DNA from: Vulcanisaeta moutnovskia 768-28
GTDB taxonomy: Archaea; Thermoproteota; Thermoprotei; Thermoproteales; Thermocladiaceae
NCBI RefSeq assembly: GCF_000190315.1
Contig: NC_015151.1
Location: 1,364,001-1,428,000, forward strand
DNA: 64,000 nt
Reading direction: 5' to 3'
Shown: positions 1 through 64,000 of the stretch, in pieces
Layout: the number at the start of each line of letters is the position of its first letter
How positions within the stretch are numbered: position 1 is the stretch's first letter
Program-made: the position numbers and the translations under genes
Notes under the pieces: generated by a model
What the model saw: the letters and a program-made list of their open reading frames with translations, nothing else
Database searches by the model: none
What the model was told of the DNA's origin: nothing

Positions 1-843
1 AATTATTGTCACGCCTTCATCCTTAATCAACCTCAGTATCCAACCCCACTCGAATTGCCCTGGATAGACCTGCTTAATACCAGTGAGGGTGGATATGTAT
101 GGTAATCCCCAGGCATGTACATGGAACATTGGCACGAGGGGCATTGCAACGTCATAAATACTCGCGTTAATTGGTGGTGCGGTTATTGATAATGCGACTG
201 ACATTGCATGAAGGACTAACTGCCTATGCGTGAAGTATGTGCCCTTCGGCCTACCCGTAGTACCTGATGTGAACATCATTGTGGCTACGGTATTCTCATT
301 AAGTTCAGGGAATTTGTACGGCCTAGCATCCTTAATTAAATCCTCATACCAATAAACCTCGGCTCCATCGAACGTAACCTCCCCATGCTCCTGCTTATCA
401 CTCATTATTACAACCTTCCTTATTGTCTTCACAAGCGATACAGCAACCCTCGCAAGTGGTGTGAAGTCCTCATTAATGAATAATACCTCATCCTGTGCCT
501 GGAGCATTGTGTATATTATGTCCTCAGGAGCAAGTAGTACATTTACGGTGTGTAGTATAGCGCCGTACATGGGTATGCCGTAGTAAAGCTCGTAATGCCT
601 AATGGTGTTCCAATCAAGTACGGCAACCCTACTGCCGAACTTACCTGGACCGCCGGAATTCACACCCAATTCCTCAAGTACCGAGCCAAGCCTTTGTATT
701 CTGTCCCACTCCTTGGCATAGCTTGACCTAGTTATGGGGCCATTGGGTGGCGCATTAATAATCTCAACATCAGGATATAGTTGGGCAGCCCTGCGTATTA
801 TCTTGTCCAGCGTTAATTGATAATCATAGTACTGGGCGCACAT
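1..843 (-). CDS. AMP-forming acyl-CoA synthetase, N-terminal part (runs off the window)
   Basis: This member of the adenylate-forming superfamily activates a carboxylic acid, probably a fatty acid, to acyl-AMP and then acyl-CoA. Reading from the ATG at 843 to the window edge gives 281 residues in an open frame. The P-loop-like signature TSGTTGRPKG is visible at about residue 187, followed by the FTHRQLV segment and the MPLVPMFHVHAWG segment typical of medium- and long-chain acyl-CoA synthetases. The C-terminal half, including the adenylation hinge and catalytic lysine, lies outside the window. An A/T-rich TATA-like stretch at about 877-886 on the minus strand would suit a short or absent leader. 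The acyl substrate cannot be told from this part. Confidence 0.88.
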   Translation of the reverse strand, partial: MCAQYYDYQLTLDKIIRRAAQLYPDVEIINAPPNGPITRSSYAKEWDRIQRLGSVLEELGVNSGGPGKFGSRVAVLDWNTIRHYELYYGIPMYGAILHTVNVLLAPEDIIYTMLQAQDEVLFINEDFTPLARVAVSLVKTIRKVVIMSDKQEHGEVTFDGAEVYWYEDLIKDARPYKFPELNENTVATMMFTSGTTGRPKGTYFTHRQLVLHAMSVALSITAPPINASIYDVAMPLVPMFHVHAWGLPYISTLTGIKQVYPGQFEWGWILRLIKDEGVTII

Positions 844-909
844 TACTAAGCCACTGCGTGAATTTAGTCATAATGCGAATAAAGCATTGCCTATATATTG
901 GTTATATAC

Positions 910-1581
910 CTATTTCCGTGAAACTACGTAATAATTAATAAAACCACCAATCCTAATGACGCCATTCTTAATAACATTAAGGCCGGCATTAATGACCTCA
1001 CCCTCCAACTCACCCTTCCTGTAAAGCCTATAGAACCTAAGAACCTCCCTATCAAGGCCGTAACTCCACGGCAAATAACCCTCACAATCACTCAACCCCC
1101 TTAGGCGCCTTAGTACTTCCCCCTCACAACCCCATACGGTAGTTATGAAAGCACCACCAATCCTAAGCACTCTACGAATCTCCCTAAGTGCATCCATAAT
1201 TAAGTTCTTTGGTATGTGATGAAGCACAGCAATGGACACCACTAGATCCAGTGACTCAGTCCTGATTGGTATGTGAGTACTTGAACAATTAATCCACTCA
1301 ATACCTCCCCCTGAAGCCCTTATCATGCCAATACTCAACTCACAACCAATATACATGGAATTTCCCAGGAATTTCCTCAAAACCTCCAGGTTACCACCAG
1401 CCCCAGCACCAACATCAAGCACCAAGCGTGGTGCTAATTCCCTAATGAAATCACCAACCTCACTAAGCAAAGCCCCAGCCAGCAAACCGCCTTCCCTTGT
1501 CTCGGGATATGCCCTAGAAATAATGTCGTAGGCCTCCATAACCCTCCTCAGGTATTCCACGAAATAATACATGTTAAGCAC
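910..1581 (-). CDS. SAM-dependent class I methyltransferase
   Basis: This 223-residue protein has the class I methyltransferase layout. Motif I is VLDVGAGAGGNLEVL at about residues 54-68, an acidic residue follows strand 2 (GCELS), and motif IV lies in SLDLVVSIAVLHHIP with the following LREIRRVLRIGGAF segment. This is the Methyltransf_11 (UbiE/COQ5-like) pattern. The substrate is unknown; proteins of this build methylate small molecules, lipids or tRNA. The N-terminus could also begin at internal Met4 or Met15. It is transcribed with the acyl-CoA synthetase but 66 bp separate them, so an operon is not assured. Confidence 0.8.
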   Translation of the reverse strand: MLNMYYFVEYLRRVMEAYDIISRAYPETREGGLLAGALLSEVGDFIRELAPRLVLDVGAGAGGNLEVLRKFLGNSMYIGCELSIGMIRASGGGIEWINCSSTHIPIRTESLDLVVSIAVLHHIPKNLIMDALREIRRVLRIGGAFITTVWGCEGEVLRRLRGLSDCEGYLPWSYGLDREVLRFYRLYRKGELEGEVINAGLNVIKNGVIRIGGFINYYVVSRK

Positions 1582-1643
1582 CCTTAAAATCTTAATTATG
1601 GATACGTTAGTGGCTTATTATTTTCGGTGAGAAATCACTATTG

Positions 1644-2057
1644 ATGTATCTAGTTAAGGATAGGATAAGCGCCATCACGCTTGTAAATGAACTAGAGAGG
1701 CTCATTAGGGAGAATGGTGTTAAGTCAGTACTCGTGGACTTTGAGAAGAAAACACCGGGATTCGTAGCCCTATTATCCCTGGGAGGCAAGGATCGATCCA
1801 ATGATGAACCTGAGATCTACTTTACCCTAAGTGATGGTGAGTTGATTAAGAGGGATTTCGAGGATCAATCCCTTGAGTATTACGTGGTTAAGGACGCAAC
1901 ATGGGTTATTTATGGAGTTGTTTTCACACAGCATGGTAAAGAGGAGGGTACTATGCATATTACGATAGGTGGTTCAGGTAAGGCTAGGCGTATGCTTGAG
2001 AACGCCATTAGTGAGTTGGCTAGGAAAAGGCACGTTGATATTAACATAACTTACTAG
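1644..2057 (+). CDS. Hypothetical protein, 137 residues
   Basis: I do not recognise this family. The frame is open for 137 codons, diverges from the methyltransferase gene, and has a GGTGA ribosome-binding sequence at 1627-1631, which is why the ATG at 1644 is preferred to the TTG three bases earlier. The protein is soluble, charged and mixed alpha/beta in appearance, with a central strand-rich part (YYVVKDATWVIYGVVFTQHG) and a final basic helix with SGKARRMLENAISELARKR. No catalytic motif, cysteine pair or membrane segment is visible. Confidence 0.55.
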   Translation: MYLVKDRISAITLVNELERLIRENGVKSVLVDFEKKTPGFVALLSLGGKDRSNDEPEIYFTLSDGELIKRDFEDQSLEYYVVKDATWVIYGVVFTQHGKEEGTMHITIGGSGKARRMLENAISELARKRHVDINITY

Positions 2058-2136
2058 AGCCAAGTTAACCTCAAAGGCGAAAATGTAGGGAAATTAAATT
2101 GACATTTTTAATTATTTTAATGCCTTGTCATTAAAC

Positions 2137-2832
2137 TCATGAGCTACTGGTCGCATTCGTGAACTCCACAGTAATTGTTGAATTCGTTGATAGCATTACC
2201 TCAGTGTGGAATGAACCATACGGTGTTTCCGTATAGTTTATTGCCGTACCATCGACATAAACCCCCTCAAGGGTATATCCATAGAACGGCCACGCTATTA
2301 TAAATAACGTGGTATTCACGGGTAGAACCATTGATTGGATGGTTGGGCCATTAATAATTAGTGATTGTGTCGTTATAAATCCTGGTGTACTAAGTATCAT
2401 TATTATGCCTCCTCCACTCGTTACATTAATTGTGGCGTTAACATAGGAGACGCAATTAATAGCTATCATTTCGTAATTGGCACCCTCTGATAATGCTATG
2501 CTGCTTGATGGTTCATAGGTTATTGATGGATACTCGCAATTTGTGGTTGACGCAACGTTGAATGTGACTATTGTTCCAGGCTCGCCAACGTATGCTGGCC
2601 CAAAGACTTGGGAGCCACTTCCCTGGTAATACGCGTACCATACATTGGAGGCGTTTGCGTATATTGTCCAGGTGGTGTAGTTTGGTGCTGTGATGTTTAT
2701 GAGTACGTATGATGATGGCGGTGGAGTTGATGAGGATTCATCATAAATACTTGCGGACAATGTGTAGTGGGTTATTAGTAATACCGTGATAGAGAGTATT
2801 ATTGCCAATAATAGGTATTTCTTCCAGGTCAT
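2137..2832 (-). CDS. Secreted or membrane-anchored N-glycosylated surface protein
   Basis: This 231-residue protein begins MTWKKYLLL followed by a hydrophobic run to about residue 27, a signal peptide or N-terminal anchor. The remainder is Ser/Thr/Asn-rich and full of N-glycosylation sequons (NIT, NYT, NAS, NAT, NVT, NTT, NST), as expected for an extracellular archaeal protein. It looks all-beta. The late segment FYGYTLEGVYVDGTAINYT resembles repeats seen in thermopsin-like and S-layer-associated proteins that carry a 'G-Y-x-L-x-x-V-x-V-D-G' pattern. Two cysteines (in TNCEY and AINCVS) could form a disulfide. Function is unknown; it could be an accessory surface protein or substrate-binding module. 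Confidence 0.65.
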   Translation of the reverse strand: MTWKKYLLLAIILSITVLLITHYTLSASIYDESSSTPPPSSYVLINITAPNYTTWTIYANASNVWYAYYQGSGSQVFGPAYVGEPGTIVTFNVASTTNCEYPSITYEPSSSIALSEGANYEMIAINCVSYVNATINVTSGGGIIMILSTPGFITTQSLIINGPTIQSMVLPVNTTLFIIAWPFYGYTLEGVYVDGTAINYTETPYGSFHTEVMLSTNSTITVEFTNATSSS

Positions 2833-2992
2833 AGTTAATCAATTTATTCACTAATGTATCTTTTTAAGAAGTAATTAGTATGTATGTCCAGTGAATTAAT
2901 GCTTTGATTACTTCATGAGGGTTGCCATACATAATATTAAAGACACGACCTTTTACGCTAGGTATCTACCCTCAACAAATAGTAAACCTATT

Positions 2993-3391
2993 TTATACCC
3001 GCTCATTGTCCTGTGTCTGTTTTAACCATGTTAATTCATTAAGATTAAGCCACTTACCGTACTTAATCACACTGAGCATGTTCCACATTATGAGTCCCGC
3101 GACCATGTGCTTACAAACCTCGCCCCTAATTACGGAGGCCTCGCAGGTGCATTTTGCGCCGTATGGGCCTACGGATACGTAGTAGTACGCATTATCCCTA
3201 GTCTCTGATGGGACCCTCAGTCTTATGCCATTTATTGAGTTACCATCGTCTCTAACATCAATTATCACTGAACGTTGGGCTAACCTGTATGAATCGAGGA
3301 CCTTATCTACCCTCCAGTTTATTTTACCAGCTAGCTCTAGTAGCCATTCCTTCAACTTCTTATTCAATTGCGGTGTTAACTCCTCCGACAA
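2993..3391 (-). CDS. SWIM zinc-finger protein
   Basis: This 132-residue protein carries a C-terminal SWIM motif: CTCEASVIRGEVCKH gives the spacing CxC, then C and H nine and eleven residues on, in the region after residue 85. SWIM domains bind zinc and usually mediate nucleic-acid or protein contacts. The N-terminal two thirds is a charged domain with SVIIDVRDDGNSINGIRLRVPS, which looks like a small beta fold. The gene is followed 80 bp upstream by another small zinc protein on the same strand. The biological role is not clear; archaeal SWIM proteins have been seen alone and beside helicases or recombinases. Confidence 0.72.
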   Translation of the reverse strand: MSEELTPQLNKKLKEWLLELAGKINWRVDKVLDSYRLAQRSVIIDVRDDGNSINGIRLRVPSETRDNAYYYVSVGPYGAKCTCEASVIRGEVCKHMVAGLIMWNMLSVIKYGKWLNLNELTWLKQTQDNERV

Positions 3392-3473
3392 TTAAATCAC
3401 CAGTATTGCTTCGTTAGATATTCCGTATTTGACTTAAATTAATCTTTCTGGTTCATGAACAAGTATTACCCAC

Positions 3474-3710
3474 TTAATGAACATTAATTGCCAATTCAAG
3501 GTATAATTCATCAATAACAGAGTTCCAATCAAATATTAATGAACCATCAATATTTCTCAATGCCCTCCTGGCCGCATCACGTAATCTCCAACTAGCCCTA
3601 AGGCCGCACCTTGTGCAATAAATGGTGACGCTTTCCTCATTCTCCTCCATAAACAATGCACCTCCACACCTTGGACAATCAAGGTTTAGTCTAATCCTCA
3701 TTAAATTCAC
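3474..3710 (-). CDS. Small zinc-ribbon protein
   Basis: This 78-residue protein has a CPRC knuckle near residue 12 and a CTRC knuckle near residue 32 (LDCPRCGGALFMEENEES, then TIYCTRCGLRAS), the classic two-knuckle zinc ribbon of transcription- or translation-associated proteins. The last 35 residues form an acidic helical tail. It may be transcribed ahead of the SWIM protein. No specific family can be named. Confidence 0.65.
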   Translation of the reverse strand: MNLMRIRLNLDCPRCGGALFMEENEESVTIYCTRCGLRASWRLRDAARRALRNIDGSLIFDWNSVIDELYLELAINVH

Positions 3711-3770
3711 GTTAAGTAAACGCCTATTTAACCCCTCCTAACTAATTAGCTAATTAGAACAGCAAAACTT

Positions 3771-4598
3771 TCACTTGACACCCAATAACCCAAGAAAACC
3801 CCTTATGAAATCACTATTCCTACTAACAATCAGGCTAAACCTCCTATCACTACTAACCAACTCACTCCCCAAATCACCACCGCCCAGCGTGTATGTATTG
3901 GTCCTCATCGCCCTGGCAATTACGTAGGCGCCGGCTATGTCGAATATCCTAAGCCTATTCCTAAGGTCCATGAAGGCTAGGAACCTACCAATTGATGCCA
4001 TGACCATCTCGAGACTAGCAGCACCAAGACTCCTAATCTTAAACCTACCGAACCTATCATAAATCCCCCTAAGCCCCATAAGCAATTTCTCATTTACATC
4101 TGGCTCCAGGTAAAGCGATATTACTGGCTTATCAATATCCTCATTAAGGTCGTTAAGATCATCACCCCTAAAATCAACACCCTTCAGACCGCCGTAATAG
4201 AGCGCGTCCTTCTCCACGTAATAAACAACGCCATCCGTCAAATCACTAAACCTGGGAGTACTGCTGTACTTACCCGCTGCAATTGATATTGAGTAGAAGG
4301 GTATACCGAGTACGAAGTTTAATGACCCATCTAATGGGTCAACCACGAATACGTACTCAGGCTCACCACCACCAACCTCAACAACACCCCTCTCCTCAGT
4401 ATTTACGACAGCCCTCAAACCCTCCTCCTCAACACCCTTGATTATTAAATCCTCAACCTCAAGGTCAATACGCCTGGAAACATCTGTTGAACCCCTCCTC
4501 ATTATTTGCCTATAGTTTAGATCCTCAGCCTTGGATCTGACGAATGAACCCGCCTTAATGGCCAGGTCCTTTATTAGTGTTTCAAGGTTTACCTCCAC
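3771..4598 (-). CDS. Inositol-monophosphatase / archaeal FBPase-like phosphatase
   Basis: This lithium-sensitive phosphatase superfamily member (275 residues) hydrolyses a sugar or inositol phosphate using Mg2+. The metal ligands are visible: NTEERG with E68/E69, the DPLDGSLN motif with D87, D90 and G91, and the late IFDIAGAYV motif with D220. Archaeal members (SuhB-type, FBPase class IV) often act on both inositol-1-phosphate and fructose-1,6-bisphosphate, so either a gluconeogenic or an osmolyte or lipid role is possible. The length is normal and no key residue is missing. The gene is followed by the metallophosphoesterase gene on the same strand, 50 bp away. Confidence 0.85.
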   Translation of the reverse strand: MEVNLETLIKDLAIKAGSFVRSKAEDLNYRQIMRRGSTDVSRRIDLEVEDLIIKGVEEEGLRAVVNTEERGVVEVGGGEPEYVFVVDPLDGSLNFVLGIPFYSISIAAGKYSSTPRFSDLTDGVVYYVEKDALYYGGLKGVDFRGDDLNDLNEDIDKPVISLYLEPDVNEKLLMGLRGIYDRFGRFKIRSLGAASLEMVMASIGRFLAFMDLRNRLRIFDIAGAYVIARAMRTNTYTLGGGDLGSELVSSDRRFSLIVSRNSDFIRGFLGLLGVK

Positions 4599-4648
4599 GT
4601 TGAGCCTCTCTCGAATGCCTTATTTAAAAATCCTACCTAATCCAGCCC

Positions 4649-5668
4649 TTAGCCCTTGACTAGGAAGTAATTCTTCAATTTATTATCCTCAATAATTAGG
4701 TAAGCCATCCTAAGCACACCCTCCGAATATTCACTACCTGTGTTAATCACAGGGACCTTGGCACCTGAATTACTCCTCACATAGTCAATGCCAGGAGCTT
4801 CATGTATGTGACCGTGCATCCCCATCAATGGTGAGTACTCCTCAATCAAAGCCCTCACCGACTTACTACCCACGTGAGTCCTCACAATCTCGCCACCCCT
4901 AACCACGGGCTTAAAGTCCTTATTCAATTGATAAGCCTGATCAATGAGTGTGTTGTATGGTGGATCATGAATAACCATTATCAATCTACCAAGCCTTGTC
5001 TGATCAACACTCCAAATCAACTTCTCAACCCTTGCCCCAAGTTCCTCCTCACTGACCTCCCTAGGTGTGTTCCAGGGCGTTGGTGTTGAGTACCCAAAGC
5101 CCAGGAAGTAGTAGCCATTGAACTCAATAACATCCTCATCAATAGGCACTAACACGTCAGAGGCTTGCTTCCTCACGTAATCCGCAATTTCGGGATAGTC
5201 ATCATTACCCGGCATTATTAACAGCTTGACACCGGCCTCCCTGTACCTAGCAACGACCTTGCCCAGGTCCTCCTCCAGGGCATTGATCATGAGCTTGACA
5301 AAGGTCTCCCTAACACTATCCCTATTACTGGCTAGTTCCTCATAACCAGCCTTATCAGTAACGAATGGGTAATAACCCCTACCCCTCAAATCCTTAACTA
5401 CCTTGTTAAGGTCCTTATCACCCACTGCCTTCACATCACCAAAGACATTAACCAAGTACTTACTAACGCCGGAACCAAGGCTGAAGGAGCCATCATCCCT
5501 AATAATAGGCACCAAGGCCTTGCCAGTAAGGTCACCAGCGAAGACCACGACATCAGCCTTATAGAACTTAATGGCATTAGACAACTTACCATACGCCACA
5601 CTAGAGCCATGTAGATCCGAAACAAGTAAAACCCTTAACTTACCCACGAAGTCCTCCGTTTTAAACAA
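4649..5668 (-). CDS. Calcineurin-like metallophosphoesterase
   Basis: This 339-residue protein has all motifs of the dinuclear metallophosphoesterase fold: SDLHG (D18, H20), GDLTG (D46), PGNDD (N155, D156), VIHDPP (H234) and GHIHE (286-290). The middle segment 60-140 is a helical insertion peculiar to this branch. Such enzymes cleave phosphodiesters or phosphomonoesters; a cyclic nucleotide, nucleic acid or protein phosphate cannot be told apart from sequence. It has no signal peptide, so it is cytoplasmic. The minus-strand sequence before 5668 is A/T-rich with a TATA-like TTTAAAC element. Confidence 0.85.
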   Translation of the reverse strand: MFKTEDFVGKLRVLLVSDLHGSSVAYGKLSNAIKFYKADVVVFAGDLTGKALVPIIRDDGSFSLGSGVSKYLVNVFGDVKAVGDKDLNKVVKDLRGRGYYPFVTDKAGYEELASNRDSVRETFVKLMINALEEDLGKVVARYREAGVKLLIMPGNDDYPEIADYVRKQASDVLVPIDEDVIEFNGYYFLGFGYSTPTPWNTPREVSEEELGARVEKLIWSVDQTRLGRLIMVIHDPPYNTLIDQAYQLNKDFKPVVRGGEIVRTHVGSKSVRALIEEYSPLMGMHGHIHEAPGIDYVRSNSGAKVPVINTGSEYSEGVLRMAYLIIEDNKLKNYFLVKG

Positions 5669-5759
5669 TATTTAAACCTAACCCATCAAAATAAAGGAAA
5701 TACAAACCAAGCCATTTAAACAAATAATTAAACAAAAAAGTAAAGCAAAGGATCATTAG

Positions 5760-5793
5760 CTGGTACTACCACTTGTAACTGGTGGTACCAGTG
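5760..5793 (+). promoter_or_regulatory. Tandem palindrome before the decayed ATPase gene
   Basis: The sequence CTGGTACTACCACTTG followed by TAACTGGTGGTACCAGTG contains two CTGGT...ACCAG units. It aligns with the element at 19421-19456 in front of the intact ATPase gene: both are preceded by AAGGAT and an A/T stretch, and both share TAACTGGT in the middle. By position it would lie between the TATA box and the start codon of the former gene, as an archaeal repressor site would. Operator function is inference. Confidence 0.5.
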
Positions 5794-6321
5794 TTTTTCG
5801 ATCTAAAAACCCCAGGAATATACTAAGGAATTGTATGACTTCAAAACTAACCTGGTCAGTTAATGATGCGCTACAGGGATGATGGGATTGCAGTGATTCT
5901 AGGCCTTAGGAGGATGGGCAAGTCTAGTCTGTTAAGGAGTTTCTTAAATAGTTATGGGGTACTGCATATACTGATTGACGCAAGAAGAATAGTGATTAAT
6001 TAGGGTAGGATGAGCATTAGGGGGTTTCATGATTGAGCCTTCACAGGCCTTAATCAACTTTCTACGGCAGAGATCTAATGCTAGGGATAGATTACTGGGT
6101 TTATTACGTAACATTGATGGAATTTCAGTAAATACATCACCACTGAGCGTATCTATATCATGGCATAGAGGCAGGGCCGTATTAACATCATTACCAGAGA
6201 CCGTGAATAAAGTTGCAGAGGATCTAGGCGAAATGATTATCCTAGTAATTGATGAGGTTCGGAACTGGGGGGCCTTGGGACTTAATATACCCATGCTACT
6301 GACCTACATTTATGATAACTA
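5778..6321 (+). pseudogene. Decayed archaeal ATPase (STAND/MCM-like, PF01637 type)
   Basis: Pieces of one ATPase can be read across three frames. First comes TGGTSVFRSKNPR, then KELYDFKTNLVS in the next frame. After another shift, IAVILGLRRMGKSSLLRSF (Walker A at about 5893-5940) runs on to a stop at about 6001. From 6029 a further frame gives 97 residues ending with the Walker B segment MIILVIDEVRNW and LLTYIYDN. The sensor, lid and winged-helix parts that the intact relative at 19445-20446 possesses are absent. At least two frameshifts and in-frame stops show it is not functional as a full ATPase. The 97-residue remnant could still be translated but lacks a P-loop. Confidence 0.75.
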
Positions 6322-6351
6322 GGTTAAGAATGGCTATTACGAAAAACACAG

Positions 6352-7182
6352 TTAACGCAATAGGTGCTGCCCCAGCACGTCAACATTAACATAACCAAGA
6401 CCCAACGCCCTATTCTTACCCACACCATAGGCATTAGCAACATCAAGAAGGAGCCTAAACAAACCAGGCCTATCCGTATAGGTAACATACTCAGCAACAC
6501 CATTAAACGCAGGAAGCCTCCTACCCCTACCCAGGTTAATCATGAGTCTCCTAACCCTCATGCTAAGAACCTCCGTGTTAAAGACCAAGTCCTTAACAAA
6601 GCCCTTAAAATCGGCATCATTAATAATGCCAATTAACGGCTCACCACCCTTACTAATCAACGCATTACTACCCCTCAAAACCCTAACAAGAGTTAGGGCG
6701 GCTGAGGAGAAGAACCTGGCAGGACTAGGCCAAGTAACATATTGACTCCTAAAAATAAACGAAGTAGGCCAAAACCTAACACGCCAATGAATAACAGCCC
6801 TAATATCCTCATTTTCACCGTGATCTTTACTTATCAGCTCTGAGTTATTCAAGTTAATTTTTATGATATTAAGCACTTCACCAGTTGATAATTGGAACAT
6901 GGGACTTGTAAACGCCTCAATGGCTCCTGGGCAATCTACCTCATTACAGAACAGCGAGACTCTGAACCAGTAATGATTCCCTGGACTTAAAACGTTTACA
7001 ACGGCATTCTTTAAATCAAGTATAGGTGTCGATGTAAAGGGTTTCTCTCTAGCACCGTGCTGTACCTTAACGTTTATACTTTCAAGGGTCTCATTAATTA
7101 CCCTATTTACAAATCTACCATTCCATGTTCTAAATCTTATTGGATGCTCAATAGAGAAGTAAATAATTAATGATACAATCAT
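6352..7182 (-). CDS. cas6: CRISPR pre-crRNA endoribonuclease Cas6
   Basis: Cas6 cuts the long CRISPR transcript inside each repeat and leaves an 8-nt repeat tag on the crRNA. The 276-residue protein ends with the diagnostic glycine-rich loop GVGKNRALGLG (residues 253-263) in the second RAMP/ferredoxin-like domain. The segment PAFNGVAEYVTY is also typical of Cas6. It is the last gene of the interference operon and overlaps cas3'' by 4 bp. It presumably processes the 25-nt repeats of the neighbouring array. The catalytic histidine found in some Cas6 proteins is not obvious, which is usual for archaeal Cas6. Confidence 0.87.
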   Translation of the reverse strand: MIVSLIIYFSIEHPIRFRTWNGRFVNRVINETLESINVKVQHGAREKPFTSTPILDLKNAVVNVLSPGNHYWFRVSLFCNEVDCPGAIEAFTSPMFQLSTGEVLNIIKINLNNSELISKDHGENEDIRAVIHWRVRFWPTSFIFRSQYVTWPSPARFFSSAALTLVRVLRGSNALISKGGEPLIGIINDADFKGFVKDLVFNTEVLSMRVRRLMINLGRGRRLPAFNGVAEYVTYTDRPGLFRLLLDVANAYGVGKNRALGLGYVNVDVLGQHLLR

Positions 7183-7889
7183 ATTTTATCACGCCTATTC
7201 CTTCTTGCTGTTTTTCCGTCAACCTCGTTTAGGATTCCCGTTAAGGCGGTTATGCCGAACCATCGATTCTGCTGGATGATTGATTGCAAGGGCTTTAGTG
7301 GGTCGTTACCCAGTGGGTAGAGGTAGAGGACGTTGCTTGTTTTTACTTCCTTTATTAATTCATTGATTATGTCCTTGCCTAAGTCGCTGACTACGGTTGA
7401 TTCCCCATAAGTTAATGCTTTGATTACGTCCTTAATGCATTGCTTGTGGATTGGGAGAACTGGTGATTCTTTAATGCCGAGTTCATTCGACACGCCTCCG
7501 TATGCCTTGTTGGCGTCGTACCTTTGCGCGTAGTGGTGAAGCATTATTGGGTAGGTGATGAGGGTCTTAATTGTTTCATCGACATTTCTCGTGGTAAGGA
7601 CGTAGTTCACTGCAAATGCTGAGTAGAACTCGTGCTTGCTGAACCCCTTCTCTAGCTCTCTTTGGTACTTGGTATGTGCCTTCCCAATATCATGGAGTAA
7701 CCCAATTAGGAAGATAATGTCTTGAGATACCTTGGTGTCGATACCATACGCCTTACTTAGTTTTTTGCTTATTCTCTTAAAGTCGGGGTGCTTAAGCATG
7801 CCCTCGGCAACATTAATTAAATGAATACCTAAGGGCTCCAGCTTCTCCTTAATGCCGTGATTAGGGTAGTTTGCCCAGCACATGATCAT
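7179..7889 (-). CDS. cas3'': Cas3'' HD nuclease
   Basis: This separate HD-domain nuclease (236 residues) degrades target DNA together with the Cas3' helicase. The HD signature is LLHDIGKAHTKYQ (H66, D67, with GK at 69-70). Further metal ligands are supplied by SKHEFYSA (H86) and MLHHY (H118, H119). In type I-A systems the nuclease and helicase are separate genes, as here. It overlaps cas3' upstream by 4 bp and cas6 downstream by 4 bp, so the three are translationally coupled. The start could be Met1 or Met3. Confidence 0.9.
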   Translation of the reverse strand: MIMCWANYPNHGIKEKLEPLGIHLINVAEGMLKHPDFKRISKKLSKAYGIDTKVSQDIIFLIGLLHDIGKAHTKYQRELEKGFSKHEFYSAFAVNYVLTTRNVDETIKTLITYPIMLHHYAQRYDANKAYGGVSNELGIKESPVLPIHKQCIKDVIKALTYGESTVVSDLGKDIINELIKEVKTSNVLYLYPLGNDPLKPLQSIIQQNRWFGITALTGILNEVDGKTARRNRRDKI

Positions 7890-9508
7890 GCACCCCTATA
7901 GCAATTAGGCTTGATTATCATGATTGGCGTGGCTTCGTAATTCTCTACGAATTTTCCATAAGCATTGGCTATTCTATCTGGGTCTCTGAAGTCCTGGACT
8001 AAAGATGAGTCAGAAATAAGTACTGGCTCTTCATCAACGTAACCCAACGACTCAATGCAGTCAATCGGTGCATTATCGAGATCCGTCGTGTATGAATCAA
8101 GCACGACATCGTCAGGACTCGCACGTGCGAATTCGTCCCTCCCTCTTACATAAACCTCGATTAATTCCTTCCTAGCCAGGTTAAAGTTAAACTGCTTATT
8201 AAATAGGTAATTAATTAAGTCGTGAGGTATATAGGGTCTTTCTAATGCCTTGAAGCTTAGTAAATAATCGTGAGACACCTCGATTTCCTTATACGGCTTG
8301 AATTCCTCAAGCATTTCAACATAGCTAATATTGCCATCCTTTGAATACGGTAATCTCCAATTAATTTTACTGCCTTTCTTCATTAAGTAATCACATAACT
8401 TCTTACTATACTTGATGTTATCATTCCCATCATCCTCACATATGAAGTATAGTTCACCATTACACTCACTATACCTACAAATTCTCCCGACCCTCTGTAC
8501 AAGGCTTGCCGCATCATCGGGTGTTGTTATTAATACATTAAATGATTTATCAATACCAGCCTCAATCGCGCTAGTGCCAACAAGTACTTTATATTTATCA
8601 TTATCCAAGTTATTAATGACGCTGCTCCTATCTCTTCTTGTTAATTCGCCATGTACTAAGCCAACGGGAATACCCCTATTTTTTAATTCCTCGTAGAGCT
8701 TCGTTACAAAGCCAATATTGTTAATGACAATGAGTACGTTCTTTTCATCATTATTGACGAGCTTTATTACCTTATTAATAATATCAATGGGTTTGGCGTT
8801 CATGAAGTTAATGCTATATCTTGTATTACCGATTTTTTCCTCGAAATCGACGTCGCGTATGATGATATTATTATTGTTACTTTCATCCTTACTTCCAAGC
8901 CTGATAAAGACTGCGTCAGGCAGTACATTACTTATTGCGCTTCTCACGTTTTGCGTTAATGTAGCAGACATAATGATTACTGGATCTTCAGCATTCTTTA
9001 GTAGTTCTAAGCTAGCTAAGAAACCCGTTAACATCTTTTTCTCACGTGGATCAATAAGTATATGAGCTTCATCAAAAATAACACTAGATGTATATATTCT
9101 TGCAAATGGAATATAATAATGACGCAATTCCCTGAATACCTCGGTAATGGGTATCTTAAACGTATTATGAATGAAGGAATCAAACGTGGTTATGTTATAA
9201 TCAGCATCAAAAAACGGTGACTTCCTAATAATCTTTCCCTTATCAATCGTTATATTATGAATACCAGCTTGATAAGCAACTTTATCGTTGAGTATTCCAT
9301 AAAATCTTCTGGCTAAATCCTCAACAACAGCCCTAAGCGGCAGTACATGAATGACCCTGTCCTCGGGAATACCGAGTTCACTTAGCTTCCTATAGATTTC
9401 CAGACCACCGGTGCTCTTGCCATAACCCGTCGGCAACTCAAGAATAATGTGATTATGCCCACCCTCAATGAGTTCCAGGGCTTTATTAATGCCTGGCCTA
9501 ATATTCAT
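7886..9508 (-). CDS. cas3': Cas3' superfamily 2 helicase
   Basis: This helicase unwinds target DNA once Cascade has bound. The 540-residue protein has the SF2 motifs in order: Walker A ELPTGYGKST (residues 24-33), motif II FDEAH (145-149), motif III SATLT (181-185), motif V VGTSAIEAGID, and motif VI LVQRVGRICRY with its arginine fingers. It lacks an HD domain, which is encoded by the next gene. The start overlaps cas8a2 by 11 bp. The length is standard for Cas3' of type I-A. Confidence 0.92.
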   Translation of the reverse strand: MNIRPGINKALELIEGGHNHIILELPTGYGKSTGGLEIYRKLSELGIPEDRVIHVLPLRAVVEDLARRFYGILNDKVAYQAGIHNITIDKGKIIRKSPFFDADYNITTFDSFIHNTFKIPITEVFRELRHYYIPFARIYTSSVIFDEAHILIDPREKKMLTGFLASLELLKNAEDPVIIMSATLTQNVRSAISNVLPDAVFIRLGSKDESNNNNIIIRDVDFEEKIGNTRYSINFMNAKPIDIINKVIKLVNNDEKNVLIVINNIGFVTKLYEELKNRGIPVGLVHGELTRRDRSSVINNLDNDKYKVLVGTSAIEAGIDKSFNVLITTPDDAASLVQRVGRICRYSECNGELYFICEDDGNDNIKYSKKLCDYLMKKGSKINWRLPYSKDGNISYVEMLEEFKPYKEIEVSHDYLLSFKALERPYIPHDLINYLFNKQFNFNLARKELIEVYVRGRDEFARASPDDVVLDSYTTDLDNAPIDCIESLGYVDEEPVLISDSSLVQDFRDPDRIANAYGKFVENYEATPIMIIKPNCYRGA

Positions 9509-10511
9509 GGTATAATCCCCCCATCATAGATAATTCATGAATCAAATCATGCGAGCGATCGCCTAGCTCCTTCCTGACTTCCTCGTTCCCTAATGTTGTT
9601 ATTGCATATCTTATGAATTCATAAACTGGCAATAGGCTATGAGTATTCGTATACGTAATCACGGCCTCGCTAACTTTGTTAAGTAGATCCCTTGCTATTG
9701 GGTAATTAATGAGCATGGTTAGGCTATGAATAAACGATGCGAGTCTAAGGTTATTAACATGCTTAATGATGCTTGTTAAGTCTATCATTGAAGCACCACT
9801 ATCCGTTACATCATACATGACTACTCCTCTCTCAAGCAAGTCCTTAATCCTAGTGCTTAATCCCTCTTTGCGAAGTGCGTCGACAATTAGTGCCGCCGAA
9901 CCAACAAGTTTTGTTGCGTTGCTTATTTCCTTCTTAAATTTATTAATGCTCCTCACGAAGAAATTAACCAAGTTATAGACGTTTCTTTGCAATAAAAAGT
10001 CAATGTCAAGAAATAAGTACGACTCGCCAGTATACGTCAATGCCTTACCCAACTTGGCTAGCTTGGCGATTGCCCTCGGCACGCTTACCGCATTGCCTGT
10101 TTTTTCTCCCGCTCCACCAAATACCCTCGTATACTCCTTGAATTCGAAATTCATGAAGCAGTCAGTGTTTATTTTAACATAGGCCTCGAAGTCATTCGGA
10201 TCCAGTAAGTCATCATTGGTTAAATTATTCACGCACGGCTTCCAAACACTGTTAACTTTAGATTTCTTGCTATGGCTCAGTAATTCTTGAATTTTCTCGT
10301 TAATTGTCTTCAATGTGTTATCGCTTTTTATTAATGCAGGGTCAATTGAACCCTCAAATGGGTCGTTTGGCGCATTAATCGTTAATGCAAGTGCATATCT
10401 TACAAACCACGAATAGCTCAGGTACTTATAACTATAGAGATTATCGAAGTTAATCACCACTGTCCCACCTGTTTCTTTATCCACTATCGATTTTTTGCTA
10501 GGCATTTTCAA
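9498..10511 (-). CDS. cas8a2: Type I-A Cascade large subunit, Cas8a2/Csa4-like
   Basis: I assign this 337-residue protein mainly by position between cas5 and cas3' and by length; the large subunits are too divergent for a short motif. Visible features are an N-terminal strand-rich part with LSYSWFVRYALALTINAP, a central charged region, and a helical C-terminus from residue 220 on, compatible with the small-subunit-like helical bundle of Cas8. Two cysteines (KPCVNN and TDCFMNF) do not form a clear zinc site. Large subunits recognise the PAM and non-target strand. It overlaps both neighbours (14 bp with cas5, 11 bp with cas3'). Confidence 0.72.
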   Translation of the reverse strand: MKMPSKKSIVDKETGGTVVINFDNLYSYKYLSYSWFVRYALALTINAPNDPFEGSIDPALIKSDNTLKTINEKIQELLSHSKKSKVNSVWKPCVNNLTNDDLLDPNDFEAYVKINTDCFMNFEFKEYTRVFGGAGEKTGNAVSVPRAIAKLAKLGKALTYTGESYLFLDIDFLLQRNVYNLVNFFVRSINKFKKEISNATKLVGSAALIVDALRKEGLSTRIKDLLERGVVMYDVTDSGASMIDLTSIIKHVNNLRLASFIHSLTMLINYPIARDLLNKVSEAVITYTNTHSLLPVYEFIRYAITTLGNEEVRKELGDRSHDLIHELSMMGGLYHEY

Positions 10512-11361
10512 TCACCTCTCTCGGAATAACGATGAATTCCTTCATTCCGTCAATAGTCACCTCATACGTAATTGCCTTGGTCGAGTCCACCATAATGGTT
10601 GAATTAAATAAGCCATGTGGTACATACACGTCTTCTTCATGCACAGAGCCGTTTATGTAGATTGGCATTTGCCATAATGATGCATTCATGGGTTCGCCCT
10701 TAATGGGTTCCTTAGGCACATAAAACCTGCTGTTGAATGAAACGTCACCTAATGGCTTAAGTTCATTAAGTCCTACGAGCTTAACATCGCGTACAACGAC
10801 TAAATCTTCCTTCCTTCCAATCCTTACAATTTGCCAAGCATACTTCACTAATTCCTCATTATTCACGATATAAGCAATATATGATGTACCGTTGAATACC
10901 GTAATGCCCCTCGACGCAACTGCGAATGTATTAGCAATAACCTCTTTATATTGTTTAATACACTCATTATTACTTCCATATTTGTTTTCTGTCGCCTTCA
11001 ATCCGTAATTCTCGATTTCAGTAAACACGTCAATGCACTTGCTAATGATACTTGTACTCATTTCCTTTAGACGCCTCTGGTACGTTATCGACATCGCCCT
11101 CTCGAGAGTCATGACTGTAGCGTAGGGCGCAGCCCTAAATGTTACGTAATGAATACCTATATTGTATGCTTCCTTATAAAGATTGTCTGGATTTGGCTCA
11201 CGAACACCGTACTTATCCTCCATTACAGGATAGAGTAAGGCTCCAATAAGTGTTAATGGTGTTGGAACAGGAATACTACGTGACGCTAATACGTGGGGAG
11301 GTAAAATAGAGAAAGTCTCTAAATCGACTGTAACGAGAATGAGGAATTTTGATTTTAACAT
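10498..11361 (-). CDS. cas5a: Cas5 (type I-A)
   Basis: Cas5 binds the 5' tag of the crRNA and closes the foot of the Cascade backbone. The 287-residue protein starts with a RAMP-fold strand and the diagnostic segment RSIPVPTPLTLIGALLYP (residues 28-45), matching the S-x-P-x-P-S-T-L-I-G-A-L pattern of Cas5. The later TFRAAPYATVM region is a second RAMP strand-helix. The start ATG at 11361 follows a 26-bp gap after cas7. The gene overlaps cas8a2 by 14 bp. Confidence 0.88.
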   Translation of the reverse strand: MLKSKFLILVTVDLETFSILPPHVLASRSIPVPTPLTLIGALLYPVMEDKYGVREPNPDNLYKEAYNIGIHYVTFRAAPYATVMTLERAMSITYQRRLKEMSTSIISKCIDVFTEIENYGLKATENKYGSNNECIKQYKEVIANTFAVASRGITVFNGTSYIAYIVNNEELVKYAWQIVRIGRKEDLVVVRDVKLVGLNELKPLGDVSFNSRFYVPKEPIKGEPMNASLWQMPIYINGSVHEEDVYVPHGLFNSTIMVDSTKAITYEVTIDGMKEFIVIPREVIENA

Positions 11362-11387
11362 AGTCTATACCCTCATTATTACTTCGT

Positions 11388-12377
11388 CTAAATTAGCTTC
11401 TGCACAGAGTTCCTCACTTTACTGATTAAATCCTCAAGACTGTCGGCTCCTTCTATCGTTATATCTTTAGAAGCCAGTAAGGTGTTAAATTCCTTATCGG
11501 CATAATATATTGAGAGTCGAACCTTATTGCCAAAGATACTTAGAAATCTTGTGGCTCTTGTAACAGTATCATATAAATACCATGACTCAAGCCTATCCTT
11601 AACCAGCTTAGCTTTGGCTGGAGTTACCATAAATCTATATGGGTGTGAAATTGACGCAATACCGCCAAGGAATTCCATCTGAGGTAAGTATCGTGCTTTT
11701 TTAGCGCCTATATATCCGTTAAACATTAATGCTAATGCATCAAAGACATCATTAATTCTATCAAGCCTGTTATCAACATATTTATTATCTGTTAATTTAC
11801 CAATACTATCAATGTCTATAGCAATCTTAACTCTATAAATTGCTGATCCACTTTCGATAGAAAAAATCATCTGCTCATTCTCATTAGTGCTATAACGGAC
11901 ATGAAATTGAGGAATAGGTGGTGCATGCTTTATAGAATCTGCATCCGGGATCATGTAACTAAACCATATCTTAGACGTCCTTTTAATAACTTCACCTCTC
12001 TCACCACCCTTAGTTGCCATGAAACCTGTGACATCCTCGACAATGCACTCCTTTACTCTTTTGTCGATAGAATCATTATCACTTAATGTAGGTCTCTTGG
12101 GAAAACCACCGATTTTTTCGTAATTTCTACACATGTCACAAACCGGGTGGTTTCTGCTTAATGCTATGTCGGTCAATGCCCTTGAAAAAGCATTTGCAAG
12201 TGATTGGCCACTTATTGCAGGTAAGTACGTAAGCTCATACCTTAAACCACCGTTTCCATCATAGTACTGCGCTATTATAGGCACGACTCTATGTCTCGAA
12301 TAATTACCCACGGATTCTACCATATTAGCGGCTTCGACATCGATCCTGAACCTAAAACTCATTGATACGAAAACCAT
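11388..12377 (-). CDS. cas7: Cas7/Csa2 backbone subunit of Cascade
   Basis: Cas7 forms the helical filament that coats the crRNA spacer. The N-terminus SFRFRIDVEAANMVESVGNYSRHR and the motif LPAISGQSLANAFSRAL are the hallmark of the Csa2/DevR family. Total length is 329 residues from the chosen start, normal for Csa2. I chose the ATG at 12377 because GGTGAT lies 6-10 bases before it; a GTG at 12386 and an ATG at 12362 are alternatives. Two cysteines in PVCDMCRNYEK near residue 75 form a CxxC and may bind a metal. The gene directly follows csa5. Confidence 0.92.
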   Translation of the reverse strand: MVFVSMSFRFRIDVEAANMVESVGNYSRHRVVPIIAQYYDGNGGLRYELTYLPAISGQSLANAFSRALTDIALSRNHPVCDMCRNYEKIGGFPKRPTLSDNDSIDKRVKECIVEDVTGFMATKGGERGEVIKRTSKIWFSYMIPDADSIKHAPPIPQFHVRYSTNENEQMIFSIESGSAIYRVKIAIDIDSIGKLTDNKYVDNRLDRINDVFDALALMFNGYIGAKKARYLPQMEFLGGIASISHPYRFMVTPAKAKLVKDRLESWYLYDTVTRATRFLSIFGNKVRLSIYYADKEFNTLLASKDITIEGADSLEDLISKVRNSVQKLI

Positions 12378-12386
12378 CAGAATCAC

Positions 12387-12731
12387 CTATTTTGTCTGCA
12401 CCTGCATTGCTTCTTTCTTATTACTAGACCTCATTTTTACACCTCTAATTAATGCCTTTATGGCAACCTCCCTAAGTATTTCCGGTCTCTTGCTGGCAAT
12501 TGCAAATAATTTATCTATGTCCTCCTCTGAAGGTGTTGAGTAACTCTGAGATGCTAAATAACGTATAGCATTGTAGAGCACTCCATATGCTAATTGTGGG
12601 TCTGGTGTTGATGCGAGGACATCCAGCGGACCATAAATCTTCTCACTTGCTAAGACAGCTAGAGAGTTTATGATGGACTCAAGGTAATTTGTTCTCTCTT
12701 TCTGGGTTTCTTCCGGGTATGTCTGACTCAT
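12387..12731 (-). CDS. csa5: Csa5 small subunit of type I-A Cascade (Cas11a)
   Basis: This 114-residue, mostly helical protein heads the interference operon directly before cas7, the usual place of csa5. Csa5 is the small subunit that helps hold the target-strand R-loop. The segment LESIINSLAVLASEKIYGPLDVLASTPDPQLAYGVLYNAIRYLASQ is two or three amphipathic helices, consistent with the family. The ATG at 12731 is about 26 bp from the TATA element centred on 12757, so the transcript is probably leaderless. Assignment rests on size, fold appearance and position. Confidence 0.78.
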   Translation of the reverse strand: MSQTYPEETQKERTNYLESIINSLAVLASEKIYGPLDVLASTPDPQLAYGVLYNAIRYLASQSYSTPSEEDIDKLFAIASKRPEILREVAIKALIRGVKMRSSNKKEAMQVQTK

Positions 12732-12787
12732 TGATATTGAATAGTTGAAAGTGTTTATATACTTTGTTTTAGTATGCTTCTCAATAT
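12732..12787. promoter_or_regulatory. Shared divergent promoter of csa5 operon and csa3
   Basis: The 56-bp gap has one A/T core, GTTTATATAC at 12753-12762, readable as a TATA box on both strands. It lies about 26 bp from the csa5 start on the minus strand and about 30 bp from the csa3 start on the plus strand. A single regulator site here, presumably for Csa3 itself, could switch both units. Csa3 binding is inference from family behaviour. Confidence 0.6.
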
Positions 12788-13567
12788 ATGGAGAAGTTGA
12801 GTGTTAGGAAGTGTGTGGTGGTTAGTGTTGGGCTTTATCCAGGTAATGCGAAGCATGCATTGGCTAGGGCTGGGCCTGTGGGTGGTGATGTGGTTTTTCT
12901 AGTGAATAGTGAACCCAGGATTGTGCCTGAGGGCATTCTTAGAGGCCGTAGGGAACAGCCAATTCAAACTATGGAGGCACTTCATAAATTCATTAATGAG
13001 TTAGATAGTGAGGTTAATGTTGTTGATGTTTGGCTTGATCCTAAGGACGGCATTGCAACTAGTGTAGCTAGGCTTAGGTCTCTAATTGAGGCTTATGTAC
13101 CGTGTAGGGTCATAATTGGTATGGCTGGTGGATTTAGGTGGCTTAGCACGGCATTGATGTTTCTGGCGCTGGCCTTAGCCTCTGTGGGTCCTTACGTGGG
13201 TATTACCATGGATAGCGTCTTCGCAATGCTTGAGGAGGAGAGTCCATCAGTCAGGGCTTTATTTAAGAGTGTTGAGGAGAGGGTTATTCCCTGGCCCGTG
13301 GTACCTAAACTGGCTGACCTAATGCTTGATGAGTACAGGGTTCTAAGGTTGATAGGCCTTGGCAAGCATAGGGCTAAGGACATACTAAACGAGTATAGAA
13401 AGGAGTGTAAGAAAGTAAGTGAGTGCATGTCGATGGCCAAAGTGCAAAGAATACTTGTGAGGCTCGTTAGGAAGAGATTAATTAATTATGAGAAGAGGGG
13501 TAAGGCGCACCACTATGAATTAACGCCGTTAGGTACAATACTAGTGGGCACAGTAAAGACGCAATAG
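12788..13567 (+). CDS. csa3: Csa3 CARF-winged-helix CRISPR regulator
   Basis: Csa3 proteins are transcription factors with an N-terminal CARF domain that senses a ligand, probably a cyclic oligoadenylate, and a C-terminal winged helix. Here residues 1-150 form a Rossmann-like domain with the conserved GMAGGFRWLSTALMFLALAL segment. Residues 185-259 form a wHTH (DILNEYRKE..., SMAKVQRILVRLVRKRLINYEKRGKAHHYELTPLG). It diverges from the interference operon and precedes the array leader, so it could control cas genes, the array or the adaptation genes. Length (259) is a little longer than the usual 220-240. Confidence 0.88.
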   Translation: MEKLSVRKCVVVSVGLYPGNAKHALARAGPVGGDVVFLVNSEPRIVPEGILRGRREQPIQTMEALHKFINELDSEVNVVDVWLDPKDGIATSVARLRSLIEAYVPCRVIIGMAGGFRWLSTALMFLALALASVGPYVGITMDSVFAMLEEESPSVRALFKSVEERVIPWPVVPKLADLMLDEYRVLRLIGLGKHRAKDILNEYRKECKKVSECMSMAKVQRILVRLVRKRLINYEKRGKAHHYELTPLGTILVGTVKTQ

Positions 13568-13766
13568 CGCAATGCATGGGATAAATAATTGTGGGAACAA
13601 CTACAATAATAAGAAACTGAACACAAACATCAGAATAATAAATAATCTGACAAAACAATCGTAAGAACAAACACGTACCATAAACGTACATAGATATAAT
13701 TATTCCATTAATTAGCTCATATTCATGAAGAAAGACTTATAAATAAGCTTATAAAATAACGTCTTA
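13568..13766 (+). promoter_or_regulatory. CRISPR leader and array promoter
   Basis: This gene-free, strongly A/T-rich 199-bp stretch lies between csa3 and the first repeat. Two TATA-like boxes, CTTATAAATA at 13736-13745 and CTTATAAAAT at 13749-13758, end 8-21 bp before repeat 1, which would start transcription at or just inside the first repeats. The decayed repeat at the far end of the array confirms that the leader is on this side. New spacers would be added at 13766/13767. Confidence 0.75.
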
Positions 13767-15910
13767 GATATTCTCTAAAGAGAATAGAAGTATTGTTTCC
13801 TTCATATACGGCTGGGAGACACGTGATTCCACCGATATTCTCTAAAGAGAATAGAAGTGACATTGTTTTTCAACTTGCCAGTATCACGCCCGTCTCTGGA
13901 TATTCTCTAAAGAGAATAGAAGTCTGCAAGGTAATCAGCAAGTCAGTCAGCAAGTCAATCAAGGTAGGGCTACCGTGATATTCTCTAAAGAGAATAGAAG
14001 TGGACGAGCCGAAGCGTGCTGATGAAATACTCACGAGTGTTTTGATATTCTCTAAAGAGAATAGAAGTACGCCTTCACCCTATCACCAAGCGTGTAAAAA
14101 CCACCGTTCTTCGATATTCTCTAAAGAGAATAGAAGTATGTTTTCCTGACCCTCAAACCACGAGTACAGGTTGGGGATATTCTCTAAAGAGAATAGAAGT
14201 CGACTTCATTAGGGAGAACAAGGATGAAATCGTGAGGGTGCTGGACGAGGATATTCTCTAAAGAGAATAGAAGTTCACCACGGTGATTGTCTACACACTC
14301 ACCCTGCAGTTGAGGGGTGGATATTCTCTAAAGAGAATAGAAGTACAATGTGCTCGTGATTAACATATACCCCTCTAACCTAGGTCCGAGGGATATTCTC
14401 TAAAGAGAATAGAAGTGGAAGGAAGCCATGCAATTAATCAAGGGTTTAATAAACGTGAAGCGATATTCTCTAAAGAGAATAGAAGTAAAAAAATCACTGT
14501 GTGAAACTATGACTTTCTTACCATCCTTAGTGTAGATATTCTCTAAAGAGAATAGAAGTAAACTGCCCCTGCAATTGACTGCTCATTAACTGTAGTGACT
14601 GCACGGATATTCTCTAAAGAGAATAGAAGTCTCATTGCTGTACAGGTTAATGAATGCCTCGGCATTCCTGAGGACGTGATATTCTCTAAAGAGAATAGAA
14701 GTTCATTTCTGGGGTTTTGACCTTCCATTTGTACTGGGGTTGAAGTTCTGCCGGATATTCTCTAAAGAGAATAGAAGTCCACTCACGTAATCACCAACAC
14801 CATTATGGTTATTCGTTGCGATATTCTCTAAAGAGAATAGAAGTGCAGCCGCTAGACTACCCGCAATACCTGCAGCCTCACCAATCGTGGATATTCTCTA
14901 AAGAGAATAGAAGTATCAGATATATCCATCAACCTAGAGGCCGGAAGGTACGTGAACAGATATTCTCTAAAGAGAATAGAAGTCCGTGATTGTGCACGTC
15001 GCCCCCGTGGGGCTCGCCATGAGTATGGATATTCTCTAAAGAGAATAGAAGTGTAATCATTCCAAAGGAAAAGCCCATCATCATTAATGAAAACAATAAT
15101 GATATTCTCTAAAGAGAATAGAAGTGGAATCATTGCACATGAACATTACGGTGATGGTGCATGACGGTCATATTCGATATTCTCTAAAGAGAATAGAAGT
15201 TAACCGTCATGTTAAGCGTGAACACCGGCGCGGAGCTACTTGAACGATATTCTCTAAAGAGAATAGAAGTCTTGATGACACATAGATAAAATAAAGCAAT
15301 GCGATGTCAATCCCAATGACCTGATATTCTCTAAAGAGAATAGAAGTCTCTCCCTCTGCTTGAATACGTAGGGTACCTCGATGATCCTCGATATTCTCTA
15401 AAGAGAATAGAAGTACTTCACGTGCCCAAAGTGCGGGAAGCCAACCATAGGCTTTGCGCCCGATATTCTCTAAAGAGAATAGAAGTATTACAGTACTGCT
15501 TGTCGAAACAAAGCAGTAAGTCATGTATTTGATATTCTCTAAAGAGAATAGAAGTCATATTGGACAACGTAGCCCGAGCTTTCCAATCATTTCAGCACGG
15601 ATATTCTCTAAAGAGAATAGAAGTATCTTCGATATCCTCGAGCAGAAGAACAGCGAGCCCGGCGCGAACAGGATATTCTCTAAAGAGAATAGAAGGAATG
15701 ACCTCACTCCTACTTGGGAATAAGCCAGCGTATACGAGCCCATGATATTCTCTAAAGAGAATAGAAGGATACGCATCTACATTGATTTGGCAGTGGTTTA
15801 ACGTGACGTATAAGATATTCTCTAAAGAGAATAGAAGGATAAGAGCTACATACATAGACTTTGGAGGGATAGTTTGGCATATCACGATGTTTTCTGAAGA
15901 GGATGGAGGG
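13767..15910 (+). CRISPR. CRISPR array, type I-A: 30 intact repeats plus one decayed repeat, 30 spacers
   Basis: The 25-bp repeat begins GATATTCTC, has the inverted repeat ATTCTCT/AGAGAAT around a central AA, and ends AATAGAAGT. I located intact copies starting at 13767, 13834, 13899, 13977, 14044, 14113, 14176, 14250, 14320, 14392, 14462, 14535, 14606, 14678, 14754, 14820, 14890, 14959, 15028, 15101, 15176, 15246, 15323, 15390, 15462, 15531, 15600, 15672, 15744 and 15814. Spacers are 38-53 bp. The last three intact copies end in G instead of T, and the 31st copy (15886) is degenerate. The transcript should run on the plus strand, giving an AUAGAAGU-type 5' tag after Cas6 cutting. No two spacers look alike. 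Confidence 0.98.
15886..15910 (+). repeat. Degenerate terminal CRISPR repeat
   Basis: The 25 bases starting GATGTTTTCTGAAG match the repeat at 19 of 25 positions when compared with the last, G-ending repeat variant. The spacer before it is 47 bp, within the array's range. The six differences (repeat positions 4, 7, 11, 17, 20, 23) are all transitions, five of them A to G. It marks the trailer, leader-distal end and is probably no longer processed, as the hairpin arms no longer match. Confidence 0.85.
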
Positions 15911-15966
15911 TTATTTTCTTTGGTGAAGTGATGTTGAATTAAATGTTATTGTTTTGATGAGGTATT

Positions 15967-16542
15967 TTATGGTGGGCATATGTCTTTGAAGTAGCAGGCT
16001 TTGCATTTTGCCTTGTTTGTTGTTTTTGGTGGTAGTTCTTGGTTTTGTATGTGTTTTCTCATGTCCTGTATTGCTCTTTCTATCCATATTCTTAGGCTTG
16101 GTGTTGGTCTTATTGTGATCGTTACTTCTCTTTCCTGGTTTATGATTAGTATTTTATCCACAGTAACTTTCATGGTTTCTTCAATAGCCATTGCATATGC
16201 CGTTGCCTGCGCCAGTACATGGTTATACTTCATGTATAGCTTCTTCCTACTTCCTATGTTTAACTTCGTCTCTATTACTACTGCCTTACTTCCGTTTATT
16301 ACCACGGCATCTACCCTGCCTACTATACCGAGTTTTGTGGATTTCACAGGTACCTCTAGCTTGATCTCTCCCTGTATTCCCTGTTCTCTTATGATCCTTA
16401 TTATTTTCTCCGTATTTAGTACCTGCTTTGCGTACTTCATGGATTCTGTGGGCGGCTCCCTCATGATCATGATCTTTAGGTATGCCTGCCTTGGGCAGTA
16501 GGTGTATTCCTTCACCATGCTTATTGGGATATAATCCATCAA
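15967..16542 (-). CDS. cas4: Cas4 RecB-like nuclease
   Basis: Cas4 trims and PAM-selects prespacers for Cas1-Cas2. The 191-residue protein has the [4Fe-4S] cysteines at both ends: C16 in YTYCPRQ and the cluster KCKACYFKDICPP at the C-terminus. The RecB/PD-(D/E)xK residues are D78 in GRVDAV and E91-x-K93 in VIETK. It is the last gene of the adaptation operon, overlapping cas2 by 4 bp, and its stop lies 56 bp from the array end. Length and motifs are complete. Confidence 0.93.
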   Translation of the reverse strand: MMDYIPISMVKEYTYCPRQAYLKIMIMREPPTESMKYAKQVLNTEKIIRIIREQGIQGEIKLEVPVKSTKLGIVGRVDAVVINGSKAVVIETKLNIGSRKKLYMKYNHVLAQATAYAMAIEETMKVTVDKILIINQEREVTITIRPTPSLRIWIERAIQDMRKHIQNQELPPKTTNKAKCKACYFKDICPP

Positions 16543-16814
16543 ATCACCATCGGTTCACTTATTATGCTTAGGTTTGCAGTGCCTAGTTTTATTGCGTTGT
16601 TTAGTGTTTGTCCGTCTATTATGAGAATTACCACTGAGTACTCCCTGCCCATGAGTCTCGTTAATGCCCTTGCCGTGTCCTTTGCCAGGGCACTGCCGCC
16701 CCTCGCCATGTATAGACTCCTCTGCACCCTTACGTAGCCCATCGCCTTTAGCCTACTCATTATTTCGAACCTCCTCCTATCATCGCTTATGTCGTATGAG
16801 ACTATCACATACAT
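16539..16814 (-). CDS. cas2: Cas2
   Basis: Cas2 forms the central dimer of the Cas1-Cas2 integrase. The 91-residue protein starts MYVIVSYDISDDRRRFEIMSRLKAMG, the standard ferredoxin-like strand with D8 at the end of strand 1, followed by RVQRSLYMARGG, the second diagnostic segment. Length is normal. It abuts cas1 directly (the cas1 stop ends at 16815) and overlaps cas4 by 4 bp. Confidence 0.95.
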   Translation of the reverse strand: MYVIVSYDISDDRRRFEIMSRLKAMGYVRVQRSLYMARGGSALAKDTARALTRLMGREYSVVILIIDGQTLNNAIKLGTANLSIISEPMVI

Positions 16815-17810
16815 TTAAAACACCCAGGTGAAGCATTCGTAATCCTTAACATTACCATCCCTAATTATTGACGCGAGGTACCAAGTCTCGTGCTTCATTA
16901 TCTCGGTTAGTGGTGATTTCCTGCTTGTTCTCGGGTTTATGTAATCCCTATTTAGGTTGTTGAGTATTATCCTGGCTATCGCCCTCCTTGAGTCGTAGTC
17001 CAAAAAACCATTAAATATACTTAGTTTTGTGTTATCTATTTCAATTATTAATGCCTTGTCCACGGCTATGGGCCTGAATACCTCAACAATGTCAAAGACA
17101 AGCGATGGCTTCCCACTCTTTATTGTATGAAGCACGCCTAGGTATGGATCTAGCCCAGCCATTATTAGGTACCTCTCCATTGTTGAGTAAAGTATTCCAT
17201 AGCCATAGTTCAGGGCTAGGTTCATTAAGTCCGTGCCCTCTGGATTCCTGCCATGAAATCCAAGCCAAGTGGGTAGTAATGACACAACCACATCCCAGTA
17301 CTTATTGGCTGCTTGTGCCTCAATGCCCTCTATAATCTCTGAGTTTAGTCTTTTGATTTCTATGGACATTAGTTGCGTGGCAAATGATGACAATGAGTAG
17401 GCTATATCATTTAATGAGGATTCCCTGCGGCTTTTAGCGAAGTATCTAACGAGTCTGGCCTGGTTCTCTATCTTGCATGCGATCAACCTACGCGCCAGTT
17501 CAAGCCTTAATTCATTATTTAGGAATAACTCGTATTGCTTAATCCTAATCATTACGGTCTTATTGATTACTGGTGGTAGCATTAATGCCACGGGATCTCC
17601 GAATGAATTTAGGAAGACTAGGTTTATGCCCTTCATGGAAAGCATTCTAATTGCCTTTGATGTTATTGAGGCTCTGGATGTTGCAATGATTATTTCCTCT
17701 ACGTTCGGCGGTAACACTTGCTTATTGCCGTCCCTACTCATTATCACTATTGAACCCTTCCTGGCCATGATCCTCGTTCCTGGATCTGTTATGTATACTT
17801 CATTAACCAT
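16815..17810 (-). CDS. cas1: Cas1 integrase
   Basis: Cas1 catalyses spacer integration. From the chosen start at 17810 it has 331 residues. The N-terminal beta domain begins VNEVYITDPGTRI. The catalytic residues fall in IEAQAANKYW (E164), VLHTIKSG (H228) and SLVFDIVEVFRP (acidic pair D240/E243). I chose Met at 17810 because it overlaps the csa1 stop by only 8 bp and begins right at the domain. The longer frame to 17879 adds an Ala/Gln/Pro-rich tail inside csa1 that is unlikely to be real; Met at 17822 is the other option. Confidence 0.94.
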   Translation of the reverse strand: MVNEVYITDPGTRIMARKGSIVIMSRDGNKQVLPPNVEEIIIATSRASITSKAIRMLSMKGINLVFLNSFGDPVALMLPPVINKTVMIRIKQYELFLNNELRLELARRLIACKIENQARLVRYFAKSRRESSLNDIAYSLSSFATQLMSIEIKRLNSEIIEGIEAQAANKYWDVVVSLLPTWLGFHGRNPEGTDLMNLALNYGYGILYSTMERYLIMAGLDPYLGVLHTIKSGKPSLVFDIVEVFRPIAVDKALIIEIDNTKLSIFNGFLDYDSRRAIARIILNNLNRDYINPRTSRKSPLTEIMKHETWYLASIIRDGNVKDYECFTWVF

Positions 17811-18609
17811 GGCAGACACCATAGAATGGGCAGGTCCTTGAGCAGGAGCTTGCTGGTCCTGGGTCATCACCGTGCTCAATAATTCTTGCTACAGTATCCC
17901 TCATGTCCAGAAAGGCTCTCCTTAACGTATCATCTATCTTAATGACCCTCCAGGTGAGTCTCGGCTTACCATTAATACTTACATGAAGTACTACGCCTAT
18001 GTCCACTGGGTGGCCTATCCAAGCCTCTATGGCTAGTGCATATGCTGTAACGGCTATGTCCTTCCTACTAGTTAATTCTTCCGTTAGTGATGAGGTCACT
18101 AACTCCACGGGTATGAAGCCCACGAGTATGTCCGGTTTAACAATGTCAGAGAGACCGATTGGTGCCCCCGGTATTGCTGGCTCAACGCTGATTGGTATTC
18201 CCTCCTCACGGGCATTGAGGGCCATGGTCACGGCCTTTATATAAACCTCGTATAACTGGGCCCTATACCTGACGCCTAGATCGCCGTACTCATTGATTAT
18301 GCTTTCGAATTTAGTATCGAGTTGCGAGAATGGTATTGACTCTCTAAATGGTGTCAGGAAGACCTCGTGAATTAACCTGCCAAGCCTTAGGACCTCCGTG
18401 TCTTCCATGGGTATTTTAGTAACACGCCTTAGGTATGCATCGCGTTTTGTTGGGCATGGTGATGAGACCTCAGACACCGTTGGCCTAGCTGAGTGCCTTG
18501 GCGCAACTGGATCCCTGAACCAGCCTCTCAATTCAGCGTATGTACCACCCTCCATTATCGTTCTAATATAGTCCCAAACCCACCTGGGTAGCACCATACA
18601 TATACTCAT
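17803..18609 (-). CDS. csa1: Csa1, Cas4-related adaptation nuclease of type I-A
   Basis: Csa1 is a Cas4-superfamily protein that accompanies cas1-cas2-cas4 in type I-A systems. The 268-residue protein ends with the iron-sulfur cysteine motif SSCSRTCPFYGVC and has an early cysteine in VSSPCPTKRD near residue 52, as in Cas4. RecB-type acidic residues may be in SDIVKPDILVGFIPVELVT, which fits the D...(D/E)xx pattern, although a clear ExK lysine is missing. It is the first gene of the adaptation operon. Its start codon lies within an inverted repeat (18607-18622). Confidence 0.85.
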   Translation of the reverse strand: MSICMVLPRWVWDYIRTIMEGGTYAELRGWFRDPVAPRHSARPTVSEVSSPCPTKRDAYLRRVTKIPMEDTEVLRLGRLIHEVFLTPFRESIPFSQLDTKFESIINEYGDLGVRYRAQLYEVYIKAVTMALNAREEGIPISVEPAIPGAPIGLSDIVKPDILVGFIPVELVTSSLTEELTSRKDIAVTAYALAIEAWIGHPVDIGVVLHVSINGKPRLTWRVIKIDDTLRRAFLDMRDTVARIIEHGDDPGPASSCSRTCPFYGVCHG

Positions 18610-18622
18610 ACACGCTTGTATG
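18607..18622. promoter_or_regulatory. Inverted repeat over the csa1 start codon
   Basis: CATACACGCTTGTATG has perfect 6-bp arms (CATACA/TGTATG) around CGCT. It covers the csa1 start codon and the expected transcription start of the csa1-cas1-cas2-cas4 operon. Such a site would suit a dimeric repressor or Csa3, but function is inferred from position only. Confidence 0.4.
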
Positions 18623-18728
18623 TTTTATTCTTAATTATGAGGTACTTCTTAATTCATTGATAAGTTGAAATAATTTTTAGAAATAGCATTAATGCTTTAC
18701 TATGTTTACTGTACTGTAGACAGATATG

Positions 18729-18738
18729 TTTATAAATA
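18729..18738 (+). promoter_or_regulatory. TATA box of vapBC
   Basis: TTTATAAATA is centred 35 bp before the ATG at 18769, giving a very short leader. The ATG at 18742 would lie at or before the transcription start, so this box decides in favour of 18769 as the vapB start. Confidence 0.6.
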
Positions 18739-18768
18739 TGTATGCGATTAAGAACAAGGGTTATTTGC

Positions 18769-18996
18769 ATGGGAACAGTAGTAATCAGTGTTAGAGTTAG
18801 GGAGGAGGTTAAGAGACTGCTTGAGGAGAGTGGTATTGACATTAATGAGGAGGTTAGGAGATTTCTTGAGGAGCTTGCGCTGAAGGTTAAGATTAGGAAG
18901 TACATCTCAATGTGGGACGAACTGCTAAGTAACATTAAACCGAGTGAGGAGGGCTTCTCAGTGATGTCCGTGAGGGAGGACCGTGAGAGTCATTGA
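18769..18996 (+). CDS. vapB: VapB-type antitoxin
   Basis: This 75-residue protein pairs with the PIN toxin that follows. The N-terminus VVISVRVREEVKRLLEESGIDINEEVRRFLEELALKVK is a ribbon-helix-helix-like DNA-binding domain in its usual place. The C-terminal third, with KYISMWDELLSNIKPSEEGFS, would wrap the toxin. It overlaps vapC by 14 bp, so the two are translationally coupled. VapB proteins normally repress their own promoter through a complex with VapC. The start was set by the TATA box at 18729. Confidence 0.82.
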   Translation: MGTVVISVRVREEVKRLLEESGIDINEEVRRFLEELALKVKIRKYISMWDELLSNIKPSEEGFSVMSVREDRESH

Positions 18997-19375
18997 TTCG
19001 TCAGCTCTCATAAAGTACTTCGCACGTGAAATTGGTTGGGAGAGGGTTAGGGAGTTGATGATGGATGGCGTGATAACTATTGACTTAGCCATTAAAGAAG
19101 TGGCTAATGCGTTATGGAAGAAGGTAATTAGGGGTGAGACGAATTACGATACGGCACTCACCATCATCAAAACCCTACTGGAAGATACCATACCGATCAT
19201 CGATCAGAGAGAATATTTAATGAAAGCCCTCGAACTCGCTGTGAAGCATAGAATTACTATATATGATGCAATATTCATAGTGTTAGCCCTGGAGAAAAAT
19301 ATGGAACTTATAACCAGCGATAAGGCACAGGCAGCCGTAGCCGAGAAGATCGGTGTTAAGGTGACCCTTGTTTAA
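18983..19375 (+). CDS. vapC: VapC PIN-domain ribonuclease toxin
   Basis: This 130-residue PIN-domain RNase has all four acidic residues: D5 in VIDSSAL, E39 in IKEVANALWK, D95 in TIYDAIFIVLA and D113 in LITSDKAQ. VapC toxins cleave structured RNA, often tRNA. It starts with GTG at 18983 inside the end of vapB. Location at the edge of a CRISPR-Cas island is common for toxin-antitoxin modules and may stabilise it. Confidence 0.92.
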   Translation: MRVIDSSALIKYFAREIGWERVRELMMDGVITIDLAIKEVANALWKKVIRGETNYDTALTIIKTLLEDTIPIIDQREYLMKALELAVKHRITIYDAIFIVLALEKNMELITSDKAQAAVAEKIGVKVTLV

Positions 19376-19420
19376 GTATTTATTTCTATTTCTCGTAGAT
19401 ATACCTGGCAAGGATTAAAA

Positions 19421-19456
19421 ACTGGTGTTACACCAGTAACTGGTATGGCACCAGTT
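19421..19456 (+). promoter_or_regulatory. Tandem palindromes overlapping the ATPase start
   Basis: Two near-perfect palindromes stand side by side: ACTGGTGTTACACCAGT (19421-19437) and AACTGGTATGGCACCAGTT (19438-19456). The second contains the ATG start codon of the ATPase gene. A TATA-like GGATTAAAAAC lies at 19411-19420 and the expected transcription start falls within the palindromes, the classical position for an archaeal repressor. A homologous element stands before the decayed ATPase at 5760. The same bases would also encode TGVTPVTGMAPVP in frame, so a coding origin cannot be excluded. Confidence 0.55.
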
Positions 19457-20446
19457 CCCTGTGGCTTCTTTGATACTAGGCCTAAGGTTAGTAGGGATTT
19501 TGTGTTTGGTAGGGATGGTGAGATTGAGGAGATTAAGCGTTTGTTAAATAATAGCTTTTGGCCGGTCATCCTTGGTCCTAGAAGGGTTGGTAAGACCACA
19601 GTTATGAGGGTCGTGATTAACGAGCTTGGCGGTATCTACATCGATGCATCAACAATAACGGGACTTAAGGGCCTTGGACTTAGGCTCATTGATGAGGTTA
19701 AGAGACTGAACATTAAGGTTAAGCTTAACCTAGCCATGCTTCAGTTAGATATTGAGAGAAGGCCCATGGTAACTATTGAGGGCTTGATCAGGAAGTTGGG
19801 CGATGTTGTTATTGGTATTGACGAGATTCAGAACATAATTAGTCCGAAGCTTCCCTCTCTTCTCTCCGTGGCTTATAACGAGTCCAGGGTTAGGTTCATC
19901 TTTAGCGGTTCTCTCGTTGGTACCACACGCCTAATAATGAAGAGCCCTGAATCCCTGGGTAGACCATTGATTAGGTTTGAGCTTAAGCCCTTCACCAGGG
20001 AACAATCCATTGAATTCCTGAGAATTAGCTCGAGGAATTGTGGCATTAATATTAGTGACATCGAGATTGAGAATGCAGTGAATGAATTCGACGGTATTGT
20101 TGGTTGGCTAACGTACTACGGAAGCCTCAGGTCGAGTGGTAAGAGCCATCCAGAGGCCATGGAGGCCCTGAGGAGCATTGCCAAGGAGGTTATTAAGGAT
20201 GAACTCAGTAAGTTGGGAAGGTATGAGCTAGTTACTTATAGGGCGTTGGCCACGTTGAGTAGGGCCAGGTGGATTGAGATTAAGAGGCTTGCTGAATCCC
20301 TAATTGGACATTCAATAGATGATAAGACCTTCACCACGGGCCTAAAGGCCCTGGTTAACATGTACATGGTTAGGGAAGTTGAGCGAGGTATTTACGAGGT
20401 TATTGATGGATACATGGCCAGGCTAGTCCGTGAATACGGCGTTTAA
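19445..20446 (+). CDS. Archaeal AAA+/STAND ATPase (PF01637 type)
   Basis: This 333-residue protein belongs to the expanded archaeal ATPase family. Walker A is GPRRVGKT (44-51) and Walker B is VVIGIDEIQN with D126/E127. A sensor-like RFIFSGSLVGTTRL follows, then RFELKPFTREQSIEFL of the lid, and a C-terminal winged helix from about residue 255 (ELVTYRALATLSRARWIEIKRLAES). The N-terminal FDTRPKVSRDFVFGRDGEIEEIKRLL is the family start. Cellular role is unknown; members are often mobile, multicopy and found near defence or plasmid loci. The start ATG is within the palindromic element. Confidence 0.87.
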   Translation: MAPVPCGFFDTRPKVSRDFVFGRDGEIEEIKRLLNNSFWPVILGPRRVGKTTVMRVVINELGGIYIDASTITGLKGLGLRLIDEVKRLNIKVKLNLAMLQLDIERRPMVTIEGLIRKLGDVVIGIDEIQNIISPKLPSLLSVAYNESRVRFIFSGSLVGTTRLIMKSPESLGRPLIRFELKPFTREQSIEFLRISSRNCGINISDIEIENAVNEFDGIVGWLTYYGSLRSSGKSHPEAMEALRSIAKEVIKDELSKLGRYELVTYRALATLSRARWIEIKRLAESLIGHSIDDKTFTTGLKALVNMYMVREVERGIYEVIDGYMARLVREYGV

Positions 20447-20571
20447 TTACGGAATATCTATCATTAAGTCCTTAATTGATCCTTCAATCAGACAACATGA
20501 TACTTCGTCACAACCACGCGTATTATTAGATAAAACCTACTAATGTTCATTATTGATGATGATCGCCCTAA

Positions 20572-21123
20572 TTACTGCCTCGGCTTAATTTCCCTCTCTA
20601 ATCCCCTGGTTAAATCATCGAGTACTTGGTCCCTATTAACTCTCGTCAACTCAATAATCCTAAATCCATGCTTATCCACGAATGAAGCCACGGACCTATT
20701 ACTCCTATACGCCATGTATATCGTACCTAGGAAGTGGACGCCATCCACAACCTCCTCAAGAACCCTTAGGAACCCACTGTGCATTAGTTCCATCTTACCA
20801 ATCTCATCAACCACCACCAACGAGCCAGGCCTCGCAGCCTTAATGGCCGGTATCCCCACCTCCTCCATGGCCCTAACATTGACATTGTACTTACCAACCA
20901 CAGGCCCGCCGGCGAATAGGCTAACGTGGGCTAGCCAAGCCTCCTTACCACTGTTTATGTCGATTATCCTAAAACCAACCCTAGAACCACCCTCCCTAAC
21001 CTCCGTGGTCACGAAGCCGTAGACCTCCAGGCCCAGGGATTTTGCGTGGTCGGCAACCCTCCTAACGAGCGTAGTCTTACCAACACCCGGCGGCCCGGTA
21101 ACCAACACCCTAAGCATAGCCAA
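20572..21123 (-). CDS. THEP1-type nucleoside-triphosphatase
   Basis: This 183-residue NTPase resembles THEP1/NTPCR, which hydrolyse NTPs with broad specificity. Walker A is GPPGVGKT (10-17), Walker B is VVVDEIGKME (D106/E107). The intervening FVTTEVREGGSRVGFRIIDINSGKEAWLAH is the conserved THEP1 segment. The physiological role is not established; roles in nucleotide pool or RNA-linked processes have been proposed. The upstream membrane protein gene ends 25 bp away on the same strand. Confidence 0.88.
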   Translation of the reverse strand: MAMLRVLVTGPPGVGKTTLVRRVADHAKSLGLEVYGFVTTEVREGGSRVGFRIIDINSGKEAWLAHVSLFAGGPVVGKYNVNVRAMEEVGIPAIKAARPGSLVVVDEIGKMELMHSGFLRVLEEVVDGVHFLGTIYMAYRSNRSVASFVDKHGFRIIELTRVNRDQVLDDLTRGLEREIKPRQ

Positions 21124-21147
21124 GTTATAAGCGAATTAATGAGCCTT

Positions 21148-22221
21148 TTAACCGCTTACCTCACGTAACACGCCTCCGCGGACTCTCCTAAATACTAGGC
21201 CTATGACTATGGGTATTACCAAAGCCGCAATGACCTCGTATAGGTAGAGCCCGTGGGCCTCTGAAATCACCGTATACTCTCCGTAGAGCATGAGCCCTGA
21301 GGCTATTATTGACGGTACCACGTACCAATCCCTCAGATACCCTATTGATGCCACCATAACTATGAACAGCGTTAGGTATAGGTCGGCCACCGATGGGTAT
21401 ATCGTTATTAGGTAAAACCCCGAATAATTAATTAGGCTGATTATTGCTAGGGCTATGACTAAGGCGGGCACTATAGCCCTAACCCTATTAATCCCAAGGC
21501 CATGGTACAGCAGGTTATAAAGTGCCGTGTACTCAGCCAGTATTAGGCCTGCATCACTGATGCTCGTTAATTCCACAACCAACTGCGAGGGTTTGAAGAA
21601 GCTGCCCATGACCATGAGTGCCGAGGATAGTGCGAAGGCGTAAACCACATACCTGGCGTACCTAGAGTCGCCCCTAATGTAGGGCGTTAGGGTTATGCAC
21701 ACGATCAGTAGGCTTGATGATAAGACATTGAGGAAGGCCGTCTGTGGTGCTGGTACCGTGCGGCTTACCGAGAAGGCCCAACCGAGTGTTGGAATTGGTA
21801 ATGAAAGAACCACTTGGGACAGGGCTAGGCCTAGGATGAACCAGTAGGAGGTCTCTGTGAGTACCATTATCGAGAAGGCGATGGGTAGCGCTATGGTTAG
21901 GGCATTGGCTATTGGATCAGGTATGTTTAGTACGTAATAGTCTATGTAGTCCACGGTGTATACCACGTAGAGGAAGTAGCTAATTAGCCAACTGTAGAGT
22001 TGTATGAGCCCTAGGGTCCTTGACACGGAGTTAACGTAATAATAGAGCCCAGGGTAATCCCAGTGACTCCTAACGAGGGCGTATACCGTCACCGCTATCA
22101 TTGATGCTGACAACGCTGTGGCTGCCGTAACCAATGGATCCTGGTGCAGGGTGGCAAGTGAAAGCGGTGCCGTGCTAACTACGGCAAAGCCAAGTATTTT
22201 TAATCGATCTATAGTAGACAT
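21148..22221 (-). CDS. Polytopic membrane protein of unknown function
   Basis: This 357-residue protein has about ten hydrophobic segments covering almost its full length, joined by very short loops, with few charged residues. I do not recognise the family. Repeated small-residue helices (AFSIMVLTETSYWFILGLALSQVVLSLPIP, ALVIALAIISLINYSG) give it the look of a transporter or respiratory-chain membrane subunit, but no quinone, heme or transport signature is visible. It is followed 10 bp upstream by another small membrane protein, with which it probably forms a unit. Confidence 0.6.
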   Translation of the reverse strand: MSTIDRLKILGFAVVSTAPLSLATLHQDPLVTAATALSASMIAVTVYALVRSHWDYPGLYYYVNSVSRTLGLIQLYSWLISYFLYVVYTVDYIDYYVLNIPDPIANALTIALPIAFSIMVLTETSYWFILGLALSQVVLSLPIPTLGWAFSVSRTVPAPQTAFLNVLSSSLLIVCITLTPYIRGDSRYARYVVYAFALSSALMVMGSFFKPSQLVVELTSISDAGLILAEYTALYNLLYHGLGINRVRAIVPALVIALAIISLINYSGFYLITIYPSVADLYLTLFIVMVASIGYLRDWYVVPSIIASGLMLYGEYTVISEAHGLYLYEVIAALVIPIVIGLVFRRVRGGVLREVSG

Positions 22222-22231
22222 AACCCAGTGA

Positions 22232-22606
22232 TTACCTCCTATGTATGCACAGTGCCGTCACGATGATTATCAGTAGTATGTCCAGTATGAACGTTACCAC
22301 CACGTAGGGGTTATACGTATGTAGTGGGAAGCCAAGGACTGGTGCAGGGAATACCCTGGATTCAGTTAATAATAGGTAATTGGCCCACCAAAAGGCTAGG
22401 GCAGGTATGAAGAGTAGTCTAAAGCCTATAAGTAGTACTATGGCAATCACTATACTTAATACGGCATCAATTAGGAAGAAGTAACCAACAACTGCTAAGG
22501 ACATAATACGCATTAAGTCAAGTCCCAGGATAGTGTGTATACCAGCCCAGGCAATAGAGAGTATTCCACCACCAACCCTAAACCCAAGATCCATGTTGTC
22601 GACCAT
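22232..22606 (-). CDS. Small four-helix membrane protein
   Basis: This 124-residue protein has about four hydrophobic segments (residues 10-30, 32-50, 52-75 and 100-120) and no catalytic motif. It is the first gene of a two-gene unit with the larger membrane protein downstream, only 10 bp apart. No family assignment is possible from sequence alone. Confidence 0.55.
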   Translation of the reverse strand: MVDNMDLGFRVGGGILSIAWAGIHTILGLDLMRIMSLAVVGYFFLIDAVLSIVIAIVLLIGFRLLFIPALAFWWANYLLLTESRVFPAPVLGFPLHTYNPYVVVTFILDILLIIIVTALCIHRR

Positions 22607-22740
22607 CGTGATTGAGCCATGATACTTATATATAACTCTTTTTCAGAATTTAGTCTAGTTTTGTTAACTATCAAAATACTTCATAAATTATTAATTACAG
22701 TATATAGTCCTTTAAATAAGTAGGTATATGGATCTGTAAT

Positions 22741-23145
22741 ATGAGGAAAAAGACAGGATCTATAGGTAATACGGTAATACTGGCATTATCAATAGTGATA
22801 CTGATAATAGGCGCTGTGATATTCGTGTACGGTTACTACATACCCACTGGAAAATCCGTGAGCAATAACAGCAACACCGCGCATACTCAATACCAATCAA
22901 CACAAACCTGGGGAGCATCATCATCAAGTAGCTCAAACACGTCATCCTCAACCCAACAATCCTCAACAACTCCCTCATCCATAAGCCCACCTCAGCAGTC
23001 CTCCAGCTCCAACAGTTCAAGTACACCATCAACAACGTCTTCATCATCCACAACACAGAGCACAACAACAAACTCAACCACGACAAGTTCCTCCCAACAA
23101 TCATCAAGTAGCTCGTCAAAGTCAAGCTCACCAACGTGGGGCTGA
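22741..23145 (+). CDS. Membrane-anchored Ser/Thr/Gln-rich stalk protein
   Basis: After a short basic N-terminus (MRKKTG) one hydrophobic segment spans about residues 11-32. Everything after residue 40 is low-complexity Ser, Thr, Gln and Asn, with a TWGAS motif near residue 57 and the terminal PTWG. Such a sequence would project from the membrane as a heavily O-glycosylated stalk. A TATA box CTTTAAATAAG centred 25 bp before the ATG supports leaderless expression, so it is likely a real gene despite the composition. Function unknown; possible cell-surface or pseudopilin-like anchor. Confidence 0.6.
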   Translation: MRKKTGSIGNTVILALSIVILIIGAVIFVYGYYIPTGKSVSNNSNTAHTQYQSTQTWGASSSSSSNTSSSTQQSSTTPSSISPPQQSSSSNSSSTPSTTSSSSTTQSTTTNSTTTSSSQQSSSSSSKSSSPTWG

Positions 23146-23248
23146 TACACCCCTTAGTGTCGAGGATCACTAAAATCTAGGTATTTTTCTTTCTTTGAGG
23201 AAAAGTAAATTTATTATGCTTAGTACAGGGCTGTAATTATTGAGAGTG

Positions 23249-24262
23249 ATGGTTGAGGAGGAGGTTAGGAAGGTTGTGGTTTCGGGTAGGTCTTCAATAG
23301 CCATTACAATACCCAAGAAGTGGGTCTCCGCCCTGGGCATTAGTGCTGGTTCCCACGTTTTACTACGTTTTATGGGTGATCACATTGCCGTAATACCCAT
23401 AGGCCGTCTAGCCCGTGGTTCCGGTATTAACAATGTTGTTGAGGTTGATAGGGAGAATCCTGAGTACGTACTTAGGAAGTTAATAACCCATTACCTAAGG
23501 GGTGTTGATGAGGTTAGGGTTAGGCTTGGTAAGTATATTGGTATTAAGGAGGAGGTTAAGGAGTTAGTTAAGGAGAGGATTTCTGGTGCTGAGGTTATTG
23601 AGGAGGATAATAATTACGTGGTGTTTAGATTCGTAACACCGGCGCCCGAGGTACCCATTAGGAGGCTGCTAAATAGGATGATATTAACAGTGCTTGGCAT
23701 GTTTAAGGACTCACTCGACATACTCAGTGGTTCGAGCCTCGATCCTGGGGACATAATTGATAGGGACAATGAGGTTGATAGGTTATACCTACTCATTGAG
23801 AGGTTGGTGATGATGGGCATCACCGACCAATCAATACTCTCTAGATTGGAGGTTAATAGTTCCAGGGAGCTTGTGAATGCACTAATGGTTTCTAAGTCGA
23901 TAGAGAGGTCTGGTGATCATTCATGGAGGATTGCCCAAATAATTAGTGAGGCGTATCAATCATGTTGTAAATTAAGTGATTTACCAATAGTGAGGGATGT
24001 TGTTGAACTTGGTCTAAACTCCGTAGATATACTTAGGAAGTCCGTTATGTCCTTCATAAATGGTGATGTTGATGAAGCCATGGAGGTCCTGGATAGGAGG
24101 ATTGCCATGAGGAGTAAGAGCCTTGAGGTTATTAAGTCAATTTATGGCAGTGGACTTCACGTTGATATTGGTGGTAGGTTGATGATGATTGTGGAGAGTA
24201 TTAGGAGGGTCTCCGAGTATAGTTATGATATTGCTGAAATAACGCTTGATACGTATGGGTGA
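23249..24262 (+). CDS. AbrB-PhoU fusion regulator (phosphate-uptake regulator type)
   Basis: The N-terminal 45 residues (RKVVVSGRSSIAITIPKKWVSALGISAGSHVLLRFMGDHIAVIPI) are a SpoVT/AbrB swapped-hairpin DNA-binding domain. From about residue 125 the protein has two PhoU-like helical bundles, with the DREVDRLY-type segment (DNEVDRLYLLIERL) and the ERSGDHSWRIAQI metal-binding segment. This architecture is common in archaea and is thought to regulate phosphate uptake. No pst transporter genes are adjacent. I use the ATG at 23249; a TTG at 23240 is possible. Confidence 0.85.
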   Translation: MVEEEVRKVVVSGRSSIAITIPKKWVSALGISAGSHVLLRFMGDHIAVIPIGRLARGSGINNVVEVDRENPEYVLRKLITHYLRGVDEVRVRLGKYIGIKEEVKELVKERISGAEVIEEDNNYVVFRFVTPAPEVPIRRLLNRMILTVLGMFKDSLDILSGSSLDPGDIIDRDNEVDRLYLLIERLVMMGITDQSILSRLEVNSSRELVNALMVSKSIERSGDHSWRIAQIISEAYQSCCKLSDLPIVRDVVELGLNSVDILRKSVMSFINGDVDEAMEVLDRRIAMRSKSLEVIKSIYGSGLHVDIGGRLMMIVESIRRVSEYSYDIAEITLDTYG

Positions 24263-24909
24263 TGGCTCTGTCATCAATACCAATATTCAATAAATACGCT
24301 AGGGATTACGATAATTGGTACGTGAAGCACGTGGATACGGCAGAGTCCGAGGTTAAGGCAGTCTCAATGCTGGTGCCTAAGGGCCTTGGCATTGAGATTG
24401 GTGTTGGTAGCGGGTTCTTTGCAGGTAGGGTTGGTATACCAATGGGTCTAGAGCCCGCCATTGCAATGGCCGAGTTAGCTAGGGATAGGGGTATTGATGT
24501 TGTGGTTGGTGTTGGTGAGTCCATGCCCCTCAGGGATTCATCCTTTGATTACACGGTTATTGTGGTGACCATATGCTTCCTTGATGATCCGAAGAAAACC
24601 CTTACTGAGGTTCACAGAATACTCAGACCAGGTGGTAGGTTAATAACCTGTATTGTGCCTAGGGATAGTGATCACGGCAGGTACTACATGGAATTAGGTA
24701 GGAAGGGGCATAGGTTTTACCGAGCAGCTCATTTCTACACCGTTAATGAGATTAAGAGAATCCTGGAGCCCCTTGGGTTCTCAGTGAGTGATAGGGTCGT
24801 TGCCGTACTGTCCAGGGGAGTTGGTGAGTACTTTGAGGAACCCAAATTCGTTAAGTTAAGTGAGGCAGAGCGATTTGGCTTTGCATGTATTGAGGCAATA
24901 CGTGAGTAA
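24262..24909 (+). CDS. SAM-dependent methyltransferase (Methyltransf_11)
   Basis: This 215-residue enzyme has motif I GLGIEIGVGSGFFAGR (about residues 41-56), an acidic motif II in GLEPAIAMAEL, DYTVIVVTICFLDDP as motif IV and EVHRILRPGGRLITCIVP as motif V. It starts at the ATG overlapping the stop codon of the PhoU-type gene by one base (ATGA-like coupling), so the two form an operon. The substrate is not apparent. Confidence 0.82.
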   Translation: MALSSIPIFNKYARDYDNWYVKHVDTAESEVKAVSMLVPKGLGIEIGVGSGFFAGRVGIPMGLEPAIAMAELARDRGIDVVVGVGESMPLRDSSFDYTVIVVTICFLDDPKKTLTEVHRILRPGGRLITCIVPRDSDHGRYYMELGRKGHRFYRAAHFYTVNEIKRILEPLGFSVSDRVVAVLSRGVGEYFEEPKFVKLSEAERFGFACIEAIRE

Positions 24910-24914
24910 CGCAC

Positions 24915-26108
24915 CTAATCCTTAATCACTATCTTACTCATTATTAGTGATCTAATGGCCTCAGCATCAACCGCGTACTCCCTGGGTAGTGACTCAATGA
25001 ATTGAGAGACAACCTCATGTATTATTAGGTCCGTAACCTCATCCTTACTAATACCCCTAAGCCTCAGGTAATTAACCTGGTCCTCGTCTGGTGAGGCATC
25101 AGCCGCGCTGTGCCTAGCCCCATTAACATCACCAGTATCGACCATTATTATTGGCACCGAGGCTGCGTAGGCGCCCTCATTCATCACGAAGACCTTGCCC
25201 TCAACACTCGTGTCACTCCACCTTGCGCTATTCATTATCCTGCCCAGAGCCCTATGTATTATGAAGGACTTATCCCTGGCTATCCCCAGTACCCTTGAGT
25301 AACTCGTTCCATACTCACCAGTGTGTACCGCATTGATTTGGTAATCAATCCTTGAGGCTCCATAACCAATCTCAAGGCCTAGATGGTTTAGATTGCTTTT
25401 CCTGCCCTGGAGTAAGTAGTCCTCTCTGTGGTGGTTCATTGAGCCTCCCATTATTAATGAGCGGGCGTTTATTGATGATTCCTCACCAGCGATGACCTTA
25501 ATCAATGCATATGCAGGGACTTGCTCATGAATGTCTGTGAATAATACATTCAATTTAGAACCCCTCCCTAGGTAGACCTCGACCGTGGTTGATGGGCAAC
25601 CCCCAGAACCAATTGTGAATAGGCCTAGTGATGCTGTGACACCATCATTAACAAGCACCGTGTAGTGTGTTGGTAATAGCATGGGCTTCTCTGTTGAGGT
25701 TATAATGCCTATTCTGAGAGGTTCGTTTAAATCCTCATTGATCTCCACGTATGCGCCATCCACGAGGTTGGCAACGTGCCTGGCAATGGCCCTGGATTCG
25801 GAAATATCAATTGACCTAAATAGTAATTTACCTAGTTCCTCACCTAGTTCGTTAATGCTTATTACGTGGGTACCTCTTGGTATCTTCGTAATGCCTATGC
25901 CACCGTTTACTGAGACAATATTGGGTTCATAGGGTATATTGGTGGTTAATGGGGCGTGGTGGATCTCCATGGTTGGGTCAATACACTTCTCAAAGGCGCC
26001 CCAGTCCGTGTAGTACTTAATCGATGGTGAATCCTTAATTTGTTGGTAGGGTATTTTCTGGGCAAGCTCCCTGGCCCTAAGCTTCAATTCATCAAGCCAC
26101 TTAACCAT
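24915..26108 (-). CDS. sufD: SufD-like Fe-S cluster scaffold subunit
   Basis: SufD pairs with SufB in the SufBC2D scaffold that assembles iron-sulfur clusters. The 397-residue protein has the long right-handed beta-helix core (residues about 90-330) and the closing segment DTGDVNGARHSAADASPDEDQVNYLRLRGISKDEVTDLIIHEVV. It keeps the conserved histidine (GARHSA) that corresponds to the SufD interface histidine, and lacks the SufB cysteine. It is the third gene of a run with two sufB-like genes. Identity as SufD rather than a third SufB rests on length and the missing cysteine. Confidence 0.8.
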   Translation of the reverse strand: MVKWLDELKLRARELAQKIPYQQIKDSPSIKYYTDWGAFEKCIDPTMEIHHAPLTTNIPYEPNIVSVNGGIGITKIPRGTHVISINELGEELGKLLFRSIDISESRAIARHVANLVDGAYVEINEDLNEPLRIGIITSTEKPMLLPTHYTVLVNDGVTASLGLFTIGSGGCPSTTVEVYLGRGSKLNVLFTDIHEQVPAYALIKVIAGEESSINARSLIMGGSMNHHREDYLLQGRKSNLNHLGLEIGYGASRIDYQINAVHTGEYGTSYSRVLGIARDKSFIIHRALGRIMNSARWSDTSVEGKVFVMNEGAYAASVPIIMVDTGDVNGARHSAADASPDEDQVNYLRLRGISKDEVTDLIIHEVVSQFIESLPREYAVDAEAIRSLIMSKIVIKD

Positions 26109-26142
26109 TCAAGACCACCTAGTTTTTACCTAGCCTTTTAAG

Positions 26143-27576
26143 TCATCCTACCTTAGATAACTTACTGAATTCGAGTTCAATAACCCTATTTAGCGTCATT
26201 GCGTACTCAGTGGGTAGGCGAACGGTTATGTCCTGGATAAAACCAAGCACTATCAGGCTCCTGGCGGTTCCCTCATCGAAACCACGACTACGTAGGTAAA
26301 ACAACTTGTCCTCGCTTATTCTTCCTGTATAGGCTTCGTGGGTAACTGTGGCGGTATCCTCAAACACTTGGTCGTGGGGTATTGTGTAGGCCCTTGACTT
26401 ATCATCAAGTATTAATGAGTCGCATGATACTGAGGATCTCGTGTACTTAGCGCCCTCCCTAACATAAACCAGACCCCTATAAACCACTGTGCCTCCATTA
26501 ATACTTACGCTCTTATTAACAATCTTGCTTGAAGTCCTTGGTGCATCATGGTATGCCTTAGCCCCATTCTCCTTCCAGAATGGCCCATTGGCTATGGTAA
26601 CGCCTATAATGCTCGTCCTGGCACCCTCACCCTTGAGTACCGTGCTTGGGTACGTATAACTAACTTTACTACCTAGGCTACCCTCAACCCACTCAACCGT
26701 CGAGTTCTCCATGGCCAACGCCCTCTTATTATTAAAATTAATAATGTTCCTACTCCAGTTCTGTATTGTGTTAATCCTTAGGTGGGCATTCCTCGCCGCA
26801 TAGCCCTCAACCATACCATCATGGAAACTAAAGCCCTTGTAAACGGGAGCTGCGCAACCCTCAAGCCACTCAACACTTGCGCCCTCATCAGCAATTATTA
26901 ATGAGTGCTCGAACTGACCTTCACCAGAACTACCTATTAGGAAGAAGGATTCTATGGGCATGTCGAGCTTGACACCAGGTGGTACATAGACGAATGTACC
27001 GCCACTCCATAAAGCAACATGCAATGCCGCGAACTTGTGCTCGCCAGGTGGGAATATTCTTGAGAAGTACTGCTTTACTAGGTCAGGATACCTCTTGACA
27101 GCCTCATCCATTGTGGTCACCACAGCCCCCTTCTCCTCAAGGTACTTCTTTACATGTAGGTAAACAACCTCAGAATCAAATTGGCCAAGTAATCCAGCCA
27201 GCACCCTGGCCTCTAGTTCAGGCATGCCTAAGGCCTCATAGTACTTTCTAATCTCCTTGGGTACGTCGTCCCAAGACCCAGCCTTCTCCACACTGGGTTT
27301 GGCGTAGAGTACCAGGGACTCCAGGTCAATCTCCTCCTTAATAGGCAACCACTTAGGCTCTGGCAACTTCTCGAACATTTCAAGGGCCCTAAGCCTAAGT
27401 CTCCTCATCCAATCAGGCTCACCCTTAATTCTACTAATTTCCTCAATCATATCCTTAGTAATTCTACCCCTAATGACGGCCTCCCAGGGCAACCTCTCCA
27501 TTTCCGGCCCAAGTAACTCCTCAACCGAGCTTTTCTCAATAACGGTCTTCAAAGACTCTGTCGATTCACTAACCAT
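26143..27576 (-). CDS. sufB: SufB, Fe-S cluster scaffold (copy 1)
   Basis: SufB accepts sulfur and builds the cluster with SufC and SufD. From the ATG at 27576 it has 477 residues. The family N-terminus (IRGRITKDMIEEISRIKGEPDWMRRLRLRALEMFEKLP), the PPGVKLDMPIE turn and the C-terminal SVSCDSLILDD...VTHEAYTGRISEDKLFYLRSRG block are present, with the essential cysteine (C385) and glutamate (E414) both conserved. GGTGACACTG before the ATG is the probable ribosome-binding sequence; a GTG at 27585 is possible. It lies 57 bp downstream of a close paralogue. Confidence 0.92.
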   Translation of the reverse strand: MVSESTESLKTVIEKSSVEELLGPEMERLPWEAVIRGRITKDMIEEISRIKGEPDWMRRLRLRALEMFEKLPEPKWLPIKEEIDLESLVLYAKPSVEKAGSWDDVPKEIRKYYEALGMPELEARVLAGLLGQFDSEVVYLHVKKYLEEKGAVVTTMDEAVKRYPDLVKQYFSRIFPPGEHKFAALHVALWSGGTFVYVPPGVKLDMPIESFFLIGSSGEGQFEHSLIIADEGASVEWLEGCAAPVYKGFSFHDGMVEGYAARNAHLRINTIQNWSRNIINFNNKRALAMENSTVEWVEGSLGSKVSYTYPSTVLKGEGARTSIIGVTIANGPFWKENGAKAYHDAPRTSSKIVNKSVSINGGTVVYRGLVYVREGAKYTRSSVSCDSLILDDKSRAYTIPHDQVFEDTATVTHEAYTGRISEDKLFYLRSRGFDEGTARSLIVLGFIQDITVRLPTEYAMTLNRVIELEFSKLSKVG

Positions 27577-27642
27577 CAGTGTCACCGAACTCCTCTACTG
27601 TGGTTCTTTAAAAACCGGTTCCGGGAAATAAAATATAATGAA

Positions 27643-29064
27643 CTACCCAACACCGCCCATCCTCGAGAGCTCAAGCTCAATGGCCCTATTGAAAATGGAC
27701 ATGTACTCAACGGGTAGGTTAATCATAACGTCATGGAAATAACCAAGGACTATTAAGCTACGGGCCTCTTCCTCACTAAGGCCACGACTACGTAAGTAGA
27801 ACAACTTATCCTCACCAATCCTCCCAGTATAGGCCTCGTGAGTCACGGTTGCCGTCTCCTCAAAAACCTGCTCATGGGGTATTGTGTAAGCCTTGGAATT
27901 ATCATCCAGAATAAGTGATTCACAACTGACAGAGGACTTAGCGTATCTGGCACCGTCCCTAACATACACGAGACCCCTATACACCGAAGTACCGCCGTTG
28001 AGACTAACGCCCTTACTAACAACCTTACTATACGTGTGCGGTGCACTATGGAATACCTTGGCCCCCTCCTCCTTCCACGTTGGCCCATTAGCAAGGGCAA
28101 CACTTGTTATTGTCGTCCTCGCATTAACACCCTTAAGAACACTCATTGGGTACACAATCGTTACCTTACCACCCAGGGAACCACTCAACCAATCAACACT
28201 TGCGTTATCCTCAATAATAGCCCTATTATTGCCAAAGTAAATAACATCCTTACTCCAGTTCTTTAGGTCTATGAGCCTAACCCTAGCGCCCCTGTGTATG
28301 TATGCCTCGGTCATACCATCATGAAGACTAAGCCCAGTGAATACTGGTGCTGCGCAGGCAACTATGAACTCAGCACTTGCGCCCTCACCAACAATAACTA
28401 GTGAATGCTCAAACTGCCCAACACCAGCACTACTTATTAGTATGACTAGTTCAATGGGCATCTTAACATGGACACCAGGCGGCACGTAGACAAACACACC
28501 ACCGCCCCAAAGGGCTATGTTTAACGACGCGAACTTATACTCCGGCGGAAAAACCCTAGCGAAGTACTGCTTTACCAGGTCTGGATACCTCTTGACAGCC
28601 TCGTCCATGCTCATTGCAATGACCCCGGCCTTCTCAAGATCCTTCTTAATGCTCTCGTAGGTGATCCCACCATCGACCTGCCCAATAACCCCAGCCAGTA
28701 CCTTAGCCTCTAGTTCAGGTATTCTCAGCGTCTCATAATACTCCCTCAACTCCCTGGGTAATTCATCCCATGACCTAGCCCTCTCAACACTGGGCTTTGC
28801 GTAGAGAACGAGAGATTCAAGGTCAATGTTACCCTCAAGCGGAAGCCAGTTAGGCCAGGGCTGCTTCTCGAACATTTCAAGGGCCCTAAGCCTAAGCCTC
28901 CTCATCCAATCAGGCTCACCCCTAACCCTGCTTATTTCCTCAACGACATCCCTCGTGATCCTACCCCTAATCTCCACCTCCCACTTGATGGGCCTTGCAT
29001 GGCCCAATATGCTTGAGAGTTCGTTCGTCCTTGTGATCTCGAGTTTAACACCATCCCTACTCAT
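27643..29064 (-). CDS. sufB: SufB paralogue (copy 2)
   Basis: This 473-residue protein is a close paralogue of the next gene and aligns along its whole length: both share the RITRDVVEEISRVRGEPDWMRR segment, PPGVHVKMPIE, and the C-terminal SVSCESLILDDNSKAYTIPHEQVFEE block. The cluster-assembly cysteine (C381) and glutamate (E410) are retained, so it is not simply a SufD. It is the first gene of the sufB-sufB-sufD run and diverges from sufC. GGAG stands 5-8 bases before the start codon. Whether the two SufBs form distinct complexes is not known. Confidence 0.9.
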   Translation of the reverse strand: MSRDGVKLEITRTNELSSILGHARPIKWEVEIRGRITRDVVEEISRVRGEPDWMRRLRLRALEMFEKQPWPNWLPLEGNIDLESLVLYAKPSVERARSWDELPRELREYYETLRIPELEAKVLAGVIGQVDGGITYESIKKDLEKAGVIAMSMDEAVKRYPDLVKQYFARVFPPEYKFASLNIALWGGGVFVYVPPGVHVKMPIELVILISSAGVGQFEHSLVIVGEGASAEFIVACAAPVFTGLSLHDGMTEAYIHRGARVRLIDLKNWSKDVIYFGNNRAIIEDNASVDWLSGSLGGKVTIVYPMSVLKGVNARTTITSVALANGPTWKEEGAKVFHSAPHTYSKVVSKGVSLNGGTSVYRGLVYVRDGARYAKSSVSCESLILDDNSKAYTIPHEQVFEETATVTHEAYTGRIGEDKLFYLRSRGLSEEEARSLIVLGYFHDVMINLPVEYMSIFNRAIELELSRMGGVG

Positions 29065-29143
29065 GATTGTCTCCTATATTGCGTTATAATTTTACATAAC
29101 TATTAAGCTTTCTATTGATTGGTTCACATAGACACTGCCGAAA

Positions 29144-29154
29144 AGTTTTTAATC
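29144..29154 (+). promoter_or_regulatory. TATA box of sufC
   Basis: AGTTTTTAATC is centred 33 bp before the ATG at 29182. It lies inside the upstream extension of the open frame (start at 29119), so that longer start would be transcribed only in part. This fixes the sufC start at 29182. Confidence 0.55.
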
Positions 29155-29181
29155 AGTGTCACAGAGGTTACGCGACCAATA

Positions 29182-29946
29182 ATGGCAAGGCTTGATGTGA
29201 TTGATCTAAGTGTTGAGGTTGATGGTAAGAGGATACTAAATAATGTTAACCTAACCGTTGAGTCAGGGGAGGTTGTTGCCATAATGGGGCCAAACGGTAG
29301 TGGAAAGACCACACTCTTCCTAACAATTGCTGGTCATCCGAGGTATAATGTGGTCAATGGTGATATTAGGCTTGATGGCGAGTCAATACTAAAGCTATAC
29401 CCTGAAGAGAGGGTTCAGAGGGGTGTATTGCTTGCCCTGCAGAGCCCCACTCCCGTCCCTGAGGTTAGGTTATCGACTTTAATAACTGCAATGCTAAATA
29501 AGAAGGCTGGCAAGCGCATAACTGATCCACCGCCACCGCAGGCCATTGCTGAAATGACGAAGCTAACCACGGAGCTTGGTCTAAGGCCTGAGCATTTGAC
29601 GAGGGGTGTGCATGCTGGATTTAGTGGTGGTGAGTCTAAGAGGGCTGAGATGCTTCAACTCCTTATGTACAGGCCTAAGGTAGCCATGCTTGATGAGCCT
29701 GATTCGGGTCTTGATGTTGATGGTATAGCCATAATAGGTAGGTCAATAGCTAGGCTTGCCCAGGAGGGTACGGCAATACTAGTCACCACGCATCATGCGG
29801 AAATACTTCATTACGTTAAGCCTACCCGCGTCGTTGTGATGGCTAGGGGTTCCGTGGTTCACGTTGGTGGGGAGGAGGTTGTTAAGATGATTGAGTCCAT
29901 GGGCTATGAAAGGTTCTTTAGGGATGTAGTGAAATTGAATGCATAA
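29182..29946 (+). CDS. sufC: SufC ABC-type ATPase
   Basis: SufC is the ATPase of the SufBCD complex. The 254-residue protein has Walker A GPNGSGKTT (36-44), the Q-loop in LLALQSPTPVPEV, the ABC signature FSGGESKRAEML (rather than LSGGQ, as usual for SufC), Walker B KVAMLDEPDSGLDVDG, and the switch histidine in VTTHHAEIL. It is transcribed divergently from sufB-sufB-sufD across a gap that holds promoters for both sides. Confidence 0.94.
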   Translation: MARLDVIDLSVEVDGKRILNNVNLTVESGEVVAIMGPNGSGKTTLFLTIAGHPRYNVVNGDIRLDGESILKLYPEERVQRGVLLALQSPTPVPEVRLSTLITAMLNKKAGKRITDPPPPQAIAEMTKLTTELGLRPEHLTRGVHAGFSGGESKRAEMLQLLMYRPKVAMLDEPDSGLDVDGIAIIGRSIARLAQEGTAILVTTHHAEILHYVKPTRVVVMARGSVVHVGGEEVVKMIESMGYERFFRDVVKLNA

Positions 29947-29992
29947 GCAGGGCAGTGGATAACTTATAATTAAGGGCTTGTAATTGCTCATA

Positions 29993-31309
29993 ATGAGCAC
30001 TTCCAGGGTTAATACATTAATTAGGGCCAGGGCTTATGTAAGGGGTAGTGTTAAGGAGGTCTACATAGGTATTACTGGTAGTGAGATAGCCTACGTGGGT
30101 AATGAACCAGTTGAGACCGAGAATAGGGTGGAATTACCCAGTCAATATATTGTGCTTCCTGGCCTTGTGGACATCCACGTGCACTTCAGGGATTTCGATC
30201 TATCCTATAAGGAGGATGCTGTTAGTGGGTCGCAGGCTGCATTGGCCGGTGGTTATGTGGCTGTTGGTGACATGCCCAATACGAAACCTCCAATAAAGAC
30301 GGTGGAGTTATTGAGGAGGAAGATTGAGGAGTTTAATAGAAAGACTGGTATGCACATTAGGCATTACTTTGGTGCCCCCCAAGAGCTGTCGGTGCTTAAG
30401 GAGGCGCTTGATAATGGTGCCTACGCCATTGGTGAGGTACTTCCCGAGGAAGTTGCTGAGTATGGCGGTGATCAATATCTGGAAGCCCTATTTAAGGAGG
30501 CTGCTAGGGTTGGTATACCAATCATAATGCATTGTGAGGACTCATTAATTATTAATCAGTATAGTGGGCCTAGGGATTTTGAGCATCACAATGTGATTAG
30601 GAATCCGAGGGCTGAATTGGCCTGCATACACAATGTTATTAGGTTGGTGTATAGGTATGGTACGAAGACCCACATAACACACCTAACGCTCCCTCAATCA
30701 ATAGGTATAATTAAGTCAAGTGGTCTCGACATAACCTTCGATGTAACCCCACACCACATGCTCCTGAGTCAGGAGGAGTGCCTTGCCCGGGCTGAGAAAC
30801 CTGCCTATTGCAAGGTTAATCCACCGCTTAGGGATGAGCCAACGAGGAGGGAGTTACTGGCAATGTTCGTTAGGGGTGAAATACCCATTGTGGCTAGTGA
30901 TCACGCACCACATGCGGATTGGGAGAAGGATAAGCCCTATGATGAGGCACCACCGGGTATTGTTGGTCTTGAAACAACGGCACCATTATTACTTACGCTG
31001 TGGCGTCGTGGATTCACGGACCTAGGCACAGTAATGAGAGCCATTCAGGAGAGGCCGGCCAAGTTCCTTGGACTTAATATAGGGATTAGGCAAGGCTCAT
31101 GCGCTGACCTAGCAATAATAAATACAAAGGCTAGGCATAGGATAGAGCCCGAGAAGTTTAGGTCTAGGGCTAAGTTCTCGCCGTTTAAGGGTTTTGAGGT
31201 TGATATTGCCGTAGTCGCGACAATACTTCACGGTAAATTGACCTACCTAAATGAGGAGTATATGAATAACACGGTAATGAAGACCCTGGAGAACGCATTG
31301 CCGCATTAG
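29993..31309 (+). CDS. pyrC: Dihydroorotase
   Basis: Dihydroorotase cyclises carbamoyl-aspartate in pyrimidine synthesis. The 438-residue protein shows the amidohydrolase metal motif DIHVHFRD (H62, H64), the class I signature YKEDAVSGSQAALAGGYVAVGDMPNTKPP, IMHCED, THITHLT, the substrate loop KVNPPLRDE and the catalytic SDHAPH. I chose the ATG at 29993 because the TATA element TTATAATTAA (29964-29973) is centred about 25 bp upstream. Allantoinase or hydantoinase is a less likely alternative given DMPNT and NPPLR. Confidence 0.9.
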   Translation: MSTSRVNTLIRARAYVRGSVKEVYIGITGSEIAYVGNEPVETENRVELPSQYIVLPGLVDIHVHFRDFDLSYKEDAVSGSQAALAGGYVAVGDMPNTKPPIKTVELLRRKIEEFNRKTGMHIRHYFGAPQELSVLKEALDNGAYAIGEVLPEEVAEYGGDQYLEALFKEAARVGIPIIMHCEDSLIINQYSGPRDFEHHNVIRNPRAELACIHNVIRLVYRYGTKTHITHLTLPQSIGIIKSSGLDITFDVTPHHMLLSQEECLARAEKPAYCKVNPPLRDEPTRRELLAMFVRGEIPIVASDHAPHADWEKDKPYDEAPPGIVGLETTAPLLLTLWRRGFTDLGTVMRAIQERPAKFLGLNIGIRQGSCADLAIINTKARHRIEPEKFRSRAKFSPFKGFEVDIAVVATILHGKLTYLNEEYMNNTVMKTLENALPH

Positions 31310-31342
31310 GCGCTATATTCCTATTAATTTAGTTTAAAGTAG

Positions 31343-31699
31343 TTATTCCCTAATCCTTCCATTAATTACCTGCTCAGTACTAACCTCCTTAATCCTTAAG
31401 GGCCTTATATCGAGTATCTCTACTTCATCCAACGGCATTACACCATACTTCTCCCTTACTTCCCTGGGTATTGTGAATTGCCTAGATGCGGTATGCCTAG
31501 TCCTAAGGAGGAGGGCCTTCCTCAACGTAATCACTTCACCATTATGCCTAATTGTTATATCGGCATACCTAACCCAGTCAATGCCCAAGGCCCTAATGAG
31601 CCTTGCAGGGAGTAAAACCTGGTTATTGACGTAGATCTTGGTCCTGTAGGGAAGCCCATCAACAGGTTTGGGACTTGGCATCTTAATTACTAAGTTCAA
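31343..31699 (-). CDS. Tandem AbrB/SpoVT-like DNA-binding protein
   Basis: This 118-residue protein appears to contain two swapped-hairpin AbrB-type halves: residues 20-58 (TKIYVNNQVLLPARLIRALGIDWVRYADITI) and 70-105 (SRQFTIPREVREKYGVMPLDEVEILDI). Archaeal AbrB proteins are transcription factors or antitoxins; no toxin gene is adjacent. The start may be Met1 or Met7 (MPSPKPVDG). It is convergent with dihydroorotase. Confidence 0.7.
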   Translation of the reverse strand: MNLVIKMPSPKPVDGLPYRTKIYVNNQVLLPARLIRALGIDWVRYADITIRHNGEVITLRKALLLRTRHTASRQFTIPREVREKYGVMPLDEVEILDIRPLRIKEVSTEQVINGRIRE

Positions 31700-31911
31700 T
31701 CCCTAAATAAAAGGCTTTCGATAAAGACAACAAAGAGGAATTGATAAAGGAAGTCAAGATAATGAAGCGGACTTATGAAAACTATTAATTTTGAAACCAC
31801 TAATTATTTTCCACATGACTCTCCAAAACACGTGGTATACTACCAATGACCAGAACTGATAATCAAAATAATGGTGAAGTTAGTGTGATAATGCCAAATA
31901 TTATTTTGGTA

Positions 31912-32532
31912 TTATAGGGATTTAGCTAGGGATATTATCATTGATATTCCAAAATAGACTATTGCTAGGGCAAGCACTATTAATAATACCCTGTATACCG
32001 AAACCTTCAACCTACTGACTGAACCAAGGGACGCCATTAAAGTTAACCATGCATAGTCAAGCCACACATGGGATACATACAGTATTACTATTCCAATTAG
32101 AAACATTGATTGAAAAGCCTCCATTATTAGGGGTGTACCAACACCGATCCACCATGCAATGAAGTAGGGATTGAATAATGATAATGCGGCACCGGCAATT
32201 ATTGCTGAGCCATACTTCGGCACATCACTTATATTGAAGTTACCTCTTAACGCATCCTTAAGTGTTAGGTAGGCGAAGAATAGTAGGAAGGCCCCGCCAA
32301 TAATACCAAACACCGCACTAACAATGGGTATTTGGAATACGTAATGGAGCCCATACGCTATGGCTAGGACCAGTGGCAACTCTACCGTCATATGCCCAAT
32401 AGCTTCATTAAGACCAGCCTTCCAACCCATACGGGCGCCAAGGCTAGCCGCTGAAGCCGTTAATGGCCCGGGTGCTAAAGCTCCCGAGGCGCTTATCACT
32501 ATAACCTTAATTATAAAATCAGTGCCAAGCAC
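31912..32532 (-). CDS. LysE/RhtB-family exporter
   Basis: This 206-residue membrane protein has about six hydrophobic segments and the N-terminal signature ISASGALAPGPLTASAASLGARMGWKAGLNEAIGHMTVELPLV, matching the LysE translocator pattern (A-P-G-P and a following G-x-x-x-G stretch). Members export amino acids or other small metabolites. Its place just before the tryptophan operon invites the idea of aromatic amino acid export, but the substrate is not shown by sequence. It is separated from trpG by 174 bp. Confidence 0.82.
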   Translation of the reverse strand: MLGTDFIIKVIVISASGALAPGPLTASAASLGARMGWKAGLNEAIGHMTVELPLVLAIAYGLHYVFQIPIVSAVFGIIGGAFLLFFAYLTLKDALRGNFNISDVPKYGSAIIAGAALSLFNPYFIAWWIGVGTPLIMEAFQSMFLIGIVILYVSHVWLDYAWLTLMASLGSVSRLKVSVYRVLLIVLALAIVYFGISMIISLAKSL

Positions 32533-32706
32533 TAATTAGATTAGATAGCTCATTGTTTTTAAGTATTTAGTCTTTATTTACCCTAGGAATAATCCCTAGA
32601 CCTCATTCAGTATTCGCTGATTCTATTATCTAAGTTAATCGGCATACCCCTTAAGGATTATTTACCTCGAATTATAATCTCGAAATACTGACCATCATCA
32701 TGGTAA

Positions 32707-33288
32707 TTAGCCCAGGGAGAGGAAGTTCTTCAGTATCTCCTTACCCATTGGTGTACCAATACTCTCTGGGTGGAATTGAACACCAAATATCGGGTATTCT
32801 CTATGCTGTATTGCCATGACCTCGTTATCATCCTCTGAAACGGCAGTAATTATTAATTCGCTGGGCACATCATCAATGACGAGACTATGATACCTCATGC
32901 CCTCTATTTTCTCAGGAAGCCCCTGAAATATTAGTGAGGGCTTAATGAGCCTAATTATGCTAGTCTTACCATGCTTAATAGTCCTAGCCCTCCTAATCCT
33001 AGCCCCGAAGGCAACACCGATTAATTGATGACCAAGGCAAATACCCAATATGGGCACTCTACCCCTGAAGTACTGGATTACATCTCTGGAGACACCGACA
33101 TCCCTAGGATTAAGTGGGTTACCGGGGCCCGGTGATATTATGATACCGCTTGGCCTAAGTCTCTCAATAATCCTAACTGTAACCTCATCATTCCTAAAAA
33201 CCAGCGGCTTGGTCCCAAGCTCACCCACGTACTGGGCTATGTTGTAGGTAAAGGAGTCATAATTATCTATGATAATTACTAAGTCCAT
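32707..33288 (-). CDS. trpG: Anthranilate synthase component II (glutaminase)
   Basis: TrpG supplies ammonia from glutamine to TrpE. The 193-residue class I amidotransferase has the NYDSFTYN start, the oxyanion segment ISPGPGNP, the nucleophile C84 in GICLGHQLIG, and the H-x-E pair in FHPESIGTPMG. It starts directly at the end of trpE (shared base at 33288) and is the last gene of the trpABDFEG operon. It could in principle also serve an aminodeoxychorismate synthase, but the context is tryptophan. Confidence 0.94.
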   Translation of the reverse strand: MDLVIIIDNYDSFTYNIAQYVGELGTKPLVFRNDEVTVRIIERLRPSGIIISPGPGNPLNPRDVGVSRDVIQYFRGRVPILGICLGHQLIGVAFGARIRRARTIKHGKTSIIRLIKPSLIFQGLPEKIEGMRYHSLVIDDVPSELIITAVSEDDNEVMAIQHREYPIFGVQFHPESIGTPMGKEILKNFLSLG

Positions 33289-34553
33289 TAAACCACCCCC
33301 ATGGCAATCTTCAAACTGCCCAGTTTATGTTCAGTCTCCTGAAACTCAAGCTCTGGAACTGAGTCATACACAATACCAGCCCCCGCCTGTATCCTCACTA
33401 TATTATTCAGAAGGAATAATGTCCTGATCATTATTGCAAATTCACCGCCATAACCATGCATGAGCCCTATGACCCCAGCATATGGACCCCGAGCTGTATC
33501 CTCATACTTCGCAATTAGTTCCATTGCCCTCGGCTTTGGCGCGCCACTAACGGTACCCGCGGGAAAGGTTGCGAATAGGGCATCGACAATGTCATTACCA
33601 CGTTCCAGTATACCCTCAACCCTGGAGACGAGGTGCTGCACGCTTTGGTACTTCTCAATTGCGTATAACTCCTTGACCCTAACAGTACCGAACCTACACA
33701 CCCTACCTATGTCGTTTCTTGCCAGGTCAACTAGCATCACGTGCTCAGCCCTATCCTTAATACTATTAATCAACTCCTCTTCAAGCCTTAAATCATCAAT
33801 CGGATCCTTACCCCTAGGCCTTGTTCCAGCTATTGGATACGTCTCAGCCCTATCACCATCAACCTTAACCAATAACTCGGGGCTTGTACCCACTATGTAC
33901 TTATCACTGAACTTGGCAATGTACATGTAGGGTGATGGGTTTAAATCCGCAAGTCTCATGTACAGATCCATTATGTCACCCTTCACGGAGTAGTCTCCAT
34001 ACCTGGACAGGACTATTTGGAAAACCTCACCATTCCTTATATCCTCAAGTGAATTCTCGACCCACCTAATGAAATCCTCCTTTCCAGTACCCCCAACCCT
34101 ACCAATAACCTCGAAATTACCCACATCCATAATGTCCTTACTCGGTAATTCACCCCTAACGTAACCCCTACCCAGGAGGTTATCATAAATGACTACGTTG
34201 CTTGGTATAAAGAACTCGGCAATAGGCCATTGCGGTCTCCTCAGGTAATTCCTTAGGTATGGTTCCATGTGGATCACCGCCTCGTACGAGAGGTAGCCAA
34301 GGGCGATATCACCGTTCTCAAATTTACCGAGCTTCCTTGTTAAATCCTTCAATTCCCCGTATAGATCACCATCCCAATCAACCACTAAATGCCTCGATAC
34401 ACCCCAGGCAACTATCGTATACCTAGACCTCTCGGGAAAGCCTGGCCCACTCTCAAGGAGTATTGCGAAATCCTCACCAGATTTAAGTAATTGATTGATT
34501 AACTCCCTAGGCCTTGGCAGGTATTGAATTGGTACCTTCCTAATACTTGACAC
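33288..34553 (-). CDS. trpE: Anthranilate synthase component I
   Basis: TrpE converts chorismate to anthranilate. The 421-residue protein carries the tryptophan feedback motif LLES at residues 32-35, so it should be inhibited by tryptophan. The chorismate-binding signature is at the C-terminus: PIAGTRPRG, HVMLVDLARNDIGRV, FPAGTVSGAPKPRAMELI and IRIQAGAGIVYDS. Length equals that of known crenarchaeal TrpE. It overlaps trpF by 14 bp and adjoins trpG. Confidence 0.95.
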   Translation of the reverse strand: MSSIRKVPIQYLPRPRELINQLLKSGEDFAILLESGPGFPERSRYTIVAWGVSRHLVVDWDGDLYGELKDLTRKLGKFENGDIALGYLSYEAVIHMEPYLRNYLRRPQWPIAEFFIPSNVVIYDNLLGRGYVRGELPSKDIMDVGNFEVIGRVGGTGKEDFIRWVENSLEDIRNGEVFQIVLSRYGDYSVKGDIMDLYMRLADLNPSPYMYIAKFSDKYIVGTSPELLVKVDGDRAETYPIAGTRPRGKDPIDDLRLEEELINSIKDRAEHVMLVDLARNDIGRVCRFGTVRVKELYAIEKYQSVQHLVSRVEGILERGNDIVDALFATFPAGTVSGAPKPRAMELIAKYEDTARGPYAGVIGLMHGYGGEFAIMIRTLFLLNNIVRIQAGAGIVYDSVPELEFQETEHKLGSLKIAMGVV

Positions 34554-35187
34554 CCTTAATCACCTCCGCAATCCTCCTCACCAGCACCTTATCCTTAACT
34601 CCAGGGCTTTTCTCAACACCAGAACTCACATCCACCAGATAGGGCTTGTAACTAACCACAATGGGTGCATTACTTGGGTTTATACCACCGGCAACGCCAA
34701 CCTTGGGTATACCACCAACCCTCTTAATCACATTAAGTGGTATCTTAAGCCCATGCTCATATGTCCTAAACCCAACCTTAGGCGCATCTATGAGCACATA
34801 CTCAATATAATTCCTGGGGGCTATATCGAGGGCTTTCTCAATGATAAAATCATCACCTGCATATGCCATTGCCAGGGCTAACCTAATACCATGTTGATTA
34901 AGTAGGTCAATGGCTTCGTCTATTACGGTTGTATCTCCATGATATTGAACAACATCAAAACCAAGTTCACCAACCAACTTAATCGCACTAGCCACGTCTA
35001 ATCCCTCAACAACACCCACTGTCCTAACACCCCTAACTGCATTAATTATTTCCCTAGCCCTACCGCGATCAACCAGCCTATGTGTTGGCACGCTTGAATG
35101 TACGATCACACCAACATAATCAGCATACTTACTAGCCATCACAGCGTCCCTCTGACTTGTAACTCCGCAAATCTTTAGTAGTGTCAT
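34540..35187 (-). CDS. trpF: Phosphoribosylanthranilate isomerase
   Basis: TrpF isomerises phosphoribosylanthranilate to CdRP. This 215-residue TIM-barrel protein has the catalytic cysteine C7 in LKICGVT, the QYHG strand (FDVVQYHGD), the general acid region YVLIDAPK, and phosphate-binding GVAGGINPSNAP near the C-terminus. It is translationally coupled: 4 bp overlap with trpD and 14 bp with trpE. Confidence 0.94.
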   Translation of the reverse strand: MTLLKICGVTSQRDAVMASKYADYVGVIVHSSVPTHRLVDRGRAREIINAVRGVRTVGVVEGLDVASAIKLVGELGFDVVQYHGDTTVIDEAIDLLNQHGIRLALAMAYAGDDFIIEKALDIAPRNYIEYVLIDAPKVGFRTYEHGLKIPLNVIKRVGGIPKVGVAGGINPSNAPIVVSYKPYLVDVSSGVEKSPGVKDKVLVRRIAEVIKGVKY

Positions 35188-36188
35188 GATTTGCTCACCC
35201 TAGCTAACTCATTAACATAGTCCCAGAACCCATCATTTAGGTTGGTCTCTACGTACTCAACACCATCCCTAATATCCTTAACAACGCCTGCAATGTAAAG
35301 TGTGAATGCGGTGTTTGCGATTATGAAGTCCCTGGCCGCCCTATCCCCACTTGAAACTGCGCGTCTCGTCTTCTCAACGCTCTCCAATGGGCTTGAAACC
35401 CTGACATCCCTTATATCATGAGTTCTTAACCCTAGGTCCCTGGGCTCAATGAAGTACTTATCAATCCTCCCTCCCCTGACCTCCGCCACTTCTGTTCTTC
35501 CGAAAACCGAGACCTCATCAATACCGGGTTCTCCATGTATTAGCACGGCATGCTCATAACCAAGCATTAATGCTGCCTCGGCCATCCTATCCATGAGCGC
35601 GGCCTCAGCCACACCAATTAATTGCCTAGTTAGTAATGCGGGGTTTGCCAATGGACCGACCAAGTTAAATATTGTCCTTATACCCAACTTCTTCCTAACC
35701 GGCATTACATTCTTCATGGCTGGGTGATAGGCAGGTGCGAAGGCAAAGGTGAAGCGATACCTAGTGGCCATCTCGGCCGCCTTATTAGGTGGCAGGTTTA
35801 TATTGAAGCCCAAGGCCTCTAGAAAATCGGCGCTGCCTGATGTTGAGGATACACTCCTATTACCATGCTTAATCACGTGGGCGCCCAGGTAAGCCGCAAT
35901 TAATGCTGCTGCCGTTGATGCATTGAGTGTGCCGAAGCCATCACCACCAGTACCAGCAGTATCCACGTACTTACCCCTTTCACTCACTGGTATTTTCATG
36001 CAGTAATCCCTCAGTGCTCTCGCAAAACCTGCGATTTCACTTGATGCTTCACCCCTCACTCTAAGTCCCATGAGCACTGCCGCGGATAGCGCCTCGTCAA
36101 TGTTCGTCAACATGCCCCTGGCGGTGTCATAAGCCTCATCAACACTCAATGCAAACCCCCTCGCTATCTTCTCAAGTATGTCCCTCAT
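35184..36188 (-). CDS. trpD: Anthranilate phosphoribosyltransferase
   Basis: TrpD transfers phosphoribosyl from PRPP to anthranilate. The 334-residue protein shows the glycine-rich PRPP loop DTAGTGGDGFGTLNAS (about residues 76-91), KHGNRSVSSTSGSADFLEALG, the anthranilate-binding FAPAYHPAMKNVMPVRKKLGIRTIFNLVGPLANP block, and HGEPGIDEVS. The sequence is complete. It overlaps trpF by 4 bp and lies 6 bp after trpB. Confidence 0.96.
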   Translation of the reverse strand: MRDILEKIARGFALSVDEAYDTARGMLTNIDEALSAAVLMGLRVRGEASSEIAGFARALRDYCMKIPVSERGKYVDTAGTGGDGFGTLNASTAAALIAAYLGAHVIKHGNRSVSSTSGSADFLEALGFNINLPPNKAAEMATRYRFTFAFAPAYHPAMKNVMPVRKKLGIRTIFNLVGPLANPALLTRQLIGVAEAALMDRMAEAALMLGYEHAVLIHGEPGIDEVSVFGRTEVAEVRGGRIDKYFIEPRDLGLRTHDIRDVRVSSPLESVEKTRRAVSSGDRAARDFIIANTAFTLYIAGVVKDIRDGVEYVETNLNDGFWDYVNELARVSKS

Positions 36189-36194
36189 GACACC

Positions 36195-37436
36195 TCACCT
36201 AGTATTGCTGTAGGCATCAACGTCCAGTAGACCATGACCCGATAAATTGAAGAATATGACGGATCCCTTTGGCATTCTCTTCGCCTCGTCAATCGCAGCC
36301 TTTATCGCATGCGCAGACTCTGGGGCAGGTATTATACCCTCGGTCCTCGCGAATATCCTGGCCGCCTCCATAACCTCCTCCTGACCATAAGCCCTGGCCT
36401 CCACAACGCCCTCCTTAACAAGCATTGAGAGACTTGGTGCAGCACCATGGTACCTAAGCCCAGCTGCATGGGTTGGTGGTGGTACGTAGTCATGACCCAA
36501 GGTGAGCATCTTAACCATCGGTAATAAACCCCCAGTATCTGGGAAATCATACATGTACCTACCGCTGGTTAACTTTGGTGCTACCCTGGATTCAACGGCG
36601 AGGAACCTCGTCTTCTCAAAACCCTCATTTCTCAACTTAGCGCCTATCATTGGGAATGAGAAACCACTGAAGTTACTACCACCTCCAACACAACCAATCA
36701 CTAGGTTCGGCTCCTCGGGCATTTGCTGTAGCACCTCCTGCCCGATGACTGTTTGGTGAAGGACTACGAAGCCCAATACACTGCCTGGTATGTACTTCCT
36801 ACCCTCACCCATTAGTGTGAACTCAATGGCCTCGGTAATCGCAAGTCCTAGGCTACCAGGGTGATCAGGCTTGGTCTTAAGTGCCTCCCTACCAAAACTC
36901 GTTAATTCGCTTGGGCTTGGATAAACATCGGCACCGTAAGTCCTCATGAAAAGAACCCTCTGTGCCTTGTTGAGGTATGAATTCTTCGTCATGAACACGG
37001 TAGCCTTAACACTTAGTAATGCCGCTGCCAATGACACTGCGAGACCCCACTGACCAGCGCCAGTCTCTGTAACAACCTCCTTAGCACCATCCTTTATCGC
37101 ATAATAAACCTGGGGTATTGCCGTATTTAACTTATGAGAGCCCGCTGGCAATGCACCCTCAAACTTATAGTAAATCTTAACACCATTACCCAAGGCCCTC
37201 TCTAGCCCATAGGCCCTCCTGAACGGTGTTGGTCTACCCATCCTTTCGTAGAGCTCCCTAACCTCATCGGGTATTGGCACATACCTAAGTGGCGTGAATT
37301 CCTGATCAATCAACTCACTGGGTAGTATCCTCATGAGCAATGCGATTCTGGAGTCAACTTCGTAGGGATCAATGGGTGGTGGTAATGGCTTTGGCAGATC
37401 CACATTTATATTATACCAGTAATGGGGGATCATCAT
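36195..37436 (-). CDS. trpB: Tryptophan synthase beta subunit, TrpB2 type
   Basis: TrpB condenses indole and serine with PLP. The 413-residue protein has the TrpB2 form of the active-site region: GRPTPFRRAYGLERALG, then KFEGALPAGSHKLNTA with the PLP lysine, TETGAGQWG, GCVGGGSNF for PLP phosphate and a late ESAHAI segment. The ATG at 37436 overlaps the trpA stop in an ATGA, which sets the start; the longer frame to 37475 lies inside trpA. No TrpB1-type gene is present in the window. Confidence 0.93.
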   Translation of the reverse strand: MMIPHYWYNINVDLPKPLPPPIDPYEVDSRIALLMRILPSELIDQEFTPLRYVPIPDEVRELYERMGRPTPFRRAYGLERALGNGVKIYYKFEGALPAGSHKLNTAIPQVYYAIKDGAKEVVTETGAGQWGLAVSLAAALLSVKATVFMTKNSYLNKAQRVLFMRTYGADVYPSPSELTSFGREALKTKPDHPGSLGLAITEAIEFTLMGEGRKYIPGSVLGFVVLHQTVIGQEVLQQMPEEPNLVIGCVGGGSNFSGFSFPMIGAKLRNEGFEKTRFLAVESRVAPKLTSGRYMYDFPDTGGLLPMVKMLTLGHDYVPPPTHAAGLRYHGAAPSLSMLVKEGVVEARAYGQEEVMEAARIFARTEGIIPAPESAHAIKAAIDEAKRMPKGSVIFFNLSGHGLLDVDAYSNTR

Positions 37437-38152
37437 GGCAAACCACCCCTGAGTCTTGTCATGAATTCTACACATGCCCTTTGATCGTTTAGTTTATCCA
37501 CAAGTGCCGTACCGACAACCACGGCATCAGCGCCAGCGCTGATTACCAGCTTAACCATTTCTGGGGTATTTATGGCGAAACCGGCGATTAACGTGATATT
37601 GTCAACAAGCTTCCTGACCTCCCTAACATTCCTCTCAATATAAAGTGGTAGTTTTATGCCCGTAGCTGCGTAGAGACCTAGGTATATGAATAGTGGCTCG
37701 TACTTAATAAGAGTACCCACTAACGTGTATGGTGTATTACTCGATATGAAGAAGGTAGGTCTTAGTGAGTATTCCCTCATGGCATTTATGTAATTCTCAA
37801 GCATATCCAGGTGCTCAAATAATAGGTCTGGGAATAATACTGAGGATGCTCCAACTTCACTGGCTGTTTCAGTAACAAGTCCTAGATTGTTCACGTAATC
37901 ATCAATATAACCCATGAGTATTGTTGGTACATCACCATACTTAGTCACCCTAATGGCATCTAGGCCCTTAAGCTCAGAGCCGAAGTGCGTCTTTCTGATC
38001 ACTGGACCATCGTACTTAGGATTTTGTGTTGGTATTCCTATTTCGAGGAAGTCTGAAACCCCTGATAGGCATTTTACAGCATTTAGGAACGTTTCTTTAT
38101 TTGGGTACGTAGCAGTTATGTATGCGCCCAGGCCCGGTTTCCTTATGTCCAT
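37433..38152 (-). CDS. trpA: Tryptophan synthase alpha subunit
   Basis: TrpA releases indole from indole-3-glycerol phosphate. From the ATG at 38152 it has 239 residues, the normal length for archaeal TrpA. The catalytic glutamate is in FLEIGIPTQNPKYDGPVIR, the aspartate in ILMGYIDDY, and phosphate binding in AGFAINTPE and GADAVVVGTALV. The open frame reaches 38281, but the promoter TATA at 38189-38199 excludes that start. It is the first gene of the trp operon. Confidence 0.93.
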   Translation of the reverse strand: MDIRKPGLGAYITATYPNKETFLNAVKCLSGVSDFLEIGIPTQNPKYDGPVIRKTHFGSELKGLDAIRVTKYGDVPTILMGYIDDYVNNLGLVTETASEVGASSVLFPDLLFEHLDMLENYINAMREYSLRPTFFISSNTPYTLVGTLIKYEPLFIYLGLYAATGIKLPLYIERNVREVRKLVDNITLIAGFAINTPEMVKLVISAGADAVVVGTALVDKLNDQRACVEFMTRLRGGLP

Positions 38153-38188
38153 TGGGGCATGGAATCCACCAATAGGGATTGTTTGATA

Positions 38189-38292
38189 GGATTTAAAAGC
38201 TTTATGTATATATTGTTCGTTAGTACTTATTCTCGTTCGGTAAATATTTATTAATATATAGGGAATATAAATAGGAAACACTTTTTATAATA
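38189..38292. promoter_or_regulatory. Divergent promoters of trpABDFEG and trpC
   Basis: On the minus strand CTTTTAAATCC at 38189-38199 is centred 42 bp before the trpA ATG, giving a leader of about 15 nt. On the plus strand TTTTATAATA at 38283-38292 is centred 23 bp before the trpC GTG at 38310, so trpC is leaderless. The A/T-rich stretch between would be the natural place for a tryptophan-responsive regulator; no clear palindrome was found there. Confidence 0.6.
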
Positions 38293-38309
38293 ATATTATT
38301 TCACAACCC

Positions 38310-39053
38310 GTGGATTTCCTAGGCATAATTAATGAATTAACAAAAAAGCGTGTTGAGGCTATTAAGGTTAATGCGAGGGCTCCGGGTATGCTTAGGGCAA
38401 TTGAAAGACGCAATTCCGAGGGTTACCTAGCCCTGATAGCTGAGTACAAGAGGGCGAGCCCCAGCGGCGTTATTAGGCTTGACCTTGACCCCTGGACCTA
38501 CTTCAACGCGGTCGGTCAATACGCCACTGGATTCAGCGTATTAGTTGAACCAATATACTTTCTCGGTTCACCTATCTTCGTGAAGATAGCCCTTAATTAC
38601 GGTAAGCCAGTGCTGTATAAGGACTTCGTAATTAGCAGGGAGCAGATCAGGGAGGCTGGGGAACTAGGTGCAAGTTCAGTATTACTCATTAAGAGACTTG
38701 GTGGTAATGCGCTGTGGGACTTGGTGGACTATGCCATGGACCTGGGCTTAGAACCCCTTATTGAGGTTGATGATGAGGATGATGCCCTAGAGATCGTTAA
38801 CAGCAACCCAAACGTAATGCTTGGCATTAACTCCAGGGATTTAGGTGATTTATCAGTATCCCTGGATAGGGCTATTTCAATAATTAGAGCCGTTAGGAGT
38901 AAGGCCAATGTTATAATTGCTGAGAGTGGTGTTAGGGGTGTTAATGATGCAGTGAGATTGGCTAGAGAGGGCGCCAATGCCATACTTGTGGGTACTGCTT
39001 TAATGAGGAATGTGGAGTTAGCGAAGGAGTTCTCAGGCATTACCATTCATTAA
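38310..39053 (+). CDS. trpC: Indole-3-glycerol-phosphate synthase
   Basis: TrpC closes the indole ring from CdRP. The 247-residue TIM-barrel enzyme has IAEYKRASPSG (catalytic lysine, residues about 43-53), PVLYKDFVIS (second lysine), SVLLIKR, LEPLIEVDDEDD, GINSRDLGD and IAESGVRG. Start is GTG at 38310, set by the TATA box at 38283. It stands alone on the plus strand, divergent from the other trp genes, and its end overlaps the convergent ferredoxin-oxidoreductase-like gene by 14 bp. Confidence 0.95.
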   Translation: MDFLGIINELTKKRVEAIKVNARAPGMLRAIERRNSEGYLALIAEYKRASPSGVIRLDLDPWTYFNAVGQYATGFSVLVEPIYFLGSPIFVKIALNYGKPVLYKDFVISREQIREAGELGASSVLLIKRLGGNALWDLVDYAMDLGLEPLIEVDDEDDALEIVNSNPNVMLGINSRDLGDLSVSLDRAISIIRAVRSKANVIIAESGVRGVNDAVRLAREGANAILVGTALMRNVELAKEFSGITIH

Positions 39054-39489
39054 GTAGTGCGTTGAGTATTAAATTAATCATGTGGGATGAATAATCAACA
39101 CCAGCCCTCCTTAGCCCATTAATGTCAATGTTCATTACGTCACCATTAATGTTACCTGTGTATTTCATTACGAGTTCCCTGCTCGGCGCATTAATAATGA
39201 GTTTCTTGGCATTAAGTACCTCCTGGTTATTCTGAAGTAACCTAGCGTCAAATAGTACTGCAATTTCAGGGTTTATTACAGGTCCCCTAACGTAAACTGG
39301 TTCCTTAGAAATCCTTACATGTACCTTGGCCAGGGTCTCCCTACGCTCCGGGTCATACTCTGGGTAGGAGATTACGTAGAATCCCTGCTTAATTAGTGTT
39401 TGGGCAAGCTTATCAACTATTGCATGTATCCCATCCCCACTCCTTCCGTAAAATATTATTTCATGTATTTCAGGCATATGACCCTTCAA
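39040..39489 (-). CDS. Orphan 2-oxoacid:acceptor oxidoreductase gamma-like protein
   Basis: This 149-residue protein resembles the gamma domain of pyruvate/2-oxoacid:ferredoxin oxidoreductases: IIFYGRSGDGIHAIVDKLAQTLIKQGFYVISYPEYDPERRETLAKVHVRISKEPV matches the GRGGQG...SFGPERRG...VRIS pattern. It is shorter than the usual 180-190 residues and departs at GRSGDG (usually GRGGQG). The alpha, beta and delta subunits are not adjacent, so it may work with partners elsewhere, perhaps an arylpyruvate enzyme given the aromatic cluster, or have a different role. Confidence 0.7.
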   Translation of the reverse strand: MKGHMPEIHEIIFYGRSGDGIHAIVDKLAQTLIKQGFYVISYPEYDPERRETLAKVHVRISKEPVYVRGPVINPEIAVLFDARLLQNNQEVLNAKKLIINAPSRELVMKYTGNINGDVMNIDINGLRRAGVDYSSHMINLILNALLNEW

Positions 39490-39593
39490 TGTTTAGCTTT
39501 TAATAAAAAGATTTGTATGAATTCTTAAGGAATTATAATTAGGAATTTCGTCAACAGTAGAAACACCAATAATACAGAAAATAAGCCTGGACG

Positions 39594-40895
39594 TTAAGGG
39601 GAGGCATTAATTATCCTCATTTCAGCGCCTAATTTCTCTAGGTCCCAAATGAAGGCTGGCCAGGACTTACTAATACCCTCCCAATTAATTATTGTTATTG
39701 GCTCCTTGGCTGATAAGGCGCCGATTACGCTCATCATCACAATCCTATGATCATTTACGGCATCAATTTCACAACCACCTCTCATTTCATGCACGCCCTC
39801 TATCTCGATGATCCCATTAACCTCATCAATGTTCACACCAGCACCAAGGCACTTAAGGACACTGGCTACGCCCCTAAGCCTATTACTCTCCTTATAAACC
39901 AGGTGGTTAATGCCCACTATCCTTGACTTTCCATGAGCCCTCGCAAGCAATAGGGCTAGTGGCATTACGATATCCGGTGAATCACTTAGGTCTATGTTTA
40001 ACGGTTTTAGGTCCCCGACTGATGAACCCTTGACAATTACCGAGCCTTCCTTCTCCTCAATCTCCACACCAACCTCCCTAGCATACCTAATGAATGCGTA
40101 CTCACTCTCGATTGCCCTATCCCTATGTAGATTTGTTATCCGTATATCCACACCAGTCAGTACAGAGAGAGTTGTGTAGTACGCAGCCAATGAGTAGTCA
40201 CCAGGTATTACGAACTCCTCATTAACAGCCTTAAACTCCTGGGATCCACTTACGTAGATCATGTCATTATTCCCCTCTACGTTTATATTGAAGTCCTTGA
40301 GTACGTTAATTGTGGCGTCTATGTACGGGCGTGACTTCACAGGCGGTTTAATGCTTATTTCAATACCACCCTCAGTGAGTGGTGCAAGGTATAGGAGCGC
40401 TGATACGTATTGTGAGCTTATTGACCCACTTATCGTTACATAACCACCAACTAACTTACTACCAATAACCCTAATCACACTGCCTAATCTGTCGACTTTG
40501 GCATTTAGGTTCTTGAGTGCATTCAACAACTCATCCATTGGCCTACCAATAAGTGAACCCCTCGGTACTAATAGTGTTGTTCCATCGATACCCGAGTAAA
40601 CCCCAGTTAATGTCCTAAGGGTAAACCCACTCTCGCCGGTATCAATAACCCTAAATCTCTCTAAAGTCACTTCACGCCTAATTCTGACGGAGTCATTCTT
40701 AACCTCGACCTCTGAAATTGGCTTAATACCCCTAATCATTGACCACGTATCATCACCCCAATTCAATTTCCTAAGTAAGACCCAAGTCCTCGAGAGAGCT
40801 GAGGCGAGGATATACCTAAGGGTTAATGCCTTAGACGGTGGGGCCTCGACGACCCCCTCCCGAGCCCTAAAGCCATTAATAATTAATTTACTCAT
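39594..40895 (-). CDS. aroA: 5-Enolpyruvylshikimate-3-phosphate synthase
   Basis: AroA joins PEP to shikimate-3-phosphate. The 433-residue protein has the SKALTLRYILASAL start (S-K-x-x-x-x-R substrate motif), DTGESGFTLRTLTGV (the usual NAGTxxR region modified to GESGFTLR), SSQYVSALLYLAPL, PGDYSLAAYY and NDHRIVM near the C-terminus with the catalytic acidic/His residues. A minus-strand TATA AACTTTTTACC centred about 27 bp upstream indicates its own promoter. It is distant from the typical bacterial sequence but complete. Confidence 0.92.
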   Translation of the reverse strand: MSKLIINGFRAREGVVEAPPSKALTLRYILASALSRTWVLLRKLNWGDDTWSMIRGIKPISEVEVKNDSVRIRREVTLERFRVIDTGESGFTLRTLTGVYSGIDGTTLLVPRGSLIGRPMDELLNALKNLNAKVDRLGSVIRVIGSKLVGGYVTISGSISSQYVSALLYLAPLTEGGIEISIKPPVKSRPYIDATINVLKDFNINVEGNNDMIYVSGSQEFKAVNEEFVIPGDYSLAAYYTTLSVLTGVDIRITNLHRDRAIESEYAFIRYAREVGVEIEEKEGSVIVKGSSVGDLKPLNIDLSDSPDIVMPLALLLARAHGKSRIVGINHLVYKESNRLRGVASVLKCLGAGVNIDEVNGIIEIEGVHEMRGGCEIDAVNDHRIVMMSVIGALSAKEPITIINWEGISKSWPAFIWDLEKLGAEMRIINASP

Positions 40896-40960
40896 TCACT
40901 ATCACTATTACCCTAAGGTAAAAAGTTTTGTGGACCCATTGAAGACCCATGTTAATGATT

Positions 40961-42670
40961 CTATGAATTAACAAGCTTTAATGCAACATCCATTATTGAC
41001 TCCTCATCAAGGCCAAAAAATCTTAGCAACTCCTCCTCAGATCTGCCCCAATGTCCATAACCATCAACACCAAGCACCTTAACCCTAGCAAAACCACTCA
41101 CCAACTCAGCAATTGCCGAACCAAGGCCACCCCTTGGTGAGTGCTCCTCAACAACAATTACATTACCGACTCTACGGGCAATCCTACTAACTGCATCATT
41201 ATTAAGCGGTTTAATTGTTGGTACGTTATACACACCCATCCTAATGCCTATCCTCCTTAATTCCGTGGCCGCCCTCACGGCATTATAGAGTGGTGGTCCA
41301 TAACCCATTACGATGACATCATCACCATCAATCAACTCATAGACCTCGCCAATCTTGAATTCGTAATCCATGTCCATGGTTATTGGTGGTGAGTAATCAC
41401 GACCAATCCTAGCGTATACGGGGCCCTTATACTCAATGATCCTAGGTATTATTCTCTCCACATCCCAGGCATCCGCTGGCGCCACAATGACCATATTGTT
41501 TAATGTCCTCATTAGCGCCACATCCTCAAGTGCTTGGTGACTCGGTCCATCAGCGAAGTCACTAAGGCCTGCATGCGTTGCTATTAATTTAACATTAAGG
41601 TTCATCCTACCCAGGGAATTTCTAATCTGTTCCCAACCCCTCATCATGAACATGGAATAGGCCATGGCCACCGGTACGTAGCCCCCCAATGCCAATCCAA
41701 CGGATACACCAACTAGGTCCTGTTCTGATATACCAATGTTGAAGTACCTATTGGGGAATCTCTCGCCGAAGTACCTGGCCCTTGTTGATTCACCCACGTC
41801 TGTTGTGACAACCACTAACCTATCATTATCTTCACCGAGCCTGGCCAGGGTGGTCCCAAGGGCCTCCCTCATTGAGAACTGCGGCCTTGGTGGTGGATTA
41901 AGCGTCTGCTTACTGGTATTCTCAAGGTTCCTAATTCCCTTGCCCCTAATGGTGCTTAGGAATATTACCGTTGGTTTCCCCTTAAACTCATGCGCCTTGT
42001 TAATTAGCCTAATGATTTCCTCATAATCATGACCATTACCAAAGAGGACATTCCATCCAATGGCCTCAAAAACCCTGGCATAACTAATGGGCTTTATTGT
42101 ACTTGTTGCCCCATCAAGTTGATAGCCATTTAGGCTTACTATGACCTTAAGGTTGTCAAGACCGTATTTCACCGCTGTTGTGGCTGCCTCCCAGGTCTGG
42201 CCCTCATTTAATTCACCATCACCCATCAAAACATATACAAAACCATCATTACAATCCCTAACCCTACCTGCTAAGGCCAATCCAACGCCCATACTAAGTC
42301 CCTGACCCAGTGAACCGGTTGTGGCGTCTATGTATGGCAGGTCCATGTTATCTGCGTGCGTTGATATGCTTGAGGACAATTGATTAACCTCCATGAGTCT
42401 CTCCTCGGGAATTAAACCCTCAACGGCCAATATGGCGTATAGGGCCGGCGCAACATGACCAATACTGAGTATGAACCAATCCCTACAATCATCATTATTC
42501 CTCCTCATTATCCTAATGAGGACGTTAATGATGTCCAATGCAGCCAGTGAGGAGCCAAGGTGAATGTATGGAAACTCCCTATCCAACCTAGTCAACAGGT
42601 CCCTCGCGCTATCCCTAACCTCCATAAGTCTGTTTAGGTCGATCGATACCTTTGATCCATTAATTACCAT
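40961..42670 (-). CDS. tkt: Transketolase, full-length single chain
   Basis: Transketolase provides erythrose-4-phosphate for the shikimate pathway. The N-terminal part has the ThDP motif VLMGDGELNEGQTWEA and the GSLGQGLSMGVGLAL segment. The C-terminal part starts near residue 270 and includes TTDVGESTRARYF, FNIGISEQDLVGVSVGLALGG and a final transketolase-C domain (VIVVEEHSPRGGLGSAI). Many archaea encode these halves as two genes; here they are one 569-residue chain. I use the ATG at 42670 because the TATA CCTTAAATATTT (42711-42722) excludes the longer frame. Confidence 0.92.
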   Translation of the reverse strand: MVINGSKVSIDLNRLMEVRDSARDLLTRLDREFPYIHLGSSLAALDIINVLIRIMRRNNDDCRDWFILSIGHVAPALYAILAVEGLIPEERLMEVNQLSSSISTHADNMDLPYIDATTGSLGQGLSMGVGLALAGRVRDCNDGFVYVLMGDGELNEGQTWEAATTAVKYGLDNLKVIVSLNGYQLDGATSTIKPISYARVFEAIGWNVLFGNGHDYEEIIRLINKAHEFKGKPTVIFLSTIRGKGIRNLENTSKQTLNPPPRPQFSMREALGTTLARLGEDNDRLVVVTTDVGESTRARYFGERFPNRYFNIGISEQDLVGVSVGLALGGYVPVAMAYSMFMMRGWEQIRNSLGRMNLNVKLIATHAGLSDFADGPSHQALEDVALMRTLNNMVIVAPADAWDVERIIPRIIEYKGPVYARIGRDYSPPITMDMDYEFKIGEVYELIDGDDVIVMGYGPPLYNAVRAATELRRIGIRMGVYNVPTIKPLNNDAVSRIARRVGNVIVVEEHSPRGGLGSAIAELVSGFARVKVLGVDGYGHWGRSEEELLRFFGLDEESIMDVALKLVNS

Positions 42671-42770
42671 TGGAATTCTTGATATTCCATACGAACCACA
42701 GGCATTCAGCAAATATTTAAGGATTATCCTAACCTATATTCTCTATATTCCCGATAAAAACCATAGAAAT

Positions 42771-43595
42771 TCACAATACTAAGTACCGAATACCAACTAA
42801 ACTAGTGATTAGGTGGTAGCCCCAGGTACTCCTTATATAATCTATAAATGGGCCCTCCTCACCTGCTTTAAATATGGCGTATATCGATGGACCATTACCA
42901 CTCACACCAGATGCAACAGCACCAAGCCTTAGCGCTACGCCTATGGCCTTCAGGGCATTATGGTACTCCAGTGACTCCGCAATCAGCATCCCGTTTATAG
43001 TCGCTGCCCTCCATAAATCACCACTTAATGCCATATTGAATAGTGCTTGGTAAATCCCCGATAATGCCCTTAACCTATCAATGGCTTGCAATCTCTTCCT
43101 CTCCATATAACCAGTAATAACTACAGTGAGTGAATCAGGGTTTAACTGCTTGATTATCCTCAATGACTTATTATCAGTGAGTACAGCGCCTCCAAGGATT
43201 GCGGCTGACGCATCGTCAAATGCACCTGTTATTGATGAACCATGGGCTCTCGTTACCTCAGCCGCTAATTTAGCAGCATCCACGGGATTAACATCCTTAC
43301 CCAAGAACCTTAGTAAGCTATATACGACGCCCACGGCAACGGCACTATTACTTTTCAAACCACTGCCTGGTGGAACCTCACTATTAACCTCAACGCATAC
43401 ACCATGTATAAATCCGAGCCTACTCCCTAGGTAATTAAGTATGAAATTTATGAAGTCATTCATTTCGCAAGAACCCTCACTGATCCTGGTCTTCACCTTA
43501 AGGTCTATGGCTAAGGAACCGCCTAACCATGCAGGTACTGCATTTATTATTGATATTCCTCCATAGGTTATGTATTCCTCGTCTCTCGAACCCAT
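42771..43595 (-). CDS. aroK: Archaeal shikimate kinase (GHMP family)
   Basis: This 274-residue GHMP kinase phosphorylates shikimate; archaea use it instead of the bacterial P-loop AroK. The ATP loop is VPPGSGLKSNSAVAVG at about residues 72-87, with GSSITGAFDDASAAILGG and VSGNGPSIYAIF as the second and third GHMP motifs. Homoserine kinase is the other possibility, but the shikimate genes on both sides favour AroK. It shares a promoter gap with aroD. Confidence 0.93.
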   Translation of the reverse strand: MGSRDEEYITYGGISIINAVPAWLGGSLAIDLKVKTRISEGSCEMNDFINFILNYLGSRLGFIHGVCVEVNSEVPPGSGLKSNSAVAVGVVYSLLRFLGKDVNPVDAAKLAAEVTRAHGSSITGAFDDASAAILGGAVLTDNKSLRIIKQLNPDSLTVVITGYMERKRLQAIDRLRALSGIYQALFNMALSGDLWRAATINGMLIAESLEYHNALKAIGVALRLGAVASGVSGNGPSIYAIFKAGEEGPFIDYIRSTWGYHLITSLVGIRYLVL

Positions 43596-43627
43596 GATCT
43601 ATTTAGTATTGATATGTAATACCAACA

Positions 43628-43639
43628 TTTTTAAACTTC
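43628..43639. promoter_or_regulatory. Shared A/T core of the aroK/aroD divergent promoter
   Basis: One sequence, CATTTTTAAACT, reads as a TATA box both ways: it is centred about 25 bp before the aroD ATG at 43659 and about 38 bp before the aroK ATG at 43595. The two genes should therefore compete for, or share, one promoter core. Confidence 0.55.
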
Positions 43640-43658
43640 TAGGTATTAGTACTTAGTA

Positions 43659-44351
43659 ATGTCTACATGGGACAAACTACTGACGAGAAAGCCAGTGCTG
43701 GTCTGTGCCGTACCATTGAGGAAACCCTCCTTCTATTACTTACCAACATCTTGCGAGACCGTTGAGTTGAGACTTGACTACCTAGAGGATTTAAACCTAA
43801 ACCAAGAACTTAGGAGCACTATAGAGAATTACGTATCGCATTACCCAACCATAGTCACGGTAAGGGAACGTGATGAGGGCGGTAGCCATAGTATTGAACC
43901 CGAAATTAAGTATAAGGTGCTTGAGTTCAGCAAAGACATCGGTGCATTAACTGACATAGAGATAAACCTATTGTCCAAGTACCCTGACGTGTATGGTGAC
44001 CTAGCCGAGGGATCAATCCTATCCAGGCACGTCTTTAACAGAGGCGCTAATTCATATGAGTCTGCGCTTAAGGATATTGAGGTGGCCAAGAGACTCAAGG
44101 CATTGGTGTATAAGATATTCTCAATAAATGACAGTGAATTCCTAGACCTACTTAGGCTACTTGATGTTGGTGGTATTCACGTAGCCGTGATTCCGAGGAA
44201 TCCCACGTATAGGGCTATTTCAATAATGATGGGATCAGCACTTATGTACTGCTCCACACGTGGGAGGACAGGACCTGGGCAATTGAGTATTGGTCTTTGT
44301 AATAAGGTTAAGATGATGAGGAACTCCTTATCAATGTTCAATAGGGAATGA
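43659..44351 (+). CDS. aroD: Type I 3-dehydroquinate dehydratase
   Basis: AroD dehydrates 3-dehydroquinate through a Schiff base. The 230-residue protein shows ETVELRLDYLED (E and R of substrate binding), TVRERDEGG, the catalytic histidine in SRHVFN, and the Schiff-base lysine in ALVYKIFSI. The late segment SRGRTGPGQLSIG corresponds to the phosphate-like anion loop. It is the only shikimate gene besides trpC on the plus strand and is convergent with aroE. Confidence 0.93.
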   Translation: MSTWDKLLTRKPVLVCAVPLRKPSFYYLPTSCETVELRLDYLEDLNLNQELRSTIENYVSHYPTIVTVRERDEGGSHSIEPEIKYKVLEFSKDIGALTDIEINLLSKYPDVYGDLAEGSILSRHVFNRGANSYESALKDIEVAKRLKALVYKIFSINDSEFLDLLRLLDVGGIHVAVIPRNPTYRAISIMMGSALMYCSTRGRTGPGQLSIGLCNKVKMMRNSLSMFNRE

Positions 44352-44358
44352 ATGATAA

Positions 44359-45162
44359 TTATCTTCCACGTAATACCGTAAGAACCTCACGCCAATCAGG
44401 CCTTTCAAATGAACCTAACCAAGCCTTATCAGCCTCGATTGCCTGCCTAATCAATATCTCGAGTCCATCTATATACCGTATTGACTCACTCCTAGCCAGC
44501 TCCACAAGGCTTGTATCACCACTTAGTCTATACGCTAAATCAAGGACTAATTCCGCACCGGCGTTCCTTGGATCTATTGGAAAGCCTTCCTCGATCCCCA
44601 GTGGGGTGGCGTTTATTATTAATTGAACCTTAGCACCAAAATCTCGTTGTAGGCTAAGAACCTTACAATCAATACCCCATGAATTAATTAGTGAGCATAA
44701 CTCACGGCCTCTTTCCACAGTCCTATTCATTACATAAACCCTGGTACAGCCTAAATCCCTAAGGGCTAGTGCAGTTGCCCTGGCAACACCACCAGCACCA
44801 ATAATCAACGCATCACCACCCGAATAACCCCTCTCACTCAATGCTTGCCTAATGGCTAGGTAATCAGTGTTGTAGCCCAGTAATTCGCCATCTCTATTAA
44901 CCACGGTATTAACACTACCGAGTTCCTTGGCAGGCCCCGTAGTACCATCTATCAACTGTACAATAGACACCTTATGCGGTATAGTCACATTGAAGCCACT
45001 TAGGGAATCCCTGGCAAACTCCACGAAGTGCCTCAACCTACTCGGTGATACCTTGAGAGGCACGTAAACAGCATCAAGCCCCAGTGCGCTAAATACGTAA
45101 TTATGAATATTGGGCGATAGCGTGTAATTAAGTGGGTAACCTATTACGGCATAGACCCGCAT
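44359..45162 (-). CDS. aroE: Shikimate dehydrogenase
   Basis: AroE reduces 3-dehydroshikimate with NADPH. The 267-residue protein has [19 protein letters not shown] (shikimate-binding serines), GFNVTIPHK with the catalytic lysine, YNTDYLA with the catalytic aspartate, the nucleotide loop IIGAGGVARATAL followed by MNRTVERG, and NATPLG. It overlaps aroB by 19 bp, in an operon tyrA-aroF-aroB-aroE. Confidence 0.95.
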   Translation of the reverse strand: MRVYAVIGYPLNYTLSPNIHNYVFSALGLDAVYVPLKVSPSRLRHFVEFARDSLSGFNVTIPHKVSIVQLIDGTTGPAKELGSVNTVVNRDGELLGYNTDYLAIRQALSERGYSGGDALIIGAGGVARATALALRDLGCTRVYVMNRTVERGRELCSLINSWGIDCKVLSLQRDFGAKVQLIINATPLGIEEGFPIDPRNAGAELVLDLAYRLSGDTSLVELARSESIRYIDGLEILIRQAIEADKAWLGSFERPDWREVLTVLRGR

Positions 45163-46190
45163 TCCCCAATCACCAGGTTCATTAAATCCCTAATCCTCAC
45201 CTTAACCATGTCCCACATACCCACGTCAATCACCACAGGCAATTTAATGAATTCACCACTCCTCTTCTTATCCCTCACCATGGCATTAACCAGCCCATTC
45301 ACATCAATAGCAACCCTATTGTCTAGGTTAAACCGTGATAATACGTCCATTAATAGGTCAGGTACATACCTCGGCGTATAACCCAGTTTAACACCAATAC
45401 GTGCTTCACAAATCATGCCTAGCGCTACCGCCCTGCCATGACTAATTGAGAAATTGGATACTGATTCTATGGCGTGACCCACCGTATGCCCATAATTAAG
45501 CACAGCCCTTGCATTACCCCTGTCCAACTCATCAACCTCAACAATACTGGCCTTATCCCTTAGGGACCTATAAATAACCTCCTCAAGGACCCCATAATCC
45601 CTACCCAGTAATTTATCCGTATTACTCATTACCTGACCCAGTAACTCCCTATCCATGGTTATGCCGTACTTAATGACCTCAGCAAAGCCATCAATGTAGT
45701 TAGGCATTGGTAGTGATTCTAGGAAGGTTAGGTCAATGATTACGTACCTCGGCTGCCTAATGACCCCAATCACGTTCTTGAGCCCCAGGGCATTAACCCC
45801 CGTCTTACCGCCTAGGGATGCGTCGACCATGGATAGCATGGTTGTTGGGACATTAACATAATCAACACCCCTCAGGTATATTGATGCTGAGAAACCCACC
45901 ACATCAAGGACACTACCGCCACCAACACCAATGAATAGGCCGTCCCTATCTATACTAAGCTCATGGGCACTCCTCACGATACTTAGCACCGCCTCAATGC
46001 TTTTACCCTCCTCACCATCAATTACTGGGATTAATGGGCACTTCGTATGAACCCTATCAACAATACTCCTTGAGACAAACACAGCGCATCCAGTGTAATT
46101 CTCCGTGATTTTTTCCAGGGCATCACCATAATTAACATTGATTAGAACATAGACATCACCATCACGTGATTTATAGGCGAATTCCCTCAT
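45144..46190 (-). CDS. aroB: 3-Dehydroquinate synthase
   Basis: AroB cyclises DAHP to 3-dehydroquinate using NAD+ and a metal. The 348-residue protein has [55 protein letters not shown] (metal-binding glutamate), and [31 protein letters not shown] (metal histidines). Length is normal. It overlaps aroF by 4 bp and aroE by 19 bp. Confidence 0.95.
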
Positions 46191-47182
46191 AATGACCTAC
46201 CAATAGCCCTCGCCACCTCCCTACCCTTAACCATTAATTCCCTAAACATATCGAAGGTTAATTGTTGCTCAGCATCGGAGAGAGCCTCCCAAGGCCTTGG
46301 GTGAACCTCCACGAGGAGCATGTCTGCACCCGCGGCTATGGCGGCCAGGGCAAGCGGTATTACCAGGTCCCTCCTACCCGCTGGATGCGATGGATCAACA
46401 CAGATGGGTAAGTGCGTTAGTTTCTTAACAGCAACAACGGCGCCTAGGTCTAGGGTAAACCTGGTAGCATGTTCGAACGTCCTTATACCCCTCTCGCAAA
46501 GCACCACGTTTCCATCACCCTCAAGAAGCACGTACTCAGCTGCCTGTAACCACTCATCAACGGTATTCCCAAGGCCACGCTTAAGGAGCACAGGCTTACC
46601 CAACCTACCAACCTCCCTGAGCAGGTCAAAGTTCTGGGCATTCCTCGCGCCTATCTGTAGTATATCCACGTACTCAGCCGCAGTCTTGACCATCCTGGTA
46701 TCCATTACCTCAGAAACCACTGGGATACCGACCTCATCACCAACCCTCCTAAGTATCCTAAGACCCTCAATACCAAGTCCCTGGAAGCTATATGGATTTG
46801 TCCTAGGCTTAAACGCACCACCCCTAAGCAACCTAGCACCAGCCTCTTTAACGGCGACAGCCGTATCCCTAACCTGCTCATAACTCTCCACGGCACATGG
46901 ACCAGCGGCAACTATTACGTCATTACCACCGATCCTAACACCATTAACATCGACTACGGTCCTATCCCTCCAGGTATTACTCGCCAATTGATACTTGGTC
47001 TTAACCTCAATAATCACGGCATTCGGGTCCACTGACTTCACGGAATTAACATCAACCCTTGAGTCGGGCCAAGTAACTATTAACTCCTCCCCATATATCC
47101 TAACAATGTTTAGTTTAATCCCAGCCCTATCCAGTAGGCTTGCTACATCATTCACCCTATTGTTTGATGCCCTAATTATCAT
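46187..47182 (-). CDS. aroF: DAHP synthase, type I beta with N-terminal regulatory domain
   Basis: This enzyme joins PEP and erythrose-4-phosphate, the first step of the pathway. The 331-residue protein has an N-terminal ferredoxin-like domain (about residues 1-65) as in hyperthermophile DAHP synthases that are inhibited by aromatic amino acids. The barrel follows, with [56 protein letters not shown] and [13 protein letters not shown] (metal histidine). It sits between tyrA and aroB, overlapping each by 4 bp. Confidence 0.95.
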
Positions 47183-48162
47183 GGCCCAACACCCCCTATG
47201 GCATTTTCTCCATCAAGTTCCCTAACAACCTCCTTTAATAAATCACCTAGTTCCCCAGCCACACTCTTCGAGTATGGATTCAACCTAAACAACTCATTAC
47301 TAACCTCAGGTTGTTCCAAAACCCTCTCCAGGGCCTTAAGCGTGTACCTAAGGCTATGGGTGGCTAGTGGCGTATTCAGGTCAATGCCAGCCCTTCTCAT
47401 GGCTCTATAAAGCGTTAGTAACAATACATGGTGTGCAACCTGGATGTAAGCCATCAACCTATCATGCTCCTCAGGACTACCTAAAACCACTACATTAAAG
47501 CCAGCGCTCGTGAAGAGCTCCCTGACCATGTCCAACCTATCACCACTAGTCCTTGATGGTATTAAGACCACAGTCTCACCAATTGGATTACCTAACTCAC
47601 CAAAGAGCGGGTGCGCACTTATGTAGTGGAACCCACTCCTTAACGATTCATTCTCAATAAGCCTAAAAATAGGTGTCTTAACGGAGAATAGGTCCATGAC
47701 CACGGAACCCCTGAACCTACTTGAGTACTTAGTAATTATGCCCAGGGAGTCGGAGGTCGGCCTTGTGGCCAGCATAATGACGTCGCCAGGCACTAACTCC
47801 TCGGAATGTCCCTGTAGAATAACGTTGGTGACCCTACCAAGTGCCTTGGCCATTGTCCTACCAACCCTACCACTACCGACTATAGCTACCCTGATATCCA
47901 GCTTATTCGTTAATTGAACTTTCGTCGATGCTCCAATTATGGACTGCGCAATCCCAATTGCGGACTCAAGGTCAACACCGAACTTACCCAAACCCTCAAT
48001 CCACTTGGCAATAACTTCCCTCTCACGATTATCATCAACAATCGGCAAGCCGAGACCCCTCTTGACCCTACCAACCTCAGCCGCAAGTCTAACCCTCTCC
48101 CCAATTAACCTAATCAACTCCTCATCAATAGCATCAATACTACGCCTCAACTCAGAGAGCAT
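47179..48162 (-). CDS. tyrA: Chorismate mutase-prephenate dehydrogenase fusion
   Basis: Residues 1-80 are an AroQ-type chorismate mutase ([35 protein letters not shown]). From about residue 95 a prephenate dehydrogenase follows, with NAD loop [18 protein letters not shown] and catalytic-site segment [10 protein letters not shown]. Together they take chorismate to 4-hydroxyphenylpyruvate, the tyrosine precursor. I use the ATG at 48162, which begins right at the mutase; GTGs at 48171 and 48189 are alternatives. A palindrome and TATA-like sequence lie just upstream. It heads the tyrA-aroF-aroB-aroE operon. Confidence 0.92.
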
Positions 48163-48212
48163 AATAATCACCGAATGGGCAATGATCACTCACGACTAGG
48201 CTAGGACAATAA

Positions 48213-48227
48213 CAGGGTTTAACCCTG
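48213..48227. promoter_or_regulatory. Perfect palindrome before the tyrA-aroFBE operon
   Basis: CAGGGTTTAACCCTG has perfect 7-bp arms around one base. On the minus strand its centre (GGTTAAACC) could itself serve as a TATA box, giving a start about 30 nt before the tyrA ATG. A second TATA-like stretch lies at about 48275-48288. A palindrome over or next to the promoter suggests an operator, possibly for aromatic amino acid control; this is inference. Confidence 0.45.
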
Positions 48228-48301
48228 AACCTTACGAATCTAGATATTCCATAGAGGTCCCAGAGCTATTAAGAAACTATATTTTTAAACATTATCACTA
48301 T

Positions 48302-48552
48302 TTACCGCATTAACAAAACACCTAAGGCCCACCACGGCATCCACATCAACTTATTAAGTAATACGTAGGTACCACCCTTCTTAATGAGCAATCAATCAAT
48401 GCCTTAATGAGTGAATCAACGGTGGAATTATTAAACTCTCTACCCTCCATGGCCTCAAGGTCCTTTTTAATAATTGACCAGTGACAACCATCAACACAAA
48501 CCTCGAGTATCCTCAACCTCCTCTCTATCGAATAAATCCCTAAGACCCTCAT
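48302..48552 (-). pseudogene. Small frameshifted gene remnant, wHTH-like
   Basis: From 48552 an open frame gives IERRLRILEVCVDGCHWSIIKKD and NNSTVDSLIKALIDCSL, then a stop at 48346. A shift of one base in the A run near 48382 would continue it as KKGGTYVLLNKLMWMPWWALGVLLMR to a stop at 48302. The helix-rich sequence ending with a hairpin (GGTYVLL) looks like a winged-helix fragment. I do not recognise the family. It lies alone between tyrA and aroC. Confidence 0.4.
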
Positions 48553-48616
48553 TAACTCTAATGTCGAAGAGCAATTACCCCCACCAAACTAGGTTACCCC
48601 CTCCCAACCTTTTAAG

Positions 48617-49717
48617 CTACCTCTTGATGACCCTCGGTATTAGGCCGGCCCTCATTGCATGGTCCACGAGGACTATCGCCGTCATGGCCTCAGCCGCGAG
48701 TATGGCCTTTGGCGCGGTGGACACGTCATAGCGGCCCCTGAAGGTTATTGTCGTTTCCATCATTTTTTCCAAATCCACAGTTCTCTGGGGCTTTCTAATA
48801 CTCGGTGTTGGCTTAAAGGCAACCCTAAACCTAATAGGCTCACCAATGCTCATGCCCCCGAGAGTCCCCCCGATCCTATTGGTCTCAAGTCTCGGCCTAC
48901 CATTCCTGAGCACAATCTGGTCATTGGCCTCACTACCCCTCATCCTAGCCAGCCTAAACCCAAGCCCAAACTCAATACCGACGGCACTGCCTATTGACAT
49001 AACAGCCTTCGCTAAATCAGCCCTCAACTTATCGAAGACCGGCTCACCAAGCCCTGGCGGAACCTCCGTGGTAAGCACCTCCCCAATACCACCAACACTA
49101 TCGCCCTCCTTAACCGTATTTACCAACACATCCACTGCCCTCCTCACAGCCTCATCATCAACCATGGGAAGTGGCTTCTCCCAAGACCTAACCACATCCT
49201 CAAAGGTGTAATCCTCCCTGGAAATAGCCACACCACCAAGCTCAATAAGGTGGCTTGCGACTTCAACATTTATTGCTTGCTTAAGCACGGCCTTCGCAAT
49301 GGCCCCAGCCACTATCCTAGCCACGGTCTCCCTACCGCTAGCCCTACCACCACCCCTGTGATCATAAAACCTACCAAACTTCAGATAATAGGCGAGGTCT
49401 GCATGACCTGGCCTAGGCTTCATCCAAAGCTCATTATAGTAATCAGAGATAGCCCTCCTGTTCCAAACAATAACCGCTATTGGCGTACCCTCAGTAAACC
49501 CATCCTTAACACCAGACAGTATCTGAAACTCCTCATCCTCACACCTAGGATTAAGAATCGGCAATTGACAAAAACGCCTCCTCCCCAGCTCCCTCCCAAT
49601 AAAGGACTCGTCAATAGCCACGCCGGCTGGAACACCATCAATCACCACGCCGATGGCAGGGCCATGAGACTCCCCAAAAGTCACAACCCTAAACACACGC
49701 CCAAAGACACTGCCCAT
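48617..49717 (-). CDS. aroC: Chorismate synthase
   Basis: AroC makes chorismate from EPSP with reduced FMN. The 366-residue protein begins [32 protein letters not shown], the canonical N-terminus. It also has [40 protein letters not shown] (FMN and substrate loop), [23 protein letters not shown] and [18 protein letters not shown]. The ATG at 49717 is used; a TTG precedes it. A minus-strand TATA CCTATATAAAC-type element at 49738-49748 lies about 26 bp upstream, so the gene has its own promoter. Confidence 0.96.
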
Positions 49718-49819
49718 CAAAACAACACACTATTTAACCTATATAAACATTCAAAACATCACAAAACATGAAAAACAACAAACAAAAACTTAAATTCCTC
49801 CTTAACCCTATCCATAACA

Positions 49820-49920
49820 GCGGCCGTGGTCTAGACTGGTCTAGGATGGCGGCCCCCCGAGCCGCAGAACCCGGTCGCGGGTTAACCGTGGGGTAAGTTC
49901 AAATCCCGGCGGCCGCACCA
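49820..49920 (+). tRNA. tRNA-Gly (anticodon CCC) with intron in the T arm
   Basis: The acceptor stem GCGGCCG pairs with CGGCCGC, followed by A and an encoded CCA. The D arm contains CTGGTCTAGG, the anticodon stem GCGGC/GCCGC encloses the 7-nt loop CCCCCGA, and the anticodon CCC is at 49856-49858. The T arm works only if 22 nt (49875-49896) are removed, giving CCGGG-TTCAAAT-CCCGG. The mature tRNA is 76 nt plus CCA. The loop has C instead of the near-universal U at position 33. A TATA-like CTTAAATTC lies at 49789-49797, 27 bp before the start. Confidence 0.92.
49875..49896 (+). other. tRNA intron, 22 nt, non-canonical T-arm position 52/53
   Basis: A strict bulge-helix-bulge can be drawn: exon ACCC pairs with intron GGGT as the 4-bp central helix, GGT and AAG are the two 3-nt bulges, and CGCGG/CCGTG with loop GTTAA is the inner hairpin. 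Cutting after the second base of each bulge removes exactly the bases that restore the T stem. The EndA-type endonuclease at 62952-63554 is the expected enzyme. Confidence 0.85.
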
Positions 49921-50036
49921 AATTACAATCAATCCCTTGCTTATCATTACCATCACCGTTCTTGATACTTATGATTGCTATTCGGGAAAACCTAAATACG
50001 TGCTCAATAGCCGCTAATTGATTGCGGCATGATTAA

Positions 50037-50342
50037 TTGCCGGTTCATCGCAATCGAGGATATTAATAACGAGCAACACCTACTAATACTTATCTAGCTA
50101 GAAATTAGGGATATTCGGCATTTTATAAAGGGTTCCTCCTTCAGAGCACAGGGTGTTGATCGAGCACTACTGGAGCTTGAGGCATGAGGAATTACGTCAA
50201 TGTTATTTGAAATATGCACCGTGTATGCTGTATCCGTGATCTTCAATTAAGTGCCAGTACTGATTTGGTTGGCAACCTCACTCAGTGCATGCATACAGGA
50301 ACAAAACCAGAATATGCTTACCTGGGCCTAGTCCAGGGACGA
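50037..50342 (+). pseudogene. Decayed gene, possibly GNAT acetyltransferase; rest of gap empty
   Basis: Within the 49921-50432 gap one reading frame shows protein-like segments broken by several stops (TAG, TGA, TAA, TAG): MINCRFIAIEDINNEQH, then EIRDIRHFIKGSSFRAQGVDRALLELEA, then GITSMLFEICTVYAVSVIFN. The middle piece recalls the acetyl-CoA loop of GNAT enzymes (R/Q-x-x-G-x-G-x-A-L-L-E) and the next the following strand. All stops are in one frame, so point mutation rather than frameshift dominates. The family call is tentative. I see nothing else in this gap. Confidence 0.3.
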
Positions 50343-50432
50343 AATCAAAGTAAAAAGAAGCCGAAACAGGTATAATAGCAGCCTCCTTTCTCATGAACCT
50401 TACAAAAAGTCCTGCATATCCTAAGGCAATAT

Positions 50433-50729
50433 CTAGGTTGTTCCTTCCTCGGTGGTCTTACTCGTGTTTATCCTTTTCTCGAGTAACTTAACTTCATAAT
50501 CAATATTCACGAGGTATTCCCAAAGTGCGTCGAGTGCCTCGTCCTTATCCACGAGATCCAGCTTAGCCTCAATAATAGCCCTAAATGCGCAGTCAAGGAA
50601 CTTATCAAGGCATATACCCGGGCACTTAAGGACTTTTTTCACGTACTTTTTATATTCAGTTTTGTTTAAATTGTTTTCTATTTCAAATAAAATAAAAAAA
50701 TAGAAAATACCCCATATAATACACACCAC
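50433..50729 (-). CDS. Hypothetical small protein with hydrophobic N-terminus
   Basis: This 98-codon frame starts with GTG at 50729 and begins with a short hydrophobic stretch (VCIIWGIFYFFILF) followed by charged helices (LDKFLDCAFRAIIEAKLDLVDKDEALDALWEYLVNIDYEVKLLEKR). A TATA-like stretch lies about 26 bp before the GTG. The sequence after residue 20 looks like a genuine helical domain; the N-terminal part lies in very A/T-rich DNA and may not be translated. No family recognised. Confidence 0.4.
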   Translation of the reverse strand: MVCIIWGIFYFFILFEIENNLNKTEYKKYVKKVLKCPGICLDKFLDCAFRAIIEAKLDLVDKDEALDALWEYLVNIDYEVKLLEKRINTSKTTEEGTT

Positions 50730-50825
50730 ACTTGTATTTCATAAAGAATTCATAAATAATATAAACAATATCAATTAGGGTAATTAATATAAATATAATA
50801 GAGAACACATTATTAGGCCTATACC

Positions 50826-50921
50826 TGCCTTGCATTCACGTCATTAGTACGAGGCCCAACGACCCGGCCAAAACCGGGCCGCTGAGCCCCGTACTAATGG
50901 TGTGGATGCATGCAGGGGGCA
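50826..50921 (+). ncRNA. Candidate structured RNA, long hairpin, unassigned
   Basis: The sequence can fold into one long hairpin. A continuous 21-bp stem forms between 50831-50851 and 50890-50910 (three G-T pairs), with the perfect 10-bp block CATTAGTACG/CGTACTAATG. Above it are GGC/GCC, a 7x7 internal loop (CCAACGA against CCGCTGA), and an apical hairpin CCCGG-CCAAAA-CCGGG. TGCC and GGCA close the base after a bulge. The element is far more GC-rich than its flanks, lacks an open frame, and follows a TATA-like TTAATATAAATATA at 50784-50797. It matches no RNA class I know (not 5S, SRP, RNase P, C/D or standard H/ACA). Confidence 0.55.
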
Positions 50922-51078
50922 AATCCTTAATTACTATGCATTGTTATCACCGTATATTTTTACGCTTGCCTTTGTCGTTTCTTGAGGTTGTTGGGTTTGT
51001 ATTGTTTAATTAATTTTAATAAATTGTTTCCTGTGGTGAGGAAAGCCTTTTAACATTATTATTTCAATAATTTGATTA

Positions 51079-51642
51079 ATGGAGTTCCTGGTCCTTAATT
51101 GGCAGAGACTTACGGATTTGGCGCTTGACTTGTCATTAATGATTAGGGACTCTGGCTATAGGCCTGACTCAGTGGTTGCAATCCTTAGGGGTGGTTACAT
51201 GGTGGGTAAGCTTGTCTCTGATTTCTTGGGTGTTGAGGATTTGGTGGTCCTTGGCTTAACGAGTTATGGGACTAGGGTTGGTCAGGGTGAGGAACCCATT
51301 ATTACTTACCCAATAATACATGACCTAAGGGGTAGGAGTGCGTTGATTGTTGATGATGTTGCTGATACAGGTAAAACCTTAGCAGCTGCTAAGGATTTGC
51401 TTAGGTTCTATGGTGCTGGGGAGGTGAGGACTGCGACCCTCTATGTGAAGCCGTGGTCAAGAGTCAAGCCTAATTATTATGTGGATACTACGGATAGGTG
51501 GATAGTGTTTCCATGGGAGGTTGGTGAAGTCGTTAGGAATAGGCTTCGTGATCTAGACCTGGACCACATTGTTAATGAACTAGACTTGGTTCATTATTTC
51601 GGTGAGGACTTCGTAAATAAGCTCATAAAGTTACTCCACTGA
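51079..51642 (+). CDS. Purine-type phosphoribosyltransferase
   Basis: This 187-residue type I PRTase salvages a base with PRPP. The PRPP-binding signature is ALIVDDVADTGKTLAAAKDLL (about residues 95-115), and the PPi loop is AILRGGYMVGKL (33-44). The hood LYVKPWSRVKPNYYVDTTDRWIVFPWE is characteristic of the archaeal and bacterial xanthine/hypoxanthine-guanine group. It stands beside the two GMP synthetase genes, which supports a purine substrate (xanthine, guanine or hypoxanthine). It is convergent with guaAb with no gap. Confidence 0.88.
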   Translation: MEFLVLNWQRLTDLALDLSLMIRDSGYRPDSVVAILRGGYMVGKLVSDFLGVEDLVVLGLTSYGTRVGQGEEPIITYPIIHDLRGRSALIVDDVADTGKTLAAAKDLLRFYGAGEVRTATLYVKPWSRVKPNYYVDTTDRWIVFPWEVGEVVRNRLRDLDLDHIVNELDLVHYFGEDFVNKLIKLLH

Positions 51643-52770
51643 TTACTCATACTCAATTGTCGCTGGTGGCTTTGGCGTTACATCAAAGCCCACGGACGAA
51701 ATCCTATTATCATTACTCAGTATTTCCTCAGCTACGTCCATGAGAATCTCACGGCTGAGTCTCGGTACGTCGGCTGTCATGAAATCATCAGTAACGATTG
51801 CCCTTATCGACACGAAATACTTACCTACACCCCTACCCATTAATTCATAAATCACGTGAGTGACATCACTGGTGGTGGCTAAGTACTTATGTAACTCATA
51901 AATTACGTCCCAATTAACTGGGTATCCCCTGACGAGCGCCACGTGACCATAGGACCTCGCGTCACCCTTGACACCTGTCGCCCTAATACTGAATAATTCC
52001 ACGTGTAAATCACCGAGGCCATTAACAACCCTTGATAATTCACTGCTGGGTACTGTATCATACTCCCATGTGGCGGCAAACCATTGACTAAGACCCATGT
52101 TACCTAGCCTTCTCTCAACTATGTCCGTAGCCCTCCTAGCCACGTCAAGCTTCTCAAGCGTTAACTCACCCACAGCCCTAATACTGAGCCCAGGTCCTGG
52201 AAATGGCTGCCTATTAACTATTTCACTTGGTACACCAAGTGACTTAGCCAACTCCCTGACCTGGTCTTTATATAGGTCCTTTAATGGTTCAATGAGTTTG
52301 AAACCGTATTTCGAGGCCGTGTCTATACCCACCTGCTCAAGTACATTGTGCTGTGTTTTAATGCCTCCCCTCGTCTCAATCCAATCAGGGGCTATTGTAC
52401 CCTGTACTAACCAGTCGCAGTCATACTCCTTGGCTATTTCCGAGAGAACCGTGTAAAACACCTCCCTAAACCTAGTCCTCTTCTCCTCGGCATCACTGAG
52501 TCCAAGCATTTCACGGTAAAACCTATCACTGGCGTTAATTATCTCAAGGGGAAGAACAGCTCTAAGTATCTCCTTAATGTGCTCAGGCTCGTTAAGTCTC
52601 ATGAAACCAGTATCAATGAAAACAGCCCTTAATCTATCACCAATTATCCTCCTGGTGAGGATGGCTGCCGTGGTACTATCAACACCCCCAGAGATAGCCG
52701 CAAGTGCACAGTTTATGTGTAGTGACCTCATGTTTTCAATGACCTTATCAATAGCGCTTATGCTTATCAT
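51643..52770 (-). CDS. guaAb: GMP synthetase subunit B (ATP pyrophosphatase)
   Basis: This subunit adenylates XMP and receives ammonia from subunit A. The 375-residue protein has the PP-loop AISGGVDSTTAAIL, the FIDTGFMR strand, LVQGTIAPDWIETRGGIKTQHNVL, PFPGPGLSIRAVG, and the C-terminal XMP-binding TPKPPATIEYE. In many archaea GuaA is split as here. The ATG at 52770 is preferred since the TATA AGTATTTAAACGG is centred about 27 bp upstream; a TTG at 52785 is less likely. Confidence 0.95.
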   Translation of the reverse strand: MISISAIDKVIENMRSLHINCALAAISGGVDSTTAAILTRRIIGDRLRAVFIDTGFMRLNEPEHIKEILRAVLPLEIINASDRFYREMLGLSDAEEKRTRFREVFYTVLSEIAKEYDCDWLVQGTIAPDWIETRGGIKTQHNVLEQVGIDTASKYGFKLIEPLKDLYKDQVRELAKSLGVPSEIVNRQPFPGPGLSIRAVGELTLEKLDVARRATDIVERRLGNMGLSQWFAATWEYDTVPSSELSRVVNGLGDLHVELFSIRATGVKGDARSYGHVALVRGYPVNWDVIYELHKYLATTSDVTHVIYELMGRGVGKYFVSIRAIVTDDFMTADVPRLSREILMDVAEEILSNDNRISSVGFDVTPKPPATIEYE

Positions 52771-52874
52771 TAATGGATAATTCAATGAACCGTTTAAATA
52801 CTTTAGCTTAAAACTGGCCCATAATATTCAGTGAATTATTTAATTAAAACTATAAATGATAAGGGCAAGTATTA

Positions 52875-53438
52875 CTAATGACACAAATTCAGGAAGTTCC
52901 TCATTATTACTATGCCATACTCCGTGTGCTTCACTTCAGGGTGAAACTGCACACCAAACCTACTAATTCCCTCATTAACCATTGCCTCAACAGGCACATT
53001 ATCACTATGGGCAACTACATCGAAGCCCCTCGGCTGCTTAACAACACTTATATTATGACTCTCCCATGCAGTGAATTCCCTAGATACTCCCCTGAGAATG
53101 GTATCCTCCCTATCAACGTAGATCCTAACACCACCAAACTCAGGGTTACCCCTACCTAATTCGCCACCATATGCATGGGCCATTAATTGATGACCAAGGC
53201 AAATACCCAATACAGGACCGGGGAATTCAAGGATGTAATCAATGGCGTTACCTGTCTTGGGTAGGTCCTCGGGTATATTCCACGGACCACCACTAATGAT
53301 CAAGCAATCAAATGACTGCTTAACCCTGCTAATGGGCTCAATGGGACCTAGAAAACTACCTTGAAACCCCAGTTCAATTACACGCCTAAGTATTAAGTGG
53401 TTATATTGACCTCTGAAGTCAAGGATCCCAACAACCAC
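52875..53438 (-). CDS. guaAa: GMP synthetase subunit A (glutamine amidotransferase)
   Basis: The class I glutaminase delivers ammonia to GuaAb. The 187-residue protein has IISGGPWNIPED, the nucleophile cysteine in LGICLGHQLMAHAYGGELGRG, and the H-x-E pair in FHPEVKHTEYG. It starts with GTG at 53438, 27 bp from the TATA GTATTTAAACA, which closely resembles the guaAb promoter. The two gua genes are adjacent but each has its own promoter. Confidence 0.94.
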   Translation of the reverse strand: MVVGILDFRGQYNHLILRRVIELGFQGSFLGPIEPISRVKQSFDCLIISGGPWNIPEDLPKTGNAIDYILEFPGPVLGICLGHQLMAHAYGGELGRGNPEFGGVRIYVDREDTILRGVSREFTAWESHNISVVKQPRGFDVVAHSDNVPVEAMVNEGISRFGVQFHPEVKHTEYGIVIMRNFLNLCH

Positions 53439-53626
53439 GAATTAAGTTTTTCGGTACTGTTTAAATACTTTTCATTAACAATAAACCAAATGCTTTGTTT
53501 GTTTTTAAGTCTCCTTATCGTTTTATTATTTAATTAATTATTTAAATTATTTAATAAATTCATTAAATAAAGATTCGATAATAGTTGCGCGAAAGATTTT
53601 TAAATATTCCAATTCTTGATGAAACA

Positions 53627-55147
53627 ATGGGGGCTAAACAGGGCGTATTCCTTAGGGAATCCACGGGTTTAGTCAAAGAGGCTGGTTTTTGGGATGCTGT
53701 TTCAATAAATATTGCCAACATGTCCATAGGAGCCGCGTTAGGTACTGCAGGGTTCACACTGGCGGCACTACCCAGTGTTACCGGTGTGAACCTGGTATAT
53801 GCATCATTAATTGCGTTTTTACTTTCAGTACCTCAAATAATAGTCTACACACTACTAACCACGTTAATACCACGCACAGGTGGTGACTACGTCTGGCTGA
53901 CTAGGGCATTCGGCCCAAGGGCTGCCTGGCTTATTAATGGCTTGGTCATGGCATTCGTAATACAGGCCTTAGCCTACTACGCACTTGTTGCAACAGCTGG
54001 CGTTTTTCAGCTTGAGTCGGTACTACCGATACTGGGTATAAATGCCTCTTTCAATACTTGGTCCATGATCTCCATAGCCATCGCCTTCTTCGCCATAATA
54101 GTCATAGCAAACATACTAGGTACTAGGTATGGTATTAGGTTAATGACCGCACTAACCACAGTATCACTACTTGGGTTGATAATAACAGTAATAATATTAT
54201 TTACAACGCCTAAGTCCATGGCCATTGCAGCAATTAATAAGTTACTACCCAGTGGCTACACATACTCATCACTCGCCAGTAGTTATAAGGGCCCTGAGTT
54301 CACGTTAAGCGGCGCATTCATGGTAATACCATTCTTCGCACTCTATGTCTACCCATGGTTAATGGCTGGACCAGCAATAGCCTCCGAAATAAAGGGTAGG
54401 GGTGCCATTAAGTATAACGTGCCGGTGGCGGCCTTAATAACGATGGTAATGGCAACAATAGGCTTTGAAGCCCTTTACTACTCACTGGGTTTTAACTTCG
54501 TGACTGCTGCATTGTCCAATCCTAACATTAATAGTATCCTGAATTACTGGACCATCGCCATGGTCGTGTCAAACAATAACGTGCTCAGTTGGATTATTGG
54601 TATATCATCAGTTACCTGGTACCTGGCAATACTGGCCTACGGCGCCATTGTGATTGTTAGGTATTGGTTTGCCCTTGCCTTTGATAGGGTTTGGCCTAGC
54701 TTCTTTGCCTACGTAAGCCCTAGGTTTGGAACACCAATATACGCACATGTAACAGACCTGGCAATAACAGCAATGCTCATTGCATTAACGGGCATATTCT
54801 ACGGAACATTCACAGCACTATATGGAACTGAGGTTGGCCCACTGACATACTTGGCATTGGTTGGTGTTGCTGCCGTGTTGATAGCCCTAAGGAAAAACAA
54901 TGAATTGAGTGGTGAGGTTAGGACCGCTCTCGTTGTTTCTGGTATTCTTCAATTCCTCGTATTCGTATTCCTCGACTATGAATTCCTAGCCTATCCACAG
55001 ATTTGGGGTGGTAATTGGTTGGCTTACGGCGTAGAACTCGGCGCAGTAATACTCGGTATTGCGGCCTACGTAATCGCAAGATCAATCTACCTAAAGAGGT
55101 TTGGCATTGACATATCGGTAGCCTACGTAGAAATACCACCAGAGTGA
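53627..55147 (+). CDS. APC-superfamily amino acid permease
   Basis: This 506-residue transporter has about twelve membrane segments. The start FWDAVSINIANMSIGAALGTAGFTLAALPSVTGVNLVYASLIAFLLSVPQIIVYTLLTTLIPRTGGDYVWLTRAFGP is the APC pattern of TM1-TM2 and the conserved loop. Substrate is probably an amino acid or a related amine. I use the ATG at 53627: the TATA ATTTTTAAATA at 53596-53606 is centred 26 bp before it, while the longer frame would start inside the promoter. The next gene, an amidohydrolase, follows after 6 bp and is probably co-transcribed. Confidence 0.9.
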   Translation: MGAKQGVFLRESTGLVKEAGFWDAVSINIANMSIGAALGTAGFTLAALPSVTGVNLVYASLIAFLLSVPQIIVYTLLTTLIPRTGGDYVWLTRAFGPRAAWLINGLVMAFVIQALAYYALVATAGVFQLESVLPILGINASFNTWSMISIAIAFFAIIVIANILGTRYGIRLMTALTTVSLLGLIITVIILFTTPKSMAIAAINKLLPSGYTYSSLASSYKGPEFTLSGAFMVIPFFALYVYPWLMAGPAIASEIKGRGAIKYNVPVAALITMVMATIGFEALYYSLGFNFVTAALSNPNINSILNYWTIAMVVSNNNVLSWIIGISSVTWYLAILAYGAIVIVRYWFALAFDRVWPSFFAYVSPRFGTPIYAHVTDLAITAMLIALTGIFYGTFTALYGTEVGPLTYLALVGVAAVLIALRKNNELSGEVRTALVVSGILQFLVFVFLDYEFLAYPQIWGGNWLAYGVELGAVILGIAAYVIARSIYLKRFGIDISVAYVEIPPE

Positions 55148-55153
55148 TTAGTG

Positions 55154-56491
55154 ATGGATAAGACCGACCTAATTGTGAGAGCTAAGTACGTAATAACGAT
55201 GACAAATCCATTAATTATAGAGGATGGAGCCGTGGCCATAGATAATGGCCTAATTAAGGCGGTGGGTAGGGCAAGCGACGTACTCAGCCAGTATAGGGGT
55301 GAGGAGGTCATTAATAGGGATAGGCACATACTAATGCCAGGTCTCATTGACACCCACACGCATACACAACAAGTACTGCTCAGGTCTTTCATTAATGATG
55401 AGAGACTTGCGTTACCGCCGTTATGGACAAAGCTCCTAATACCCTTCGAGGAATTACTCAATGATGAGTTGGCATACCTATCCTCACTGGTGAGTGTTAT
55501 TGCCATGGCTAAGAATGGCATCACATACTTCATTGAGGCTGGCGCACCGAGGCCTAGGGAGTTAATTAAGGCAATTAATGAGGTTGGTATTAGGGGTGTG
55601 GTTACGCGGTCGACCTTTAATGTACGTGGGGATAAAATCACTGATGCTGATGATGCCATACGTGGAATTGAGGAGTTGCTGCCGGAGGTTAATGATAGGG
55701 TTAGGGTTTGGTGTTCAATCAGGCAGGTAATGATGGCTACTGAAGACCTGCTCCTCAAGGTAAAGGATTATTGCCTAAATAAAGGGTTGGGCATAACCTA
55801 TCATTTGGGTGAGTATCAGGGTGAGGTTGATTATGCACTTACTAAGTACGGTATTAGGCCTCTCGAGGTCTTCGATAAGCTTGGCTTAACGCTAGTAAGG
55901 CCTACGGTGATAGCCCACGCCGTTTACCTATCCAGTAGAGAAAGAGCCATTGTTAGAGATAGGGGGTTAGGCATTGCCTGGTGTCCAATGGTTGACTCAA
56001 TAGCCATGGGACTGCATTGGCTACCCATGTTTAATGATGCGTTGTTTGGCTTTGGAAGTGATGGTGGTGCATTCACAAGTCTTGATCTGCTGCATGAGAC
56101 TAAGATCGCTAGAGCCGTGGGCAAGGCATTAACTGTGGGAATTACCTATGATAAGTCCTCCTTCAACTCCATTACAATGCTTAGGGCACTCACGGGCTGG
56201 GGTGGCCTATTGATTGGGGATAATGTTGGGGCGATTAAGGAGGGGTTTAAGGCTGATTTAATAACGCTTAGGCTTAATGATGCTAGGGCATTACCTGCGT
56301 ATGATCCCGTGGAGTCCGTGGTATCGTTTTTGGATGGCCATGATGTTAATGACGTATTGGTGGGTGGTAGGTTTATTGTTAGGGATGGTAAATTATTCAG
56401 TGTTAGTGAGGATGATATTATTGAGAAGTTGTATGCAGTGATGCCTATTGTTAATGAGAAATTGAATAATATTAAGTATGGGGCTTTTTAA
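55154..56491 (+). CDS. Amidohydrolase, SAH/thiomethyladenosine deaminase-like (ATZ/TRZ family)
   Basis: This 445-residue metal-dependent hydrolase of the chlorohydrolase group deaminates or hydrolyses a purine-like or guanidine-like compound. Metal and catalytic residues are PGLIDTHTHTQQ (HxH), ITYHLGEYQGEVDY (His and Glu), VIAHAVYL (His) and FGSDGGAF (Asp). C-terminal DADLITLRL-type and FIVRDGKLF strands complete the composite beta sandwich. It is linked to the permease, so both may serve uptake and breakdown of one compound. Candidate substrates include S-adenosylhomocysteine, guanine or other deaminase substrates; the sequence does not decide. Confidence 0.82.
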   Translation: MDKTDLIVRAKYVITMTNPLIIEDGAVAIDNGLIKAVGRASDVLSQYRGEEVINRDRHILMPGLIDTHTHTQQVLLRSFINDERLALPPLWTKLLIPFEELLNDELAYLSSLVSVIAMAKNGITYFIEAGAPRPRELIKAINEVGIRGVVTRSTFNVRGDKITDADDAIRGIEELLPEVNDRVRVWCSIRQVMMATEDLLLKVKDYCLNKGLGITYHLGEYQGEVDYALTKYGIRPLEVFDKLGLTLVRPTVIAHAVYLSSRERAIVRDRGLGIAWCPMVDSIAMGLHWLPMFNDALFGFGSDGGAFTSLDLLHETKIARAVGKALTVGITYDKSSFNSITMLRALTGWGGLLIGDNVGAIKEGFKADLITLRLNDARALPAYDPVESVVSFLDGHDVNDVLVGGRFIVRDGKLFSVSEDDIIEKLYAVMPIVNEKLNNIKYGAF

Positions 56492-56498
56492 TCTTCAT

Positions 56499-56577
56499 TT
56501 TACATATACAAAATGTAAAGTATGATGAGCATTCAAAATCAATGAAATTAATATATGCATGCAATTTAGGTTTGCAT
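56499..56577. promoter_or_regulatory. Two small inverted repeats between amidohydrolase and TauE genes
   Basis: TTTACAT at 56499-56505 pairs with ATGTAAA at 56513-56519 (7-bp arms, 7-nt loop), right after the amidohydrolase stop. ATGCAA at 56559-56564 pairs with TTGCAT at 56572-56577. The first may end the upstream transcript; the second lies before the TauE promoter (TTTTTTAAGG at 56624-56633, about 28 bp before the ATG) and may be a regulator site. Both roles are guesses. Confidence 0.3.
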
Positions 56578-56656
56578 TAACAATCGACGTGAAATACATA
56601 ACATGTCCCTCGTAGTAAGTTAGTTTTTTAAGGTCATTCTAATCACTGGCATAAGT

Positions 56657-57664
56657 ATGGTATTGTTTAAAACAATATTATGCTGCATAGAGTTACTTAT
56701 ATTCAGTATTATAGCTGGATTACTTGGATCGCTAACAGGCTTGGGGGGTGGTACGGTATTAGTGCCCTTACTTACATTGTTCTTGGGCATACCAATCGCC
56801 TACGCCGCTGGTGCATCGCTAATATCCACAATAGCGACATCAAGTGGCGCAGCCAGTGCGTACATTAGGGATAAGATAACTAATGTCAGGATTGGCATGG
56901 GCCTCGAGATAGCCACTACGACTGGGTCAATAGTTGGTTCATTAACGGCAGCCTACATATACAGCCACAGCCTTGCGTGGATTGTCTACGTGGTCTTCGG
57001 CATAGTAATTCTAACGTCAATAATACCGACAGCCCAGAGAGGTAAGTATGAAATACCTGATCCTAGGAAACCTGATCGAACCACGAGGATATTTAAACTA
57101 TACGGTAGTTACTACGACGATGCCCTAAAGAGGGAGGTTAAGTATTGGGGTGTTCGTTGGTGGCTCGGCGAATTGATAATGTTCTTTGCTGGTTTTATTA
57201 GTGGTTTGTTGGGTATTGGTAGTGGCGCGCTTAAAGTCCTCGGGATGGACTGGGCCATGAACCTGCCCATGAAGGTGAGTACAACAACGAGCAACTTCAT
57301 GATAGGAGTAACGGCGGCTACGGGCAGCGCCCTCTATTGGTACTTCGGCTATATACAACCGATGATGGCTGCTGTAACGGCTATAGGCGTCCTGATAGGG
57401 GCTATGAGCGGTACGAGGATACTTGTGAGAATCACGAATAAGCAGGTTAGGTGGGTCTTCCTAGCAATACTGGCTTTCCTGGGCATGGAGATGCTGCTGA
57501 AGGGTCTCTACATGGATCACATAATAACGATAGCCGTGGCAACCCAGTACCTGTTGAGCGTAGTCTTCACGGCAATAGTCATGACCATACTTTATTACCG
57601 CTACGGCATATCAGCAGCAAGAAGAGAAAGCAGAACTACAGTTAGAGGTGGTGGGAATGCCTAG
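56657..57664 (+). CDS. TauE/SafE-family anion transporter
   Basis: This 335-residue membrane protein has the two-fold repeat of the TauE/SafE family: IAGLLGSLTGLGGGTVLVPLLTLFLGIPIAYAAGASLISTIATSSGAAS in the first half and FAGFISGLLGIGSGALKVLGMDWAMNLPMKVSTTTSNFMIGVTAATGSALYWYFGYI in the second. Such proteins export or import sulfite, sulfonates or other organosulfur anions. A charged cytoplasmic loop (residues about 125-160) joins the halves. It overlaps the DUF1634 gene, an arrangement recurrent in archaea. Confidence 0.9.
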   Translation: MVLFKTILCCIELLIFSIIAGLLGSLTGLGGGTVLVPLLTLFLGIPIAYAAGASLISTIATSSGAASAYIRDKITNVRIGMGLEIATTTGSIVGSLTAAYIYSHSLAWIVYVVFGIVILTSIIPTAQRGKYEIPDPRKPDRTTRIFKLYGSYYDDALKREVKYWGVRWWLGELIMFFAGFISGLLGIGSGALKVLGMDWAMNLPMKVSTTTSNFMIGVTAATGSALYWYFGYIQPMMAAVTAIGVLIGAMSGTRILVRITNKQVRWVFLAILAFLGMEMLLKGLYMDHIITIAVATQYLLSVVFTAIVMTILYYRYGISAARRESRTTVRGGGNA

Positions 57665-58091
57665 GTGGGATATGGATTACATTATTGGGCTAACCCTTAG
57701 GTACGGCGTGATCATCAGCATAGCCCTAATACTAATTGGTATTGCCCTGTTCCAAGTCAAGGGCGAAGCCCTTGGATGTAATGAACAGCTTATCATGAAC
57801 TCGAGATCCCCAATAAACACAACCGTAATACCACCAATGTACGCACTATCCAGGTTACCCAACCTGGACGCACTCTCATTTATTATACTTGGGCTCATGG
57901 TCCTCATAGTGACCCCAGTACTCAGGGTTGCCCTTGGTATTGCATCATTCGCCATGGAGAGGGATTGGCTCTATGTATTTATAACCGTGGTGGTTTTCAT
58001 AAACCTCATGCTCGCAATATTCGTACTACCATCAATAATGCACCTACATGCGAATGCACAATTACTCAAACTGCTCTGTCCATCCTCATAA
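57657..58091 (+). CDS. DUF1634-family small membrane protein
   Basis: This 144-residue protein has three or four hydrophobic segments (DYIIGLTLRYGVIISIALILIGIALF, FIILGLMVLIVTPVLRVALGIASFAME, WLYVFITVVVFINLMLAIFVL), matching the family usually encoded next to TauE/SafE transporters. It is translationally coupled (8-bp overlap with the transporter gene). It is probably an accessory subunit; its role is not known. Start ATG at 57657, with a GTG at 57648 possible. Confidence 0.8.
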   Translation: MPRWDMDYIIGLTLRYGVIISIALILIGIALFQVKGEALGCNEQLIMNSRSPINTTVIPPMYALSRLPNLDALSFIILGLMVLIVTPVLRVALGIASFAMERDWLYVFITVVVFINLMLAIFVLPSIMHLHANAQLLKLLCPSS

Positions 58092-58095
58092 AAAA

Positions 58096-58932
58096 TCACT
58101 GAGTCTCCTCAAATGACACTATTATTGACGCCATCATTATCAGGGCATAGGCTATTAGCGTTAGTGCCGTGGGTATTTGCCTAAAGAATAGAAAGCCCCA
58201 AAGAGCCGCTAGGACTGGCTCCACGGTGGCTATCACGGAGGCCGTAGAGGCCCTCACCCTCGACACACCCATCGCAAAGAGCCTATATGGAATCACGGTA
58301 GTCACTATGCCGAGGTAAATACCCCATAGGGCCGGTCTAACTATTGGTCTCCAGGAGTTCATAATAATTGAGTAGGCGATGGCCGTTAATGCCGTGACTA
58401 CTAGTGTATATGGTATTGCACCCCAGGAAACATCAACCTCATTACCCATCTTAGCGAACCTCCTTGCCAGGGCTATGTATGAACCGTAGGAGATACCAGA
58501 TAGGAGACCCATGAATACGCCTACCATGTTTATTGAGCCCTTGATTGTTTGGGCGCCAATCAATACTATGGCGATTATCACCAGGGAAACGCCAATAACG
58601 CCTCGTCTGCCAGGTTTCTCACCCATTACAAGCGCCACTAGTGTTGCCCATAGTGGCGCAGTATATAGTAGGAAGGCTGCCAAGCCGACACCAGCCATTA
58701 CGGCTGCGATTGGGTATGCTGCGAACAATACACCGAGAGCTATGCCCGTTATTACCGATGCCTTATTGAGTGATCTACGTATGAATAGGGATACCAGCGA
58801 GGCAAACAATGACCTGAAGAGACCAAGCATTATTGGATTTGCACTATACATACTCACAACACCTATTGTTGACCAGAGCGCTGCGGCCATCATTATGTAG
58901 AAACCGGGCCATAATTTACTTCTATTATTCAC
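58096..58932 (-). CDS. EamA/DMT-superfamily transporter
   Basis: This 278-residue protein has ten predicted membrane helices in two five-helix repeats, with the N-terminal PGFYIMMAAALWSTIGVVSMYSANPIMLGLFRSLFASLVSLF and, in the second half, SWGAIPYTLVVTALTAIAYS...RASTASVIATVEPVLAALWGFLFFRQIP, the EamA signature. Members export or import metabolites such as amino acids and purines. The substrate is unknown. It is followed 32 bp upstream by an MFS gene on the same strand, likely one operon. Confidence 0.87.
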   Translation of the reverse strand: MNNRSKLWPGFYIMMAAALWSTIGVVSMYSANPIMLGLFRSLFASLVSLFIRRSLNKASVITGIALGVLFAAYPIAAVMAGVGLAAFLLYTAPLWATLVALVMGEKPGRRGVIGVSLVIIAIVLIGAQTIKGSINMVGVFMGLLSGISYGSYIALARRFAKMGNEVDVSWGAIPYTLVVTALTAIAYSIIMNSWRPIVRPALWGIYLGIVTTVIPYRLFAMGVSRVRASTASVIATVEPVLAALWGFLFFRQIPTALTLIAYALIMMASIIVSFEETQ

Positions 58933-58964
58933 GGTAGTGGTGCTTACATAGTGATTAATGAGTA

Positions 58965-60107
58965 TTATGCTCTTCGGGAAACCACGGCAATGTCCTTAAC
59001 GAGAATTGCGTATAATCCTGTTGATGATAATGACACGGCAAAGACAAAACCCCACATTGCCAGGGGTTGCCTGAGGGCGTAGGGTAATAGTAGGCTTGAT
59101 ATTGATGATGCAGTGGTTCTTCCTAAACCAGTAACCAGTGAGTAAAGTCCCATGTACCTACCCCTTGTCCTTGGGTCGGCGAGTGTATTAGCAATGCTCT
59201 GTGATAGTGGTGATACTATCATTTCAGCGAACGTTATGAAGAACATGTCAGCAATAGCCCAGGCAAAGTTCGGTATAAAGGCCACCGTTAAGTAGCTTAC
59301 GCCGTAAATAACCATACCAAGTGATATAAGACTTGGTTTCTTTAAGTACCTGCCAATAAGGTCCTGGAGAAAAACAACAAGTAAGCCGTTCTCCATGTAT
59401 AGCAGGCCGACTTGGAATGTGGTTAAGCCATCGTGTGCATTATAATACGTGAGTAATGGAAAGCCCAGTTGCCCCATTACGAGGAATGTTAGGAATGTTG
59501 GTATTAGGAACAACGCGAATGATTTATTAACATGGAATGTTAGACCTGTCTCAACCATGTAATTAGGCTCGTTTAATGACACCAACAGTGGTAGTGCGGC
59601 TAGTGGTATTATTGAGCCTAGGAGCATCAATACCCTAAAACCATAAACCTCATATAGTAGGCCACCAATGGCAGGTCCAATGGCCCAACCGGCATTAATA
59701 CCAACCCTAAGCCTACTGAAGTACCTAACTAGTGATGAGAAGCTCCTTGCGTAGTCCCCAACAATTGATGTATTGGCGACACCATACACATTATTAAAGA
59801 ATGATTGAATGAGAACCATGATAACCACAACAAGAGGCCTATTTATTAAATAGGCAATGATCAGTACTATTGATGATACCACAGCCGAAATAATCATTGT
59901 CCTTACCCTACCTAGGAAGTCCGCCAAGTAACCACCAATCACGAAGGCTATTGAACTAACCACAGCCTGGGCTACATAGAAGATTGATGTCAGGGTAAGA
60001 GGTAGCCTGTAGTATTGGAATAGGGCGAATCCCGTGAAGGACCAGAGCAGGGAACCACCCAGAGACCTAACTGCACCTATTAGTGCCAATTTATTGCTAA
60101 GTTCCAT
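58965..60107 (-). CDS. MFS transporter
   Basis: This 380-residue protein has about twelve hydrophobic segments and the MFS loop motif between TM2 and TM3 (GGYLADFLGRVRTMIISAVVSS, G-x-x-x-D-x-x-G-R-x-x). LRVGINAGWAIGPAIGGLLYEVYGFRVLMLLGSI is the TM5-TM6 antiporter-like region. It could be a drug or metabolite exporter. It heads a probable two-gene unit with the EamA gene. Confidence 0.88.
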   Translation of the reverse strand: MELSNKLALIGAVRSLGGSLLWSFTGFALFQYYRLPLTLTSIFYVAQAVVSSIAFVIGGYLADFLGRVRTMIISAVVSSIVLIIAYLINRPLVVVIMVLIQSFFNNVYGVANTSIVGDYARSFSSLVRYFSRLRVGINAGWAIGPAIGGLLYEVYGFRVLMLLGSIIPLAALPLLVSLNEPNYMVETGLTFHVNKSFALFLIPTFLTFLVMGQLGFPLLTYYNAHDGLTTFQVGLLYMENGLLVVFLQDLIGRYLKKPSLISLGMVIYGVSYLTVAFIPNFAWAIADMFFITFAEMIVSPLSQSIANTLADPRTRGRYMGLYSLVTGLGRTTASSISSLLLPYALRQPLAMWGFVFAVSLSSTGLYAILVKDIAVVSRRA

Positions 60108-60189
60108 TTAATTACCGCCTATGAGCATTCCCTTATTAAATTATTACGTAACCGCTCACTTTTTAAGTCCGCACAGTAATTAACACACC

Positions 60190-62364
60190 GTGCCTAGCCT
60201 ATTGCCAGTACTCCTGACAATACTCGTGGCGATGCTTAATGGCACAACCTATCACCAGGTCAACCCATTAACTAACAATTATGGAATTTACACATACCCC
60301 ATTAATTACGCGGTTATTTATAATCACTTGATTGGGTCAGGTACGTACATACTAATTATTGCACCAGGCACGTATTACTCAGTGAACGCCTATGGACCTG
60401 GACCAATGGGGATTTACCTAAGGTCGAATAATAACGTATTACTACTAGTACTTAGTAGTCAGGGCTATGAGGAGTTGAGGGTGGGCACCACGGCTAAGCC
60501 GTTATTTGCATATTACGGGCAAGTACTCAACATAACTATTGAGCTACCCAGTGGTGAGTATTACATTGTTGTTATTAATAATGGTTCATTAACTGCCCAG
60601 GCGATACTCGCCATAACGCGCCACTACTCAACACCATTCATTAACGCGCCAATTGGTATTGTTGATTATGGATTAGCACCCTCACAACTTGGTTATATAC
60701 CGTACTCATACACAACCGGTGAGTTCATTGGTGAGGCCAAGATAATGAGCGCGAGCGTTCAATCACTAACTAATTGCTCCTCACTACCACCTAACTCATT
60801 CTCTCTGCAGTTAAATGCTGTGCTTGAAATGATGATTAATAATCAAACACAGTATTACTGGGTTCAAGACGTCCTAATAATAGACCCCATGAATGACTTA
60901 ATGGCTCCACTTGTTAATGTATGGAACATGAGCAGTACCGAGTTAGTTATGAACCCGTTATTCATTGTTGGACGTGGCTCTGTAATGAATAATGAGGTCT
61001 ATGCGTACATGGGTAATTGGGTTCAGTATGAGGCGCCACTTACCGTGAATCTAACGATAACTAGTAATAAGACCATTGATGGCTTTCCCGAGGTACTCCT
61101 TGGTTACTCAATGAATGGCGTTAATACGCTTGTTGACAACGTGACCTTCCTAATTACCCCTTCATGGGGTCCATACCTCGTCGTTAATGGGTCCGAATAC
61201 TCACCACTTGGTTACCTAATTGATACTGAATTCGTCATTAGTGGCCCCGGATGCGGCGCGATGGTCTTAACCAATGAATTGAACGCAACCCTCTCCCTTT
61301 ATTACCAGGGACTTAATGGCGATTTACTGCCTGTACCAAGCGCTTGGAGCTTCGGTAGTGATACTGGCGAGACCATAATCAATGCCAGGGCTTACGCCAT
61401 TGCCCCTGGTACCGTGGGCATAACCACCGGTGATGAGTACCTCGGTCCATTAAACAATGCTGATTACCTGGCGTTTCTCATCCTCAGTAATTACCTAGTT
61501 AATAATCAAAGTATTGTATCCACAGTATTACCATTACCCATAGACTCCAGGGTAATTATAACCACACCACGGAATATCTACCTAGGAAATAATACGTTAC
61601 TTAGCCTCGCAGGTCTACTCATTAATGACGAGTATGTTAATTCCACGGAATTCTCACTGATTATGAACCAATCATACGTAGTCAATTACCTATGGGTCAA
61701 GTACTATAGGCTTGACATCATTGATGAGGCAAACATACTCACTAACTTGAGTGGTTGGTATAATGAGGATAGCATAGTGAATATTACCGTGCCCTATACA
61801 ATCATTTACTTCAGTAATAATACGAGACTCATATTCACTGGATTCACCACAAATGCCACTCACTACGTAATCACGAATAACACATTAATCCTACTCATGG
61901 ATAGGCCTGTTATGGCAATCATTAATTGGACCAGGGAGTACAATGCATCATTGATCCTATACACGGCCAATGGATCCTATATTGGGACAAAGAACCTTGG
62001 ATGGATTAAGTATGGTGAGGAAATAACTAACGTGAGTATTAACGGCTTTATTTACGGGTTAAGATCACCACTCGTGATAAGTGGCGCAAACAACACTGCA
62101 GTACTTAATGCCGAGTACATGGAATTAAGCATTAGGGATTCCCTAGGCTTACCCGAACCCTTTACTCAAGTCATTATTAAGTGCGGTGATCAGGAATTAA
62201 GAAGCGTAACAAATTCCTATGGAGTAACCCAGGAATTACTCATACCAATTAGTGTTATGTGTATTGCCGAGGCGCCGCAAATTGGGTATTACAGTATTGC
62301 ATTAATACTCGCCGTAATACTCACCATGGTATTAACTGCTGTGCGATTAATGAGACACCATTAA
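60190..62364 (+). CDS. Thermopsin-family (A5) acid protease, membrane-anchored
   Basis: Thermopsin is an extracellular acid protease of thermoacidophilic archaea. The 724-residue protein begins with a signal segment (LLPVLLTILVAML). It then has the thermopsin domain: APIGIVDYGLAPSQLGYIPYSYTTGEFIGEAKI, SFSLQLNAVLEM...YYWVQDVLIID, VNVWNMSS and WGPYLVVNGSEYSPLGYL, to about residue 420. A long beta-rich, N-glycosylation-sequon-laden extension follows, then a C-terminal membrane anchor (IALILAVILTMVLTAVRL). GTG start at 60190 is supported by the TATA CTTTTTAAG centred 27 bp upstream. It would act at the cell surface in acid. Confidence 0.9.
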   Translation: MPSLLPVLLTILVAMLNGTTYHQVNPLTNNYGIYTYPINYAVIYNHLIGSGTYILIIAPGTYYSVNAYGPGPMGIYLRSNNNVLLLVLSSQGYEELRVGTTAKPLFAYYGQVLNITIELPSGEYYIVVINNGSLTAQAILAITRHYSTPFINAPIGIVDYGLAPSQLGYIPYSYTTGEFIGEAKIMSASVQSLTNCSSLPPNSFSLQLNAVLEMMINNQTQYYWVQDVLIIDPMNDLMAPLVNVWNMSSTELVMNPLFIVGRGSVMNNEVYAYMGNWVQYEAPLTVNLTITSNKTIDGFPEVLLGYSMNGVNTLVDNVTFLITPSWGPYLVVNGSEYSPLGYLIDTEFVISGPGCGAMVLTNELNATLSLYYQGLNGDLLPVPSAWSFGSDTGETIINARAYAIAPGTVGITTGDEYLGPLNNADYLAFLILSNYLVNNQSIVSTVLPLPIDSRVIITTPRNIYLGNNTLLSLAGLLINDEYVNSTEFSLIMNQSYVVNYLWVKYYRLDIIDEANILTNLSGWYNEDSIVNITVPYTIIYFSNNTRLIFTGFTTNATHYVITNNTLILLMDRPVMAIINWTREYNASLILYTANGSYIGTKNLGWIKYGEEITNVSINGFIYGLRSPLVISGANNTAVLNAEYMELSIRDSLGLPEPFTQVIIKCGDQELRSVTNSYGVTQELLIPISVMCIAEAPQIGYYSIALILAVILTMVLTAVRLMRHH

Positions 62365-62864
62365 CCCCTTAACTTACTATAACCAAGTAGTGCATATATG
62401 TCGGCCACTATGTATAGTATGAAGCCGACAATTATTATTGTTAATATTGCACCAAGCCAATACCACCTAGCTGCACTACCAAAGTCCCCAACACCACTGG
62501 ACCTACTCAACTCATTATATGCATTCCTCATGAATAAACCACTTATTAATATAATTATGTAGAAAACCACAAAAACCACAATAAACATGCCAAGCCTGCT
62601 CAATGCACTTGGACCTAGGTAAATTAATGATAGGTATGCCGTACCGGCAAATGCGAATGCTAGGATTATACCACCAATGATGGCCGTTACCAATGCATAA
62701 AGGGCATTGCTCCAAATAGCATTATTCCCATAGGCCTTAGATAACTTATTAAGTGCTATGAGTACCAGTATATCGCCAATTATGCTCACGTAGGGTATGA
62801 ACATGAGTATTGAACCAACAAATCCCAAGGTACCTGCGGATTTAATATCCTCCTGGGTACCCAT
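62361..62864 (-). CDS. DUF996-like membrane protein
   Basis: This 167-residue protein has four hydrophobic segments (TLGFVGSILMFIPYVSIIGDILVLIALNKLSKAYG, ALYALVTAIIGGIILAFAFAGTAYL, MFIVVFVVFYIIILISGLFM, WYWLGAILTIIIVGFILYIVADIYALLGYSKL). The ILVLIALNKLSKAY and IYALLGYSKLR motifs agree with the DUF996 family of archaeal integral membrane proteins. Function unknown. It is convergent with thermopsin, overlapping by 4 bp at the ends. Confidence 0.7.
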   Translation of the reverse strand: MGTQEDIKSAGTLGFVGSILMFIPYVSIIGDILVLIALNKLSKAYGNNAIWSNALYALVTAIIGGIILAFAFAGTAYLSLIYLGPSALSRLGMFIVVFVVFYIIILISGLFMRNAYNELSRSSGVGDFGSAARWYWLGAILTIIIVGFILYIVADIYALLGYSKLRG

Positions 62865-62951
62865 ACATTATGTTATTTAGTATTATATTTAATAAATGTT
62901 TCATTAAATATACAAAATAACCAATAAATGCCAGTGCATTAATGGAATTAA

Positions 62952-63554
62952 TCAAGCCCTCCACCATTCGAAGGCCACGTAGTGCATCTTACCATCAACC
63001 TCGCTCTGCGTTGCCAGGACAAACCTCTTATTAACACTGTGACTAAGCCTTGCGGCTCTCGTTATATCGAGGGCACTGACAGCCCTCCTCGGCTCAATGA
63101 AGTGCAACAGGACTGGCGCGTGGTCAATCCCTGGTCCTCTTTCGTAAACAGCGAATAATGAACCAAACTTAAGCCCGCTCTTTACGACGAAGCCCCCATC
63201 CCTTAACTCTCTATAAATAGTGTATACCTGGTCGAAGTTAGTCACGGTATTATGACCAACCTTAACCAAGTCATCCCTCGTGAGTTTATTACCATTACAA
63301 TCAAAAACCTCCAGGAATCCCTTATCCACTAGATACAGGGCCTCAATAATTGATAGTTGCAGTGGTGAATTAACGTTATTAACCTCACTGAGCTTAACCT
63401 TATCCTCATTAACGAACTTCCCATAAAAACCCATTGAGTAAAGCTTCCTAGCATCATTAATGTCCGTAACAACCACAGCACTACCTATTAAATAACCCTT
63501 GAACACATCATGACTATATAGGGGACTATTAAAAACCAAACCCCATCTATCCAT
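62952..63554 (-). CDS. endA: tRNA-splicing endonuclease, catalytic subunit
   Basis: EndA cuts tRNA and rRNA introns at bulge-helix-bulge sites. The 200-residue protein has the C-terminal catalytic domain YRELRDGGFVVKSGLKFGSLFAVYERGPGIDHAPVLLHF, followed by VNKRFVLATQ. The catalytic triad is visible: tyrosine in FAVYERGPG, histidine in IDHAP, lysine in NKRFVL. Size and the N-terminal domain agree with a crenarchaeal alpha subunit, which needs a beta (structural) partner not found here. The intron in tRNA-Gly in this window is the type this enzyme removes. It follows the 122-residue gene upstream by 18 bp. Confidence 0.92.
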   Translation of the reverse strand: MDRWGLVFNSPLYSHDVFKGYLIGSAVVVTDINDARKLYSMGFYGKFVNEDKVKLSEVNNVNSPLQLSIIEALYLVDKGFLEVFDCNGNKLTRDDLVKVGHNTVTNFDQVYTIYRELRDGGFVVKSGLKFGSLFAVYERGPGIDHAPVLLHFIEPRRAVSALDITRAARLSHSVNKRFVLATQSEVDGKMHYVAFEWWRA

Positions 63555-63572
63555 AAGTAATCCATTAATTAC

Positions 63573-63941
63573 TCATTCCCTTGGAGCCCTAACTGTGGCT
63601 ATGCTCATATCAGCAACGCCCAACCTCCTCATCTCCTCCTCATTGCACCAAACCTCATTCCTCGGCACATCCTCACTGGGTACTACCGCGAACACGTACT
63701 TCCTCTCCCTAGAGCCACCACCAACAAGCACCACCTCCACTCTATCCGTTATCTCGAGTTCCCTCATCACATCAGGGTTCATCTTAGCCTTACCCTCATC
63801 CACATCATTCCTACGCCTAATCCTCAACCTCCTCTCACGCCTCTCCCTCTTCTCCTCAGGCTTAATGCCACTTGGCGTTAGGAAACCTGGTATTAACAAC
63901 TTCCGCGCTGGTTTACCCTCGCTTGGCTTGCTCTCGCTCAT
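63573..63941 (-). CDS. Conserved hypothetical basic protein upstream of endA
   Basis: This 122-residue protein has a highly charged, Arg/Lys-rich N-terminal half (PEEKRERRERRLRIRRRND) and a C-terminal beta-rich half (PDVMRELEITDRVEVVLVGGGSRERKYVFAVVPSEDVPRNEVWCNEEEMRRLGV). The second half recalls a small double-psi or AbrB-like barrel as in the N-domain of CDC48-type proteins. The basic tail suggests nucleic-acid binding. It probably forms one transcription unit with endA, 18 bp apart. Function unknown. Confidence 0.6.
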   Translation of the reverse strand: MSESKPSEGKPARKLLIPGFLTPSGIKPEEKRERRERRLRIRRRNDVDEGKAKMNPDVMRELEITDRVEVVLVGGGSRERKYVFAVVPSEDVPRNEVWCNEEEMRRLGVADMSIATVRAPRE

Positions 63942-64000
63942 TAATTAACCATGACTGGGCACCTTTATTTATGTTTAACTTCATTAATTATACCCAACTC

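Follow-up and report, generated by a model that had tools for sequence, protein, structure and literature searches.

Comparative analysis of a 64,000-nucleotide stretch of DNA from a single-contig Vulcanisaeta-like genome (the window; G000:C1:1364001-1428000) suggests that these hyperthermophilic archaea may carry a chromosomal two-RNA switch, in which the hairpin of a small RNA (RNA-A) would be opened via strand displacement by a separately encoded antisense RNA (RNA-B), the match between the two being kept by coevolution across at least three genera and neither RNA acting on a neighbouring gene. This account as a whole has about an even chance of being right, and the narrower proposition of RNA-B as an antisense small RNA dedicated to RNA-A, for which it would be a titratable off-switch (or a conformational switch), is rather probable on the comparative evidence.

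The GC-rich hairpin reported by the initial annotation at 50826-50921 of the window is borne out by folding, as the region 50820-50930 has a folding energy of -60.6 kcal/mol where shuffled sequences average -33.2 (z -7.4) and none of 200 shuffles is as good; the hairpin at 50817-50921 is genuine and well past chance. Its annotated 21-bp stem is present with all pairs perfect (50831-50851 with 50890-50910), and the bounds were corrected to an earlier start, 50817-50921, because CCTGC:GCAGG and GCCT:GGGC lie below that stem. The lower stem runs in the order GCCT:GGGC, a conserved 3-nt ATA bulge (50821-50823), CCTGC:GCAGG, a small CT/T loop and the 21 perfect pairs. RNA-A is described here as a structured non-coding RNA of about 105 nt forming one long hairpin on the plus strand (50817..50921), on the grounds of its fold, an identical copy, homologues and covariation. 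Along the same strand, the 5' arm of the lower stem (50817..50839), placed by folds and covariation counts, comprises GCCT, the ATA bulge, CCTGC, an unpaired CT and TGCATTCAC; the upper hairpin (50840..50889), with the CCAACGA/CCGCTGA mismatch region and a CCCGG-CCAAAA-CCGGG apex, varies in length and sequence among the aligned genomes; and the 3' arm TGGTGTGGATGCATGCAGGGGGCA (50898..50921) can pair in cis with the 5' arm and in trans with RNA-B, the latter over 25 uninterrupted pairs. The predicted fold pairs most of what had been read as a 7x7 internal loop, CCAACGA/CCGCTGA (50856-50862/50879-50885), leaving A.C oppositions that become G.U pairs in the relative G009, and the region is wholly replaced in homologues outside Vulcanisaeta. 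The upper internal loop in two other genera, g2 and g4 (L082, L084, L085, L081, L170), is GAAA(G/A)...AAGUA-like and resembles a bulged-G (loop E) motif, from which the Vulcanisaeta upper loop differs.

The minus strand at the hairpin folds better than the plus strand (-72.2), and the strand of RNA-A was therefore settled by comparison. It is assigned to the plus strand because U.G pairs are kept in the lower stem, e.g. UU:GG in GCAUUCAC:GUGGGUGC, and TATA-like boxes lie upstream, preceding the GCCC 5' end in most RNA-A copies of relatives. In the window, the TATA box of the initial annotation corresponds to the TATA-like TATAAATA (50788..50795, plus strand), identified from its sequence and centred about 25 nt before 50817. 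A coding role was discarded, a short ATG frame in the 3' arm being absent from G011 and G014 by inspection. Upstream of RNA-A there is a 98-aa open frame on the minus strand (window 50433-50729) with no Pfam match. Farther away, the window holds a CRISPR-like array (13742-15852; GATATTCTCTAAAGAGAATAGAAG(T/G) repeated about 30 times between spacers, at a spacing of about 63-78 nt) and, by eye, tandem duplicated SufB-like genes (26143-29064; 480 and 473 aa, with stretches of DNA that are about 71-78% alike) adjoining an ABC ATPase (29119-29946, SufC-like) and a SufD-like gene (24915-26108).

Homologues of RNA-A were found in 17 further genomes by BLAST and covariance models. A model built from Vulcanisaeta copies alone retrieved homologues in g2 (four genomes), which is taken to be Caldivirga, and in g4 (one genome), and a broader model, to which g2, g4 and the divergent G011 copy had been added, retrieved two more g4 copies (G017 and G020); covariance-model searches found no RNA-A in a third genus of the same family, g3, or in other families of the order or class. 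The initial annotation had proposed a covariation check in relatives, and compensatory changes are indeed found: in a nine-sequence structural alignment, 94.9% of cells are paired (33-54% in slid controls) and both-sided changes occur at 12 of 34 pairs, observed values that none of 500 shuffles reaches, in an alignment that was fitted to the covariance model and is biased towards it. When the lower stem of 13 sequences was aligned separately by hand, 302 of 308 cells were paired and both-sided changes occurred at 8 of 24 pairs. Most Vulcanisaeta genomes carry one to three copies, mostly at corresponding loci, and the copies are usually near-identical within one genome despite differing flanks; in the window's genome the second copy (G000:C1:335998-336102) is 100% identical, with identity spanning 117 bp (335997-336113), and lies in a different context, upstream of a pyruvate:ferredoxin oxidoreductase-like operon (function assigned by eye, without a family search). 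To judge by these patterns, the copies show concerted evolution, like duplicated stable-RNA genes. Synteny of this second locus with the g2 pyrophosphatase locus was ruled out as a chance TTTATGGGAATA match, the gene there being a member of the pyruvate:ferredoxin oxidoreductase-like operon.

A search of Rfam 15 with the RNA-A and RNA-B loci gave nothing above the gathering threshold, in agreement with the annotated view that no known class fits RNA-A, and at E values up to 10 its hits were sub-threshold hairpins attributable to chance and tRNA genes at other places in the loci. RNase P RNA (type T) and archaeal SRP RNA were rejected as identities for RNA-A, the genome's own copies lying elsewhere (G000:C1:1564859-1565061 and 1732648-1732970); both were likewise found away from RNA-A in G012 and G014. 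Viral origin was also discarded, as the RNA-B and 5'-arm patterns had no match in the viral contigs searched. The suggestion of a new small RNA has gained support from covariation, from promoter-like boxes, from the presence of several copies among unrelated genes and from the lack of an Rfam family, and, judged from sequence comparison, RNA-A is a conserved free-standing small-RNA gene.

BLAST searches with RNA-A also matched a short stretch elsewhere in most genomes, over the 3' arm only. This stretch belongs to RNA-B, a candidate small RNA gene with predicted promoter and terminator, which in the window's genome lies outside the window on the minus strand (G000:C1 ~932143-932198). In Vulcanisaeta it stands at the 3' end of a metallophosphoesterase gene, once per genome (it was not found in the incomplete genome G005), and in g2 and g4 it stands immediately upstream of RNA-A, in tandem and on one strand. 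Its architecture consists of an AT-rich TATA-like box, a 5' segment (about 22 nt) and a hairpin that is rich in GC and variable in sequence. The box reads AACCAATACTAATAAATTAAT in Vulcanisaeta and AACTGATAGTTTTAAATTAATG in g2, with a GCCCC or GACCCC start 24-28 nt later; in 16 of 18 loci its centre lies at about -24 to -28. Nearly all of the 18 loci have a GC-rich hairpin of at least 10 bp, that of G001 having just six uninterrupted pairs; a U-run follows the hairpin in several tandem loci, and no clear U-run follows those of Vulcanisaeta. A plain MAFFT alignment of RNA-B misaligns the hairpins and was excluded from the counts. The reading of RNA-B as a 3'-UTR motif of the metallophosphoesterase mRNA was ruled out by the conserved TATA-like box and by the G.U pattern on the other strand. 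Directly upstream of RNA-B lies a conserved small protein of 91-96 aa (L017 1246-1536, L144 1185-1460; no Pfam match for the L017 copy), following a gene whose end is, by eye, like a DNA primase large subunit. The RNA-A G-run and RNA-B C-run vary in length in some draft assemblies (L030, L031, L032, L037, L038, L171), which may be homopolymer sequencing error.

The 5' segment of RNA-B is the complement of the RNA-A 3' arm of the same genome. An uninterrupted trans duplex of 17-25 bp is predicted in 14 of the 15 genomes tested (17 bp in G017, 20 in G020, and 19-25 in the genomes of Vulcanisaeta and g2), G014 having 16 with a small loop, and in all 15 this duplex has greater stability and fewer interruptions than the pairing between RNA-A's own arms. 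In cofolding, the hybrid is preferred to the two separately folded RNAs by 6-24 kcal/mol at 37 C, and extrapolating the same parameters to 85 C leaves that preference in place. The mean energy of the trans duplexes is -50.3 kcal/mol for RNAs of one genome and -39.4 when the pairs are permuted; none of 50,000 permutations reached the observed mean, a figure inflated by the relatedness of the genomes, whose counts are not independent. Stronger evidence than this number comes from the divergent genomes. In G011 the RNA-A 3' arm is very different (GTGGCTGGGCACGCACGGGGGC); the RNA-B gene there has the usual syntenic position next to the phosphoesterase and a similar box, and its sequence has changed to match the RNA-A of that genome with one G.U. 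G017 and G020 have a further distinct 3' arm, which their RNA-B matches over 17-20 pairs while the runs between the arms of RNA-A itself are at most 6; here the covariance model first identified RNA-A, and an RNA-B carrying a new complementary sequence was recognised upstream afterwards. Comparison of the genomes shows RNA-B and the RNA-A 3' arm changing together with their pairing kept, which is the extended complementarity through sequence change that marks an antisense/target pair. RNA-A is likely the only target of RNA-B, because no other well-matched site was found in the genomes searched and the segment changes with RNA-A.

Joint change of this kind could also come about if RNA-A and RNA-B were parts of one particle, with a protein-held trans duplex as the functional form and no control of one by the other. 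Pairing that is kept although the sequences change would suit such a particle, the tandem order in two genera would favour co-assembly, and RNA-B has no other target of similar complementarity in its genome. The switch is nevertheless the better fit to two observations, namely that RNA-A retains a covarying cis stem competing with the trans duplex and that most Vulcanisaeta have 2-3 copies of RNA-A against a single RNA-B, and we regard the particle as unlikely.

The differences between the two RNAs bear on a second explanation, in which the shared 20-25 bp are kept alike by gene conversion or by a role at the DNA level, the inverted repeats being recombination or protein-binding sites, and no RNA pairing is involved. 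Gene conversion across this stretch might indeed carry changes between the RNA-A and RNA-B loci; the RNA-A copies are homogenised within the window's genome, and the two segments form an inverted repeat in the tandem loci. Against this, eight departures from exact complementarity occur within the first 16 positions of RNA-B and all of them keep pairing as G.U on the inferred strands, the mismatches being located at the distal end of the duplex. The chance of such an outcome is about 0.0003-0.015, depending on the assumed transition bias, and the pattern is supportive, not conclusive, of RNA pairing on those strands. A hairpin and TATA-like box are moreover kept beside the RNA-B segment, and the two loci are hundreds of kilobases apart in the window's genome. 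A purely DNA-level origin of the match thus appears doubtful, slightly more so than the particle.

Under a third explanation, RNA-A would be an independent protein-binding RNA whose 5' arm is mimicked by RNA-B, the two competing for one protein and forming no duplex. A GCCC start is common to both RNAs in many genomes, and the RNA-B of Vulcanisaeta is similar to the 5' arm. In G017 and G020, however, it is the complement of the 3' arm that RNA-B matches, and its likeness to the 5' arm, whose pairing has decayed to 6-bp runs, is gone; RNA-B therefore tracks the 3' arm and not the 5' arm, and competition by mimicry is improbable.

Finally, RNA-A as a pseudouridine or methylation guide, or as a leader of the phosphoribosyltransferase gene downstream, is very improbable and largely refuted: the upper stem does have an internal mismatch region and a same-strand gene does follow, but that region is not conserved between genera, and the gene has its own box. 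H/ACA(-like) guides have an upper-stem K-turn or K-loop that is bound by L7Ae (PMC4652768). RNA-A resembles the crenarchaeal guides of this kind in being a single hairpin with an internal mismatch region and differs from them in its non-conserved loop, which other genera replace, in having neither K-turn nor K-loop (inspection of Vulcanisaeta RNA-A shows no 3-nt bulge flanked by tandem G.A pairs) and in having no ACA (ANA) box, its 3' end being GGGGGCAAATCC or GGGGGUUAAUCC with no ACA beside the stem; the guide-like pocket CCAACGA/CCGCTGA suggested earlier is abandoned on these grounds. The annotated leader role fares no better, because the phosphoribosyltransferase gene (51079-51642, plus strand; Pfam PF00156) carries the promoter-like box GGAAAGCCTTTTAACA (51040..51055, plus strand), called from sequence and recurring at relatives' copies of the locus, about 28 nt before its ATG. 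Other RNA-A copies adjoin different genes, so that the element does not sit in the 5' UTR of this gene at all copies.

In the two-RNA switch that we prefer, RNA-A would be a free-standing hairpin RNA made from its own promoter. The unstructured 5' segment of RNA-B (about 22 nt) would pair along the 3' strand of the RNA-A lower stem and replace the imperfect 5' arm, with its conserved bulge and small loops, whereupon the hairpin would open and the 5' arm would be freed. Invasion may be slow and would require a toehold, since RNA-A alone is very stable. From the comparative record we infer that both RNAs are transcribed and meet in the cell, that RNA-B acts on RNA-A and not the reverse, and that the pair has a physiological role.

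The proposed pair has parallels among known systems. In the plasmid antisense pairs ColE1 RNAI-RNAII and R1 CopA-CopT, the two RNAs come from opposite strands of the same DNA and their complementarity is automatic. Like them, RNA-A and RNA-B are both structured and non-coding and have complementary parts that change in concert, one being the proposed dedicated antisense partner; unlike them they are chromosomal and archaeal, involve no plasmid replication gene and have separate genes, so that selection or copying has to account for the complementarity. Bacterial sponge or anti-small RNAs have another small RNA as their main partner, as RNA-B would have RNA-A, whereas no mRNA target is known for RNA-A or RNA-B and the proposed target is the stem of a closed hairpin. 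Closer by lineage, sRNA162, sRNA154 and sRNA41 of Methanosarcina act in trans on target mRNAs (PMC3510493, PMC5867862); they share with RNA-A and RNA-B an intergenic archaeal origin and regulation by base pairing, proposed for our pair, and differ in that the sole well-matched partner found for RNA-B is another small RNA.

For most intergenic small RNAs of archaea no target is known (PMC5867862), and our literature search, which covered few subscription journals, found no report of RNA-A or of such an archaeal RNA/anti-RNA pair. Here, sequence coevolution alone points to the partner of an archaeal small RNA, and that partner is another small RNA. If the proposal is true, the pair would serve directly as a system in which to test RNA-RNA regulation and strand exchange at 80-90 C, and coevolution of paired RNAs would be usable for finding RNA partners; RNA-A and RNA-B would then constitute two new RNA families of the Vulcanisaeta-Caldivirga lineage.
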